Positions 1 to 64,000 of a stretch of 64,000 nt of DNA are shown piece after piece; positions within the stretch are counted from its first letter, which is position 1; the number at the start of each line of letters is the position of its first letter. The DNA is from Siphonodentalium dalli. Lineage: Eukaryota; Mollusca; Scaphopoda; Gadilida; Siphonodentaliidae. The stretch lies in the NCBI GenBank assembly GCA_032622095.1, contig CP136067.1:128251030-128315029 (forward strand), in the 5' to 3' direction. Both the position numbers and the translations under genes were made by a program. Below the pieces are notes generated by a model. The model saw nothing but the letters and a program-made list of their open reading frames with translations. It had not been told where the DNA came from and did no database searches.

Positions 1-53
1 TATTATCTACATGTATATCACGTGATGATCTCGGTGGGGTAGCTTCAGTCTTG

Positions 54-168
54 AATGTTAAAGTGACACTAGGCTCTCAATGGGGATGATTATTAAAGTG
101 ACACTCACTATGGATGAATGTTAAAGTAACACATGGCGCACACTGTGGGATAATGTTAAAGTGACACT
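54..168. repeat. Iteron-like direct repeats, left arm
   Basis: Four copies of a 14-17 bp repeat reading TTAAAGTGACACT (one variant TTAAAGTAACACA) start near 57, 94, 119 and 154 with spacings of about 25-37 bp. They mirror the right-arm set at 6609-6723. Evenly spaced direct repeats at the outer end of a replicon-like element resemble initiator-binding iterons, but no initiator protein is seen, so the function is inference. Confidence 0.7.
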
Positions 169-175
169 CGCATTG

Positions 176-320
176 AAAACTTCAAAAATTTCAAAAATTT
201 CAAAAAGTTCAAAAATTTCAAAAAGTTCAAAAATTTCAAAAAGTTCAAAAAGTTCAAAAAGTTCAAAAATTTCAAAAATTTCAAAAATTTCAAAAATTTC
301 ACAAATTTCAAAAAATTTCA
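176..320. repeat. 10-bp AT-rich tandem array, left arm
   Basis: About 14 units of a 10-bp motif of the form TTCAAAAATT or TTCAAAAAGT. It mirrors 6462-6600 but with a different unit order and number, as expected for fast-evolving short tandem repeats. The open frame across it (Phe-Glu-Ile/Leu repeats) is an artefact of the repeat. Confidence 0.85.
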
Positions 321-484
321 AAAATTAAACAAAATTCAGGATTTAGTCAAAAATATGGCTTGTTACCATTCATCGGAAAGCTATGGGGGTACGGTGGTGA
401 GCGCCACCGAAAACAGCAAGTGAGCGAGGGAAAAAAGAGAAAAATAACATGACAAGTGGTACATAGTACAATTTATTATATTAA

Positions 485-2248
485 CTATTCACTGTCACTT
501 TCGTCCGAATTGTCATCACTTTCGTCAGATGTGTCATTTGTTTCGTCCATGAACTTTTCTAGCAATGGTCTGTACTTTAATATTGACATTTTCACTGCAT
601 CACGATCTTCAAAACCATTCTTCATATATTTCTCCACTTTATCCATGACACTGTTGTGCAGAGTACCATTGCGCAGCCACATATTCTTTATTATTGTCCA
701 AGCATAAACATTCATAAATAGCCTCATGCCTTCAGTTTTAAGATCTGTACTTTTAAGGTCCTTGTCAGCTTGTACTTTTGCCTCTTTTTCTGTCGAGCCA
801 TTTTCCATATACGTTTCCACGTTATCACTCCATGCTTCTTGTGCTTTATCTCTACTCTCATCACACAAACTTTTGAAGTATTCATCTTCATTCGATTTAA
901 TTTTCTTATTCTGACTATCATCCGTGTCTTCAGTTAATTTTCGTTTTAACTTATTTTCTTGACACCAGTTTTTTACGTGTCTCTGGACATCATGCTGATC
1001 TTCGAACAAAAGCCCACAGTCATTGCAAGGGTACGACATGTCTTCTCGAATGCCTATGTTTTTATGGTTTTCTTTATTAATTTCATTGATCTCACCAGGT
1101 GTCCTTATGTCCTTAGTATAGCCATTATGTTGACCCTGGGGCACAATATAATTATATGTCATGCACTCCCGTTGACCAGGGAGATCTCTGTCATCATATT
1201 TCATCTCATTCCGTTGATCCGGGCTATTGTTGTCATCACATTTCACCACATTCTGTTCATCTGGGTGCGCGCTGTCCTTATGGAGATTATATTTCATGCC
1301 ATTCCATTCACCCATATGTTGGTTCGTGTCCTCTTTTAGCACATTCTGTCGCAGCCGTAATGTGTCCGGGGTTGCGGCTTTTAAATCCACCAGTAGGTAA
1401 CCGTACGGTTCACTCGTCGCTTCCGAAAACTCTCGCATCATACGTTGAGGGCATTCAGGATACATCTGTCTTGATAATGTTGAAATTAAACCCTTGTCAA
1501 TTGGATTATTGAACAATACCAAATATTGACAATTTCGTCGTTGCGTCGGATCTTTGTTGTAGTAGAAATTCTGGTTCAAACTTATCAAAGATAAGTTCAA
1601 ATGGTGACTTCCTTCGGAATGTAAATCATTAACTCTCTGGTCTTTTGATGAAGTTTGCATCAAGTCATCGAGTACAACTAGATTTTTATACTGGGGGTTG
1701 ATAAGAGAATCCAAGTTTGCTGGTATTCCCCGTATAAAGTTGACCTGAGGGGTGACGGTATACTTTATGTCATCATATAGGGGCTGCCAATATTTATAAA
1801 ACCATATTATTCTGTCAGGTGCGGGTGATATTTTTGAGGCAGACTTTTGTAGCAAGGTTTTCACGAAGTATGTCTTCCCACTAGATGTCGGTCCACTTAC
1901 GCATGCTGTGAATGGATGCTTGAAAATAAAATCTGCTTGGACATTAGCCATTGGATCATCAAAGCAGGATGTTATGTCGCTTTGTTGCTGTTTCCCCCGC
2001 TGGTGTTGTTGTTGTTGTTGTTGTTGTTGTTGTGGATGTTGTTGTTGTTGTTGTGGTTGTGGTTGTTGTGGTTGTTGTTGTTGTGGTTGTTGTTGTTGCT
2101 GACGATGCTGCTGTTGTTGCTGTTGTTGTTGTTGTGGCTGATGATGATGCTGTTGTTGTTCTGAAGGCGTGTGTTTAACTTTGATATGACGCTTCAAACT
2201 ATCTTGCCAAGCATAGGCACTTAAACACTCTTCACACTTATACTTCAT
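485..2248 (-). CDS. Zinc finger-polyQ-P-loop ATPase (A32/FtsK-like), left-arm copy
   Basis: 587 residues. Residues 4-25 form a C2H2 finger (CEEC..., His-x4-His), followed to about residue 90 by a Gln-rich tract. A P-loop NTPase domain spans roughly 105-310, with Walker A GPTSSGKT, Walker B VVLDDLM and a following region ending in LLVDLK. About 330-410 there are degenerate ~15-residue repeats (MKYNLHKD, VKCDDNNS, MKYDDRDL, MTYNYIVP). A second finger of CCHC form (CNDC...HVKNWC) follows, then a charged region and an acidic Asp/Glu/Ser tail. The fold resembles A32-like packaging ATPases of DNA viruses and Polinton-like elements (family inference; not searched). The start ATG lies about 50 bp downstream of a TATA box and an AATAAA follows the stop. 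It differs from the right copy mainly in polyQ length and a few residues. Confidence 0.8.
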   Translation of the reverse strand: MKYKCEECLSAYAWQDSLKRHIKVKHTPSEQQQHHHQPQQQQQQQQQHRQQQQQPQQQQPQQPQPQQQQQHPQQQQQQQQQHQRGKQQQSDITSCFDDPMANVQADFIFKHPFTACVSGPTSSGKTYFVKTLLQKSASKISPAPDRIIWFYKYWQPLYDDIKYTVTPQVNFIRGIPANLDSLINPQYKNLVVLDDLMQTSSKDQRVNDLHSEGSHHLNLSLISLNQNFYYNKDPTQRRNCQYLVLFNNPIDKGLISTLSRQMYPECPQRMMREFSEATSEPYGYLLVDLKAATPDTLRLRQNVLKEDTNQHMGEWNGMKYNLHKDSAHPDEQNVVKCDDNNSPDQRNEMKYDDRDLPGQRECMTYNYIVPQGQHNGYTKDIRTPGEINEINKENHKNIGIREDMSYPCNDCGLLFEDQHDVQRHVKNWCQENKLKRKLTEDTDDSQNKKIKSNEDEYFKSLCDESRDKAQEAWSDNVETYMENGSTEKEAKVQADKDLKSTDLKTEGMRLFMNVYAWTIIKNMWLRNGTLHNSVMDKVEKYMKNGFEDRDAVKMSILKYRPLLEKFMDETNDTSDESDDNSDESDSE

Positions 2249-2336
2249 TTTCCTATATAATCAGTGAAATCGATCGTTCTTCTATACACCTATATTTATA
2301 TAGAACAGAAACAAGGGAAAGTGGTGGACTAGTTCA
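2249..2336 (-). promoter_or_regulatory. Promoter between the two left-arm ORFs
   Basis: Mirror of 4432-4519. On the minus strand a TATATAAATATA stretch (about 2293-2306) stands ~50 bp before the ATPase ATG, and the spacer is only 88 bp. A core promoter for the ATPase gene is inferred from TATA position. Confidence 0.5.
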
Positions 2337-2759
2337 CTAGTTCAGGCTGTCATTCACAACGTCTCTTCGTGTTGTTTGTACTGGATACAAATTTATCACA
2401 TTGGCTACAATACAACCTACCCATCCAAATGTCAATGCAATTATGAGTGATTTCAACATGCACACTCTATTATATAGATATGTGTAACCTGGTGACATGA
2501 TGAAATCCATTGTGTACTGAGTTGACCTCCGGCTTCGTGCCGATTGGGTACTGAGCTGACCAATGACTGCTTTGTATCTTTTGACATATAAGTCTTTACT
2601 TTTCTTACGCCGGAGGTGTTGTTGTTGTTGTTGTTGTTGTTGTTGCGGCGGCGGCGGCGGCTGATGGTGCTGTTGTTGTTGTTGTTGTTGTTGTGGCTGC
2701 TGTTGTGGAGTTATTGTTCTTAGGTAAAAATGATGATACCCACCCTGTTTGCCCCCCAC
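2337..2759 (-). CDS. PolyQ/basic protein with one membrane span, left-arm copy
   Basis: 140 residues counted from a GTG codon at 2759; no ATG precedes it. It has an N-terminal Gln/Pro/His-rich tract, a basic segment (LRRKKSKDLYVKRYK) and one hydrophobic span near residues 108-128 (KSLIIALTFGWVGCIVANVI). The frame stays open upstream of the GTG through a Cys-rich stretch (YCRECRSC) to a TAA, so the true start may be a spliced exon or a non-AUG codon. It is preserved in both arms with one Gln difference, supporting coding function. I do not recognise the family; a small virion or membrane protein is possible but unproven. Confidence 0.55.
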   Translation of the reverse strand: MGGKQGGYHHFYLRTITPQQQPQQQQQQQQHHQPPPPPQQQQQQQQQHLRRKKSKDLYVKRYKAVIGQLSTQSARSRRSTQYTMDFIMSPGYTYLYNRVCMLKSLIIALTFGWVGCIVANVINLYPVQTTRRDVVNDSLN

Positions 2760-2925
2760 CAGATCAGGAACGATAACTCTATCCGAAGTACACGACCTAC
2801 ATTCTCTGCAGTACTGCTGTTGGTGTTAGTCTAGACAGTTTGACCTATATTCTCCGCCCACGCGTCGGTTTATTTGTATACCGGTTGGGCATGTCCAAAC
2901 AATTTCAAAAAACTTAAAAAATTAA
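2760..2925 (-). promoter_or_regulatory. Leader module upstream of the left-arm gene pair
   Basis: Mirror of 3866-4011. It contains ACCGACGCGTGGGCGG and ATAGAGTTATCGTTCCTGAT on the minus strand. The same module recurs in decayed form at 6820-6960. Its place before the gene pair suggests a promoter/leader, but no strong TATA is evident. Confidence 0.45.
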
Positions 2926-3077
2926 ACAAAATTCAGGATTTAGTCAAAAATATGGCTTGTTGCCATTCATCGGAAAGCTATGGGGGTACGGTGGTGAGCG
3001 CCACCGAAAAAAGCAAGTGAGCGAGGGGAAAAAGAGAAAAATAACATGAAATGTGGTACATACTACAATTTATTATA
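2926..3077 (+). repeat. Inverted copy of the 3' UTR module
   Basis: This is the reverse complement of the 3' UTR module at 3694-3845, and related to the one after the ATPase stop at 6302-6460. It includes the CGGTGGTGAGCGCCACCG stem-loop and ends at 3077, where the palindrome gives way to unique loop sequence. Confidence 0.75.
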
Positions 3078-3267
3078 CTGAAGTAGTAATTTTTATAGGC
3101 GCCAAATTACCATCCAAGACGTATACCCTTATAAACTGCGGGTCAGTCCTAGTAACGCGCACGTCAACGCCGCCGGCGGCTGTTGTTGTTGTAGTTGTTG
3201 TTGCTGTTGATACAAATGTCAATGCAATTATGAGTGATTTCAATATGCACACTGAACTTTAGCCATA
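3078..3267 (+). other. Loop of the palindrome with rearranged arm fragment
   Basis: Not paired with the other side. Positions about 3208-3255 (AATGTCAATGCAATTATGAG and flanks) repeat 2425-2467, an antisense piece of the membrane-protein gene, next to a short GTTGTT repeat at 3179-3208 resembling its polyQ tract. The loop therefore includes a scrambled fragment of arm sequence followed by the start of the small basic ORF. Confidence 0.6.
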
Positions 3268-3489
3268 ATGGGGACTCCGTACTATTATGACTTTGATCTT
3301 AAAAAATATGTACCCTACGATGACTCGAAGTACCTACCCGAGACTGAAGCGAAACCTGAAAAACTTATAAGGAAAGCCGCAGCTAAGAAGATAAAAGTTA
3401 AAGAGATAAAAGGAGGAAGAGCGAAGAAGACAAACATTGGAAAAGTTAAAAAGGAAACTCCAAACGACATATTCACTGAACTAAAATGA
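3268..3489 (+). CDS. Small basic Lys/Arg-rich protein in the palindrome loop
   Basis: 73 residues beginning MGTPYYYDFDLKKYVPYDD. The second half is very basic (about residues 35-65, e.g. AAAKKIKVKEIKGGRAKK). The composition and aromatic N-terminus recall small DNA-condensing core proteins of adenovirus-like particles, but this is resemblance only. Its stop overlaps the next ATG in ATGA (3486-3489), an arrangement typical of compact viral genomes and rare between animal genes. It is single copy in the window. Family unrecognised. Confidence 0.5.
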   Translation: MGTPYYYDFDLKKYVPYDDSKYLPETEAKPEKLIRKAAAKKIKVKEIKGGRAKKTNIGKVKKETPNDIFTELK

Positions 3490-3689
3490 GTAATTTACCT
3501 AAATTTTCGAAGGCTATTGAAAGGCCGGTGGATAAAGTGGACAAATATATGAAGAATGGTTTTGAAGATAGTGATGCAGTGAAAATGTCAATATTAAAGT
3601 ACAGACCATTGCTAGAAAAGTTCATGGACGAAAACAATGACACATCTGACGAAAGTGATGACAATTCGGACGAAAGTGACAGTGAATAG
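3486..3689 (+). CDS. Short paralogue of the ATPase C-terminal tail
   Basis: 67 residues. After a distinct first 14 residues (MSNLPKFSKAIERP), about 52 residues match the last part of the arm ATPases (DKVxKYMKNGFEDxDAVKMS... to the acidic tail) with about three substitutions and no frame break. It starts within the ATGA overlap with the upstream basic ORF and is followed by the same 3' UTR module and AATAAA (3697-3702). Retention of frame suggests the acidic C-terminal module works alone, or that it is a recent truncation. Confidence 0.55.
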   Translation: MSNLPKFSKAIERPVDKVDKYMKNGFEDSDAVKMSILKYRPLLEKFMDENNDTSDESDDNSDESDSE

Positions 3690-3865
3690 TTAATATAATA
3701 AATTGTAGTATGTACCACATTTCATGTTATTTTTCTCTTTTTCCCCTCGCTCACTTGCTTTTTTCGGTGGCGCTCACCACCGTACCCCCATAGCTTTCCG
3801 ATGAATGGCAACAAGCCATATTTTTGACTAAATCCTGAATTTTGTTTAATTTTTTAAGTTTTTTG
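3690..3865 (+). promoter_or_regulatory. 3' UTR module after the truncated paralogue
   Basis: Contains AATAAA at 3697-3702 and a stem-loop CGGTGGCGCTCACCACCG near 3764-3781. It is a direct-orientation copy of 6302-6460, so the same tail occurs twice on the plus strand, and its inner part is also the start of the palindrome arm. Confidence 0.6.
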
Positions 3866-4011
3866 AAATTGTTTGGACCTGCCCAACCGGTATACAAATA
3901 AACCGACGCGTGGGCGGAGAATATAGGTCAAACTGTCTAGACTAACACCAACAGCAGTACTGCAGAGAATGTAGGTCGTGTACTTCGGATAGAGTTATCG
4001 TTCCTGATCTG
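3866..4011 (+). promoter_or_regulatory. Leader module upstream of the right-arm gene pair
   Basis: Begins with GTTTGGACCTGCCCAACCGG and runs through ACCGACGCGTGGGCGG and ATAGAGTTATCGTTCCTGAT. It is shared with the left arm and with the decayed copy at 6820-6960. It lies immediately after the 3' UTR module, so gene cassettes abut head to tail. Confidence 0.5.
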
Positions 4012-4431
4012 GTGGGGGGCAAACAGGGTGGGTATCATCATTTTTACCTAAGAACAATAACTCCACAACAGCAGCCACAACAACAACAACAACAACAGCA
4101 CCATCAGCCGCCGCCGCCGCCGCAACAACAACAACAACAACAACAACAACACCTCCGGCGTAAGAAAAGTAAAGACTTATATGTCAAAAGATACAAAGCA
4201 GTCATTGGTCAGCTCAGTACCCAATCGGCACGAAGCCGGAGGTCAACTCAGTACACAATGGATTTCATCATGTCACCAGGTTACACATATCTATATAATA
4301 GAGTGTGCATGTTGAAATCACTCATAATTGCATTGACATTTGGATGGGTAGGTTGTATTGTAGCCAATGTGATAAATTTGTATCCAGTACAAACAACACG
4401 AAGAGACGTTGTGAATGACAGCCTGAACTAG
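4012..4431 (+). CDS. PolyQ/basic protein with one membrane span, right-arm copy
   Basis: 139 residues from a GTG at 4012, one Gln shorter than the left-arm copy in the polyQ tract. It has the same Gln/Pro tract, basic segment and hydrophobic span near 107-127. Reading upstream the frame is open from about 3950 (HQQQYCRECRSC...) without an ATG, so initiation is uncertain. It is followed after 88 bp by the ATPase gene, presumably functionally linked. No recognised domain. Confidence 0.55.
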   Translation: MGGKQGGYHHFYLRTITPQQQPQQQQQQQHHQPPPPPQQQQQQQQQHLRRKKSKDLYVKRYKAVIGQLSTQSARSRRSTQYTMDFIMSPGYTYLYNRVCMLKSLIIALTFGWVGCIVANVINLYPVQTTRRDVVNDSLN

Positions 4432-4519
4432 TGAACTAGTCCACCACTTTTCCTTGTTTCTGTTCTATATAAATATAGGTGTATAGAAGAACGATCGATT
4501 TCACTGATTATATAGGAAA
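4432..4519 (+). promoter_or_regulatory. TATA promoter of the right-arm ATPase gene
   Basis: TATATAAATATA at about 4465-4476 lies some 45-50 bp before the ATG at 4520. This spacer is conserved in both arms. Core promoter role inferred. Confidence 0.5.
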
Positions 4520-4746
4520 ATGAAGTATAAGTGTGAAGAGTGTTTAAGTGCCTATGCTTGGCAAGATAGTTTGAAGCGTCATATCAAAGTTAAACACACG
4601 CCTTCAGAACAACAACAGCATCATCATCAGCCACAACAACAAAAACAGCAACAACAGCAGCATCGTCAGCAGCATCGTCAGCAACAACAACAACCACAAC
4701 AACAACAACCACAACAACCACAACCACAACAACAACAACAACATCC

Positions 4747-4782
<36 letters not shown>

Positions 4783-6301
4783 CCAGCGGGGGAAACAGCA
4801 ACAAAGCGACATAACATCCTGCTTTGATGATCCAATGGCTAATGTCCAAGAAGATTTTATTTTCAAGCATCCATTCACGGCATGCGTAAGTGGACCGACA
4901 TCTAGTGGGAAGACATACTTCGTGAAAACCTTGCTACAAAAGTCTGCCTCAAAAATATCACCCGCACCTGACAGAATAATATGGTTTTATAAATATTGGC
5001 AGCCCCTATATGATGACATAAAGTATACCGTCACCCCTCAGGTCAACTTTATACGGGGAATACCAGCAAACTTGGATTCTCTTATCAACCCCCAGTATAA
5101 AAATCTAGTTGTACTCGATGACTTGATGCAAACTTCATCAAAAGACCAGAGAGTTAATGATTTACATTCCGAAGGAAGTCACCATTTGAACTTATCTTTG
5201 ATAAGTTTGAACCAGAATTTCTACTACAACAAAGATCCGACGCAACGACGAAATTGTCAATATTTGGTATTGTTCAATAATCCAATTGACAAGGGTTTAA
5301 TTTCAACATTATCAAGACAGATGTATCCTGAATGCCCTCAACGTATGATGCGAGAGTTTTCGGAAGCGACGAGTGAACCGTACGGTTACCTACTGGTGGA
5401 TTTAAAAGCCGCAACCCCGGACACATTACGGCTGCGACAGAATGTGCTAAAAGAGGACACGAACCAACATATGGGTGAATGGAATGGCATGAAATATAAT
5501 CTCCATAAGGACAGCGAGCACCCAGATGAACAGAATGTGGTGAAATGTGATGACAACAATAGCCCGGATCAACGGAATGAGATGAAATATGATGACATAG
5601 ATCTCCCTGGTCAACGGGAGTGCATGACATATAATTATATTGTGCCCCAGGGTCAACATAATGGCTATACTAAGGACATAAGGACACCTGGTGAGATCAA
5701 TGAAATTAATAAAGAAAACCATAAAAACATAGGCATTCGAGAAGACATGTCGTACCCTTGCAATGACTGTGGGCTTTTGTTCGAAGATCAGCATGATGTC
5801 CAGAGACACGTAAAAAACTGGTGTCAAGAAAATAAGTTAAAACGAAAATTAACTGAAGACACGGATGATAGTCAGAATAAGAAAATTAAATCGAATGAAG
5901 ATGAATACTTCAAAAGTTTGTGTGATGAGAGTAGAGATAAAGCACAAGAAGCATGGAGTGATAACGTGGAAACGTATATGGAAAATGGCTCGACAGAAAA
6001 AGAGGCAAAAGTACAAGCTGACAAGGACCTTAAAAGTACAGATCTTAAAACTGAAGGCATGAGGCTATTTATGAATGTTTATGCTTGGACAATAATAAAG
6101 AATATGTGGCTGCGCAATGGTACTCTGCACAACAGTGTCATGGATAAAGTGGAGAAATATATGAAGAATGGTTTTGAAGATCGTGATGCAGTGAAAATGT
6201 CAATATTAAAGTACAGACCATTGCTAGAAAAGTTCATGGACGAAACAAATGACACATCTGACGAAAGTGATGACAATTCGGACGAAAGTGACAGTGAATA
6301 G
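4520..6301 (+). CDS. Zinc finger-polyQ-P-loop ATPase (A32/FtsK-like), right-arm copy
   Basis: 593 residues with the same order as the left copy: N-terminal C2H2 finger, a longer Gln/His tract (about 30-95), Walker A GPTSSGKT near 130, Walker B VVLDDLM near 210, degenerate ~15-residue repeats around 335-415, a CCHC finger (CNDC...HVKNWC), and a charged tail ending DESDSE. Differences from the left copy include VQED for VQAD, KDSEH for KDSAH, DDID for DDRD, and about six extra residues in the polyQ tract. The ATG follows a TATA box by ~50 bp, and AATAAA (6309-6314) lies 8 nt past the TAG. An A32-like ATPase would pump DNA into a capsid; here the N-terminal fingers suggest DNA targeting. The family call rests on Walker motifs and spacing only. 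Confidence 0.8.
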
Positions 6302-6461
6302 TTAATATAATAAATTGTACTATGTACCACTTGTCATGTTATTTTTCTCTTTTTTCCCTCGCTCACTTGCTGTTTTCGGTGGCGCTCACCACCGTACCCC
6401 CATAGCTTTCCGATGAATGGTAACAAGCCATATTTTTGACTAAATCCTGAATTTTGTTTAA
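6302..6461 (+). promoter_or_regulatory. 3' UTR module of the right-arm ATPase gene
   Basis: AATAAA sits 8 nt after the stop. A CGGTGGCGCTCACCACCG stem-loop follows near 6378-6395. Conserved with 3690-3865 in direct orientation and with the left arm in inverted orientation. Confidence 0.55.
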
Positions 6462-6600
6462 TTTTTGAAGTTTTTTGAAATTTGTGAAATTTGTGAAATT
6501 TTTGAAATTTTTGAACTTTTTGAACTTTTTGAACTTTTTGAACTTTTTGAACTTTTTGAAATTTTTGAACTTTTTGAACTTTTTGAAATTTTTGAAGTTT
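6462..6600. repeat. 10-bp AT-rich tandem array, right arm
   Basis: Units such as TGAACTTTTT and TGAAATTTTT. Mirror of 176-320 but with different unit content, showing independent slippage in the two arms. Confidence 0.85.
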
Positions 6601-6608
6601 TCAATGCG

Positions 6609-6723
6609 AGTGTCACTTTAACATTATCCCACAGTGTGCGCCATGTGTTACTTTAACATTCATCCATAGTGAGTGTCACTTTAATAATCATCCCCATTGA
6701 GAGCCTAGTGTCACTTTAACATT
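6609..6723. repeat. Iteron-like direct repeats, right arm
   Basis: Four repeats of AGTGTCACTTTAACATT type at 6609-6625, 6645-6660 (GTTACTTTAACATT variant), 6672-6688 and 6707-6723. Mirror of 54-168. Confidence 0.7.
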
Positions 6724-6819
6724 CAAGACTGAAGCTACCCCACCGAGATCATCACGTGATATACATGTAGATAATATACCATTCATATGGAGAAGTCTGG
6801 ATATAACCAGCGGGTCATG

Positions 6820-6960
6820 TCCGGACATGTCCAACCGGTACAAATAGACCGACGCGTGGGCGGAGAATATAGGTCAAACTCCAACGGTAGTACTGCGGAG
6901 TAAAAGTCGGATAGAGTTATCGTTCCTGATTTGAGGCCAAACGGGCCCTGTATCATCACC
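6820..6960 (+). pseudogene. Decayed third copy of the leader module
   Basis: Matches 3880-4035 in direct orientation: CCAACCGGTA, GACCGACGCGTGGGCGG, AGAATATAGGTCAAACT, AGTACTGCGGAG, then GATAGAGTTATCGTTCCTGAT and a diverged start of the membrane-protein frame with small deletions and stops. It lies just after the outer repeats of the right arm, so element order repeats head to tail (leader-genes-tail-leader). The block also has a CATGTCCGGACATG palindrome just upstream (6817-6830). Confidence 0.7.
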
Positions 6961-7122
6961 CCTATACTGCATATCAGACTCACAAACGTTTGATATGTCA
7001 CCTCACACTCTTGTCTATACCGATATATACTTCGTTCCGCTATACTAAATCTATTTTCAATCAATTTCTTTCTATTATTCCATAAGAAAAAAAATTCTCA
7101 TTTTGATATATCTATCGATCCA
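6961..7122. other. Element-flanking AT-rich sequence
   Basis: I see no gene. Short minus-strand frames cross the junction of the decayed leader but have no domain. Confidence 0.4.
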
Positions 7123-7229
7123 GCCCACACTGTGAGTAGCTATAAGTAACATATATACCAACAATGATCTTCTAAAATTAGTATGAACTTACCTACCTAT
7201 TATTATGTTATCCTTCTCACAGTGTGGGC
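7123..7229. repeat. Small terminal-inverted-repeat element
   Basis: GCCCACACTGTGAG at 7123-7136 is the exact reverse complement of CTCACAGTGTGGGC at 7216-7229, enclosing 79 bp of AT-rich DNA. Size and structure fit a tiny MITE. Confidence 0.6.
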
Positions 7230-7735
7230 CTATTCACACGTAACCGGAAACGACCCCCATAAGCTTTATGCTTGATGTCGGATCCCCTCCATAAACCCAT
7301 ATTCATGATTCACATTTTGTAACATATATTGTATTGAATTATATCGAATAAATACTGTTTACACCAACGGCGCTAGTTTTGACATTTACACCACGTCCGT
7401 TAGACTCCTGGCATCATTCAGATGATTATGTTTAAGTTTGATGATAACTAGAAACTAAATAAATTATTATCAAATGTAGCCCCCCCCCCCCCCATCTCTC
7501 TCACAAAACGGCACAAATTGTGTGTCTTCACATCACACGATTCGATTTCTCGTAACATGGAAAAGAATATGTATCAATTTGGTCAACATCGGCGCTAAAA
7601 TATTTTTTATCAATGCTGGTGCTCCGATCCGCATCCGTGCACCCCTAACTCCAACTGTGCCATGTTTGCCATCTTTAAACCACTCCATTAGACTCCTCAT
7701 ATCATGGAGATGCTGTGCCCCTCCCCCTTAACCAC
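7230..7735. other. Intergenic, with poly-C tract
   Basis: No supported gene. A poly-C run lies at about 7480-7493. The 69-residue plus-strand frame here has no recognisable feature. Confidence 0.5.
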
Positions 7736-7832
7736 AGATAATGGTTCGTGTTAGAACGTGACGCTGATGTTGTCATGTGTGGTTACCACACATGACAACA
7801 CCAGCGTCACTTTCTAACACGAACCATTATCT
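7736..7832. repeat. Near-perfect 97-bp foldback
   Basis: AGATAATGGTTCGTGTTAGA on the left pairs with the complementary right arm ending AACCATTATCT; the arms meet at GGTTACC with essentially no loop. Only one or two mismatches. Foldback MITE. Confidence 0.8.
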
Positions 7833-7899
7833 TACTCCCAAAAAGTTACCCATGTTAGACCCCTTTGGTGCCATCACGATGGTCCCCGCCACAGTGAAA

Positions 7900-8034
7900 C
7901 ACATTATAAAGAGCGTACATCTGGTATGTTGATTTAAGTTCATATAGAACGCAAACAAACAAACATAATTCCGCTGTGGGCTTAGTTGTGTTTTTTAAAT
8001 AAGTTCAATATGAGCTTATTTTGAGGAGAACAAG
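7900..8034 (-). mobile_element. Helentron-like element, partial (copy 1)
   Basis: Reversed relative to copies at 12705, 16901 and 19132. It shares the 'cacattataaagagcg' block and terminates with AATAAGTTCAATATGAGCTTATTTTGAGGAGAACAAGCT, given here only by its parts: a short palindrome, then AGGAGAACA. One end is missing. Confidence 0.55.
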
Positions 8035-8830
8035 CTGATCAATCACCAGTCTGGAGTAAACTACATACCCACATATAAAAAATAGTGGGTCTCACGACCT
8101 TTCGTTCAGTTTTCATTTCCCAAACCCGGGATTCCTTGTATTTACCGCCAATCAAAACTTACTCTAAGAAATGTGTGCGCCAATAAAAACTATTAACATG
8201 TCACGTGCTCTTGGTGTGGAAATTCCGAAGGTGTGGCTAAAGGTTGTTAAAAATAGTATCCATGACGTCATGTTATACCGGAAGAGAGAAATAATTTGTT
8301 CTAAGTCCAAGAAATCCATATAAATTGACATTTCTTATAATTTCAAGCAGATCTGTCTTTAAAATATAATTTATTTTGGAACCTGGATGCTGTTTACCTT
8401 TATTGTCGGTAAAACTACCGCCGAACGAAAAGTCACAAACCCTGCAACTATTAATTCCGATTCTGAGAATCGGCTTCACATGGGTTCAGTTGAAGCGGCC
8501 ATGACGGCACTGGCACGTGACCATGTTTACACCTGTCGATCACGACTAATTTTACATTTATATTTAGCGCTGTGTGACGCAACCGTACAGAAATGAAAAG
8601 TTGATGGGAGTGCAATAGATACAGTATCAGTATGAATCTGAGTGTATCAATCACATATAGTTGCAACATACACAGTAATGCTTATATGCAATAAAATTTA
8701 ACCAATTTAACTATATATTTCTATATTTTCGAATATTTATGCATGTCTGTCTCGGTTCTATAGAAATTCACGCATTGGCAATAGTTTTATTTTGTATTAT
8801 GTTATACGTCGAGTTCACGGAGGATCATAC
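8035..8830. other. Intergenic, no supported gene
   Basis: Two overlapping opposite-strand frames of about 70 codons show no domain, splice signals or composition bias. A TCTATAGAAATTCACG piece near 8758-8774 is also found at 39491-39507, a dispersed repeat. Confidence 0.5.
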
Positions 8831-9086
8831 TCAAGCCTTGAAATAGGGTGTCTGTCATTTGCAGAATGAGGTCCCCCAGAGGGTGAATTTAGTGATGCTA
8901 CCCGCATAGCGGGCTAGCATCACCAAATTCACCCTCTGGGGGCCTCATTCTGCTTACACCTCAGCAGAATGAGGTTCCTAGAGGGTGAATTTGGTGACGC
9001 TAGCCCGCTATGCGGGGTAGCATCACTAAATTCACCCTCTGGGGACCTCATTCTGCAAATGACAGACACCATATTTCAAGGCTTGA
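8831..9086. repeat. Nested palindromic foldback element
   Basis: The outer arms start TCAAGCCTTGAAATA and end with the complement at 9071-9086. Each half is itself a hairpin (AGAATGAGGTCCCC...GGGGGCCTCATTCT), so the element can fold as one long stem or a cruciform of two hairpins. Related single-hairpin copies are at 12111-12236 and 12403-12525. Confidence 0.8.
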
Positions 9087-9171
9087 TCATACTGTCATTT
9101 GATTGGACGCAAGCATATATCATAGAGTAGTTTTGACCATTTTCCCGGCAAGCGAACTACCTCCCGGGCTA

Positions 9172-9817
9172 TAACAACATATACTCGTGCAAACAGGTTC
9201 ATTTGGACTTAAATATTCGCGTAATATTCACAAAATTATGTTCGTTCATTTGGAGCGTAACTGAGATTCAAATAATGCCGATATGGGATTATTTGTGTGA
9301 TTTTTAACCCTTTCAGTGCCAGGGGCCGATCTCATCGTCCCTAATTTACGGTCTAAAATCGGCCCTAAATTTTTTTTTAGATTTAGATTTTTTTGGGTTG
9401 AATTTTGTTTGGGTATGCTTAAGCATGCTATAGCGAATTTAAAAACAAACTGGATAAAACCTTAGGGGCATGTTATAACTCAAAACTATCACCAAGTATT
9501 CATAGTAATAATTTTGATGCCCATGAAAAACGTAAGATTCCCTGGCACTAAACCTGCAAAATAAGTATGTTAAAGAATATAAGAAACAATTATTAAAATT
9601 GTAAAAAATTGTAAAAAATAATAACAAATGATGAAAAATTGTTAGGCCAATGCATTCTTTTATATATGCGAGGCGACCTATGGTCGCCTGGACTCGCCTC
9701 GCATATATAAGATAATGCATTGGCACAGGGTATATGGGTTGATACACAAATCGGACCTGGCACTGAAAGGGTTAAAACAATAAGTTCAATATGAACTTAT
9801 TTTCAGGAGAACAGGAT
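9172..9817 (-). mobile_element. Helentron-like element (copy 2), carrying a TTAA MITE
   Basis: Starts CAACATATACTCGTGCAAACAGGTTCA and ends with the AATAAGTTCAATATGAACTT palindrome followed by CAGGAGAACAGG. It is the reverse orientation of copies at 12705, 16901 and 19132. A 476-bp TTAA MITE sits inside. Confidence 0.6.
9302..9777. mobile_element. piggyBac-type MITE with internal hairpin
   Basis: Perfect 22-bp terminal inverted repeats TTTTAACCCTTTCAGTGCCA(GG) / complement. TTAA at each end plus CCCTTT fits piggyBac-type insertion. It contains an inner hairpin at 9650-9726 (CCAATGCATTC...GAATGCATTGG type) also found in five other elements here. It is inserted in a Helentron-like element, so it is younger. 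Confidence 0.75.
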
Positions 9818-10553
9818 GTCTTTGAATAGTTGATACAGACACTGACCGCAGCTTCTGACAACTCAGGCAGTGGTTGGATGGCGACAATCGACTGAGTGAG
9901 TGAGCGATGATTTTAGGTGTATAAGTTGGTTGTCAAGCGTCAACTGATTTACATGCGCCAAACAAAATCCCACTCTAATTTAGTCGGATTCGTCGTCTCC
10001 ATGTTAAACCTGGTTTAGGCAAACCGTTAGTTTTAAGCCGCCGTCTGACAGGTAAAACCATAGTTTAAGCTAGTGGCCGCAGGTCTAAGTGACGCATTCG
10101 TCATCTCGTGTTTAAACCCGTCTTCATTTACGATATCTAACATTGACGCATTCGCTTGGTGCTCTTCTATATACGTGCAGTGAACTGTTGTCATCAAAAC
10201 GAGACAGTGTTGAAATAGTTCGTTATTTGTCCACAAAAAAACTATTTCACTTACTAAGAATAGTCAAACCAGGCTCTCACGCTTTTAAAATGATAGTTTT
10301 ATAAAGTGGGTTATCTATCTTCAATCATGATTCCCCACATTATATTATGTAATATAATAGTTATATACGCATGCAACTATGATACGTACTACATATTTGG
10401 CTGTATTGGTCTGAATTAATGCTATCAACGAAATGGTACATCATTCATTAGATGCCATTTATTACTGGTCTTCCATGTTACCACGCCTTATTTTATTTAA
10501 TAATCACACGCGTAAACAGTTCTGATTGACATTAACATGGGTACACAATCTTA
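9818..10553. other. Intergenic, no supported gene
   Basis: No coding signal that I trust. Short frames lack domains or splice context. Confidence 0.5.
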
Positions 10554-11066
10554 CATAAGGATTAACTGTCATGTGGACTGTTTTTATGGAGATGTAACGG
10601 TGAGGTAAGTGGACATAACTTGTGTAAAACCCGAAGGGTTTTACATACAAGTTATGACCACTTACCTCACCGTTACATCTCCATAAAAATAGTCCACATG
10701 ACAGTTAATCCTTATATTTATATACATTTAGCGAAAAAGCCACTTTTGTAAATATGTTTAAATCGAAAAGTGTATCGTGACAAGATCAGCCCAAAATACC
10801 CAATAGCACCCTTGGCGAAAGTTAATAGGAACAATTTCTCTTCATGTTGAAACCCGATGATGTATTAAGTCAATCCTGCGCGAGTCAAAATGCGCCCAAA
10901 GCATTACGCGTTCGTCTTTCCAAACCTAATGACGTATCGATGGTGTTATTAGCTTGGTGTTATATGAGGCGTTGCGCATTCACCGAGAAATAACTGCAAC
11001 TAGCCACGTGGGCGCCGACCAATCAGAATGCTGGATTTAGTGATGACAACACTTAGTGTGTACATA
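10554..11066. repeat. 513-bp hairpin element, tandem unit 1
   Basis: Begins with a ~160-bp near-perfect hairpin: ATAAGGATTAACTGTCATGT on the left, centre AAAACCCGAAGGGTTTT, and complement ending ACAGTTAATCCTTAT near 10715, with one mismatch. It is followed by a ~350-bp body ending near ACACTTAGTGTGTACATATA. The next unit repeats at +513 bp. Confidence 0.85.
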
Positions 11067-11582
11067 TATAAGGATTAACTGTCATGTGGACTGTTTTTAT
11101 GGAGATGTAACGGTGAGGTAAGTGGACATAACTTGTGTAAAACCCGAAGGGTTTTACATACAAGTTATGTCCACTTACCTCACCGTTACATCTCCATAAA
11201 AATAGTCCACATGACAGTTAATCCTTATATTTATATACATTTAGCGAAAAGCCACTTTTGTAAATATGTTTAAATCGAAAAGTGTATCGTGACAAGATCA
11301 GCCCAAAATACCCAATAGCACCCTTGGCGAAAGTTAATAGGAACAATTTCTCTTCATGTTGAAACCCGATGATGTATTAAGTCAATCCTGTGCGAGTCAA
11401 AATGCGCCCAAAGCATTACGCGTTCGTCTTTCCAAACCTAATGACGTATCGATGGTGTTATTAGCTTGGTGTTATATGAGGCGTTGCGCATTCACCGACA
11501 AATAACTGCAACTAGCCACGTGGGCGCCGACCAATCAGAATGCTGGATTTAGTGATGACAACACTTAGTGTGTAAATATATA
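11067..11582. repeat. 513-bp hairpin element, tandem unit 2
   Basis: Nearly identical to the preceding unit, with a perfect hairpin (the unit-1 mismatch is absent). An inverted third copy is at 16930-17445. Confidence 0.85.
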
Positions 11583-12108
11583 ACAATATGTTTACCACTT
11601 GAATGTTAACTGACTTCGATTTCATTATCATACGCTATCACGTGTGATCATTTGTAGGGATCTAGATATGTTATTTCCTCACGAAAGCAGACATGTTTGT
11701 TAATTATAATACTTGTATATGGATTTTTGTGAATTCGATAAAAGAGAGATAAATAATCCAAACTCATATTTCACAAATGATTAGAAATCGGTGTCGCACT
11801 ATAACGGTATACCATGTCTGTTGTATGGTTGAACTAACATGTTTCGGAATCATTCATTGATAAAACAGTCAATTAACGATCTCAAAGTTTCCACGAAAAA
11901 TGGGGAATAATGTATTTGCCATTATCAAGTTCAACTAGAATATTTAAATATAGTTGAATTTAGGATATGCCTGATCTGAGTAAAAGGCTCATTGGCACAA
12001 CCTAATTATGTTCATGTATAAAAGACGTACATACTCAAATTGGACCGGGTTATTTTAACGAAAGATTTTTTAATTAATTTCACTCAATTCGTCATAAAAC
12101 AGACATCA
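11583..12108. other. Intergenic, no supported gene
   Basis: AT-rich, no frame of interest. Confidence 0.5.
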
Positions 12109-12236
12109 AGCCTTGAAATAGTGTACCTGACATTTGCAAAATGAGGTCCACAGAGGATTGAATTTAGTGACGATACCGGCACTCGAGCTATCATCACCAA
12201 ATGCACCCTTTGTGGACCTCATTCTGCTTAAGCATC
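12109..12236. repeat. Foldback family copy (related to 8831-9086)
   Basis: CATCAAGCCTTGAAATAGTG start, ATGAGGTCCACAGAGG left arm and the complementary CTTTGTGGACCTCATTCTGC right arm. Diverged single-hairpin version of the nested element. Confidence 0.65.
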
Positions 12237-12402
12237 ATCTTCTCAAGTATATATAGTCTCAAATTAACATTGTTTTAGTGAATTTTCCCCCTTCTGTTCA
12301 GTTTCTATACATGTATTCCGTAATTTGCAGAATACAAAATGCATAATCGAGGTGACATCAATTGGGTCTCACCCAAGTCTCCCATGGCAGTTGAGAACTA
12401 AA

Positions 12403-12525
12403 CAGAATGAGGTTTCCAGAGGGTGTATTTGGTGACAATTGCCAACCGTGTGATAGCGTCACTAAATTCACCATCTGGGGCCCTTATTCTGCAAATGTCA
12501 GACACACTATTTCCAGATTTGAAAG
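12403..12525. repeat. Foldback family copy (related to 8831-9086)
   Basis: CAGAATGAGGTTTCCAGAGG left arm with CATCTGGGGCCCTTATTCTG right arm, then AAATGTCAGACACACTATTT matching the outer end of 8831-9086. Plus- and minus-strand frames through it are by-products. Confidence 0.65.
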
Positions 12526-12704
12526 ACGAAATTGAAACAAACTTAATGAACAATCTAGAGTACAATAGAACGTCGCGCATGCATGACAATACATACATGT
12601 ATATATCGTTATGTCATGAGATTGGTGGGTGTGAGTGGGAATACTACATGTACATGTGGTGGTATCAAGGGCTGTGGAAGGGTTGAGTGGGTTTAGGTGT
12701 GGAT
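12526..12704. other. Spacer between repeat copies
   Basis: Nothing recognised. Confidence 0.4.
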
Positions 12705-13078
12705 TTCAACAGCCTGTTCTCCAGTAAACCCGCACATTATCTGCTTATAGAGAATATATTTTAGGTAGATAATCTGCTTAAATTGCCTCAAATAGAGGCG
12801 ATAATGTGCTGAAAATGTAAGCATTTTAGTAGTATTATCGACTCATAATGACGCGATTCTAAGCAGATTGTGTGAGGACAATGACACAAATAAGCCAACC
12901 ACGACTTCGCAGGTATACGATCTTTAACGTGTGTTTTCAATGTGGCCCGCGCCATAAAATGAAATAACGGACATGACTCCATTATCTGCTTATTTCAGAA
13001 TCAAATAATCATATTATATACATATTTCAAATTATAGTGTCGATTATGTGCGCATTTGCGCAAGTATATGTTGATTTA
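12705..13078 (+). mobile_element. Helentron-like element (copy 3)
   Basis: Starts AGCCTGTTCTCCAGTAAAC and ends GCGCAAGTATATGTTGATTT. It contains the shared block GTGGCCCGCGCCATAA, also at 19858 (and diverged at 17643). Internal sequence differs from the other copies (ATTATCTGCTTA repeats). Confidence 0.6.
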
Positions 13079-13559
13079 AAATATGTAGTGCCACATGACC
13101 TGATATTTGTCACAGGGGGCGGGGTCGTAGAATGTGGTATACAAATATAATTGTGAGATAACCACAAGCGCATGACGTCACCTCTACTGATAGACCATGC
13201 CGCGTCAGAATGCCAGAAACATGGGCGTCTAGATGGAAGTAGGATGTTTGATCTGGTTTTCTGGTTTCCGGATGCTAATTACTTGACCTGTATCAGTCTC
13301 TGCTTTCTCCGTTTGTATGCTGGACTTGGTGGCTTCTAATTATAATCGATAAGGGTATTTAAACGGTTGGCTCAATTGAACCATCAACATTGTGTCTATA
13401 TTTGGACGCGAGATGAGATAGTTCGATGAATACACGAACCATCGAGCTGTACACATTTATACAGGCTTTATTTACCGTGAAAAAAAAACTGTTCCCGCTC
13501 TTTTATATTATTCGTACAGAAGTGCATACAGGGACGTGGCGACAGGGTGGTTTGAGGTG
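13079..13559. other. Intergenic, no supported gene
   Basis: No supported feature. Short frames at 13426-13691 arise from low-complexity DNA. Confidence 0.45.
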
Positions 13560-14245
13560 TCTTACCCCCCCCCCCCAACTTTGGTCAAAATTTTCAAAAG
13601 TTGGAAATTTCACACCTGACACAACATTAGTTGGAAATTTCACACCAACAATAGGTTGAAAAAATTTTCTTCCAGTTTTATTTTCAAACAATATATAGGG
13701 GGGGGGGATTTATTGTTGTTGGACCAATATTTGCATATTTTCCTACTTTTGGTAAAAATTTGGACTGAAATGGCCATCAGCTGGACATTTTCCAAGATGG
13801 GGGGGGGGGTGTCAGGTTGGAAGCTTCAAACACTTGGAAAGCTTGGGTCCTGGTCCCTCCCCCATGGCCAGTCAAACACCGTAAGTTAAAAATTTAAGAA
13901 AACAATATTGCCTTACATTTGGTCAACATTGTCACCAGTGGGGGTGTCAGGTTTGAAATTTCCAAATGTAGGAAGGCTTGAGGCCAGTCTAGATGCTAGG
14001 ATTTCAAATTTTTCGCACACCGGGCCGACCTCTAGATGTTAGGATATTGTTTCAGGTTCAAACATCTGAATGTTCTCATACCGGGTATATAGAACCATGG
14101 TTTATGAATATATAGGCTATTAGGCCTGATCACCGAGGTCCAAGGGGGTACAAATGGAATTATCCAAAACTTGTATTTGGTCTGATTCAAGGGGGTGCAG
14201 TTGAAATTTTCCAAGGTGGACACCCCAACGAAGACCTATAGCCAC
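13560..14245. repeat. Diverged internal repeats with poly-C/poly-G tracts
   Basis: Recurring 'CAACTTTGGTCAAAATTTTC', 'GTTGGAAATTTCACACC' and 'TTTCCAA' blocks, with poly-C at 13565-13577 and poly-G at 13698-13707 and 13799-13810. A related piece is at 16610-16690. It looks like a decayed non-coding repeat; no protein seen. Confidence 0.5.
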
Positions 14246-14477
14246 GTCCCTGAGTGCATGAGACAAACACTCGCCCTATTTCATCTAAACTAGCCAAACC
14301 AGCTATTGAAATTGGTTGGGATAATACTGGTTTATGTCGACGGACGGACAGCTGCCTTACTCTTCTATAGCGGGCATTAAGCATTAGCTATCTAAAATAA
14401 CCCAAAAGATGGTAGTAAAATGTCCCAATTATGAAAGTAACTCGGTTTATACCATAACAAACAATATATTTGTTCGG

Positions 14478-14860
14478 ACATGGCTCATTCGACCTTCCAA
14501 ATTTGGAAGGAGGTTTAAGATAGCTTGATAAATACGCGAAATATTGATAAACCGACTGGCTTCGTATGGTCAGATAAAATACTTGCCATGGTCAAAAGTT
14601 AAATAAACTCTCTTTATTTCTACCATATCAGGAATATAGTTATTCAATATACTAACGCTCTTTTCTGTTCCATGCCGAGCAAATGGCTTTGTTTGTTTGG
14701 GACCCACACACAGTGTTCAAAGTTGTACGTCTTTATGGGACATTATAATGCCCGTAGAAAGGTAGTTAAAGTATCTATCGATCTATTTCGGGAATAGTTC
14801 GAAAACTAATTTTATAAGGTGTTTTGGAGCACAAACCGTCATGTGGCTTTAACTCCACAA
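14478..14860 (+). repeat. Dispersed ~400-bp repeat, copy 1
   Basis: Shares TTTATTTCTACCA, TTCTGTTCCATGCCG, TTTGGGACCCACACA and GGAGCACAAACCGTCATGTG with 23440-23890 (inverted) and 33500-33860 (direct). Non-coding mobile element is inferred. Confidence 0.6.
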
Positions 14861-16600
14861 GAATTGCATGTCGACTGAATGTGATAATACAATGTGAAAA
14901 ATAAATTTCATCACAATCTTTACATAATTTAAATAGAGAACGAACTCAATTGACCTCTTGACTTCGTAACAGTTTGAGTCTTCTCTGAGCGCAAACACAC
15001 ACAGATTAAACGTGAGTTATTCCTATTAACTACATGACATATTCTGTATATACGTAATTTACCATTGATGTTAGATTGTAATAATGTACGATAACTGCAG
15101 CGTTTTGTATTTAGTTGTATGATAAAGTCGATTATAATTGACGAAACGACCCGCCACTGAATCTGGGCTTAAATTATTCTATAGAAGAGTAATTAAATTA
15201 TACTTCGTAACCCAGTAACACCCCTATCGATTTCATTAGCTAGTTTACGTAGAGATAAACTTGGATTATACCAGGACTTATAAAAGTCTGGTCACAATGT
15301 GTTGCTATGCATTCTATGACTTGGATTCGTCTGTCTAGGGAATATTAATTATATATAAAAGTATTTAGGTTTGATCCCCGAAATCGGACCAAGTGCACAG
15401 TAACAATAGCGAGCATACGTTTAGGTATCGGACCTACACGTATACTTGTAGCAACCACCACAGCACCGCAGTCGCTGTGTTGCTTTTTAGGTTTAGGCGT
15501 GAATGACGTCACTAATTTTTACAATACCATGAAACAGAATTTCGACGTGATCAAGAGCGGCACAAAAAAACGGGTTAAAAATCACGTGACTTCCGGTCAT
15601 GTATTGCTATCGAATTGGTATCCCCTCTGGGGGCAATTGATCTCCCAAAGAAATGGTAAATCACGGAATCGGCAGTGGACAGTGGGATGATTATGAAATT
15701 AGCAACTTAAGTTTTTCCGAACAATTCCTATGTGATTTAAGCCTATACATTAGTTTAATTTTGACCAATTTCGTTGGTTAGCTCAACGAAAACCAGCGAA
15801 GACGTCCATGACGTAATTGACGTCATTTGGCTTTGTGGGTCAGAATCCAGACACATTTGTCTCCGCCGGAATCACTGATTTCACATCACTAGGCTAGACT
15901 CAATTATATATACACACACGCTTTATTTACCGTACGAATAAGGGACATCCATAGAGAAAGCGCCATTAGCAAGTGGCCCTAATAGGATTCCATAATAGAG
16001 CCTCTATTAGAACCGCGTATAATCGTTTTTGTTAGAAATTCGGAAACAGCTTATTTAAAGTATATTTGACTTTCATAAGTTTTTTAGTCACCATTACACA
16101 AATGAATGCTTTATTGCACAGACACACATTAAAGAGTAAGACGAATAGCACATATACAATATTTGATATACAATATGCACACATTACACATGGGACCCCT
16201 CCCTATAAACATGTTTTGTCCTTCTTTTAAAACTAGTGTGTGTATATAAGATTATATTCTTCATCATGTGTTTAAATGTCCTTTTGACTATCAGTTTGAA
16301 TTTTTGACCATACAATGAGCTAATTCAGCTGCCTTCCACAATCTATACAATTAATTGTAATTAAGAGACTTTTCTAAAGCCCATTTTCTTGAATAATACA
16401 GACTGGATTCAAACGAGAGATATTTTCTATTGACAAGGATTTTCCCAGTGATATTTTGGGATATAGCGCTCATGTAGACATCATGTAGACATATTTGTCA
16501 CAGATAAACGTGGGAAATTGCTAGGTTTAGTTTGGAATTGAAGTATGTGAGTTGCTTTAACGAGATGCATAGTGGCAAGGTGGTTGGACTGTAGTGTTCC
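14861..16600. other. Intergenic, no supported gene
   Basis: Nothing recognised over ~1.7 kb. Frames of about 60 codons have no domains. Confidence 0.5.
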
Positions 16601-16900
16601 GCGGAATCCGCCCCTCCAACTTTGGTGAAAATATTCAACATTTTGAAATCCCATGCCTGACACAGCAACAGTTGGAAACTACGTGTATAAGTTGAAATTT
16701 TTGTGATAGTTTGATGTATTTGTGTGGTTGCTCCACTACGTGTCACGTACGATCATATTAAATGGTGAAACTTGTCTTCGCTTAGCTTACTCTGTGTTAG
16801 AATGATGTGAAGCACTCCGATGAGGTGTTCAGAACGGAATAACACAGAATCATGACAAAAAATAAGTTTTGTTTTTGCACATCTGATAACAAAATAGACC
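16601..16900. other. Decayed repeat and spacer
   Basis: 16615-16690 resembles the 13560 block (CCTCCAACTTTGGTGAAAAT). No gene. Confidence 0.4.
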
Positions 16901-17777
16901 AGCCTGTTCTCCGTAAATAAGCTCATATATTTACACACTAAGTGTTGTCATCACTAAATCCAGCATTCTGATTGGTCGGCGCCCACGTGGCTAGTTGCAG
17001 TTATTTCTCGGTGAATGCGCAACGCCTAATAACACCAAGCTAATAACACCATCGATACGTCATTATGTTTGGAAAGACGAACGCGTAGTGCTTTGGGCGC
17101 ATTTTGACTCGCGTAGGATTGACTTAATACATCATCGGGTTTCAACATGAAGAGAAATTGTTCCTATTAACTTTTGCCAAGGGTGCTATTGGGTATTTTG
17201 GGCTGATCGTGTCACGATACACTTTTCGATTTAAATATATTTACAAAAGTGGCCTTTTCGCTAAATGTATATACATATAAGGATTAACTGTCATGTGGAC
17301 TATTTTTATGGAGATGTAACGGTGAGGTAAGTGGACATAACTTGTATGTAAAACCCTTCGGGTTTTACACAAGTTATGTCCACTTACCTCACCGTTACAT
17401 CTCCATAAAAACAGTCCACATGACAGTTAATCCTTATATAGAACGTATTTACAGACACGGAATAATCCCATATTACTTGATTCTGAATTAAGATCTATAT
17501 GGGACCTAAATGGGACACTATCATAACAGTCGTATATGAGCTTGTTTTCATTCGAAATAAGTACATATAAGCACTATTTAATCTTCTTTTCTCATCAACT
17601 CGAACTTCCAGATTAACGCTCTTTATAATGTGTTTCACTGCGGACCGCGCCATTCAACGAAATAACGGGTATTAGTCCTATATGAGCTTATTTCAGAATC
17701 AAGTAGGTTCCACAAGAAAGTATGAGAATAGTTAGGTCCTATATGAACCTGTTTGCACGAGGATATGTTGAATAGAC
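16901..17777 (+). mobile_element. Helentron-like element (copy 4) split by a hairpin element
   Basis: Starts AGCCTGTTCTCCGTAAATAA and ends TGAACCTGTTTGCACGAGGA then TATGTTGAA. The ~510-bp hairpin element at 16930-17445 interrupts it after about 30 bp. Confidence 0.65.
16930..17445 (-). repeat. 513-bp hairpin element, inverted third copy
   Basis: Reverse complement of 10554-11066, including the perfect hairpin at 17278-17440 centred on AAAACCCTTCGGGTTTT. Small indels near 17026 distinguish it. It lies inside a Helentron-like element. Confidence 0.85.
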
Positions 17778-19131
17778 AGAAAACAGAACTGTTATAAACG
17801 AATTACACGCAGTGATTATTGTTAGCGGAACTAATGCCGTAATGTTTATGCCCAATAATGCGTCCCGAATACAATATAGTACATTTTGCGTAGTTCAAAC
17901 ATTGTAATCTCTGAAATGGTTCTGTCGATGTGGTTGGAATTTTCGAAAATCGTAATTGATTGTTCAACATATCCTCGCGGAAACACGCACATAATCGACA
18001 TATAATGTGAACTAGGTACATAATGTGATTATTTGATTACATTTTCTGGCACAAAATTACCCAAGAATTATCAGACTAGACACTTATAAAACTGTTTCTT
18101 GCCTGTTTTACAATATGCAGTGTACGTGGTTAGGTGGACCATTTTAATATTAACAATAACTAAATGGTTGTAGAATAGCGCATATAAATAAATAATATCT
18201 CATTATTTCACAATTGAAAGACAGTCATGTTTTACTATGAAAATGCTATTGAGACTGATTGAGATCCATGTGAATCTCTGTTCATTAATAATTGGATATG
18301 TAACACTGTAGAATAGCACTTTTGTCTTTTATAGTATTATTAACTTTGTGCCAGAAACATGTTTATAGATTAGAGAACAGGCATGTTCTACATTTATTTT
18401 ACACACTACTTCAGTTTCATATCAGACTTGGAGAGTTGAATTTCAGTTTGATACCACATAATTATAGTGGTAATGTGATCTTTTATTTTACTTACTGAAT
18501 AATATGTGGTTTATTTGTCTTTAGAGATCATTATAATATATTTACATACCAAGTGGTTATCCAACCCAGGTGGGCCAGCGCAGCTAAAAATTTCACGAAG
18601 GTTTACTTAGTATGAGAAGGGACCAAATAAAAAAAAAATTCTGAGGCCAACCTGACCACAGGGAACTGTACCCAGTATCTTGTGTGTACACAACATGTGT
18701 CATTTAGATCATAGCACATCAAAACAATCATTATATAGGCTAAACAGCTTGTAATTAGGTCAAAAGTAAAAAAAATTGCAAACACAGGAAAACACGTGTT
18801 TTCAGGAGCTGCGACCCCCCCCCCCCCCCCCCCCCCCCACCCCGGCCTTGTGTCGGAATTTTTTGGCGTGACCCCCCTGAGTATGTCGTGAATTACATGC
18901 ATGTCGAATAATATGCGAAACCAACGGATGACTTCCTATGTAATTGTTGGCCGATTTTGGTATATATCAGGGCTAAACTTTGTCATAGATAGGTTAAATA
19001 CATACTGACACGCTCATAAGTGCAATGGTATACACTTTATGTAACAGTATGTTCGTTGTTATATGCAGAGTTATCATCTGGGCCCTCGAACCTATGGGTC
19101 TTTATTTGCTCGAAGCGAAGATCACCAAAAG
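17778..19131. other. Intergenic, with poly-C run
   Basis: No gene supported. A long poly-C run at about 18814-18838 creates the Gly-rich minus-strand frame, which I discount. Confidence 0.5.
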
Positions 19132-19997
19132 CCTGTTCTCCTAAAGTAAGCTCTTATTGAACTTATTTACAAAATAAAAACACAAATAAGCCACCTAGTA
19201 CAAACGCTATCGCATGCCAAATGGGGTGGGATGCTGAAAAATCGCAAGCCAATTTGCGCGCGATTTAGTTTGCCGTGTCCCGCGTGACTCAGCATCGCAT
19301 GCGAATATGTTTCGATTGTAAAATTCAAAGAAATGTAACTCTAACATACCCGTTATTTAGTAAAAAATCATACCAAAAGAATGACACCACAAAGAGACAC
19401 GTTTCAAAAACACTATAGGAAAAATCACTTTTAGGGTGGGTGGGCTTGGGGGAGGCGGACGGCACTGTGTAAGACCTGTTGGGAAACACAAAATTCAAAC
19501 TGTTATTGAAGCGCCGCAGGCGCGTTAAGCAACGTCACCCCTTTTTCAAATTGATATCGAGGCGGGGGCCTGATGGCTCATAAAAACAACTCTATATATA
19601 AGCGCCCGCGGCTACCACTTTATAGCATCAAGGGTAGACTGAGCAAATCGAGACGGGATGCTGGTCCCGCCAAACTCTCCAGACGGCATCGACATATCAA
19701 AACGCATGCGATTCTCGCCTATCGTATCCGTATTTGGACGAGATTGTAAGACCATAGCCTGAATAAGCACCTATCTGCATTATTTTGAATTTTTACGCTC
19801 TATATGAACCTAAATCGACTTACCAAATGTATAATCTTTATAATGTGTTTTCGCGGTGGCCCGCGCCATAACACGGAATAGCGGATATAGACATGTATAA
19901 GTACACTATGGGCTTATTTCAGATTTAAGTAAGTCCAATGTGAACCTATGTGAATATTTTTGTCCAACATGAACATATTTGCACGAGGATATGTTGT
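19132..19997 (+). mobile_element. Helentron-like element (copy 5), longest, with promoter-like insert
   Basis: Starts AAGCCTGTTCTCCTAAAGTA and ends CAACATGAACATATTTGCACG then AGGATATGTTG. It includes GTGGCCCGCGCCATAA. Unlike other copies it has a GC-richer stretch (about 19440-19770) with a TATATATAA box at 19594-19602, perhaps captured DNA. Confidence 0.6.
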
Positions 19998-21311
19998 GCA
20001 ACTATATAGCTTAGAATGTTATGATTATCTGCATAACGTTTTATTTTGTATGTTACATGTATTGCGTGCGAGCATGTGGTGATTGTTTTCATTGTGTGTT
20101 TTATGTATGCACATGTATTTACTGTTTGAATGTGTATGTTCAAATATTCAGCACAAACCACCGGGTCGTTCTCATTTGTGAATGGTGTATATATGTTTTC
20201 TCATGTCCCATGAATACACGCCGATAACATTACTTACTTACAACTAAGACAAGTATGAGTAATAATCATGGAACGCCCCTCAATGTTTGTTCCCTGCTGA
20301 ATAGGAGCCCGAGTTGTCTATATACGATGACTTTCTGCGTATGTAAAGTCAATATAATAGCCTTTGCCGTACTTGCGAAAAATGTAATCCTATGTCATTT
20401 CATACATGTAAAACTCCATAATCCACCAGGTTTATGGACAAAGTAGTACACTTGTTTTTGTATGGTTCTATTTTGTGAATACATACATAATTAGCGTGCT
20501 ACCAGCATCTCTCTGCAATTTATGCTACGTTCAAATGTCTCCAAAATGTTGTCCAAATTATAACAGCGACCATAAACCGTCTCCTGACATTGAGGTAGCT
20601 TAGCCATAACACTTTTACATTTATATTCCCATGTCAAATTTGAGTCACTTGACTCGCGGGAGCAAAGTGGAAATAAGGCAGTAGTATGAGCCTATAAACT
20701 GTGCTATACTGGTCATTATGGCTGAAAAACTCACAATCGCGAGTAGGGTACCCTTTGCTCGAGTCACAGTAGCGAACAATTGAGAGCGCTCTTCTTTTTT
20801 TTATCTTTTTTTTTTTTTTATCTTTTCGCATTATGTTTTGGATACGAAATGATGGACACTCTTTATCAGAGACCATCATCATCATTTTTGCGAGACTGCC
20901 CAAAATTTTAAAAGGGTTAAAACTTATTTATAGTCGATAACTCAGACGACATAAATTTCGACTCAGTATATCATATAAATTCATCTGAGTCGAACAGGAC
21001 TGGCCGGAAAGATATTCCAGACTTGGGGATATACCAGGAAATTCCTTGTTTTGATTGGAAGCGGTACCAGAAACCGCTAACCCCGATTGGCTAACCGATA
21101 ACAGCTGCGCGTGTCCCGTAAAAATAGCTCAGGTGTCATCAAAAACACGTGTGTATATTGATCTAAATTTAAATACTGGGCGGAATAAAGTACGAGGTAA
21201 TAATTATTCGTGTACTAATTACAAAATGCTGCAACGGAATTAAAAGATAGATATTGCGTGTCTCTCCTGCAAAATTGTCAAAATCATCGATACGAGGTTT
21301 TGGAAGCTCAC
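19998..21311. other. Intergenic, no supported gene
   Basis: No supported exon. Poly-T/A tracts at 20795-20825. Confidence 0.45.
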
Positions 21312-21565
21312 CGACGATATGCGGATTTCCCGATGGAAATATCAATTAGCGCGCTATATTCTCCACCCATAAAAAAACACAACGCCGTGACATATCCTAT
21401 CAGCTGAAAAGACGATAAACCCAAAATGAAAAACCATTGAACTATTCCAATGATGATCCAACCACATTCTGACGCTGAATTGATAATGTCCGCATGTTTA
21501 CATTCATCATAGGTTACCCATAATCTCGACTTATTAATATCGGCTGAATCGACGGTAAACTCCAT
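21312..21565 (-). CDS. Putative first exon of a small membrane protein
   Basis: 84 codons plus 2 nt. The ATG (AGAGTAATGG context) is followed by an acidic/polar N-terminus, then two hydrophobic stretches: about residues 35-55 (GWIIIGIVQWFFILGLSSF) and 58-72 (LIGYVTALCFFMGG). A strong donor CG|GTGAGC at 21311 precedes the in-frame stop, so I end the exon there (phase 2). Downstream exons would lie at lower coordinates and I cannot place them. The family is not recognised. A shortened decayed copy of its end seems present at 21712-21765. It may be a real exon or a chance frame in repeat-rich DNA. Confidence 0.35.
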
Positions 21566-21637
21566 TACTCTTGTCTACTTTCTAAACTGTACTCTGCACT
21601 TACCACGTAGCAAATATCACGTGCCTTTACATGTACG

Positions 21638-21765
21638 TGCATGTAATGCATATTAGAACGTGGATATAGCGTTTCTTGGAATCATATTCATGCCAGATAA
21701 TCCATATCATGTCGGTTTCCCCGATGGAAATAACCATTAGCTGAAATGACGATACATCCCAATAA
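21638..21765. repeat. Direct repeat flanking a MITE, copy 1
   Basis: GAACGTGGATATAGCGTTTC... TGGAATCATATTCATGCCAG is repeated at 22651-22700 (AACGTGGATATAGCGTTACC, CTGGAATCATATTCACGCCA). The pair flanks the composite MITE. Confidence 0.6.
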
Positions 21766-22093
21766 ACACTTAACACTTTCATGACGGGAGCTTCCTGAAA
21801 TTTTGCGAGAACCCTGTGCCAATGCTTTCTCTTTCACATGCGAGTCGACCAGAGGTCGCCTCGCATATATAAGAGAATGTATTGGCCTAACAAATTATAT
21901 ATATATTTTTTATAATTGTTAAAAAATGTAAGAAAAGATGAAACCAAAAATGATAAAAAAAAATGTTGGAGAATGTAAGAAATAATGATAAAAATTTATA
22001 AATGTGAGAACAAAAATGATAAAAAAAATATGATAGAATTGTCAAAAATGTAAGCAAACATGCTAAAACAATGATAACATTGTTAATTGTGGT

Positions 22094-22322
22094 ACTGTAC
22101 ACTAAATCAGACCATTTATGGGACCATCTCCTTTTATACTCAACATATATTAATATATGCAAAAAATGCATGAATCTTCAGCCATGGAATAGTGAAAACT
22201 ACACCATATTTGCATCGTTCACAGCAACATATGAGTGTATTTCGCACTAATTCATGGCTCAAATTCATTCATTTGTTGAGTATAAAAGGAAATGGTCCCA
22301 GATATGGTCCGATTTTGTGTAT
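22094..22322. repeat. Foldback MITE, nested (related to 29673-29999)
   Basis: Arms ACTGTACACTAAATCAGACC...TTTTATACTCAAC and GTTGAGTATAAAAGG...TGGTCCGATTT. Homologous to the element at 29673-29999. Confidence 0.7.
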
Positions 22323-22509
22323 AAAAATGATATAAATTGTTATAGAATGTAAAAAAAAAAGAAAAAAAAAACATTGTTAGGCCAATGCATTCTCTTATAT
22401 ATGCGAGCCGACCATAGGTCGCCTCGCATATATAAGAGAATGCATTGGCCTAACAATGTTTTTTTTTTTCTTTTTTTCTTACATTCTATAACAATTTATA
22501 TCATTTTTA
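22323..22509. repeat. Perfect ~187-bp foldback with poly-A/T arms
   Basis: AAAAATGATATAAATTGTTA... on the left pairs with the complement to 22509, centred on the GCGAGCCGACCATAGGTCGC hairpin. Nearly every base pairs. Confidence 0.8.
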
Positions 22510-22575
22510 TAAGAGAATGCATTGGCACGGGGTTTTTGGTGTTGCACCAGCACAGCTTCCGTCATAAAAAAATTA

Positions 22576-22789
22576 GCTATGTGAAATATACACTGCAATT
22601 CAAATGCAGCAGATAATACTTAAATGCATGTAATAACTAAATGTATTATAACGTGGATATAGCGTTACCTGGAATCATATTCACGCCAGAGAATCCCTAT
22701 TATGTCGATTTTGTATTCCAGCCCAGGAGTCTTAACACACTTCTGTGAGATGGATTGAGGAATAGACACACACCGCCTCTTATCTAACA
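22576..22789. repeat. Direct repeat flanking a MITE, copy 2, and spacer
   Basis: 22640-22700 repeats 21650-21712. No gene. Confidence 0.5.
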
Positions 22790-23110
22790 AAAAAGGTGAA
22801 TTGGGGGAATTCTATCCTACGTACGATCCAAATCTCAAAAGAAAAATAAACAACCAGTCCGCAAACAACCAAACATTGATAATCAATAGAAACAACCTGG
22901 GAAGAATGTGATCTCCCTGCTAATCCTATATCCGACACAGACCCGATATTGTTTAATCTCCGTTCTCCCGAGGTGTGGAATTTCCTATGCAATGGTCCCT
23001 GTCTACACGCGTTCAGTGGTCCGCAGCTTTTTCTTGCAGCAAACTTGCTGTTCATGACTCTTACAACACGAATGGTGTGTTTCGATGGCCAATGATAACA
23101 TTGGATGTTC
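22790..23110. repeat. Three-copy local repeat, copy 1
   Basis: ATCAATAGAAACAACCTGGG, CTAATCCTATATCCGACACA and GTGGTCCGCAGC blocks recur at 24240-24480 and 24770-24970. Reading frame is not conserved among copies, so it is treated as non-coding. Confidence 0.6.
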
Positions 23111-23439
23111 AAAGTAACGATAGCAAACAAATATCAATGAATTGAAGGCCGATTACATTGATTATTTGTCCCCACTAACGTTATGTTTTAGGATATTGGC
23201 TGATATTATGATATGGAAAGAAAAATAAAAATAAAAACAAATACAAAATAGAACACTATTTCCAAGTCAAAACTCACTAATAATGCCACACAAATAGTGG
23301 CATGCTGTAACTTTAGCAATAGATATGACCAAACGAAGGTTACACTTTTACCTGTGTTTTCTTATGAGAAATATGTATATTGATCCTTATCTTATACCGG
23401 CTTGATGTTATACTGAGTATTACATTTTAGCTATATCTT
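23111..23439. other. Spacer, partly repeated at 24480-24740
   Basis: AAATAAAAATAAAAACAAA and GACCAAACGAAGGTTACACT recur near 24580 and 24680, so the repeated unit extends here. No gene. Confidence 0.5.
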
Positions 23440-23890
23440 AAAGCCACATGGCGATTTGTGCTCAAACATACACATAATATTATTCGCTTTTGATTTGTTT
23501 TCAGTATCGAAGTAGGTCGATAAATATCTGAACTACCTTTCGACGAGCATTATGTAACACAAAACGACGCATTGAAGTAATGAAAAATACAACTGTGAAT
23601 ATGGTGTTTTTTGTACCAAACCAAAATAGCCATTTGCACGACATGGAACAGAAAAGAGCGTTCCGGTAATCTATTCCTGACATGGTAGCAATAAAGAGCG
23701 TTTGTCTGAGTTCTGGCGAAAAGTTAAAAACGGCTGAAAAATGTCTGTGACTTTGGCAAGTGTTTTCCAGAGGAATCAGAGCACATAGAGCCGGTATATC
23801 AATAGTTCGTTTATGTATCGACATATCGTATCAGTCGCTCCAAATTACGTAGAAAAAAAGGTTCGAATGAGCCATTTCGATTAACTATGT
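23440..23890 (-). repeat. Dispersed ~400-bp repeat, copy 2 (inverted)
   Basis: Reverse complement of 14478-14860: GCCACATGGCGATTTGTGCT, AAATAGCCATTTGCACGACA, TGGAACAGAAAAGAGCG. The 107-codon minus frame across it is therefore doubtful. Confidence 0.6.
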
Positions 23891-24239
23891 GAATTATACA
23901 TCAAGGACTATGCTCGTTGTGACCTTTCACCTTACGAAGTAGGCTGTTAATGATTAATTAATGACCACGTGCAACGGGAATTACTCTTCGAAATGACTAA
24001 ACTAAAAGGTTGTTTTTGTCTCAAAGCTGACATAAATTTGGCTTTATTTGCCCATAAATAATGATGTCGGGCGGCGTAAGATAAATGCAACAATAGCATA
24101 GTGCGATTTGAGATGATTCTGTGATATCTCAACACACATCTAAAAACACACTATGTTATTATCGTACATATATAACTCGAGCAGTATATATATTTCTAAA
24201 TAATATAGCAAATGTTACCACCCAGAGACCAATATTAGT
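23891..24239. other. Intergenic, no supported gene
   Basis: Nothing recognised. Confidence 0.4.
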
Positions 24240-24480
24240 CAGACAATTGGAATCAATAGAAACAATATGGGAAGATTGTGAGATCCCTGCTAATCCTATA
24301 TCCGACACAGACCCGATGTTGTTTAATCTCCGCGCCCAGAGATGTGCAATTTTCTTTGCACGATCCTCCTCCGCACGTGTTTAGCGGTCCGCAGCAAACA
24401 GTTTCCGCAGAAAACAGATGCGGTTCGCTGGTCAATGATAACATTACTTGTTCAGACAAACAAATATCAATGAAGTGAAG
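24240..24480. repeat. Three-copy local repeat, copy 2
   Basis: Shares CTAATCCTATATCCGACACA and GCGGTCCGCAGC with copies 1 and 3. Its minus frame is Cys-rich (CCGPLNTCGGGSCKENC) but the frame breaks in the other copies. Confidence 0.6.
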
Positions 24481-24769
24481 GCCGCTTAAATTGGACAATT
24501 GTCCTCACTGGAGTTTTGTTTTGTAGGATACTGGCTTTTTAAAACATAAACTAATATTATGATAATGATATGGAAAGACAAATAAAAATAAAAACAAACA
24601 CAAAATAAAACAATAGTTTCAAGTCAAAACTATAAATGCTACAAAAAAGGGGAATTTTGTAACATTATAGCCATTGACATGACCAAACCAAGGTTACACT
24701 TTTATCTGTGTTTTCTTGTGATAAATCTGTATATAGATCCATATATCTCGAGCAACATGGATTCCTATT
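24481..24769. other. Spacer of the local repeat
   Basis: Continuation of the repeated unit (see 23111-23439). No gene. Confidence 0.45.
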
Positions 24770-24970
24770 AACCAACATTAGTCAGACAATTAATCAATAT
24801 AAACAACCTGGGAAGAATGTTTATTCCCTGCTAATTCTATATCCGACACAAACCCGATATTGTGATATCTCCGCGCCCGAGATGTGGAATCTCCTCTACG
24901 TGGTCCCCGTATACACGCATCCAGTGTCGCAAAAACAATTCCCGCCGCAAACTTGCTGTACGTGACTTGT
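24770..24970. repeat. Three-copy local repeat, copy 3
   Basis: AACATTAGTCAGACAATTAA, AACAACCTGGGAAGAATG and TATATCCGACACAAACCCGA. Truncated on the right. Confidence 0.6.
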
Positions 24971-25402
24971 ATAGCCGACTTTTATGCAAGGACCCACTTC
25001 GAGGGGATTTAGTCCCCTTCCATGACTGAAGTTACCTGCCTTATTAACCCTTACATGACCGGAACTTGCTGTGCCAATGTAATGTATATGGATTAACATG
25101 TACATTATGCTCATATCTGGACATAATATTTTCTGGAAATAATTATCAAAGTGATATGAATTTATTACATAGATTAATGTTTCCGGAAAGTGGTGATCTA
25201 CATGCACATTAACGCTCCTTTCTATTATCGTTTCTTGGGGTAAAAAGGAGCAAAAATAAATTAATATTTAAGTTTAGTTTTCTTTGGGATAATTTTGGTA
25301 CCAGTCTTGAATCGCTGAATTTGTGTTTTGAACATGTGGCGTGTCGTTTAAACGAGTTAAAGATAAATTTTAAAATATATAAGTTTAAATCGACTGCGCC
25401 TG
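24971..25402. other. Intergenic, with a possible MITE end
   Basis: TTAACCCTTACATGACCGGA near 25045 resembles the left end of the TTAA MITEs, but no partner end is clear. No gene. Confidence 0.4.
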
Positions 25403-25667
25403 TTTAACCATTTCGCAACTGAAGCTTTCTGAAATTTTGCGATAAATCTGTGCCATTGGATTCTCTTATGTATGCGAGTCTCCCATAGGAAGCCTCGCAT
25501 ATATAAGAGAATACACTGGCCTAACGTTATTTATCTTTACCATGTGAGCCAGTGCATTCTCTTATATATGCGAGGCTTCATACGGTAGACTCGCATATAT
25601 AATGTAATGCACTGACACTGGGTGTTTAATGCTGCACCAGCGTTAGTTCTCGCCATGAAAGGGTTAA
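25403..25667. mobile_element. TTAA MITE with two internal hairpins
   Basis: TTAACCATTTCGCAACTGAA left end and CGCCATGAAAGGGTTAA right end. Two hairpin modules (25455-25530 and 25548-25617) of the shared type enclose CTAACG..CATGTGAGCC. Confidence 0.7.
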
Positions 25668-26272
25668 CTAACGTATGGGGATACTGATCGACCTAGCTTG
25701 TGGAAGTATTATATATATTTTTTTTAAACCAAAGTATCCAAACATTTAGGATGCCAAATTACCAATTATGGGTAATACTAGCCAGGTTCAGCCACACGTA
25801 CATGTAACGGGTATCACTATGGTATTGCTATGGATATACACTTGGCGGGAAAAATCGTGATTTTACGGTGCCAAGGCTACACGATTTGAGATATCGCCCC
25901 AACTTGTACTGGAAGTAGAGACATGCGACATGGCGACTGTGCCACCGCCGATTTGCTTAGTTGGCTTCGACCAAAACATATATTTTCGCGCAGACACATA
26001 TTATGCTCCTACTGCCTGAGGAACTTATAAACATATTGGATTATTCATCTTTGCTACATGCTTCGTGTCCTACACGTTGGACTCAAAACGTCTAAACGCG
26101 TGTGCCGTGTACGTGCAGATACCCGAGTCAGGTGACTTCCATTGGCAATGACACCACACGTTACATGTTATATGCACATGTGTCTGAGCCTGACTAATGG
26201 TTCTATATAACAATGCTGCACTTTTAATATTTTAATTTAATTTCAGTCCATTTTATTCAGGACAATAGGTGA
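25668..26272. other. Downstream flank of the fibrinogen-domain exon
   Basis: No coding frame. On the minus strand AATAAA at 26252-26257 lies about 16 bp past the stop codon of the neighbouring exon and is its likely polyadenylation signal. Confidence 0.5.
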
Positions 26273-26910
26273 TTACACTTGGGGGTGGTGCACCATCATA
26301 TACACCCCCAACTTGGTATCCATTCCGAATACTCCACCTGCTATACCCGGCCAACCCCCGAGATCGATTCCGTTGTCAGGAAGATGTAGGTTATTTGCGG
26401 TGCAGTTATTGGCAAACCACCAACCGCTGTTAGTATCAGCTGCGCAGTTATTACAGTCCTTATCCTTCGTGCAAAATTGTCCATCATTCAGTCCGCTTAA
26501 GACAAATCCGTCAGCTAAGGGTTTGGTGCCCCATGCTTTGTAATTCGTGTAGTGCATTTTAAATTTGTTTTTATCTGTGTCCACACAGAATTCATCGTAA
26601 TAAGCCTGCTTGAAACCAACCCCTACGCTTAGTTTGCACGATTTGTCTTTCGGAAGTAGGTGTATATTGTCCAATCCAAGGAAGGCCTCGGAACGGATCA
26701 CTCCAAATCCCTGTCTATACTCAGCCCATGTCCGATCGAAGCTAAGCTGTGGTGTGTTATTCCATCTGTAGTGTTCTCCCCTTCTCAGCAGGAATGTCCA
26801 GCCGCCCCAATCGAACTCACACCAGACGGGGAATTCAGCTTTCTTCGTATCAGGTTGTACCATAAGCTGACCCTGGCCCGTGTAACCAGCCGCATGAGCT
26901 TCAGAGCAGT
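26273..26910 (-). CDS. Terminal exon of a fibrinogen-related domain protein
   Basis: About 211 codons ending in TAA. The exon opens DCSEAHAAGYTGQGQLMVQP, the usual start of a fibrinogen-related domain, then CEFDWGGWTFLLRR, FDRTWAEYRQGFG, FLGLDNIHLL, FCTKDKDCNNCAA and GWWFANNC. These are the landmark motifs of FReD lectins (ficolin, tenascin C-terminus, mollusc FREPs). A minus-strand acceptor CCAACAG|AC at 26910/26911 gives a phase-1 exon start; an in-frame TAA just upstream shows the frame cannot extend. The C-terminus is unusual: the expected lysine/arginine-rich strand is replaced by GGVFGMDTKLGVYMMVHHP. The domain usually binds acetylated sugars outside the cell. A signal-peptide exon on the same strand at 38512-38565 could belong to it, unproven. 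Polyadenylation signal 26252-26257. Confidence 0.85.
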
Positions 26911-27466
26911 CTGTTGGGGATTCAGAAACTTAAATACATTAACCACGGATCATACTGGTCGGAAAAATCTTTTTGGCCAATTTCAGAATTTGTTTTGCCA
27001 TTTTTCAGATATTTTTGCCAAATTTAATAATAAAAATATGAGATTATCAAGAAAAACAGACACTAAAACCAAAATATAAAGAAACACACACAAAACTAAC
27101 TAATACATTTCGAGTTGGAAAAGAGTGATAACAGAAATGAATCGCCTTCATGATCTTAATTTGTCACAAAAAAAGCAGTATAAAGTATCATACTTTTGAG
27201 AAGCAGGTGCGAATATTGATAAGTTGTTATTTAAACACAGACGCTCAACTGCTGACTATCTGTTACCGAATTAAGGTTCATCTGTATACCTGGTAACTTG
27301 AGAGGGGGTTGCTGGTTTGCTGGTTGCTTGAAACATTTTGGTAAAACAGTATTGGCCAATCTAAATGTTCTTTGGCCATTTTCCAAATAAATTGGCCACC
27401 GACTGTGTAAACCCTGACTTAACACCTTAACACATTAACACATTGACAACTTAACACCTTAACAAT
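26911..27466. other. Intron or intergenic DNA upstream of the FReD exon
   Basis: Holds a poly-pyrimidine/acceptor context next to the exon and a short AACACATT/AACACCTT microsatellite at 27418-27474. No further exon identified. Confidence 0.5.
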
Positions 27467-27732
27467 TTAACACATTGGCCCTTCGATGACTCTAGTTTCC
27501 TGATAGTTTGCGAAAAACCTGTGTCAATGCATTCTCTTATGCATGATCCCATATAGAGATCCTCGCATATATAAGAGAATACATTGGCATAACAATACTT
27601 ACCTTGACCCTGTAAGCCAGTGAATTCTTGTATATATACGAAGCTCCCCGTGGGAGACTCGCATATAAGAGGATGCACTGGTGCAGGACATTTAATGCTA
27701 CACCACCGCAGCTACCGCCACGAAAGTGTTAA
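27467..27732. mobile_element. TTAA MITE with two hairpins
   Basis: TTAACACATTGGCCCTTCGA left end, GCCACGAAAGTGTTAA right end, two decayed hairpins (27525-27592, 27606-27680). Same organisation as 25403-25667. Confidence 0.6.
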
Positions 27733-28011
27733 TGATTTGACCAAAGGACTGCACAACATGGACAACAATAAAACTCAAATTGTATAACATAACATAAGTA
27801 TATCATAACCATACATGTAAGCCCATTAGCAGAAAGGTTTGATAGCCAATATATTGGATTTCAAACGAGGAAGTTTTAACACATGTATAATTTGTTCAGG
27901 CGCACGACAAATTCAAATGGTGGTCTTTGATAAAAACGTCAGATAATTTCGTTTCCAGAAATTGGTAGATAATAAAGAGTGTTTACAAATACGATCGCCT
28001 GTATACTCGTA
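27733..28011. other. Spacer
   Basis: No feature recognised. Confidence 0.4.
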
Positions 28012-28425
28012 TTAACCCTTTACCCAACAGAACGGCCCTGTGCCAATGCATTCTCTTATATATGCGAGTCGACCATAGGTCGCCTCGCATATATAAGAGA
28101 ATGCATTGGCTTAACATATTAAAAATTATAAAAATGTAAGAAAAAAAGATAAAATTGTTGTAAGAAAAAATGGTAAAAAGTGTTAAAAACAGATTTTTTT
28201 TAGGCCAATGCATTATCTTATATATGCGAGGCGACCTATGGTCGACTCGCATATATAAGAGAATGCATTGGCACAGGCCATAACTGTAACCATCACAATG
28301 TGGTCAATGAACCGGTTCCAATGATATCCATAGTTGTATGGTGTTATTGAGACAGACCGAAGATATTTTAGGCTGTTGAAGCTTTATTTGGGCGTTTTTG
28401 GCCGCTTTGTTGGGTAAAGGGTTAA
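28012..28425. mobile_element. TTAA MITE with two hairpins, best preserved
   Basis: TTAACCCTTTACCCAACAGA at left and TTGGGTAAAGGGTTAA at right: TTAA target duplication with CCCTTTACCCAA inverted ends. Internal hairpins at 28043-28111 and 28203-28273. Confidence 0.8.
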
Positions 28426-28535
28426 ACGTAAAACTGGTCGATGCTTGTGCGAATTTTGGCGACTCCTGTGCCATGTGAATGATGGTGATTACAATTGTTA
28501 TTAGTTAATTTCGCTGTGCCCGGTAAGACTTAAAT
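28426..28535. other. Spacer
   Basis: Nothing seen. Confidence 0.4.
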
Positions 28536-29661
28536 GATTACACCGGTGTATTTTTTCTCAGTCAGTATCGGTGCCGCTAATCCACTGAGAACGTTGCAGA
28601 AAATATTTATGTGAAAAGCCGCCCGTATCTGAAGTTATGGCTATTCATGCGATTGGATATTGCATTATGGATTATGCAGTCTGAATCGTTAATCTTCCTT
28701 CATGTGACGTCATATGAGGGACTACTAGCGACACATTTCAAAATTGAAAGCCCGTTGCAATTGGCTGTTATCTAATGCTTGTTTATACAGAATCGGCTGG
28801 ACCATCGGAACTAAAAAAACATACATATGGGTAACTTGACCAGGAGGATCTTATTATATAGGTCATGTTGACATCAGTGTCTTATAGCGTCGTGCTACCT
28901 GTTGTAAATGGAATCAGGATAGAGGTGTTAGACAGTTATTTAAAATCAACCACCAATTTCCCCACATATTTTCTGGAATGATAATAAACGCTTTTTTTAT
29001 ATTATCAGTTAATCTGACCTCAAATGTATGTAAGTAATGATATATTCTCAGTCCAGCCATTATTCATGGATGGAACATGGCACGATGCGCCTATCGCATG
29101 TCATTCCCTTGGTCAGGAGGCCAGTGTAACAATTTCCCTACACAACGAACGCTCTTTATTGTTGATGTATGTCACATTTAAGTCGTCTGAGGTTAACAAC
29201 ATCTATATCATGACACTTTAAGGTTCAATGTATCCACGTGTTGCAATTTCAGCGACCAGATTGCAACAATGTTGTGTATATAATTAGTTATGTAATGTAA
29301 TTTATTGTTAGTGCCCCTTTAAGACATTTGATGTCAACGTACGGGGCCTATCTCACAAGATTTCCAGGATCAAATTACTCATATATGCAAATATAAATAA
29401 ATAAATATAAACAATCAGTAGATAAAAGTCAAATGCTACACCCTTTCATGTTTGACGCCGTGTGTCGCTAGTAGTCCTTCTGTGACGTCACATGAAGGAA
29501 GATTAACTATTCTGACTGAATAATCCATAATGCAATATTCAATCTCATAAATCGGCATAACTTCAGTTACGGGCGGCTTATCACACCAAGCGTTTCGGCA
29601 ACGAGCTCAGTGGAGTAGCGGGCATCGATAGTGGCTGCGAAAAATTACACCGGTGTAATCC
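28536..29661. mobile_element. Element with ~200-bp terminal inverted repeats
   Basis: 28536-28735 is an imperfect reverse complement of 29462-29661. Both ends carry GATTACACCGGTGTA, itself palindromic, and inner matches such as CCTTCATGTGACGTCA and GGGCGGCTTATCACA/complement. The 0.7-kb interior has only short frames, so it is non-autonomous; superfamily unknown. Confidence 0.7.
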
Positions 29662-29672
29662 TATAAGGAGTA

Positions 29673-29999
29673 CTGTAAAATAAATCCGGCCATTTATGAG
29701 ACCATCTTTTATACTCAACAGCATATTATGCAACACATGAATGAATTTGAGTCATTGATCGGTGCAACATACATTCGTGTGCTCTATCGATGATGCAAAC
29801 TAATTAGTAGTTATAATGAAATGAACTTATAGCTGGAGTCATATATTCATTTCCTTTATAATCACCATGTTATACGCATCATTTATGGAGCACACGAGTG
29901 TATTTTTGCAGTAATCCATGGCTCAAATTAATTCATTGCATACATTATGTTGAGTATAAAAGGGGATGGTCCCACAAATGACAGGATTCAGTGTACAGT
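29673..29999. repeat. Foldback MITE (related to 22094-22322)
   Basis: ACTGTAAAATAAATCCGGCC / complement near GGATTCAGTGTACAGT. Arms share CTTTTATACTCAAC, CACACGAGTGTA and ATGGCTCAAATT features with the nested copy. Confidence 0.7.
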
Positions 30000-30137
30000 T
30001 TAAAGCTGAGCATTGGCTTGGGAGAGTTAAACTAATTTGTTGTAAAGTCTGACCATGCTTCACGGACTTATGCCTTTTTGTCATGAATATTTGTCTGTGT
30101 TTATGAACTCTTTCTATTATAAACATTTTGCATCTAT

Positions 30138-30141
30138 CGAC

Positions 30142-30219
<78 letters not shown>
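30138..30219. repeat. (TA)n microsatellite
   Basis: About 80 bp of TA dinucleotides with one AGCT interruption at 30177. It directly abuts the 3' end of the minus-strand LINE and may be its tail. Confidence 0.95.
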
Positions 30220-31350
30220 CTTTATTTCCTCCATTGCTGGAGAGCCAGTAAACATTTAAATACAATGCAAATCACAGTACATATATGGCTGCATAGATAT
30301 CATATAAAATATACAAAGATATATATAAAAACAGAAATCAAGGACGACGACACACGGTATATATCTGGGATCGGAGACCCAGACTATAAGGATCTTCTGC
30401 GAGAAGTTCACTTGCATGTCCATGTGTACGTGTATAATAAAAGTATCTGAGGAGATTCATATATATAAGGACGCACTGTGACCATGACCATTAATGTATC
30501 GTAATCGTGCATTGAACGTATGGTCAGCGTGCGGTGGAGTGTGTCATCCCAGCGCAGGATTATCCCTAAATCAGTAAACATTTTCATTTATTTGGAAATT
30601 GCATCTAACACTTCATTTTCCGGATGATAATAAAGATATAATGCTTCACAAAATAACAAGTTTATCCTTCGCTATGTGGACGGTGTTGAAGACAATGAAA
30701 TTGTGCCAAACTGCATGTGGGTCTGCAAATGTCGTTACTGTACCATTTCCGTGTACGTTGTCCATAATAGGAATGTCCTTCTGGTCAAAAAAGTGATAAA
30801 TTCAATAACAGTTTCTACATGGCGACTGACAGTTTCGGGTATACGCATCTGTTCGTTATTTGACATGTCATCGATAGCCATATAAAGCAGTCTATTCCGA
30901 AGTAACTAAGAATGGTGTCGTTCGTTATTACGGTCAGGTTGTTAGTTGTACAATGAATTATGGCATGATCGACCGTGGTATTGAAAGTTGTATTGCACAG
31001 GGGACATCTTCCCGACTCCCATATCAGAGATTGCGCTAAAAGATTTGCGATTGTCCCACAATCGTAAGGTTCGGGAGAGAGCGACAAATATGCCAAAGCG
31101 GTGAGACTTTGAGGGTTGAATAACATGCCGCAAATGGCATAAGTTGGATGTCATGTTCCATTCTGAATTTCCAGTCACGTTCCTGTGTTATTTTGACATT
31201 TGCTTTCACTAAGCTTTTCCATGTCTCCTTTGTCGGGAAAGTGCCCTCCTGTGCATAGACAGTGCAATAGTCCTGTAAATCATATTTGGTTAGAACATTA
31301 AAAATGTGGTATATGAACGATGACTCATCGAGGTTCCCAAGTGTAAGTGG
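30220..31350 (-). pseudogene. LINE (non-LTR retrotransposon) 3' fragment
   Basis: On the minus strand, from about 31350, frames joined by shifts read LGNLDESSFIYHIFNVLTKY, TFPTKETWKSLVKANVKI, then SGRCPLCNTTFNTTVDHAII. The last has the CPLC-x10-H-x4-C type knuckle common at LINE ORF2 C-termini. Several frameshifts mean it is dead. The 3' UTR (30560-30220) ends with a CTCCAGCAATGGAG hairpin and AATAAAGG, then (TA)n. It is 5'-truncated. The RT core is absent. Confidence 0.65.
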
Positions 31351-31609
31351 TCATTTAACATATCGATATTTTATTATATAATGTGATTGTCAATTGGGAC
31401 ATTTTTTGGTTTCTATTTTAGAACAGACGGTCAAAATACTTTCAGGCGATCTCTGATAGAGATATAGTTTTCTCCCACACGTTATTTTCCGGACGTTTCC
31501 GCGAGCCGTAAACTGTCCCAAATTGATTGAATCCCAGAAAATTTAAATAAGATCAATATTAGTTATGGAGGAGCATTTCCGGGCAGGGGTCTTTCATTTC
31601 TAATTTATT
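31351..31609. other. Spacer
   Basis: No feature recognised. Confidence 0.4.
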
Positions 31610-31920
31610 ATTGTATGTCCCGGAAAGTACATACCAAGTGTTACCGCTAGAGATAAACCGTCTGTATATCCCGGAAAGTGCATACATGTAACAAGTATTA
31701 TAGCAAGAGAAAAACCGTATTTACATCCCGGAAAATACATAACAAGTGCTATAGCTGGAGATAAACCGTCCTTATAGCCAGGAAAGTACATAACAATTGT
31801 TATAGCTAGATGCAACCCGTATTTACATAACAAGTGTTATAGCTACAGGTAAACCGTCTTTACATAACAAGCGTTACAGCTAGGGGTAAACCATCTCTAT
31901 ATCAAGGAATGTACATAATA
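31610..31920. repeat. Minisatellite, ~40-60 bp units, first segment
   Basis: Units of the form ACATAACAAGTGTTATAGCTAGAGATAAACC..., about six copies with variable length. The array resumes at 32985-33095, so it is interrupted. Confidence 0.8.
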
Positions 31921-31921
31921 T

Positions 31922-32074
31922 ACAGTTGTCGCCCGCGATTGAGTGAGACACGGGGATTTGTCACCCGCTCGAGACCTGGAATGTCACCCGAGGGCCGCCA
32001 GGCCCGAGGGTGACATTCCAGGTCGAGAGCGGCGACAGATCCCCGTGTCTCACGAAAACAAGGGTGACAACAGT
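31922..32074. repeat. Foldback MITE inside the minisatellite
   Basis: ACAGTTGTCGCCC at left and GGGTGACAACAGT at right, with a long inner hairpin (CTGGAATGTCACCCGAGGGC / GCCCGAGGGTGACATTCCAG). Confidence 0.75.
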
Positions 32075-32984
32075 TTACTGTTTTGTTATCTGACAAAGTA
32101 TAGTACACACGAACATTTTTAATGGCATGCCCAAGTACGCCCGTATATTCATTAATCCAGCTCTAAGAGATAATGTTATGTTGGAATCCTCGCTTTTTAG
32201 AAAATAAAACGTTGCAATTGTGTATCAATTGATACACCCATCGTTTGCGGAGCTATTGTCCGGTTAGTTTGTTGGTCGGATGGTGAAAATCGGTTCACGG
32301 AAGGAGGAGTAAAGCAATTTCGAAGTAGAGTAGCCATGCGGCGAAATGTTCGGTTTTGTTTTAAATGAGCAGTTAGAGTGTTAATTTCGAGAACGCTAAA
32401 ATGTGAACTAAAATAAATTGACAACTGTTAAAGACTGCTACGCAACATTAGGGTATTCCTGTGAAGTCGGAGGAATGTATAGCCGAAAGAAAATTGTCGA
32501 TTGATAAACAGTAAAGAGTGGCTATTTGATATTTAGAGCTTAGTACAGAAACGTATACGTGTGACGTATGTACATCGTGAATGCAGTCTACAGTACATAC
32601 CAACTGTTTCATAAGGTTTATATATTTGTTCAACTGTATTCATTATTGATATCAAATGGTCCAATAGGAACAATACACATTATAAGGGATTTATGTCCGC
32701 GATAACACCATTTATACATAGCGTGCTTTAATTGCAAATTAAAGACAACAATTATGCAAATTACTAAACACCACAGTTCGTTGTTATGAAACAGTGGGGT
32801 TTATAAAATGCGTGTTTTCGGAAATTATTAGAGATCTGTGATGTAATCTCTTCGTAGTTCTATGTTTACTGGTAACAGCTGAGCGGTCAACAGCTGCCGC
32901 AATGTTACCATCGAGGGTAACAAGCGATTTGCGGCCCGCCATGCGACGCAAACTCAGCCAATCAGAAGAGAGGAAAAAATGGGA
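32075..32984. other. Sequence interrupting the minisatellite
   Basis: No coding frame of interest. Together with the foldback it separates the two array segments by about 1.06 kb. Confidence 0.45.
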
Positions 32985-33095
32985 TGAAGATAACAACAAG
33001 TGTTATTGCTAGAGATAAACCATCTCTATATCCCGGAGAGTACATAACAAGTGTTATAGCTAGAGATAAACCATCCTTACGAATAACGTATTTTA
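32985..33095. repeat. Minisatellite, second segment
   Basis: Two more units (ACAAGTGTTATTGCTAGAGA, ACAAGTGTTATAGCTAGAGA) matching 31610-31920. Confidence 0.8.
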
Positions 33096-33499
33096 TTATC
33101 AATAGACGGATTCCTTGTGTCCAAAAAAAGGTCGCGCAAATTTGGAATCTTAAATCTGTCTTAGAACGGCGTCTATATCACCAGCATGTCTACTTTCAGA
33201 GTCTGCCTGTTTGCACCCTGATGCTTATTGGAAACATATTTTAGGCTGTTTCATCGTGAACCATGCGAGTTGACAACTGGCACACATATCACGTAAGATG
33301 GCACACATATCACGTATGACCCGAGATGAATTGTTGAGGATGTTGATGTTGTTGTCGAAGTTTCGTTGGTTACATGCAGTTATGATAAATATTTCGCACT
33401 ATGTACAGTATGGATAGTTTGTCCATTAGCTACACTGTTCAAGGTTACATCACTTAATGGCGAAAGTGTGCGACTTTAATAAAATAAGAAAATCGCTAT
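33096..33499. other. Intergenic, no supported gene
   Basis: ACTGGCACACATATCACGTA is repeated twice near 33275-33320. No gene. Confidence 0.4.
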
Positions 33500-33860
33500 T
33501 ACGTGTAATCTACTATGACGATATGTGAACTACTTTTAGTTATACAGCCATTTACAAACAGTTATAATACACGAAATATTGATATACCGGCTACAAATGC
33601 ACTGAAAACTACTTCCCATGGTGGTCGCAGTCATTTTCGGGCTTTCAATTTGTCGTGAAAAAGTGAAATAAACGATCGTTATTTCTACCAAACAAGGAAT
33701 AGACTAACACTATATTTCTCTTTTCTGTCACATGCCGTGAAAATGGCTGTTTCTGTTTGGGACTCACACATCATGTTCAAAGTCGTATTTTTATTACATT
33801 TCTCCAATGCGTCTTTTGGGATATATACATCTACTATTGCTCGTAGAAAGTTAGATAAAG
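33500..33860 (+). repeat. Dispersed ~400-bp repeat, copy 3
   Basis: TTATTTCTACCAAACAAGGA, TTCTGTCACATGCCG and TTTGGGACTCACACATCATG match 14478-14860. Confidence 0.6.
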
Positions 33861-33914
33861 TATTTATTAGGTGTATTTTGGATTACTTTACATAATACCA
33901 CAATCAACGGCCAT

Positions 33915-34285
33915 ATTAAATCCCAATATATGACCAGTTGTGGTACATGTGAAGTCTTGAAGTATTAAATGCCGATATAATCATGGGCCGTTGTGGAACA
34001 AATATTAAATTAAATCCCGATATATGATCCGTTGTGGTACATGCGACGCCTTGAACTATTAAATCCGATATAATCATGGCCCGTTGTGCAACAACTATTA
34101 AATTAAATCCCGATATATTAACCGTTGTGGTACATGTGAAGCTTTGAACTATTAAATAGCGATATAATCATGGCCCGTTGCGGAACAAATATTAAATTAA
34201 ATCCCGATATAATCATGGCCCGTTGTCGAACAAATATTAAATTAAATCCCGATATAATCATGGCCCGTTGTGGTAAATATGTTCA
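33915..34285. repeat. Compound tandem repeat
   Basis: Alternating units built from GATATAATCATGGCCCGTTG, AACAAATATTAAATTAAATCC and GTGGTACATGTGAAG... First about 97-98 bp periods, then two ~51-bp units at 34155-34265. The short plus frame over it is a repeat artefact. Confidence 0.8.
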
Positions 34286-34952
34286 AGCTTTGAAGTATTG
34301 GATCTTACCTCTGAATCGACGGTCGCATTTTTCGGAGGTCCATCCTTTTTTGCAATCACATTTCGAAGTGGTTGCGTTCCACTGACCATTGACACATTGA
34401 AGTAGGGGAGCTTGTGTTGCCGCCTAGAATAAAAATTAATAGTGTTTGGTTAATTTGGTCGGTGTGTACATGCATATATGAAGCGACTTAGGAATTGGGT
34501 AGAGCGACTCGACGCTTCTTTGTACAAGAGGAAAGATCGGGTATTGTCAAGATGTTGATGCTAGCTTCGATGCAGGGACGCGAGCAATTGAAAACGAACT
34601 TAATAATCACTAATAATGTATCCAAGCGGACGAAATGAAGAGAAACATCAGTGATAAATATAAAATACAGGAACTTATCGATTATATGGAAACGGGTTCA
34701 TCAGATGACATATGTTCCTTCCATATATATGATCGGGGAACAAAAATCACCACAGAAACTGCCACCCATTAAACTTGTCACGAAATGTAAAGAAAATAGT
34801 GATACCCCGATAAAAAGGGCCTTTAACTTTAACTCGGTGAGCACAACGAAACAATAGGGACAAAACAAAGTTATTTCAAGGCGGACTATATACACCACGC
34901 GAAAATATCAAGAGCAAGTCTTTGGGAGATGATCTGAAATGGAAGCGCGCAG
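34286..34952. other. Intergenic, no supported gene
   Basis: Opposed short frames at 34651-34898 have no domain. Confidence 0.45.
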
Positions 34953-35450
34953 CTATTCCAAACGACAAAGTTCAGGATGCAAAGCGAAATGGCAATGTAT
35001 CAGTTCAGATATCTTTGATCTGCACATTTATTTGGATCCAGATTAAATGCACAGGATTAAGACACAAGTTACAAAACTTACATTGGCTCCGCTCCCGACA
35101 GTAATACAAAAATACATAAATATAATGTAATGTATGAATTCACATCTATATAAAATGTAGTATTCAATGTTATACAATTTGTATTATGCTATTATAGATG
35201 TATATTCCTAACGACAAAGTTCACAATACAAAGCGAAATGGCAATGTACCAGGTCAGATATCTTTGATCTACACATTTATTTGCATCGAGATTAAATGCA
35301 CGGGATTGAGGCACAAGTTTCAAAACTTATATTGGCCTCGATCCCGAAAATAATACAAAAATATATATATATAATGTAATGTATGAATTCACATCCATAT
35401 AAAGCAGAATTATACAATTTGTGTTATGGTATTATAGATGTATATGCTGA
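34953..35450. repeat. ~250-bp tandem duplication
   Basis: 34956-35203 (CAAACGACAAAGTTCAGGAT ...) is repeated at 35210-35450 (CTAACGACAAAGTTCACAAT ...), roughly 90% alike, including ATATCTTTGATCTGCACATT and TATTATAGATGTATAT. Confidence 0.8.
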
Positions 35451-36477
35451 CAAATTGGATCCACCACTGTGTGTCTGAGGGGGGGTGTTTTCTGCTGTCG
35501 TTTGTGTTACATTAAGATCATCAATATTATAGCAGCCTAGTCGCTGAGGTTGAAATTGATAAGTTGAAACTATGTATGCTTGAAAAGGATGGAATAACTT
35601 TATATTTAAATCGTCATTTAGCGAGATATCACCAAAGAGTGGCTTTTCGTGAGTGATATTTGACATACCTAAACCTGTTAAATGCTTCGCTAGAGTAATT
35701 CGCTGAAGTCTGAATAGCGCACACGTAAAGAAATAATGTCTTGCATCTACAACTGCGATTATCACTAAAAAAAATTCATTATTTAGGCCGCAACATAAGT
35801 TACGGGGTTTACAATGTATTATTTTCAGTCGTCGTTTTCCAGTATTGATATGATCAGGGGAGTTCATGACTATATTTGTTGATGCTCATTTGTTTTGAAA
35901 ACGATTAGTAAGCAACTAGTTCTTACTTATTTGTGAAGTTCGTTCCAGTCCTTATAGTTGATCGTGAGATGAATTAATTACCGACGGGTCCCCCAATGAG
36001 ATGGTGGGGAAATGGGTATTGTTTCTAAATCTATTAGTGTTTCTTTGCGGATTGGCAAGAGATCCGTTAAATAGCCATGGGGTATTATGCATGTTTACTA
36101 TCATATACATGGTATATGGAGTCCGTGATATTATCTTCTCTCCGTTAATGTTATCCAACCCAATTCGCATAGTTCATTGGGGGGGGGCTGATAGCATCAG
36201 TCCAGTCATTAAACGGGCAGCATCGGTGTGTACTGTCTAACTTGATCAAAATGTTTGCAGGGCCTGGGTCCCGGACTACATCGACGTAATCCATCGGGGG
36301 TATATAACATCGGTATATTATTTCCGATGTGTTTCGATTTAAAATAAACTTCAACAGTCTTAAGTGTCTTTTTCTTAAATCTTCTTCGGCGTTTCTTATA
36401 TTTGTATGTATAGGAGTATAGGATGATGACTGAAAAATATACATTATGTCAGCGACTGGTTCCACACGCTGGAACAA
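35424..36477 (-). pseudogene. Cluster of unrecognised, frame-broken minus-strand ORFs
   Basis: Reading 36477 to 35424 on the minus strand: a 108-codon frame (MFQRVEPVADIMYIF... RDPGPANILIKLDSTHRC), a shift at a poly-C run (36178-36186), a 72-codon continuation (MRIGLDNINGEKIISRT...), a short gap with stops, then a 147-codon frame with one hydrophobic stretch (FFLVIIAVVDARHYFF). Frame lengths and amino-acid mix look more coding-like than other frames in the area. I do not recognise any family. It could be a decayed viral or retroelement gene, or exons of a host gene with misread junctions. Confidence 0.3.
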
Positions 36478-36664
36478 TGTGCAGTTTGGAGCTTATAACT
36501 AGTCCGAGTCCATTTATGTGGTGCGTCAAATCACCTCTGACCAGAATAGATTAACCCTAATTTGGGTCACGACACCTGAGTTGTTCCAAGTGTTCGGCCC
36601 TGTTCACCCGCTCATTTGGCCGCACGGATGGCGTGACATCTTAACCTATATTCAGCTTAATGGA
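36478..36664. other. Spacer with target-site copy
   Basis: Nothing coding. CTTAATGGA at 36656-36664 is the left target-site duplication of the next element. Confidence 0.5.
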
Positions 36665-38029
36665 TAGTCCAAGTCTTCTTGTACTAAAACCAGCTAAGAT
36701 ATTGGGATGGCGATGCTGGTGTTTAGTCCAAGACCGCCCTATATGCTCGCTTATGACACGGCTTAAGGTTTAGTGACCCGCTCAAATAAAACCACAATTA
36801 TATGAAATAAAATATCACAATTGCGACAATAAACGGATATTTTCCGCAGAAGACATGCTATTGTATCTGAAACCCACATCAGTTGTGAATTTAAAACGGT
36901 AATTTAATGCGAAAAGAGACATTGACCTCAATGTTTACAATTTTTTTAAAGTATGCGAACTCGGTTGACCTCGCGAACTGTGTTCGGCATTTTCCGTTGA
37001 AAATATTCCGTAGATTTTGGACAACAACGCAAATTACGAAGAATTCTCCATTGTAATCGTAATTACGTGTGTCAATAAATAAAATAATAAATAGATTAAT
37101 TAAACATTGAAGATATAAATGTAATACATTAAATAAATTACGGGGAATTACAACCCTCTCAAAGTTTAAAACAGTGTAAACACAACGAGTATTAGAATAA
37201 ATAATATGGTGCTACATTTCCCACATTTGGTGGACTTCGGCGAAATTAAGATATATACTAAGCGAACAGAGCAATATACTGCTCTTGTTAAGCACACAAA
37301 AAATCAAACAAAATTTGTATAAATTTTTAACCTTAAGTTTGAAAAGTCCCACTAAAACGGAAGAACTATATTTCGAAACTGTGTGATTCGGTTCTCCGAT
37401 TATTTTATCAACACAAAAGTCAAAATGCACATGGATGAAAATCACACGCATGGCAAGTCAGACACAAGAGTTCTAATTTGCTCCAATTTTGACAAGTTGC
37501 TTGCGAAAATTGTCAACAAAACTACCGTTCTGATCCTCCATTATGTCATTAAGTTTTTAGTGCGGGAATTGTTCTGAAAGCACATAGAAAACTGGACTTT
37601 CGGGCGATCGGTTTTCGCCATTTTTGTTCGGAAAACCCGCGCTATATATAGAAACGGAAAGTAGAATTCCCAGAACAAACAGCGGATTATGCCGAACTTA
37701 TTCGGACCACTTCGGCTTTCGGTTAAAACGTAAACAAACAGAGAAACAAATCGATGTTTGTGGCAATCAACCGGAATATTCTATGTGTAATTTAACATTA
37801 AAGTTAGATTATTATACACCATTATGACCATAAGATGTAAGCCTTTCCGATGTATATAGCATCATGTATTGATTTGCTAGGTAAATCGAGTAAAATACAC
37901 CACAAATTCCCGCCACAGATCGTGGGCGTAACTCGTGTGATAGGATTGGTATACAAGCGGGCTTGGACTAAACACCAGCATCGCCATCCCAATATCTTAG
38001 CTGGTTTTAGTACAAGAAGACTTGGACTA
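36665..38029. mobile_element. Mutator-like non-autonomous transposon, 1365 bp
   Basis: Terminal inverted repeats of about 68 bp are identical: TAGTCCAAGTCTTCTTGTAC... to ...GTTTAGTCCAAG at the left and the exact complement at the right. A 9-bp direct repeat CTTAATGGA at 36656-36664 and 38030-38038 is the target duplication. Long TIRs with a 9-bp duplication fit the Mutator-like superfamily. The interior is AT-rich with only short frames and no transposase. TIR identity implies recent movement. Note TAGTCCAAG also closes each TIR, so each TIR is bounded by the same 9-mer. Confidence 0.85.
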
Positions 38030-38038
38030 CTTAATGGA

Positions 38039-38511
38039 TAGATAAGCTGTACCTCATTGCGTTTCCGATCGTTGAATGAACACGACGTACCGACAACGAG
38101 CTCCCTCTGCGATTTAATGAATTTCCTCGGAGTTTTGCCCTGATATACATTTCGACTCTTGTATTAAGTTATTTATTCGGCATATTTCGGATTTGGCGGA
38201 GAATTATAAATTGTATGACTGATTTGTGCGATCACTGCCATCACGTACAGGGGATATAAGGAAACCATTCATTTTTTATTTAAGACTGTTGTCGGTTACA
38301 ATTCATTCTGCATTATTCCAAGAATCCGAACTGTATTTATTTAATTATATGCTACGTGTAGCTAAACCCATAGTTAATTGAAACTGACAAAACACTTAAT
38401 TTAATTTAATTACGCCATTATACGTGATGTCAGCGGTCATACCAACGTAGCAAGGGTGTTGAACTCTGCCTTCCAGCTTGCTCCCTGTGTACAGACTAAA
38501 CATTCGCTCAC
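38039..38511. other. Putative first intron and flank of the signal-peptide exon
   Basis: On the minus strand this begins with the GTGAGC donor at 38511-38506. No second exon identified. Confidence 0.35.
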
Positions 38512-38565
38512 CTCTATTGATGCCACGACGAGACAGACAACGCCGACACAGAGAGCCACCATCAT
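38512..38565 (-). CDS. Signal-peptide first exon of a secreted protein
   Basis: Eighteen codons from ATGATG: MMVALCVGVVCLVVASIE, a textbook signal peptide, then a canonical donor GAG|GTGAGC (phase 0). A minus-strand TATATAA box lies about 90-95 bp upstream (38655-38663). The rest of the gene would be at lower coordinates. The nearest same-strand secreted-domain exon is the FReD exon at 26273-26910, 11.6 kb away, which starts in phase 1, so at least one intermediate exon would be needed. It is too short to assign a family. Confidence 0.5.
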
Positions 38566-38639
38566 CTTTGAAACGAATAAAGCACTATATCATAAGATCC
38601 GAGACGATCTCCTGAACTGAATAAATAAAGTTATTGACA

Positions 38640-38670
38640 ACTATAAATGGGTTGCATTATATACAAAGAC
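38640..38670 (-). promoter_or_regulatory. TATA box for the signal-peptide exon
   Basis: Minus strand TGTATATAATGC at about 38655-38667. A start site some 30 bp downstream would leave a 60-bp 5' UTR before ATGATG. Confidence 0.4.
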
Positions 38671-39429
38671 AGAAAACGCCAGCGGGTGATCATTAACACA
38701 TTGCGACATAATGCTGTCTAATTATTTCAACATTTGTAAATTTTAAACGAGTCTGTGGCATGCCAGTCTAAAGTATCAGCTCCAGGCGACGAAAGAGCAT
38801 TTGCTTTAATCTTTCGAAGAAGGGTGTATATAAATAGCCAAATTCGTTTCATTCACAAAAAATGGTAAATAGGATAGAGTTGATGGCATTGTTGAAATCC
38901 TGGTCATGTGCATCCCGTTAGCGCCAGTTGCTCCCAAATAGGTAGTAATTATACGAATTCGCGAATCGGATGACACCACAACACTCAAGTTAATCAACTC
39001 AACAATTAAATGCGCAAATCATGGGGCGTTAGTGCATCGTTTTTGACAATTATCGAATTTCATCGCATAAATTGGTTAGGATAACACGCCGTGTCAGAGC
39101 ACTAATTAAATTATATTAAATATATTTAGGGACATTTCGGGGGAATCAAACTATTTTGAGAGCTATAAATCCGTGTTGTGCCACGTTTATCGAAATCATT
39201 GTCTATCTTTAGGTGAAAGTTTTAGGTTTTTAAAGGATGTACGCTCATCCGAAAGGTTTTCAAGTCGTTGCTGACATACAGGCGCGCATATATCTTGCCT
39301 TTATTAGAGACACCACTTACACAGGCACAACACACATTTAACATATCTGAGTTTGTTGATGTACAATGATGTTTGGTCCTGCTAAAGTGATATGATGTTG
39401 GTAGTGAAATATGACGCTGCTAAGAATTA
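38671..39429. other. Intergenic, no supported gene
   Basis: No gene supported. Confidence 0.4.
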
Positions 39430-41323
39430 AGTGCCGTTATCTACATGTATATCTAGATTTGCGAATGTCTGTCTGTCTGGCTGTCTGTGTTCTATAGAAA
39501 TTCACAGGGGACCATCTAACTGATATAAAAGGGGTCTACTAGGGGTAACTTTTTACGAGAAAGATAATGGTGGGGGTTATCATTTTCACCAAATTTGATA
39601 ACAATTTGTTTAGTCGCCGATTAGCACCAAACGTATAAACAATCATCTACATAATATCATGAGTGGCAAAATTTAAAAAATATGGTGAAATAGTTTTGTC
39701 GCCGATTTCCACCAAACGCATACATAATCACATCCGCGATATGGCGCTGTTCGAGTCAGCGTTTCAGGGGGCATCAACGATTGATTTAATAACCTATTTT
39801 TAGCGCAGATTTCCACCAAATTGATGTATTATTCTCCTCTATGATACGAGGAATATAATCGTGTGATTTAAAGACGCCAAATTTCTGCCGTTTTGGTGAG
39901 AGGTGGGGAGAGGGGTCATAACTATTCTAAGAATTTGTTTAATTGCTGATTACCACCAAACTTATATATAATCATCTCCAGTATATCATGCAACCATGAA
40001 TCTAATGGACGTGGTTTCAATATGTCAAAAGTGGCGCCGTAAAAGTCATGCATGAGGATGAAAATTGCACCAAAGCTGATACAAATATATTTAGCACTAA
40101 TTTCCACCAAATTCATAAACGTTCTTCTCTAATGATACGATGAATTAGATCACATTTGGTGTCGTTTGGGTCACGGGTGGCGAGAGGATATGCACTATCA
40201 ATGATAAGATTGCTATTCGCCGATATCCACCTATACGTTATATATAGTCACCCAGGCCATCTCCATATAATTGTAAGGAGATTTGGGCGTTCAAATTTCA
40301 CAATATCTCGACAAATGGTGACCCAATTAAGTCACTTGAACAATTATATCTTCTCAACTGTCATATGTGTATGGGGATGGCAATCAGGGCATTCACATAA
40401 TGAGCTAGCAAAAAGAGATAGAAGAAGCACTAAAAGTATATTTATCATTCTATTTAAGAGAAAAAATATATTCTTGCAAACTTCAGAGGATTGCATATAT
40501 ATTATAACACAATTGAGTCTGTTCCATTCAATAGAGTTTCCACAAAAAAGTTCAATTTATCAAGAGATATGGAAATTTATCGAAGGCCTGTTCAAATATA
40601 GTGGTCACAGTGTGCAGTCAAATATATTTTCTTCTGATATAAAAGAAAACGCAGTCAGTAGCACACGACTTTTCAGGATCCTCCAATACTGACATCTGAC
40701 AAGGGTATATCTGCCCGAAACAGCAGCATTTTTAGAACAGACTCATCGACTGACATAAACAACTCAAAATCTTGCCCTGTGCCTGGCACATTTAGCTGGT
40801 ATACGTGCACAACAACACTTCTTTTAAACTGAGAATATTTAGCCAATATATAGCACCATGAACAGATGAGCACCTGGAAATTTCTATAAAATATCTGTAT
40901 CTTCATGGAGATATGATAGCCAGGTATCCTCAAGATCTTAGTCCAACCCACTAGATTGATTGATACATCTCTATAATGTAAAACCCCATTGTCGTCTTTT
41001 ATTTTTGCGAACTAATGTGTTTATGATGTTCATGTATCATAGTATAGCGGCTGAAGTATACGCAGTTGTAATTAAATAAATATTTCATTATTGGTGGAAC
41101 GGATTAATCGCGATAAACAAAATGACAATCGACAAGGTGAGCCACTGTACTTATATTCCATGACTGTGTAAGAATCATGTTTTGTGATGCTATTTGAATA
41201 TACAATTTATGAGAATATGTGTAACACTTTGAGCAAGAGTATTCTCTATTCCCAACAAATATCCACAGCATGCAGTGGGTTTCACATCACTTTAACATGG
41301 GCAACGCCGGGTAACCCTGCTAG
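39430..41323 (+). mobile_element. Helitron-like element
   Basis: The 3' end reads CATGGGCAACGCCGGGTAAC then CCTGCTAG|T at 41320-41323, the form typical of Helitron 3' termini (short GC stem then CTAG before T). The left part (39440-40240) has five diverged ~130-bp blocks each with CGATTTCCACCAAA-type motifs and near the left end TCTATAGAAATTCACA, also seen at 8758. The exact 5' TC end is uncertain. Frames at 40156-40692 (plus) and 40673-40951 (minus) have no Rep or helicase motif; the minus one (FRADIPLSDVSIGG) could be captured exon DNA. Confidence 0.5.
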
Positions 41324-41442
41324 TTTTGTTTATAAAGTTGTAATTTTCGCGATGTTTGGCTAATCGGAATACAATCGAAGAAAAACTATTTTGTTCACAA
41401 AACGTTAAAAAAGACTGTGTTGGTTGTTGCAAACCGACCATA
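41324..41442. other. Spacer
   Basis: No feature. Confidence 0.4.
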
Positions 41443-41916
41443 CCCAAGATGACGACAGTGTGGTCGTGGTACGCAAGATGGCTATAGTATGGTCGCGGTA
41501 CGCAAGATGGCTATAGTATGGTCGCGGTACGCAATATGGCTATAGTATGGTCGCGGTACGAAAGATGGCTACAGGATGGTCTTGTGTGCAAGATGACAAC
41601 ATCATGGTCGTGGTACGAAAGATGGTTACAGGATGGTCTTGTACGCAAGATGGCTACAGCATGGTCTTGTACGCAATATGGCTACATGATTGTCTTGGTA
41701 CGCAAGATGGCTACAGCATGGTCGTGGTACGCAAGATGGCTACAGCATGGTCGTGGTACGAAAGATGGCTACAGCATGGTCGTGGTACGCAAGATGGCTA
41801 CAGCATGGTCGTGGCACGCAAGATGGCTACAGCATGGTCCTTGTACGCAAGATGGCTGCAGCATGGTCGTGGCACACAAGATGGCTACAACATTGTCCTT
41901 GTACGCAAAATGACGG
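41443..41916. repeat. 29-bp minisatellite
   Basis: About 16 units near GGTACGCAAGATGGCTACAG + CATGGTCGT. Because 29 is not a multiple of three, all three plus frames cycle through the same residues (RKMATAWSWYARWLQHGRGT...), giving two long overlapping frames that are not genes. Confidence 0.95.
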
Positions 41917-41949
41917 ATAAACCCGGAATAAATTGTTAAGAAAGCGATG

Positions 41950-42235
41950 TTGGTGTCAAAAGACGAAGGAGTCTTTAGTATAACATAGCTAAAATACGCT
42001 TTGGTGAAACTTTGTTACCCAAGAAGGCGTCCAACATGGTTGTGTACATGTATATTACATCAGTTTGGGCCATGTTTCCTGTGATTTTTCGATATACGAG
42101 CCAGATTTCAAAGCATGGTGCTCCAACAGAATTGAACGTCAGGTAAAATCTGACAAGCAACCATTGAAGGTATTTCTTTTTTTCTTATTTGTATTGGACG
42201 CCTGATAAACTTTCGATTACACCCTGTAAAATACC
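41950..42235 (-). repeat. Diverged inverted repeat partner of 45040-45330
   Basis: Minus strand ACAGGGTGTAATCGAAAGTT..., GCACCATGCTTTGAAATC, ATCACAGGAAACATGGCCCA. Matching plus-strand sequence is at 45085-45255. CAGGGTG plus this layout suggests a decayed DNA transposon, not proven. Confidence 0.6.
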
Positions 42236-43071
42236 TTACACTTAATTATTTATGTATATTGGAGTGAAAACTGTAGTGACGCCGATCGCTAGTATTACAA
42301 TATATTATAGACCATCAATAACAAACACATGTGGGCATAATTGAACTCATATGACGGTCGTAATCTACAATCTTTGTTTCAACATATACATTTTTTAATA
42401 TAGCCCTCAAGCTGGTGCCAAAACTGTGCTATAATAGGGTTTATATGGTATGGTATGGTATGGTGGCATGGTGTTCTGAACACAGAAATAGATATAATGT
42501 CAGGCATGGATATGGGTGTGGTTGTACCCCCACCTCAATTGATCAAATACCACTAATAGTTGGACATTTTAAACCTCCAATTCAACAGCATGCAGTTGGA
42601 TAATTCAGACTTTAAACAAGCAGAATCTTGGTTTTCCGTCCGGATTTTAGTCTAAATTTGCATTTTTTATTTAGCCTAGTTGAAAAATTCCAACTCAATG
42701 GTGACAATCAAATTCGAAACGGTAGTCGGGTATTTTGGGGTTGAGTATAGTCGAGCAATTGGAACCCAAAGGGTACAAATACAAACATCAAAATAAGATA
42801 TCTCCCATATTTCACGGGGAGGGTCATGCCATCAAACATTACCAGGGGCGCCGGGTGCGAGGATGCGGAGGGAACATGTGACCTCGGTCGAGGGCGAGCG
42901 AGAGGTGTCGTGGGCTGCATTTTTGTCGCTATACTGTATGAAATCCATGTACAATTGAAGGAAACTGCAGGGAGTTGTTAAGTGATACACTTATAATAAA
43001 CTAACGTGTGTTTTCCATTGGTTTTAGTCCATAACATACATATAAAGTGTTATTTTATGTAGCTCTTCCCC
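42236..43071. other. Intergenic, no supported gene
   Basis: A TATGG pentamer repeat is at 42446-42464. No gene. Confidence 0.45.
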
Positions 43072-43365
43072 TTGCTTCCCGAATCTTCTGGTGGACCCAA
43101 TTTCGACGTGTCGCTGAATTTATATATACGACCCATTGCTATATTTCACAGGGACGAATCCTTTGATATTTTTGGATCAGCAAGACCGAAGTGTTGGGTA
43201 TGGGTGCCCGACTGTACATTCACCACCAAACGCAAAACGATCTTGAGCAGACATCTAAAGATACACAAACGTGCCAGTGTGGATCAACATGAAGATGGTG
43301 TGGTAACACCCGTTACACGTTCACCTGCCCCGATGTTATCGTGGAGTCCGGATTTTTACGGCTAA
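43072..43365 (+). CDS. Fragment with a C2H2-like finger
   Basis: 97-codon frame. Near residues 45-75 it reads PKCWVWVPDCTFTTKRKTIL then SRHLKIHK, spaced like a C2H2 finger (C-x6-C-x13-H-x3-H). The rest lacks features. No splice sites or promoter are obvious; it may be a remnant of a zinc-finger exon or mobile-element ORF. Confidence 0.3.
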   Translation: MLPESSGGPNFDVSLNLYIRPIAIFHRDESFDIFGSARPKCWVWVPDCTFTTKRKTILSRHLKIHKRASVDQHEDGVVTPVTRSPAPMLSWSPDFYG

Positions 43366-43518
43366 TTTGTATTGCCAATTCTTCTTATATAGCATGACCG
43401 ATCGCTTGACAAAATGTGTTGCCAATTTGATGGCACGCCGTGCACTCCTATGTTTGCATATCAGCCGAATATATACCTGGAATATATATAGTAAATAATT
43501 AACTAAAGAATTTCTGTG
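43366..43518. other. Spacer
   Basis: Nothing recognised. Confidence 0.4.
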
Positions 43519-43839
43519 TTAAGGTACGTTCATACACTGGCAAGTTTGCGCAGTATGGTTTGCAGGCATTTCGTCGTAGAAAACGATCTGGTGCCAGAAT
43601 ATGAATGGAAACAAATATATAAAATGCCTCTGTACTACACCTAACTACATGCGAAGTAAAATCCCCGTAGTTCCACCGTAGCTATGCTACCTGAAGTTGC
43701 CTGTAAATATGTTATGTCGTTCGCTTTGGTAAAGATGCATATTATATGTACGTTTACACCATGTGGTTTTATATGATGAAATGCCTTGCAGAACATAGGC
43801 CTACCTTGCAAACGTGCCAGTGTATGAACGTACCCTTAA
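43519..43839. mobile_element. TTAA MITE, second family
   Basis: TTAAGGTACGTTCATACACT at the left and AGTGTATGAACGTACCCTTAA at the right: TTAA at both ends and ~30-bp terminal inverted repeats (ACGTTCATACACTGGCA). Unrelated to the CCCTTT family in its interior. Confidence 0.75.
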
Positions 43840-45039
43840 TGGTTAATATGTATCCACAATAAGTGATATTCTGGCGGATAAACAGAAATACAAGTCCGAA
43901 ATCGGACAACGGAGACATTATTGATGGTCAGTTAATTAGGTATTATAGCTGAGGAAAGGGAAATGTTTGTAGACGATTGGGAGGCCAACATATTGCGCCA
44001 TATGTATATGTATCACTCAAATGTATAGAATACCAGCGGGTATACATAAACCATCTATATCAAGTGAACATATTGTCTATTGACATGAATAACTGACCCC
44101 GGCAACCAACTAATCATAACGTTTGAGATATTTGACATTGATTTTTTTTCGGGTTAGCTGCCGGTGTGCATGTTGACATTTGTTAGAAATTACCATACGA
44201 TATATGGATGCTGCAAGGACACCACGATAGTCGACCAATGCGCTTGAGTGGTAACATTTCGCAACCTGCTTTAGCTGGGTAATTACTATCTAATATCAAC
44301 ATAAGCGTTGTTCTATATGTATTCCGGATCTCGTTCCTTCTTCATATACAATACAATGGGTTGATTTATGTCCGCGGAAGATTCAAAATATGGTTCCATA
44401 AAATAGTCCAGGCAGTCTCCAGTTTATGTATCGTACTGTTTGATACAAAATTACCACACATGTCCAAACTGTGCGTGGTAAGGACAATTATGGTGAGCCA
44501 CTCGTTGAAATAATATATTTTCGTGCATTGTCATGACAGTTAGGTTTAATCAAAAACCTGTATTTATGTCAGTAGTATATGGAATTTTTTTAATCATAAA
44601 ACGCTCTTTAAATATACGCCCATATATGGTACATCGCATTGGGACTTAGGATGTTCCGTATTATGTGTCGATATTATCATGTGCAAATAAACGGTTTCGC
44701 TTTCTCGGGTGTAACACTGGAAACCCACCATCTTTGGTCGAAGGTAATATTTTACATTTATAAAACTATACTAGTATATAGATTATACTGTGTTACATTG
44801 TGTTTTTTTTAGAACATAGTATCATGTGACTTATTTCCACGAAAACAAGATACAATGTTTCGTATTTTGCTGAGATAACAAACAAGGGCAAATCTCAAAC
44901 AATGGACATTCACAGGAATATTTGTAGGATGATGTAATGCATCTCAGATCTTGACTGGGACATTTTACCATTTAAATAAGCATTTGATAGAACAAGTAGT
45001 AATATTGGCTGTGTGCATTGTGGCATGTGAAAATCAAGT
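43840..45039. other. Intergenic, no supported gene
   Basis: No gene recognised over 1.2 kb. Confidence 0.45.
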
Positions 45040-45330
45040 TAGAAACGTACAATATGGTGCTAGCCGGTCATATACCGGGCATTTTACAGGGTGTAATCGA
45101 AAGTGTACAAGGCGATCAATACAAATAAGAAAACAGAAAACAGATAATGTTTGTTTGTCAAATTGTACCTGGCGTTCAATTATGTTGGAGCACCACGCTT
45201 TGATAATCGGGCTCATATATCGAGAAATCACAGGAAACATGGCCCAAACGCTATGCGCGACTTTCAATGGGATATTAAGGCATCCAAAACATGTCCTTGT
45301 TATTAAATACGACATCGTATAGTTTGAAAA
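45040..45330 (+). repeat. Diverged inverted repeat partner of 41950-42235
   Basis: ACAGGGTGTAATCGAAAGTG, TTGGAGCACCACGCTTTGAT, AGAAATCACAGGAAACATGG. The 123-codon plus frame here lies over this repeat, so I do not call it a gene. Confidence 0.6.
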
Positions 45331-46390
45331 AATGTGCTTTTGATCGCAAAAGTTACGTATTTTTAGCACGAAAATAGGAGGTTTAACCTTCATTTACGAG
45401 AGAACTAGAGACGACACTGAAACAAAATAGTACGAAACTGTAGCGGAACACATCCCTCATCGAGGCAGATTGGCACCCGGGCTGGGATTTGTACACAATT
45501 GAAGGAAAAGACGAAAATATACGTACCGTAGTCAGTCTGAGGTGAGCGATTTTTGTTTATAGCAAAAATATCCGTCCACACACATTGTACACGAAGGGTC
45601 CATTCTTTCGACGACGTATGGGTACGGAGTGTAACTAATAATGGCCATCACAAGAAATAAGGCTTATAAATGCGAATAGTATTTGGTGGGAATCTATAAA
45701 CTGTTTTTGATAAAAACAAAAATACATCAAGCCACATGTACCCTCATGCGAATGGTTTAGCCTTGGTTCGTTAATCACGCTAGCTTATGATCAGAACAAG
45801 GGACGTGTCAGATATGTCATAATCTATTTGAAAACGAAATCGATCATGTAACTCTTTTATGTTCCGCCTTAGCCGGAACAATAATCTAAATATGGTTCAA
45901 AATCATAGAATTTCGGTATACCATGTTTCTTATATATTGACAAATTGGACCCCATAGATCAGTTGATGATATTTCTTGCATGCATCCCGCCACCAATTCG
46001 GGACATCATAAGTGATATTAGGCAATTCACCTTGTTTCTTGTTCGCAATACATTCAAACTTGAACATGTGTACGGATCGGATCTATCGACTAAATGGATC
46101 ACACGTAAAACAGCTCACGAACCGCTCTGGTTGAAGACAGAAGACAATTTATACATAAATAACCTAAATTTAGGCGGAGTGGCATCTGACTAAACATGAC
46201 ATACTCTATAACGCAAATAAATCTACCGCAGACAACTCTGTCTTGCCCTATTCGATACATAAACATACTCGCGTAATTATCCAGTTTGAAGTGTTTTGTG
46301 AAAACAACGAGGCCTACAATAAGTCTTGCAGTGCATATACCTCATTAGATTTGTATCGTGCATATTTTTGTATATAAAATTATGTGATAT
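45331..46390. other. Intergenic, no supported gene
   Basis: An 82-codon frame at 45945-46193 has no domain or splice context. Confidence 0.4.
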
Positions 46391-46719
46391 ATTTATGTGT
46401 CACCTATATATATATGTTGAACACTTGTGAGTGATGTGTAATGTTTAAACTCTCCGATTGCGGAGGAAATACAGGTATATATATATACCTGTATATATAT
46501 TTCACAAAATTATATTTATGTGTCACCTATATATATATGTTGAACACTTGTGAGTGATGTGTAATGTTTACCTGTATATATATTTCACAAAATTATATTT
46601 ATGTGTCACCTATATATATATGTTGAACACTTGTGAGTGATGTGTAATGTTTAAACTCTCCGATTGCGGAGGAAATACAGGTATATATATATACCTGTAT
46701 ATATATTTCACAAAATTAT
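46391..46719. repeat. Three tandem units of 123, 83 and 123 bp
   Basis: Units begin ATTTATGTGTCACCTATATA at 46391, 46514 and 46597. The middle unit lacks 40 bp (the CTCCGATTGCGGAGGAAATA segment and a TATATA palindrome); the outer two are identical over nearly their whole length. Confidence 0.95.
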
Positions 46720-47176
46720 CCGATTAGACATCACCGCGAAAATTACATATTATAACAAAATAACAGTTTGATTTCTTAACAACATAATTTTCTCCATCAC
46801 TTCAGCAGGACCACTTAATCAGACAGCTGGGTGGCTACATAAAGCACCAATCGTCGGTCGCTCTGCCAGCTTGCTATGTTTTTGTTGATCTATGACATAT
46901 TTTCTTGGCTTAGGTTTCATTGATCTGTTGACCACGACACCGAACGCAAGCGTCAGATCACGACCACCTATGACATCGACTAACTTAAAAACACCGACAC
47001 AAACGTCCTTTGTATACGTTGAACTTGGTACGTGCCCAATAACTACACCATCGAATTGGTCTAAGCTTCTGAGCATGCCAACCACTGAATTTGTATTAGT
47101 GGATATTCAATTTTTTTGATAATAGTGTTAACAACCTGTCGGCTATTGGGGTACCAGACAAATAATAAATAAAATA
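46720..47176. other. Intergenic, no supported gene
   Basis: Overlapping opposed frames (46819-47119) are mutually exclusive and without domain. Confidence 0.4.
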
Positions 47177-47466
47177 GGCAGCCTGTTCGCAAAAAAAATA
47201 AGCATAATACGGGCTTATTTTGAGTCACGAGTTTTAGGTTCATGCAGAGCGTATTGCAGGAAAACACACTCTCTATATTGACGTAACATTCTGCGTTCAA
47301 AACCAGCCCATATATTGCTTATTTCTGTACGAAATAAGCCCATATTGGCACTATTTAATAACGGCTATAAGCCAAATAAGGGCCTATTTCAGAAAAAAAT
47401 AAGTTCATTTTGATCCTATGCCAATATTAGGTCCAATGTGAACATATTTTCAATATGATATGTTGA
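47177..47466 (+). mobile_element. Helentron-like element (copy 6)
   Basis: AGCCTGTTCGCAAAAAAAAT start, AATAAGCCCATATTGGCACT interior, and ATGTGAACATATTTTCAATA then TGATATGTTGAA end. Shortest complete-looking copy. Confidence 0.55.
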
Positions 47467-47922
47467 AATAGTATGCACTCTATGCAATGTCGAAATTATA
47501 TTTTAAACAAATTAACTGAAATTAGCCTCACTGTGTAGAACACACAGCGAGAAAACATCGAGAAGAAATTATTTCTACGAAATGCGCTATAGACGTACTA
47601 CAATCTTAGTCCTCTTGATGTTTAATTCCTATCGCCATTTATAGTTCATAACCGCGAAGGTCGACTTCCCCGCTCGATGTTGATTTGCGTTTTACTAGAA
47701 CTGTGAGTATTTTCCAGGATAATATTTCATGCATATCGCTGTTTTTATCTAACTGATGGACACGGTAGCGGTACATCAAAGACTTCAGCATATATTGACT
47801 TTTTAAAAGCTCATTGCTGGCCAAATTTCACATGAAAAGATGGCCACATACATAGTTAGTTATGTAATCATCAGTATACTTAATATATAGAGGATAGTTG
47901 TAGTTTTTGAGTGAATACCATA
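47467..47922. other. Intergenic, no supported gene
   Basis: No supported gene. Confidence 0.4.
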
Positions 47923-48007
47923 ATTATTTCATGAGTGACTAGCAGTGGAAATATTATGTCCCGGGTTGAAAATTTATATTTCCACTGCTAGTCACGAATG
48001 AAATAAT
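47923..48007. repeat. 85-bp foldback
   Basis: ATTATTTCATGAGTGACTAG and complement ending CACGAATGAAATAAT, with TAGCAGTGGAAATAT / ATATTTCCACTGCTA, around a CCCGGGTTGAAAA loop. Confidence 0.8.
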
Positions 48008-48299
48008 ACGGGATTTCTCCAAACACCATATATGTTCTATCTATTATATGCTTTAGCCATGTCGATATTTTTTATTTTTAATGTTAAAGTTGCTAAAGTG
48101 TGCAGCATTTTCTCTTATCACAACAAATTAAACAATACACGGAACTGATCAGCTGATAGTTAGCAAACCGCTTTCAATGACGTCATTCGGCAAGCTACTG
48201 CTCATGTGATTTTACCGAAAGTAAGCGACTATGAAGATGTCATTTTTTAAGGACTACCATCTGGACGCAGCCCAGCCGCGCATGTGTTGCGCGTGTCCT

Positions 48300-48690
48300 C
48301 TTTATACTAAGTTCGCCTTTCAAGATGGGCCATTCGGAAAAAGACGGAAATTACCTAAAACTGCACATTTTCGTTAGCCACATCGCGAAAACAACATGAC
48401 TCATCTCGTTAATGTCTAAAATGTTTGTCATATCACTAAATAAACTTTTCTTTAGTTTAGTAAATTAGTAAATGCACGTTCACGTAAACTGTTAGGTGGC
48501 GTCATATGTTGTATCCAAAGCGACGTCATGTTGGCACGCGCATTTCCTCGCGAAAGTTATTGATGTTTTGTCAGCGACATAACACACAAAGCAAATCGCA
48601 TTGTTAACATTCCAGAAGAATGTGTTATATTGTTCTAAATAAATTGGACCACTGTGCAGTGGCAATACACGCCAAAGAAATGCACATATG
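48300..48690 (+). repeat. ~390-bp dispersed repeat, left copy
   Basis: Matches 59824-60210 in direct orientation (TTTAGTTTAGTAAATTAGTA, GTCATATGTTGTATCCAAAG, AACATTCCAGAAGAATGTGT). The two copies flank the DIRS element at some distance. Confidence 0.75.
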
Positions 48691-49133
48691 TATGGCAAGC
48701 CTTTTTCACATTTTCGATTTATTTGCACTTAAGCTGGAACTAGATGACTGTCCTACCTATCCATGGTGTCATAAATTTAGTTATGCCGATACATGCATGG
48801 GCGCTCATTGTCCTTTCCCTATTTACAGTGGCGTATCCTACCTATTTAAGACTGAGAACCCATGACCTTCCTTTATGAGTCGGGGCCAATTTCCCACTTA
48901 CCACCTGTAGCCTATGGGTATCCATATGGATCCATGGCCATCCGGATCACATCGGATCGTCAGTCCCGTGTCGTCTTTAACTCACATGATTTGCTTCATC
49001 ATACCATTAGAGAAGAACGTGTATGCATATGGTGGAAATTGGAGCTAAACATATTTGAATTCCCCATTCATGACTCGAACAGCACGAAGGTGAATTCCAT
49101 TCCTTATTCCTTATTCGAACATTTTTATATTTA
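48691..49133. other. Intergenic, no supported gene
   Basis: Frames of 80-90 codons (48620-48865, 48862-49134) show no domain. Not called. Confidence 0.4.
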
Positions 49134-49448
49134 GGTAAAACAGGTGTTGTATGGTGCCCCTCCCAAGAATCTTCCCATATACCCACCACGCCCAAGATGG
49201 CCACCGGACATGCATAGGGGTTCAAATGGAACACCCATGCCATTTATCGGCCCCTTGACCAATTTAGTTTAGACAAATACTCCTTGGGGTGGGTCAATGT
49301 TTGTTTTGGAGACCGGTGTTTTTTCGACACCGTGACCGATTTGGACCCATCTGGACGGCGACCATTTTTGGATCGAGGTGGGATATGTGTGGGTGTGCGT
49401 TCAGGGCGTCTAACACATGGGGAACCATACAACATCCTTTGTTTTACC
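49134..49448. mobile_element. 315-bp MITE with imperfect inverted arms
   Basis: GGTAAAACAGGTGTTGTATG at left and CATACAACATCCTTTGTTTTACC-type complement at right. Pairing continues inward (CCCATATACCCACC with GGTGGGATATGTG). Confidence 0.7.
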
Positions 49449-49826
49449 CAACCCTGGTGACATGCATGGTCCGATTCCCTAAGTATACCACATAATTATG
49501 TCACATAATCTCATGTTACTAAATATCTATATATATACAAGGCCTATATTCTAAAAATCATGCCTTGACCACCACAAAGCCGACAATAGAAGACTTCCGA
49601 TGAAACAGTTCCTAGACAGTGGTGGTATAGTATTGTTACATGAGTCAGCAAGACCAGGCGAAACAATACCCCACTCCATTGCCCTTGATCAAACTTTCAA
49701 ATTTACATACACGGCTGCTAGATCGCGGATGTATTAAACAAATTCTTGCTGCTGATTTGTTTATATTTGGACCAAATAGTGAGCTAAAACACATGTTAAA
49801 ACTGAGTCGTTTGTAAATTATTTAAT
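49449..49826. other. Left flank of the DIRS element
   Basis: No gene. Ends in ATTATTTAAT, and the final AAT is shared with the element's internal B1/A2 junction. Confidence 0.5.
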
Positions 49827-50503
49827 TCCAGAGAAATGACTAATCTCATTTCTCTTAGTTTATATACCTCGATCTATTAGCCTTTCATCATCTTATAACG
49901 CTATTACACAGATATTTTATTTCATAAATAATCGCAATATTCAGGGATCGAAAAGTTAAATCAGTCCATGTGTTGTTTAAATCAGCTGCCGGCTTTGTTT
50001 ACAATCCGGCGACCTTGACATTCCGTACTTCCGGCGAAGTATATTCGAAAATAAACAAAAATCATTATTTGTGCTAGGGCTTCCTAATCTAATGTAATAA
50101 GATTGTAATTCCTCACCCTCAATTGATTATGACATGAAATAAATTCGATAAGTAAAATATAGTCAGGTAAAATAAAACGAGGAATTCTAAAGGCAATAGG
50201 TGCACAGTGATCACGTGACTTTATCAATCGCGAATCTATGTAAATTCAGGTTTTAAAATATTTGATACAAGACGTTAGAAAGTCAAGAAAAATTAATGCA
50301 AGCGGGTGGCTGAACATAGTCAACGAAGTCACTGTATTTAATTATAAAAGTGAAAGTAACATCGAGCAGTTGATTTTAGCCAATCAGAATAGAGGTTGGG
50401 CGAAGCCCGAAACACACGCGGTATACGTCAAATTTTAGCGTGGTTTCTTGGCAGTAAACAATACATGAAACTTAATTATTGTTTACATCGCCAAACTATT
50501 TGC
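49827..50503 (+). repeat. Split direct repeat A1
   Basis: 677 bp, matching A2 (55981-56646) with a few indels and substitutions, from TCCAGAGAAATGACTAATCT to CGCCAAACTATTTGC. It presumably carries the promoter. Confidence 0.92.
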
Positions 50504-50817
50504 CGAACTATTTGCGTTTACGGTCGAAAACCTCGACATACGAACAAGCCATCTGTTTAGCTGTGCCGACATAGTTGTCATTCCATCTGCGTCTACTAAA
50601 TTTACAATTATTGAACAGTTGTCAGCCGAGATTTATCGGCAGGCCATCACTCATTCACTGGCATCAGGCTCCAGCATCATGCCAAAAATCAAAAACAACG
50701 AACAAGCCATCTGTTTTGCTGTGACGACATAGTTGTCATTCAATCTGTTTACAAACCTTACAAATTAACAATAACATTTGACAGCTGAGATTTAAGGCAG
50801 CCCCTCCAGACTCCATC
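50504..50817 (+). promoter_or_regulatory. 5' leader with duplicated start-codon region and uORF
   Basis: About 50540-50698 is repeated at 50699-50835 (AACAAGCCATCTGTTT, ACATAGTTGTCATTC, CAGC..GAGATTTA, CATCATGCCAAAA). The duplication includes the gag start codon. The upstream ATG (50679-50681) opens a 17-codon uORF ending in TAG at 50730-50732, before the true gag ATG at 50818. Confidence 0.75.
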
Positions 50818-52224
50818 ATGCCAAAATCAAAAAAGAAGACGGGAGCGAAACGCTCAACAGAGACTACCACTCCTCTTCCCAAACGCACGGCGAGGAGAGG
50901 GGTATCTAATCAACAGGTGATCACCCCACCTGAGCAGACTTATGTTATTAATAATAATAACCCTTGGAATGTCACACTTAATCCAAAGAATTGGACGGTA
51001 TCTCACTTGAGATCGCAGCTGAAATCAAAAAACATTATGGTACCGGACTCACTGAAAAAACCTGACCTGGTTAAGATATTTGAGATTAACACAAGTACTC
51101 CTGCTCCGAATGCCGATTCACAAGAATCAGACGAGTGTCCAGACATTGAAGACGACATCAGAACTGCCCAACAACAGTCGATGTCAAACGCATTCGACAA
51201 TTCCAACCGGCACGGAATGGCGAATACTAATAAGAACCAACAATCAAATCTTGCTCAAGATCAGATTTCATCACTATTAGCGGCAAATCAGGCGCTCAGA
51301 GACAGCTTGGCTTCCTTCGCAGCGCCACACACAAGCGGGCCGTCATCAAGCCAAGCTCAACATGGATTCAAACAGAATCAGAATGGTATGCAACAGTTCA
51401 TGTCAGATTCATGTAATGACTATAATCAATTTGTGCCAGATACATGTATGCCTATAAACCCTTTGCTTAATAGTACCGGCGTGGCGTTGTCACAATTGCC
51501 GGATATTGATCAAGATATCTCACCCCAAATAATGGCTGAAATATTGGCTGGTAGGGATGTAAATTTTGCCAAACTTATTATACCTCCTCTGGATACTGCA
51601 AAGGCAGATAAATTTGACGCTCGCCTGTCTAAATCGCTTTCCTTGGCTGAATTCATAAGGGCGTTCGATAAATTTAGGACTATCATTTGCGAAGTCTTTC
51701 CAAGTAGAAGGGAAGAATTGGATAGCTACTTGAACGATATCAGTAGGATATCTAATCAATATGGTGATGCATTTTACACTTACCATCTTGCATTCTCGGC
51801 AAAAGCTGCAGCCTGGTTAGTCAAAGGAACCAAAGTAAATTGGGGAATTAGGGACAATAATGTGTTTTGCTCCATGTTTACAAGCCAGAAATCACTGGCT
51901 TGTGCGGCATGTCAGAATCCGTCACACACCATTAAGTTCTGTCCTCCGAATTTCACTCCTCGCAATTCGACAAATTACACAAATAACTTTCAATGCCGGC
52001 CTGGGAACAACTTCTATTCAGCAACAAACCCAGCTGGGGAATATAACAACAAAGTTTGTATGCAATTCAATTCAGTTGCTGGCTGCTCATTTGGGACGAA
52101 GTGCAAGTATGAACACATCTGTTTTTTATGCAGATCAGGCCATCATCCACGGCAAGTTTGTAGCGCTAAAAACGCAAAACCAATGCAGTCCTCCAATGTC
52201 GCTCGTTCCAATTTTCAGAAATGA
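50818..52224 (+). CDS. DIRS Gag-like protein with SAP-like and zinc motifs
   Basis: 468 residues. The basic N-terminus (KSKKKTGAKR) is followed by a SAP-like helix-extended motif at about 59-90 (WTVSHLRSQLKSKNI...LVKIFE), then a Gln/Asn/Ser-rich linker and an alpha-helical region near 245-345. Zinc motifs: CCHC knuckle at 362-375 (CAACQNPSHTIKFC), CCCH finger at about 414-433 (C-x8-C-x5-C-x3-H), and a second CCHC knuckle at 435-448 (CFLCRSGHHPRQVC). Packages element RNA in the usual DIRS scheme. The ATG is in the duplicated leader. It ends in TGA (52222-52224), followed by C, and the RT continues in the same frame. Confidence 0.88.
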   Translation: MPKSKKKTGAKRSTETTTPLPKRTARRGVSNQQVITPPEQTYVINNNNPWNVTLNPKNWTVSHLRSQLKSKNIMVPDSLKKPDLVKIFEINTSTPAPNADSQESDECPDIEDDIRTAQQQSMSNAFDNSNRHGMANTNKNQQSNLAQDQISSLLAANQALRDSLASFAAPHTSGPSSSQAQHGFKQNQNGMQQFMSDSCNDYNQFVPDTCMPINPLLNSTGVALSQLPDIDQDISPQIMAEILAGRDVNFAKLIIPPLDTAKADKFDARLSKSLSLAEFIRAFDKFRTIICEVFPSRREELDSYLNDISRISNQYGDAFYTYHLAFSAKAAAWLVKGTKVNWGIRDNNVFCSMFTSQKSLACAACQNPSHTIKFCPPNFTPRNSTNYTNNFQCRPGNNFYSATNPAGEYNNKVCMQFNSVAGCSFGTKCKYEHICFLCRSGHHPRQVCSAKNAKPMQSSNVARSNFQK

Positions 52225-53880
52225 CTCCCTACGGACCCTACCACTTCCGGATCCAATCCTATAATACCCAGTTCAATTACGACATCGGTAAACGTTCAGT
52301 TTCTTTCAACTGCATTAAGTTCTCACCCGGGCCGGTCATTTGTCAACAAATTGATAGCAGGCTTTACAAATGGTTTCGATACGGGTTTGTCCGAAGTCCC
52401 TGTTAATTCGCTTGAATTAAAAAATCTCAGATCGGCATTAAATAATTCCGCGGACGTAACAGAACTCCTAAAGAAAGAATTAGACAAAGGGTTCATATTC
52501 GGTCCGTTCAACCACCCCCCATTTCAAACTTTTCGGATCAATCCTATTGGAGTAGCTGAAAGAAAAATTTATAAAAAGAAAAGACTGATCGTAGACTTAT
52601 CTGCACCGCATTCTTCTCCTGACAATGATTCTCTCAATTCTTTGATAGATAAAGAAAAATTTTCTCTCACATACGTCACCATCGACCATGCGGTAAAAAT
52701 CATTCAACAGTTAGAACCGGGAAGTTGGTTATTCAAGTGTGACTGCTCAAATGCTTTCAAATTGTGCCCTATCAAAAAAGAGTTATGGCCTTTTTACGGC
52801 ATTAGCTGGAATAATAAATATTATTTTTACTCCACACTGTGCTTCGGTAGTAGGTCATCACCAAAACATGTTGACACTCTTTCGCAAGCTATATGCTGGA
52901 TAGCTACAAATACAATGGGTATAGCCAATTTGTTACATTACCTGGACGATTTTCTGGGAATATTTCCCAATAAATTTGACCCTCACCCAGCGGTTGATCA
53001 GATAAACACATTATTCCACGAAGCAGGTGTTCCATTAGCCCAGGAGAAGTCAATAGGCCCCACTCAATGTCTTGAATTTCTGGGTGTAATTTTGGATACA
53101 GAACGCATGGAGTGTCGTTTACCAATTGACAAATTAACCAGGCTGCAGGAAAAGGTCAGAGAATTCATGACTAAAATAACATGTACCAAACTAGAGCTTT
53201 TAAGTCTGTTAGGATATCTAAGCTTTGCTGCAAAATGTGTCCGACCTGGTAGAGCTTTCATGTCTTATTTAATATCTCTGTCTACCACGGTCTCGCAGCT
53301 ACACTATCACATTAATATTTCATCTGCATGTAGAAAGGAATTAGCAATGTGGAATCAATTCCTAACTCACTGGAATGGAGTTTCTTTTTTCATTGACAAT
53401 GAAATCATAACCTCAGACGATTTTAGTATAGTCACGGATTCAAGTTCATTATTGGGATTTGGGGGCTACTTTCAAACACATTGGTTTCAATCAAAATGGC
53501 CGATGGAAGTCACAGAACTCCGAAATCATGAATGGTCTATGGCATACCTGGAGCTCTACCCCATTGTCGTCGCGGCAATGATATTTGGACACCAATGGTG
53601 CTCTAAGCGAATTATGTTCATATGCGATAACGAAGCAACCGTTTATATTTTAAGAAAAGGAAGATCAAAGATTGATTCTATTATGTGTTTAATGAGACGA
53701 CTTACATTGACAGCACTAGAACATAATTTCATGTTTTATGCTCAATATATTTCTACCAAGGATAATAAGATAGCTGACAGCCTTTCTCGTTGTCGTTTTC
53801 AGGAGTTCAGACGATTGGCACCGGAGGCAGATCTTCTTCCATTCAAATGCCCTCCACATTCAGCAATAACGGAAATCTGA
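52225..53880 (+). CDS. DIRS reverse transcriptase-RNase H
   Basis: 551 residues read from just after the gag TGA; no ATG precedes the catalytic core, so expression as a Gag-RT readthrough fusion is inferred. It has an N-terminal region with FVNKLIAGFTNGFD, RT palm motifs RLIVDLSAPH, FKCDCSNAFKLCPI, the catalytic LHYLDDFLG (YxDD), and LEFLGVILD. An RNase H-like domain follows with TDSSSLLGFGGYF, ELYPIVVAA and FICDNEATVYIL, then DNKIADSLSR near the end. No stops or shifts within. Its TGA overlaps the next frame's ATG (TGATG at 53878-53882). Confidence 0.9.
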   Translation, partial: LPTDPTTSGSNPIIPSSITTSVNVQFLSTALSSHPGRSFVNKLIAGFTNGFDTGLSEVPVNSLELKNLRSALNNSADVTELLKKELDKGFIFGPFNHPPFQTFRINPIGVAERKIYKKKRLIVDLSAPHSSPDNDSLNSLIDKEKFSLTYVTIDHAVKIIQQLEPGSWLFKCDCSNAFKLCPIKKELWPFYGISWNNKYYFYSTLCFGSRSSPKHVDTLSQAICWIATNTMGIANLLHYLDDFLGIFPNKFDPHPAVDQINTLFHEAGVPLAQEKSIGPTQCLEFLGVILDTERMECRLPIDKLTRLQEKVREFMTKITCTKLELLSLLGYLSFAAKCVRPGRAFMSYLISLSTTVSQLHYHINISSACRKELAMWNQFLTHWNGVSFFIDNEIITSDDFSIVTDSSSLLGFGGYFQTHWFQSKWPMEVTELRNHEWSMAYLELYPIVVAAMIFGHQWCSKRIMFICDNEATVYILRKGRSKIDSIMCLMRRLTLTALEHNFMFYAQYISTKDNKIADSLSRCRFQEFRRLAPEADLLPFKCPPHSAITEI

Positions 53881-54877
53881 TGAGCATGGCTAATAAATTA
53901 TGGTTGAACTCAGTCGGTCATTCAACCCGTCAACAATATCAAGTGGGGCTCAATAATTTACGCACTTTTGCGGCTTTAAACGGTTCAGTGCTTTTAGCCC
54001 CGCACAACCTACCTGTTATCGATGAAAAATTATTGTTGCAATTTACCACATATTGCCACTATCATAAGAATTTTACTTATTCCACAATTAAATTATATCT
54101 CTCTGGAATAAGATTGTTCTACATTGCATACGGTCTAGGTAATCCATTAGAGCAGCCTAATGGTTTACCATGGACAAAGCTTTCAGGTGTGTTAACTGGC
54201 ATTAAAAGAAGCAAAAATATACCAAAATACCCAGATTGCCAATAACACTCAACATTTTGAAACAAATGTTTCAGAAGCTTAAAAGTAGTCATAAACCATA
54301 TTCCGATTTTAACTGTCTGCTCCTGAAAACGACATTAGCTGTTGGGTTCTATGGATTTATGCGTTCGGGTGAGTTTGCTGTCCGCAATAAAACAAGTTCT
54401 GTATTGACTATGAAGGATATTGTTATTGGGCCAAATAACAAGACTGCTACTTTGCACTTACAACAGTCAAAGACCGACCCTTTCAGAAAAAGTGTCTGCA
54501 TCAAGTTTTTCTGCTTGCCGGATATTTGTCCAGTTCATCTGCTCGAGAAGTATCTGGTTCTACGTAAGGCACAAGGTGCTTCACCCTAAGATCCATTGTT
54601 TATTACAGATGTTGGTACGACATTGTCCCGCCAGTTTTTCATATCAAAACTTAAACATCTATTAGAATTGTGTAACATTCCATCTAGATTTTATTCCGGA
54701 CATTCACTGCGCTCTGGCGCTGCGACCTCAGCTTGCAATGCTCGATTAGAAGATCACCTCATTAAAACTTTAGGTCGATGGCAATCTAGCTGTTATGTTA
54801 CATATATTCACACCCCAGACAGCACTCTGTACCAAGCCCATCGCGCAATGGTTTATAATTATTATCCCATAAGGTAG
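53847..54877 (+). pseudogene. Tyrosine recombinase of the DIRS element, broken
   Basis: An N-terminal SAM-like core-binding domain (SMANKLWLNSVGHSTRQQY..) runs in one frame to about 54240, then a one-base shift moves to another frame, and an in-frame TAA at 54588-54590 interrupts again. Catalytic signatures are visible across the pieces: first Arg in GFMRSGEFA, H-x-x-R in GHSLRSGAAT, then LGRWQSSCYVTYI with the nucleophilic Tyr. The enzyme would integrate circular cDNA without target duplication. Start could be ATG 53847 or the 53880 ATG in TGATG. As written, this copy could not make the full enzyme. Confidence 0.85.
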
Positions 54878-55054
54878 TATATTTATTCTCACTACGAAAT
54901 GTACATTATAATGTGATCATAGTGCGAAAGCACCTGTATATTGACATGTTTGGGGGGGGGGGGGGGTCTTGTTGGTACTTTCAAAGTATTGTGCTTTCCC
55001 GGTGGTGGTTCGATCCTTTTGGGGCTCTCCGCTGGTTGGTACCCAGCTTCGTTT
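54878..55054 (+). other. Spacer between recombinase and B1, with poly-G
   Basis: Poly-G run at about 54951-54966. A GCGAAAGCAC... GTGCTTTC pairing is possible. No gene. Confidence 0.5.
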
Positions 55055-55980
55055 GGGTGATTTCTGCTTCGCAGATATAGCCCCTTCAGTAGATCTCACA
55101 GTAGTTATAAAGCATAAATGAAGTTAAATTCAGACAGAATGTTAAGATACGTAATTATCATCACTTAAGTAAAGTACATAGTTTAATGAATTCAGGTACC
55201 AGTAGCCGAGAGCCCCATAAACCCAAATCTATATAATATACATTTGCATATGCCGTTCTTTCATGTTTGTTAATAATGATTGCTAATTGTTCACAGGGAT
55301 GTTCTTTATGTTTTTATAAAATGATCACTAATCTTTCATATCGTACTGGAGCTCATTTAATGTAGTTTTCTAAAGAGCATGCACAGGAATGTACCGTAAT
55401 TAAATTTAGTTAAGTTTAATCTATGCAGGCACGGGCAACTTTGATCTAGTCAATATGAGTCATACTTCTAGATTAAATGTGTCTTTGATGTAACCACTAC
55501 TTTTCAAGTTTAGGCCAGGCAGATTAGAATATTGGATATATACTATACCACCCATGACCTGTCTCCTGGTAACATCTGCAGTCAGCATGGGCTTGCCGAG
55601 CTAAACTGTCTCAGAGACAGTTCCTGGTTGGTGTGGTGTATATACATTTTATTCTGTAGGAACATTTAGCGAGTCCTATTCATTTATGAATTAGTATATA
55701 CTTTCTATATTTAGTCCTATGATATTCATGTTACATTCAGAGCCTTATATGGCATCATATATGTACTTTATATTTCACTCTATATCATATTATCATTACT
55801 ACTTGATGCTTTGTTCAAAATATGTGCATTACTGATTATATGTGTGTGTACCTGTATTTTTCAATTTTTGAGGAAGCGATATTGATGCGTGCAATGTTAT
55901 TTTAATAAAGTATGAAAACGAATTCATCGGATCATTATGCATCTATTCACCTAGAGAGGGGTTTATAAATTCCAGAGAAA
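55055..55980 (+). repeat. Split direct repeat B1
   Basis: 926 bp matching B2 (57720-58635), from GGGTGATTTCTGCTTCGCAG to GAGGGGTTTATAAAT. Includes a CTGTCTCAGAGACAG palindrome (about 55607-55621). Confidence 0.92.
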
Positions 55981-56646
55981 TGACTAATCTCATTTCTCTT
56001 AGTTTATATACCTCGATCTATTAGCCTTTCATCATCTTATAACGCTATTACACAGAGATTTTATTTCATAAATAATCCCAATATTCAGGGATCGAAAAGT
56101 TAAATCAGTCCATGTGTTGTTTGAATCAGCTGCCGGCTTTGTTTACAATCCGGCGACCTTGACATTCCGTACTTCCGGCGAAGTATATTCGAAAATAAAC
56201 AAAATCATTATTTGTGCTAGGGCTTCCTACTCTAATGCAATAGATTGTAATTCCCCACCCTCAATTGATTATGACATGAAATAAATTCGATAAGTAAAAT
56301 ATAGTCAGGTAAAATAAAACGAGGAATTCTAAAGGCAATAGGTGCACAGTGATCACGTGACTTTATCAATCGCGAATCTATGTAAATTCAGGTTTTAAAA
56401 TATTTGATACAAGACGTTAGAAAGTCAAGAAAAATTAATGCAAGCGGGTGGCTGAACATAGTCAACGAAGTCACTGTATTTAATTATAAAAGTGAAAGTA
56501 ACATCGAGCAGTTGATTTTAGCCAATCAGAATAGAGGTTGGGCGAAGCCCGGAAACACACACGGTATACGTCACATTTTAGCGTGGTTTCTTGGCAGTAA
56601 ACAATACATGAAACTTAATTATTGTTTACATCGCCAAACTATTTGC
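55981..56646 (+). repeat. Split direct repeat A2
   Basis: Second copy of A, immediately after B1. Confidence 0.92.
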
Positions 56647-57719
56647 ACCCACCACCATCCCCTTGCAACCACCTATTTGTACCCACCACCATCCCCTTGC
56701 AACCACCATCGGGTAAAGCACCAGTATGGGGTTCTTGTATGCTGGTATATTTAATTCATACTCTAGTATTGGAAACCTCAATTTACATCCATACATGACA
56801 TGCTCAGTCAACGACCCACATCGCTGTGGGGTCTTTGATTCAAATTCCCCAGCAGGGCTGCCGTGAGATGGGTGGCCTTCAATTGCAAGCATAATAGAAG
56901 CAGTGATAACCCATATTATTTCAAGCCTCAAGTACATTTTGCATGATATGCTAAATGATCCACAACGCCGTGGAGTGCCAACTTCCAATCCCCAGCAGGG
57001 CTACTGCGAGATAGGCCGCCTTTAGTAGCAACATAATTATTAATAGAAGCAGAATTTCCACCGCAGCCTACCTTTTACATGGCATGCTCAACGACACACA
57101 GTGATGTGGACTCCTCGTTTCCTAAATTGCCGCCACAGTCTACCTTTTACATGACATGCTCAACGCCCCACAGTGCTGTGGAATCCTCGTTTCCTAAATT
57201 GTCGCCACAGCCTACCTTTTACATGACATGCTCAACGACACACAGTGCCGTGGAATCCTCGTTTCCTAAATTGCCGCACAGCCTACCTTTTACATGGCAT
57301 GCTCAACGATCCACAGTGCTGTGGAGTCCTCGTTTCCTAAATTGCCGCCGCAGCCTACCTTTTAAATGGCATGCTCAATGACCCACAGTGCTGTGGAGTC
57401 CTCGTTTCCTAAATTGCTGCCGCAGCCTACCTTTTACATGACATGCTCAACGACCCACAGTGCTGTGGAGTCCTCGTTTCCTAAATTGCCGCCGCAGCCT
57501 ACCTTTTACATGGCATGATCAACGCCCCACAGTGCTGTGGAGTCCTCGTTTCCAAAATTGCCGCCGCAGCCTACCTTTTACATGGCATGTTCAACGACCC
57601 ACAGTGCTGTGGAGTCCTCGTTTCCAATCCCCAGCAGTGCCTACAGTGTTGTAGGCAAATTGACCGCCTAAGAAAATAGAGAAGCAGTGTTGACCTCAAC
57701 TTATCATCAGAGCTTATCC
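56647..57719 (+). repeat. Tandem array between A2 and B2
   Basis: 56647-56708: ACCCACCACCATCCCCTTGC twice. 56800-57060: longer degenerate units with CAATCCCCAGCAGGGCT. 57067-57640: eight 72-bp units (CTACCTTTTACATGGCATGC, then CCACAGTGCTGTGG, TCCTCGTTTCCTAAATTGCC). The CCACAG/CTGTGG stem recurs every 72 bp. Because 72 is a multiple of three, open frames over it are artefacts. Confidence 0.9.
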
Positions 57720-58635
57720 GGGTGATTTCTGCTTCGCAGATATAGCCCCTTCAGTAGATCTCACAGTAGTTATAAAGCATAAATGAAGTTAAATTCAGAC
57801 AGAATGTTAAGATACGTAATTATCATCACTTAAGTAAAGTACATAGTTTAATGAATTCAGGTACCAGTAGCCGAGAGCCCCATAAACCCAAATCTATATA
57901 ATATACATTTGCATATGCCGTTCTTTCATGTTTGTTAATAATGATTGCTAATTGTTCACAGGGATGTTCTTTATGTTTTTATAAAATGATCACTAATCTT
58001 TCATATCGTACTGGAGCTCATTTAATGTAGTTTTCTAAAGCGCATGCACAGGAATGTACCGTAATTAAATTTAGTTAAGTTTAATCTATGCAGGCACGGG
58101 CAACTTTGATCTAGTCAATATGAGTCATACTTCTAGATTAAATGTGTCTTTGCTGTAACCACTACTTTTCAAGTTTAGGCCAGGCAGATTAGAATATTGG
58201 ATATTTACTATACCACCCATGACCTGTCTCCTGGTAACACCTGCAGTCAGCATGGGCTTGCCGAGCTAAACTGTCTCAGAGACAGTTCCTGGTTGGTGTG
58301 GTGTATATACATTTTATTATGTAGGAACATTTAGCGAGTCCTATTCATTTATGAATTAGTATATACTTTCTATATTTAGTCCTATGATATTCATGTTACA
58401 TTCAGAGCCTTATATGGCATCATATATGTACTTTATATTTCACTCTATATCATATTATCATTACTACTTGATGCTTTGTTCAAAATATGTGCATTACTGA
58501 TTATATGTGTGTGTACCTGTATTTTTCTATTTTTGAGGAAGCGATATTGATGCATGCAATGTTATTTTAATAAATTATGAAAACGCATTCATCGGATCAT
58601 TATGCATCTATTCACCTAGAGAGGGGTTTATAAAT
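57720..58635 (+). repeat. Split direct repeat B2 (right end)
   Basis: 916 bp copy of B1 with few substitutions, ending at AAAT and the right flank ACGTTCCTTC. Confidence 0.92.
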
Positions 58636-59164
58636 ACGTTCCTTCTAACCAAGCTAATCGATCAAAAGTAGTCTCAATATAGAAAATAGAATTGACTAGA
58701 CACGTCCAGAGATTGACAATATAGAGGCTACGTCGTTCCTTCTTGTACCCATTCTGCTCACCGTCATGACGGCGAACAAAGTAAGAGCCGTCAAAGAAAT
58801 TAATATAAGGGGAGTCACTCTAATCTATGGTTTTGGCAAAATTTAACGTTTCGAGTGCACCCTTGTAACCTCGGGTTTGAAACCCCTCGCAAATTAGGAA
58901 ACATACCACTTTGTAAACTCAAGTAAAGGAATCTGAGCGTATATATTGTCAAAGAACAATGAAAACATATCGTGAATGAATGTTCCTTCCATGTAGTTAG
59001 CATATATTAAGATGCCAATTCGGATTTGAACCAATTTTCAATGATCCCGAAAACAAGCGCCACAGCCATGCTTGTGGCAAAAGGAACGCAATTGAATGGA
59101 GATTGACTGTCACTCAAGACGTGCCGGAATATACCATTACAAAGAAGGGGACTATCGTTTTTAA
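58636..59164. other. Right flank of the DIRS element
   Basis: No gene supported. Confidence 0.45.
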
Positions 59165-59300
59165 ACAGATGAATTGCACTTAAGTTGAAATGAATTGCAC
59201 TTAAGTACAAATCAAATCACTATTTGCACTTAAGTGAAAATAATTGTACTTAAGTGCAAATATTTGTACTTAAGTGCAAATATTTGCATTTAAGTCTAAA
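59165..59300. repeat. ~19-20 bp palindromic tandem array
   Basis: Seven units of the type ATTTGCACTTAAGTGAAA, each with CACTTAAGTG or near match, itself a palindrome. Confidence 0.85.
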
Positions 59301-59823
59301 TATATCAAAAATGTGAAAGAAAACGCCTTGCCATACATACTGTTGTCATTTTAATTAAACAAATAATATGACTATACATGTATAATAGCATGACTACGTT
59401 GGACCAACGTTGGCATAATGTCGGCATTAGGTTTGGTTGTGTTGACGTGGTTGTTTCCTAGTGCATGGCTCCGGTGGATGGAATACAAATGACTAATATG
59501 CTAGTATAAATGTAGCTCCATGTAGTTGTAATCAAAATTATCAAATCCCAACTTAAATCACTGGAATTCGTAGGAACAAACAAAGCATGTTCTTGGAAAT
59601 GTTCTTCCTTAGCCTAGTTATATTCTGATGATTTGGGTTGTGATTTGAAACAAACTAACAACACAAATTATGAGAGGGGGCAAACCGAAGTTTTCACTAC
59701 AGAATGTTACTTTTCATATAGCCAACATAACAGTATTCATTGCGCAAAGGTATTACAAGGTTTATAATTCAAACAATAATCACTACTTAAATCAAAAATA
59801 TTGTCGACCGGACTCGTGTTTCT
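59301..59823. other. Intergenic, no supported gene
   Basis: CCAACGTTGGACCAACGTTGG-type palindrome near 59396-59411. No gene. Confidence 0.4.
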
Positions 59824-60210
59824 ATGCCATTCGGAAAGTGACGGAAATTACAACGAACTGCATAATTTCGTTAGCCGCATCGAAGAAACAACATGAATCA
59901 TCTCGTAAATATCTAAAAATGTTGTCACTAAATAGACATATCTTTAGTTTAGTAAATTAGTAAAAGCACGTTCACGCATTACAGTAAACTGTTAGGTGAC
60001 GTCATATGTTGTATCCAAAGCGACGTCATATTGACACGGGCATTTCTCCACGAAAGTTATTGATGTTTTGCCAACGACATGGCACACCTAAAGAAAATCG
60101 TATGGTTAACATTCCAGAAGAATGTGTGATATATAAATTGTATCTTATTTTAACTAAGAACACGAGGACCACTGTGTCGTGACATGCAATATAGGCCTAC
60201 ACAAGAAAAC
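59824..60210 (+). repeat. ~390-bp dispersed repeat, right copy
   Basis: Direct repeat of 48300-48690, including a GCATTACA insertion relative to the left copy near 59977. Confidence 0.75.
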
Positions 60211-62517
60211 GCACATACCATTTATCTATACTCTAGACTACTGGGGATCCGAAAGTCAGACCTCCAGACCCCATTTAAAAATGTAAATAATTAATAGGGT
60301 ATACGTGCGCGTATAGTCGTACGGTGTGCCAATGAGGCTATAGAAACTGACCGCGACTGGGTACAAGTTAAAAGGACCAACCTTGGAAGTCATGAGACAA
60401 AAAATCCACTACAGATCAGATTATTTATTTTGAAAATATCTCATACATTATCATCCAGTTGGGTTTCCCAGTGGTCGGCCCCAGGTGGGTGGAACCCAAA
60501 TCACGTATACGCTATAATGTAGCTACATACATGCAGTTGTAATCTAATTTCCAACCCAAATTGTGGGAGGGGAGAACCAATTTGTTTTCACTCATTTGAG
60601 CCCCAGTTGAAATTTCCAACCTAAGGGTGGGGTACTTGTAACTCAAATTTCACCCAAATTGAGAATGTGCCAGTCAAAAAATCATCTATTCGTGTAATAT
60701 GTATGGTTATTTAAATCTTAACATTCATATAAGTTAAAAGTCATCACACAGAGTTCTGGATAGTGCAGGCCGTCGTCCTTTTTACATGGAGTTCACTGCC
60801 AAACTTTCTTGTTGAATAACAAAATGAAATCTTTACTGTCGGTCTGGACACAAACTACGATATTTACGTGGCGGCAATTTCCCGCTATTTAATGGGGAAG
60901 CATATAATACAAGTGTTTTACGATTACGGAATATTTGGGTAATTAAGCAGCGATGGTTGGGATCGTTTCTATCTTCTTTGTTTTACAATTTCTTCAGTTT
61001 CTATGTATTGGATAGATCACCTCAACGAGAGTCTTCATAATTAAGACGGCCGTTGTGCGTCTTGTTTGGGAGAGATACACACTACTCACGAGCGCGGCGA
61101 AATATTAAACTATGAAATCATTTGCAACCTATTCTCGATGCGAAATCTCCAACTGATGGTGTGTTAGGCTTGAAACTTCCAACCAAATGTTGAATATTTT
61201 TACCAATCATTGGGGGGCGCGTGTCACCGCATCCGTGCGTATATATAACTCATTTCGTCAATGTTACAATGTTTCTCCCGCCGTAACATACATGTAAATT
61301 GCATGAAGGAGTGTGCCCACTTACTATATTGTTCAGCCCAATAGAAGAACATTCTGCAAACATATATTTTGTATTAATTTATGCGTGAGAAAACGAAGTG
61401 ACGTTGACGAAATTAGTTCTATATACAGCATTGTCATTGAAATTAGTTGTATTTTGTTCGACACCCCCATTTCCCCATACAGAAGAATGTCAATTGCAAC
61501 AATTTTGAGTTGTGGTTAAGACAGACAGTCGCGCTTGCGTTATGTAATTAAGCAATCAACAGACAACTGGATATTCGAGCGTCCGTACTACTCGCACCTA
61601 CTTTGCAATTGTCTGTTGTTCAATGGTTCGTTGATTTCTTGGTAAGACAACACAAGCGCAGTAACTTAGCCATTAAGAGCCACCAAAAGAACAAAAGAAA
61701 GTAGGGTCTGTATCGTCTAAATTGGATATGCAACTGTTGTCAGCACATGCAATACATTTCTTTGATAGTTATTATTTTTTGGATATTCATCTATTGTAAG
61801 CACATAAAATACACTTCTCTGATATATCTCACGGATCTACTACATGGCATAAGGTTAAGATCCAAGTAAAGATATCAAGGTCCTCTTCTGTTCGAAACTT
61901 GTCAATGTTTTCGTTCCTTAATTGCTTGAACACGATGACACGGCCTGGGGCGGATGATCAGCGTGTGTTTCAGTAACAACCGTGTAATCATTGTACACAA
62001 TACAGAACGTACACATACAACAACCCCGCACATACCACCGATGTTAACGTGTCCGTGTATTTGTGCAAAACGAGTGGAGTGGTGGTAATGACAGTATATG
62101 TGGGCGGTACATACATATAAAGTGAAACAAACTTATAAGCACAATACATTATGATGGAATGACACTTATAGAGTGTACATATAAATACTTAGTAAACAGT
62201 CACAATGCCACCGGAGTCCTGCTTCCGTTTCAGTGCCCAGAACGAACGACTTGGCCTTTGTCCCTTATTCACTGTTGATGTGTGTAGACTGGTGAAGGAT
62301 CGTCTTTGTCTCGGGTTGAAAGGAACTTTGGTGTCAATAACCTGAATCACCGATTGGCAAACTACACCACGTGACCCACTATAACGTCGTATCGATCCAA
62401 TACAAGCGATAGTGTATTTCTCAGTGTGGTTGATGTGCTGTTATAAGAAAACAATATTAGTATCAGTTCCCGCTCATTGAGCAGACATCGCAGTTGGTCA
62501 GTTATTTTACATACTTT
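60211..62517. other. Intergenic, no supported gene
   Basis: About 2.3 kb. A hairpin pair ATCAACAGACAACTGGAT / CAATTGTCTGTTGTTCAAT lies at 61548-61623. A diverged repeat at 60475-60560 resembles 59468-59550. No coding frame with support. Confidence 0.45.
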
Positions 62518-62785
62518 GATTTATGCTAAGGGTTTTGACACTGGAAAGGTATAACTACATGTACTGAATACCCGTGTATTGAATGAACATCCGGGAACAC
62601 AGGGAGGACTGGACGTTGCAATTGAGCAGTTGTCACTGATTGATGATTTGTGATTTATGCTAAGGGTTTCGATACTTGTGGAAGGGTAGAAATACACGTA
62701 CTTAATATATGTTTATTGCATGAACACCCGGGAACACAGAGAGGACAGGCCGTTGTAGTTGAGTGTTGTCACTGTTTGATATACC
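62518..62785 (+). repeat. ~132-bp tandem duplication upstream of the PAN gene
   Basis: TTGATTTATGCTAAGGGTTT...GAACATCCGGGAACACAGGG at 62518-62649 is repeated at 62650-62785 (GTGATTTATGCTAAGGGTTT... GAACACCCGGGAACACAGAG). It lies 90-360 bp before the ATG, so it may duplicate promoter elements. Confidence 0.8.
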
Positions 62786-62873
62786 ACTTTTGTGCTTCAT
62801 TCAACGGCATTCGACATTTGCGAATTGTATATATTCTTCACACCCGTGCATTACATACAACCGTGAGTGGTCT

Positions 62874-63192
62874 ATGATATTAGCGATGAACATAACACGT
62901 GCTCGCGTTTACATTCACATCATACTGATCGTCGCCGTAATGCGCAGTCAGGGTGCGTCTCGTTTCTCGAGAATTAGTGCACTCGACGGACTGAGCAGAC
63001 CTGGATTATTCGAAACCACATCGGGAAGAAGTCGCATGGAATGTGCCACGGGCTGTATCAAGGTGGAGTGTGTGTCGTTTATCTACGACGCAAAGAAGAA
63101 CACCTGCCTCTTTTATGATTGGCCTCTGTCGGTCACGAATGCAAACACTTTGCTCACAGAGGGCAGCACCGCACATGTCGTGGCCGAGGACG
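62874..63192 (+). CDS. First exon of a secreted PAN/apple-like protein
   Basis: About 106 codons. The N-terminus MILAMNITRARVYIHIILIV... forms a signal peptide (an internal ATG at 62886 gives the tighter MNITRARVYIHIILIVAV). The mature part has MECATGCIKVECVSFIYD then NTCLFYDWPL, matching the spacing of cysteines in PAN/apple domains (C-x3-C-x4-C, then a later C). A canonical donor GACG|GTGAGT closes the exon at 63192 in phase 1. PAN domains bind protein or sugar outside the cell, and in molluscs often precede other lectin domains. A TATATA at 62828-62834 is only ~45 bp upstream. The rest of the gene lies beyond the window. Confidence 0.7.
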
Positions 63193-63354
63193 GTGAGTAA
63201 TTTGGTCAAAATACATTTCTTTCTATTTAAAATTTTGTTTGTCTCATTTATGTACAATTGGGATTATGGCAAATTAGGTTGCTCTTCTCTCCATTCAATT
63301 ACAACACAATATTATAACACGATAGTATATAATATGTGTAAATAGTTTTGTGTG
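63193..63354 (+). other. Start of the PAN gene's first intron
   Basis: Begins GTGAGTAA. No coding. Confidence 0.6.
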
Positions 63355-63833
63355 TTAAGGTTTTACCAGATCAAAGGTTAAACAAAATCGTAAGCGTGGC
63401 ATAACACACAAAAGAAAAAATAGCCGCCCTTGGTTCGCATATGACTGCGCGCGCACGCGAACGGCGTATATAAGAGAACGTAAGCGATACCGCACAAACC
63501 CAACTGTCTCCAGCAAATTAAATATGATTAAAAGTAGACAACAATACAAAATTGCATTAACCAGAAGTAAAATGAAATATAATGCGGGTATAAGAACAAA
63601 GTTACATAACTTTCGCACTAATTCCAGCAAAGATTTCTGAAAACTTTTAAAGAAATTAGTGGTCCCAACAAGACGCATGAACTATCACGCCCAACAGTAG
63701 AGAGCTTTAGATCGCAATACAAAAACGAAGAACTCGCGTTATCGACTATGGCAGATACAGGCGTCAGCCAAACCAATAACCCAACCAGAGTCCAACCCGG
63801 AATCACGACAGATGACAATTCTTTGAACGGGCC
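63355..63833 (+). pseudogene. LINE fragment in the intron
   Basis: Plus frames read SRPWFAYDCARTRTAYIRER then a region with QQYKIALTRSKMKY and TNSSKDF followed by a stop where LINEs usually have Trp, then after a shift KTHELSRPTVESFRSQYKNE. This is the linker between endonuclease and RT in LINE ORF2. It is interrupted by a stop and a frameshift and lacks both catalytic domains, so it is a short dead fragment. Confidence 0.65.
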
Positions 63834-63867
63834 AATTTCGAAGGTGTCAGACCGGTTTTCCGAAGAC

Positions 63868-64000
63868 CTATTACTACGAAGGCCCACAACTCCGAAGACC
63901 CGATTCTCCGACGGCCCACAACTCCGAAGACCCGATTCTCCGACGGCCCACAACTCCGAAGACCCGATTCTCCGACGGCCCATAACTCCGAAGATCCGAT
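63868..64000. repeat. 32-bp minisatellite, running off the window
   Basis: Units of ACGGCCCACAACTCCGAAGA + CCCGATTCTCCG, four visible (63877-64000). Confidence 0.9.

Follow-up and report, generated by a model that had tools for sequence, protein, structure and literature searches.

Giant palindromic virus-like mobile elements with varied gene cargo in the scaphopod Siphonodentalium dalli

The window, a 64,000-nt stretch of the Siphonodentalium dalli genome (GCA_032622095.1, contig CP136067.1, forward strand, positions 128,251,030 to 128,315,029), opens with a giant palindrome, as a preliminary description of this DNA had proposed (Table 1). Its arms (1-3077 and 3694-6776) show 11 mismatches and 4 gaps in an alignment of 3065 bases, and their length is far beyond chance expectation. 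The limits first given for the element, 1 and 6776, were not its ends: base 6776 merely mirrors the first base of the window, and in the genome sequence the palindrome extends 182 nt further on each side, so that the element spans 7140 bp in all, starting 182 nt before the window and ending at base 6958. The termini read TGATGATA (left) and TATCATCA (right), and the element is flanked by a 6-bp target duplication, CCCCTA.

Table 1. Features of the palindromic element in the window (window coordinates)
Feature	Position	Strand	Remarks
Palindromic element, part inside the window	1..6958	.	First 182 nt lie outside, to the left
Iteron-like repeats, left end (n = 4)	57..168	+	
Tandem array, 9-nt period, left	176..326	.	
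ATPase ORF, mirror copy, 587 aa	485..2248	-	
162-aa mirror of the poly-Q/hydrophobic frame	2337..2825	-	
T', left-arm copy	2731..2901	-	
Loop of the window copy, 616 nt	3078..3693	.	Without central hairpin; one X and one ORF73/67 copy missing
Central segment X, remnant	3078..3253	-	Here left side only; in both arms of complete copies, adjoining the hairpin
ORF73, basic, 73 aa	3268..3489	+	In both arms of complete copies; right only in the window copy
ORF67, 67 aa	3486..3689	+	ATGA overlap with ORF73 stop; C-terminus like that of the ATPase ORF
Internal block T'	3870..4040	+	71% similar to T, gapped alignment
161-aa stop-free frame, poly-Q and hydrophobic stretch	3946..4431	+	Earliest Met within last 57 residues; no Pfam match
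593-aa ORF: C2H2 finger, poly-Q, A32-like P-loop ATPase, second C2H2 finger, acidic tail	4520..6301	+	
3' trail block containing AATAAA, outer right copy	6306..6482	+	Further copies at 304-480, 2901-3077 and 3694-3870
Tandem array, 9-nt period, right	6460..6601	.	
Iteron-like repeats, right end (n = 4)	6609..6720	-	
Terminal block T, ends in TATCATCA	6817..6958	+	Also terminates sister elements
Target-site duplication CCCCTA, right copy	6959..6964	.	Left copy outside the window

Both copies of the zinc-finger, poly-Q and P-loop ATPase ORF matched Pox_A32 (Pfam) beyond the curated cut-off (E = 5.6e-6 for the 593-aa ORF and 6.8e-6 for the 587-aa ORF), and the longest stop-free run reached 597 codons compared with 208 in 200 Markov simulations of positions 1-6776. 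Structural support for the ATPase domain was not obtained, either from a search of solved structures, which returned six weak matches (E 0.42-0.95) mostly to zinc-finger or low-complexity regions, or from a single-sequence AF2 model, which was too poor (pLDDT 32). Scans with the ATPase found no relatives in IMG/VR, prokaryote genomes and phages likewise yielded none, and Rfam gave no matches within the window. The loci with a degenerate ATPase motif (L001-L003 and L004-L010) had no match to the element proteins by tblastn or phmmer and were rejected; a further degenerate motif recovered no locus. Of 27 arms, 20 keep the ATPase frame open; its coding changes (private, 21 synonymous and 61 non-synonymous; shared, 6 and 13) look neutral.

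The preliminary description was correct on the ATPase gene and on four iteron-like repeats per end. It had also placed outer arrays here, which are present with a period of 9 nt instead of 10 bp, and a second gene in each arm, the poly-Q/membrane ORF. The coding status of this frame is doubtful because a Met occurs only in its last 57 residues and the frame is intact in just 14 of 27 arms. The two ORFs reported for the loop exist (ORF73 and ORF67). The loop itself is a defect of this copy: in nine complete copies the palindrome continues inwards as far as a short central hairpin, and the 616-nt loop arose because this hairpin was lost from the window copy. The window element is an internally deleted, damaged copy of its family, and the loop is a rearrangement.

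At least 40 arm copies of the family are dispersed over at least 28 places in the 2.23-Gb genome (from the best 40 of 2298 candidates). The ends are near-fixed across the family, (TGA)2TA...TA(TCA)2, and matching 6-bp duplications flank 20 of the 20 copies with both ends visible (15 + 1 + 3 + 1); this count leaves aside L029, L030/L031 and L036, which do not show both ends, and L053-L057 and L059, of which single halves were read. The nine complete copies of the ATPase class measure 7.5-8.0 kb and are palindromic throughout, with halves of 3.74-4.02 kb (98.98-100% identity outside gaps) joined at a short GC-rich hairpin. Iterons lie near 347, 312 and 284 nt from the terminus in all 11 ends compared, and deletion derivatives retain the family ends. 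The elements of the family are virus-like and mobile, and when intact they are inverted dimers in which a central hairpin joins two half-units. The preliminary description had suggested a virus-like mobile element, perhaps satellite-like, and had named a lack of copies bounded by repeats as evidence against it. Repeat-bounded copies are present in the genome, which favours a mobile element, and the suggestion is supported by the dispersed copies with sharp ends, the 6-bp duplications, the A32-type ATPase and the position-conserved iterons.

The two arms of an element evolve in concert. For 20 of 22 arms the closest relative was the partner arm of the same element, and the two arms were sisters in 9 of 11 elements and non-sisters in the other 2; L024_L and L032_R were mutual nearest arms. 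At 52 shared polymorphic sites the arms differed in 63 of 572 cells, whereas 2000 random pairings gave 235 on average and never fewer than 110. Of the 138 differences between arms, 58 concern alleles that other elements carry as well, so the arms cannot always have been the same when inserted. Array misalignment may contribute to these shared-allele differences. In-place gene conversion could be an alternative route to equal arms. The hairpin loop occurs in two orientations, but a flip/flop argument built on this was abandoned because an inserted palindrome has no intrinsic orientation.

Sister elements with the same ends and iterons carry other cargo, either a 233-aa ORF (ORF233) or a Bcl-2 homologue (PF00452, E = 3.3e-14; top solved chain Bcl-xL, E = 4.6e-9). 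The classes have T, the iterons, the arrays and mostly the trail in common and differ in their genes. The hairpin tip is common to the ATPase, ORF233 and Bcl-2 classes and occurs at at least 40 places (from the best 40 of 279 candidates). The palindrome with Bcl-2 has 29 mismatches and 8 gap openings across 2865 columns, the L051 palindrome is 97.6% identical over 4900 columns, and the ATPase of L055 also matched Pox_A32 (E = 4.6e-6). A further palindrome of 14.25 kb has pieces matching at 99.975% over 4021 columns and 99.04% over 3137 columns, and the centre of its class is unlike the hairpin tip of the other classes. This class was considered as an autonomous helper and rejected, as the two pieces read revealed another palindrome with short ORFs only. 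The real ends outside the first coordinates, the loop as a defect of the window copy and the same ends around other genes are all additions to the preliminary description.

As that description had noted, none of the stretches read contained a recognisable polymerase, integrase or capsid gene, and encapsidation, self-synthesis and autonomous replication are conjectural. PolB had no match in the four kinds of ORF of the window element. The window element ORFs and six sister ORFs gave no match to retrovirus-type integrase (Pfam rve) and no Pfam match to a double jelly-roll capsid, of which a remote homologue would escape; in the same ORFs, which represent part of the copies, no transposase was recognised. 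PolB loci number at least 69 in this genome (69 of 1596 candidates scored), with open frames of 803-1330 aa. Among the 69 scored loci and the palindromes listed, none lay inside a palindrome, none formed an inverted pair within 30 kb and one was less than 30 kb from a palindrome mark. Because long open PolB frames are abundant in the genome, Polinton/adintovirus-type elements are helper candidates.

We consider it likeliest (probability roughly 0.55) that the family is a non-autonomous Polinton/adintovirus-like satellite, copied via fold-back intermediates with polymerase and integrase supplied in trans. In its free form the element would be linear DNA with one open, probably protein-primed end at T and a fold at the hairpin tip. 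A polymerase supplied in trans would initiate at T, and the displaced strand would fold back through the hairpin tip, so that either arm could serve as template for copying or repairing its partner. Integration would then be the work of a retrovirus-type integrase, also acting in trans, which would join both T ends of the dimer to the target with a 6-bp stagger. The cargo (A32-like zinc-finger ATPase, Bcl-2 homologue or ORF233) may aid packaging or host-cell survival. Weighing against this reading are the neutral-looking coding changes of the ATPase and its closed frame in some arms, the non-sister arms and shared-allele differences, the alternative of in-place conversion, an end motif unlike that of vertebrate Mavericks and the different centre of the 14.25-kb class.

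A rather unlikely alternative is a foldback-type DNA transposon family that picked up viral and host genes, depends on an ordinary transposase supplied in trans and has its arms equalised by gene conversion in chromosomal palindromes. The long inverted arms and outer tandem arrays recall what is known of Tetris and Galileo, the ends are kept in deletion derivatives, and conversion in place would explain the concerted arms and also fit the shared-allele arm differences. However, the A32-type ATPase and Bcl-2 cargo, the TG...CA short-repeat ends and the 6-bp duplications better suit a viral or retroviral-type integrase, as such enzymes are generally understood. The hairpin tip is moreover conserved between classes despite their different cargo, and a transposase was not recognised in the stretches read, in which part of the copies was scanned. 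We think it less probable still that the family is a multipartite virus or its remnant, in which every palindromic class would be a genome segment, the segments sharing ends and hairpin and pooling their functions. The terminal features common to classes with different genes are as expected for such segments, as is the common tip where the centre was read (the 14-kb class excepted). However, polymerase, integrase and capsid classes were not found among the elements read, and the scored PolB loci were neither in inverted pairs nor, with the one exception, close to a listed palindrome mark.

Palindromes may also arise from read or assembly errors, and the window element would then be such an artefact; another possibility is that a fragment of a Polinton was duplicated in inverted orientation on a single occasion. 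We regard both as very improbable given the identical ends, private mutations and varied cargo of the copies. These two explanations, and that of an ordinary host gene, were rejected because the dispersed copies carry distinct target duplications.

It is possible, although we put this forward tentatively, that the family represents a new kind of eukaryotic mobile or viral genome: a set of hairpin-ended linear DNAs that share their terminal and hairpin signals but differ in interchangeable genes (packaging-type ATPase, Bcl-2 and others), which copy by folding back, reside in chromosomes as giant near-perfect palindromes and form a multipartite satellite or virus sharing trans-acting polymerase and integrase. 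No description of a palindromic family of this type was found in the titles and abstract openings of the open-licence literature, a scope that lies outside repeat libraries such as Repbase. Long perfect palindromes are fragile in chromosomes, and despite this fragility the members of this mobile family are, when complete, palindromes measuring roughly 6 to 14 kb. With tip and ends conserved and the cargo swapped, replication by folding back becomes open to direct test in an animal. Should a Polinton-type helper be confirmed, the family, with its packaging-type ATPase and apoptosis-regulator homologue, would form the satellite of an integrating DNA virus.

Several known systems resemble the family in part. 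Foldback transposons (Galileo, Tetris) have very long inverted repeats with tandem arrays, and the long inverted arms, tandem arrays and short centre of the family are similar. Unlike these transposons, the family combines virus-like cargo inside the arms with 6-bp duplications and a conserved GC-rich central hairpin; no known transposase was recognised in the ORFs scanned, which came from part of the copies.

Polinton/Maverick elements and adintoviruses are alike in the A32/FtsK-type packaging-ATPase signature and the 6-bp duplication, and perhaps also in the short-repeat end motif and the inverted ends. Vertebrate Mavericks are described with 6-bp duplications and short-repeat end motifs (PMC8097293). 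However, the motif of the family, (TGA)2TA (TGATGATA), differs from (AGT)2, (AG)3 or (AC)3A in Polinton/Maverick elements and from the AG/AGT motif in vertebrate Mavericks (PMC8097293). Intact vertebrate Polinton/Maverick elements are given lengths of 12.7-24.6 kb, their terminal repeats spanning 46-1447 bp (PMC8097293), whereas the complete ATPase copies are 7.5-8.0 kb and palindromic over their entire length. In contrast to Polinton/Maverick, the family is without a recognised PolB, integrase or capsid gene in the stretches read and, judged by its genes, is not a Polinton. An adomavirus from a Tegillarca clam dataset is reported to have both the zinc-finger gene Ziftr and the packaging-ATPase homologue PacK, and Ziftr is also reported in some adintoviruses (PMC11071296).

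Snapback (self-complementary) defective genomes of adeno-associated virus, which are described as replicating when given Rep and helper functions, are likewise folded inverted dimers with an identical terminal part on both sides (PMC8235507). Parvovirus genes were not recognised in the family. Snapback genomes are subgenomic by-products of a virus population, whereas the elements described here are scattered through the chromosomes as a family whose tip is conserved and whose cargo is exchangeable.

When paired with each other, the two arms of the window copy, the palindromic element at the left edge of the window, align over 3065 bases; there are 11 mismatches, and the four gaps all fall in simple repeats. 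With base 198 as the first mismatch and no end visible near base 1, the palindrome seemed to continue past the window edge. A search of the species' own genome (2.227 Gb in nine contigs) provided the flanks: the palindrome extends 182 nt beyond base 1, and its right border is base 6958. The preliminary description was thus correct about a long inverted repeat with arms of about 3.07 kb, but its limits of 1..6776 do not hold. In full, the copy measures 7140 bp; its ends are TGATGATA...TATCATCA, and its target duplication is CCCCTA.

An arm used as probe gave at least 61 matches in the same genome, at least 40 of them full or near-full length with 97-100% identity at 28 or more places (best 40 of 2298 candidates scored). 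We fetched 20 stretches (numbered L0xx): one holds the left flank of the window copy, and the remaining 19 cover 18 other places. Copies with sharp ends, proposed as a check in the preliminary description, are present and dispersed: identical 6-bp duplications flank 20/20 copies with both ends seen (a first set of 15 plus L021, L049/L050, L051, L052 and L058/L060; L029, L030/L031 and L036, which do not show both ends, and the halves L053-L057 and L059 were left out). The left end of L028 is TGATGATG, and every other end in the first set is TGATGATA. Direct evidence makes it nearly certain that the family is real and mobile, with dispersed palindromic copies.

Features of the palindromic elements and of the window (C7:128251030-128315029; positions without a contig name are window positions)
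Feature	Position	Strand	Description
Arms of window copy	1-3077 / 3694-6776		
ATPase frame			one per arm of window copy; 593/587 aa; two C2H2 fingers, poly-Q, P-loop domain
Poly-Q frame			one per arm of window copy; no early Met
Short hairpin	7741-7830		near-perfect, outside the element; spotted by eye
Direct repeats	10552-11546		about 512 nt apart, 99% identical
Fibrinogen ORF	26276-26929	-	fibrinogen C-terminal domain, E=5.8e-28
DIRS-like retroelement	50782-54589	+	ORFs with HeH/LEM domain, reverse transcriptase match just under cut-off, weak phage-integrase SAM-like match
PAN-domain-like ORF	62763-63197	+	slightly under Pfam cut-off
L049/L050	C1:79762915-79777161		14.25-kb near-perfect palindrome
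L057	C3:258413235-258419250		half of a 12-kb pair
L030/L031	C4:280.82-280.84 Mb		insert flanked by ATPase-class arms
PolB frames	C5:75.04 Mb		two, same direction, 7 kb apart

The zinc finger-polyQ-P-loop ATPase reported for each arm was recovered, and its P-loop domain matches Pfam Pox_A32 above the Pfam cut-off. The outer arrays and four iteron-like repeats near each end were likewise found, with an array period of 9 nt instead of 10 bp. What had been called a polyQ/membrane ORF is present as a poly-Q frame, but without an early Met and open in only 14/27 arms in a survey of 16 stretches, where open frames were found in 20/27 arms for the ATPase, 26/29 for ORF73 and 25/28 for ORF67. Element-private ATPase changes (after the poly-Q) comprise 21 synonymous and 61 nonsynonymous and look neutral; shared changes (6 and 13) are too few for a verdict. 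These data show no selection on cargo in recent copies.

Half-against-half comparison of 11 copies identified nine near-perfect palindromes (L020-L027 and L032), with halves of 3738-4016 nt that are 98.98-100% identical outside 2 to 12 gap runs each. Centres are altered in L034 (halves 97.35% identical) and the window copy (95.09%), and further copies are asymmetric or have internal deletions. From centre to end, each half-unit contains the tip (the hairpin joining the halves), segment X, ORF73, ORF67, trail (a 177-nt block with AATAAA, present four times in the window copy), T' (an internal block related to T), the poly-Q frame, the ATPase, trail, the 9-nt array, iterons and the terminal block T. 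A GC-rich stem forms the tip, capped by an asymmetric, G-rich loop that is ~17 nt long in most copies. The window copy has a 616-nt loop because the tip is absent and X is retained on the left side alone, ORF73/67 on the right side alone. The tip pattern occurs in 16 stretches (11 ATPase-class, L051 and L056 with ORF233, L060 with Bcl-2, L052 and L041); L027 has a variant. No match to the pattern was seen in L053-L055 and L057-L059, which end near the midpoint. As a genome probe, the tip marked at least 40 places (best 40 of 279 candidates scored).

Block T as sole probe also marked at least 40 places (best 40 of 966 candidates scored), and many matches form outward pairs 2.7-14.3 kb apart. 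A 233-aa frame is present in L051, L056 and L057, with a 220-aa version in L053; the one ORF233-type frame scanned had no Pfam match above cut-off. Each arm of L058/L060 encodes a 205-aa Bcl-2 homologue (PF00452, E=3.3e-14; best solved chain Bcl-xL, E=4.6e-9); these arms differ by 29 mismatches and 8 gap openings over 2865 columns, and the tip resembles that of the ATPase class with a shorter loop. The ATPase carried by L055 differs in its N-terminal finger. L049/L050 has T ends, iterons and array, short ORFs only and a centre unlike other classes. Three iteron motifs lie ~347, 312 and 284 nt (+/-6 nt) from the end in 11/11 ends compared. L057 has mixed cargo: its ORF233 stretch is 99% identical to L051, and 4866 of its 6016 nt are covered by L049. 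The L030/L031 insert contains inverted arms of its own, 0.5-0.6 kb long, together with C2H2 ORFs and stretches resembling the 9-nt array; it is perhaps another related palindromic element nested in an ATPase-class element.

A candidate helper polymerase was sought with PF03175, a family of protein-primed type PolB. The profile gave at least 149 matches at 69 or more loci (best 69 of 1596 candidates scored), with open frames of 803-1330 aa and an internal stop in one match, and matched 0/14 control genomes. This genome probably contains a PolB-bearing family that is both young and abundant. Among the 69 loci scored, there was no inverted PolB pair within 30 kb, and one locus lies within 30 kb of a palindrome mark (~9 kb from the L035 hairpin), marks being the listed places from the arm (one mark per place), T and tip probes; the PolB genes therefore lie outside the listed palindromes. 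Most frames fall into two size classes, one of about 952 aa and the other of about 1312-1330 aa, and many of them score identically.

Arm distances and a tree were obtained for 22 arms of 11 elements, from trail to array. Distances within elements are 0.0003-0.0094, with a between-element median of 0.0108; own-element arms are sisters in 9/11 elements (support from 0.726 upward), and the own partner is the nearest arm for 20/22. The arms of L024 and L032 are not sisters, nodes there have low support, and L024_L (left) and L032_R (right) are mutual nearest arms. A comparison at 52 shared polymorphic sites gave differences between the arms in 63/572 cells, against a mean of 235 and a minimum of 110 for random pairings. 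Alleles seen in other elements are involved in 58/138 arm differences, which counts against a strict concerted reading. Concerted arms could come from a folded strand that serves for copying or repair in each cycle, or from conversion in the chromosome; the main rival is a foldback transposon with arms equalised by gene conversion. We give a probability of 0.55 to a fold-back replication cycle and a helper, taken together, in which each round would copy or repair an arm through the folded strand. In adenovirus, one terminal repeat can be repaired from the other via a panhandle. Self-complementary snapback genomes of adeno-associated virus are an example of a folded inverted dimer able to replicate with help (PMC8235507).

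The palindromic family is not a Polinton by gene content, no PolB, integrase or capsid gene being recognised in its scanned ORFs, and it may work as a Polinton satellite. Vertebrate Mavericks have 6-bp duplications and short-repeat end motifs and are 12.7-24.6 kb long (PMC8097293). The present family is alike in its 6-bp duplication and ATPase type and possibly in the style of its end motif, but it is palindromic throughout, whereas Mavericks have terminal repeats of 46-1447 bp (PMC8097293).
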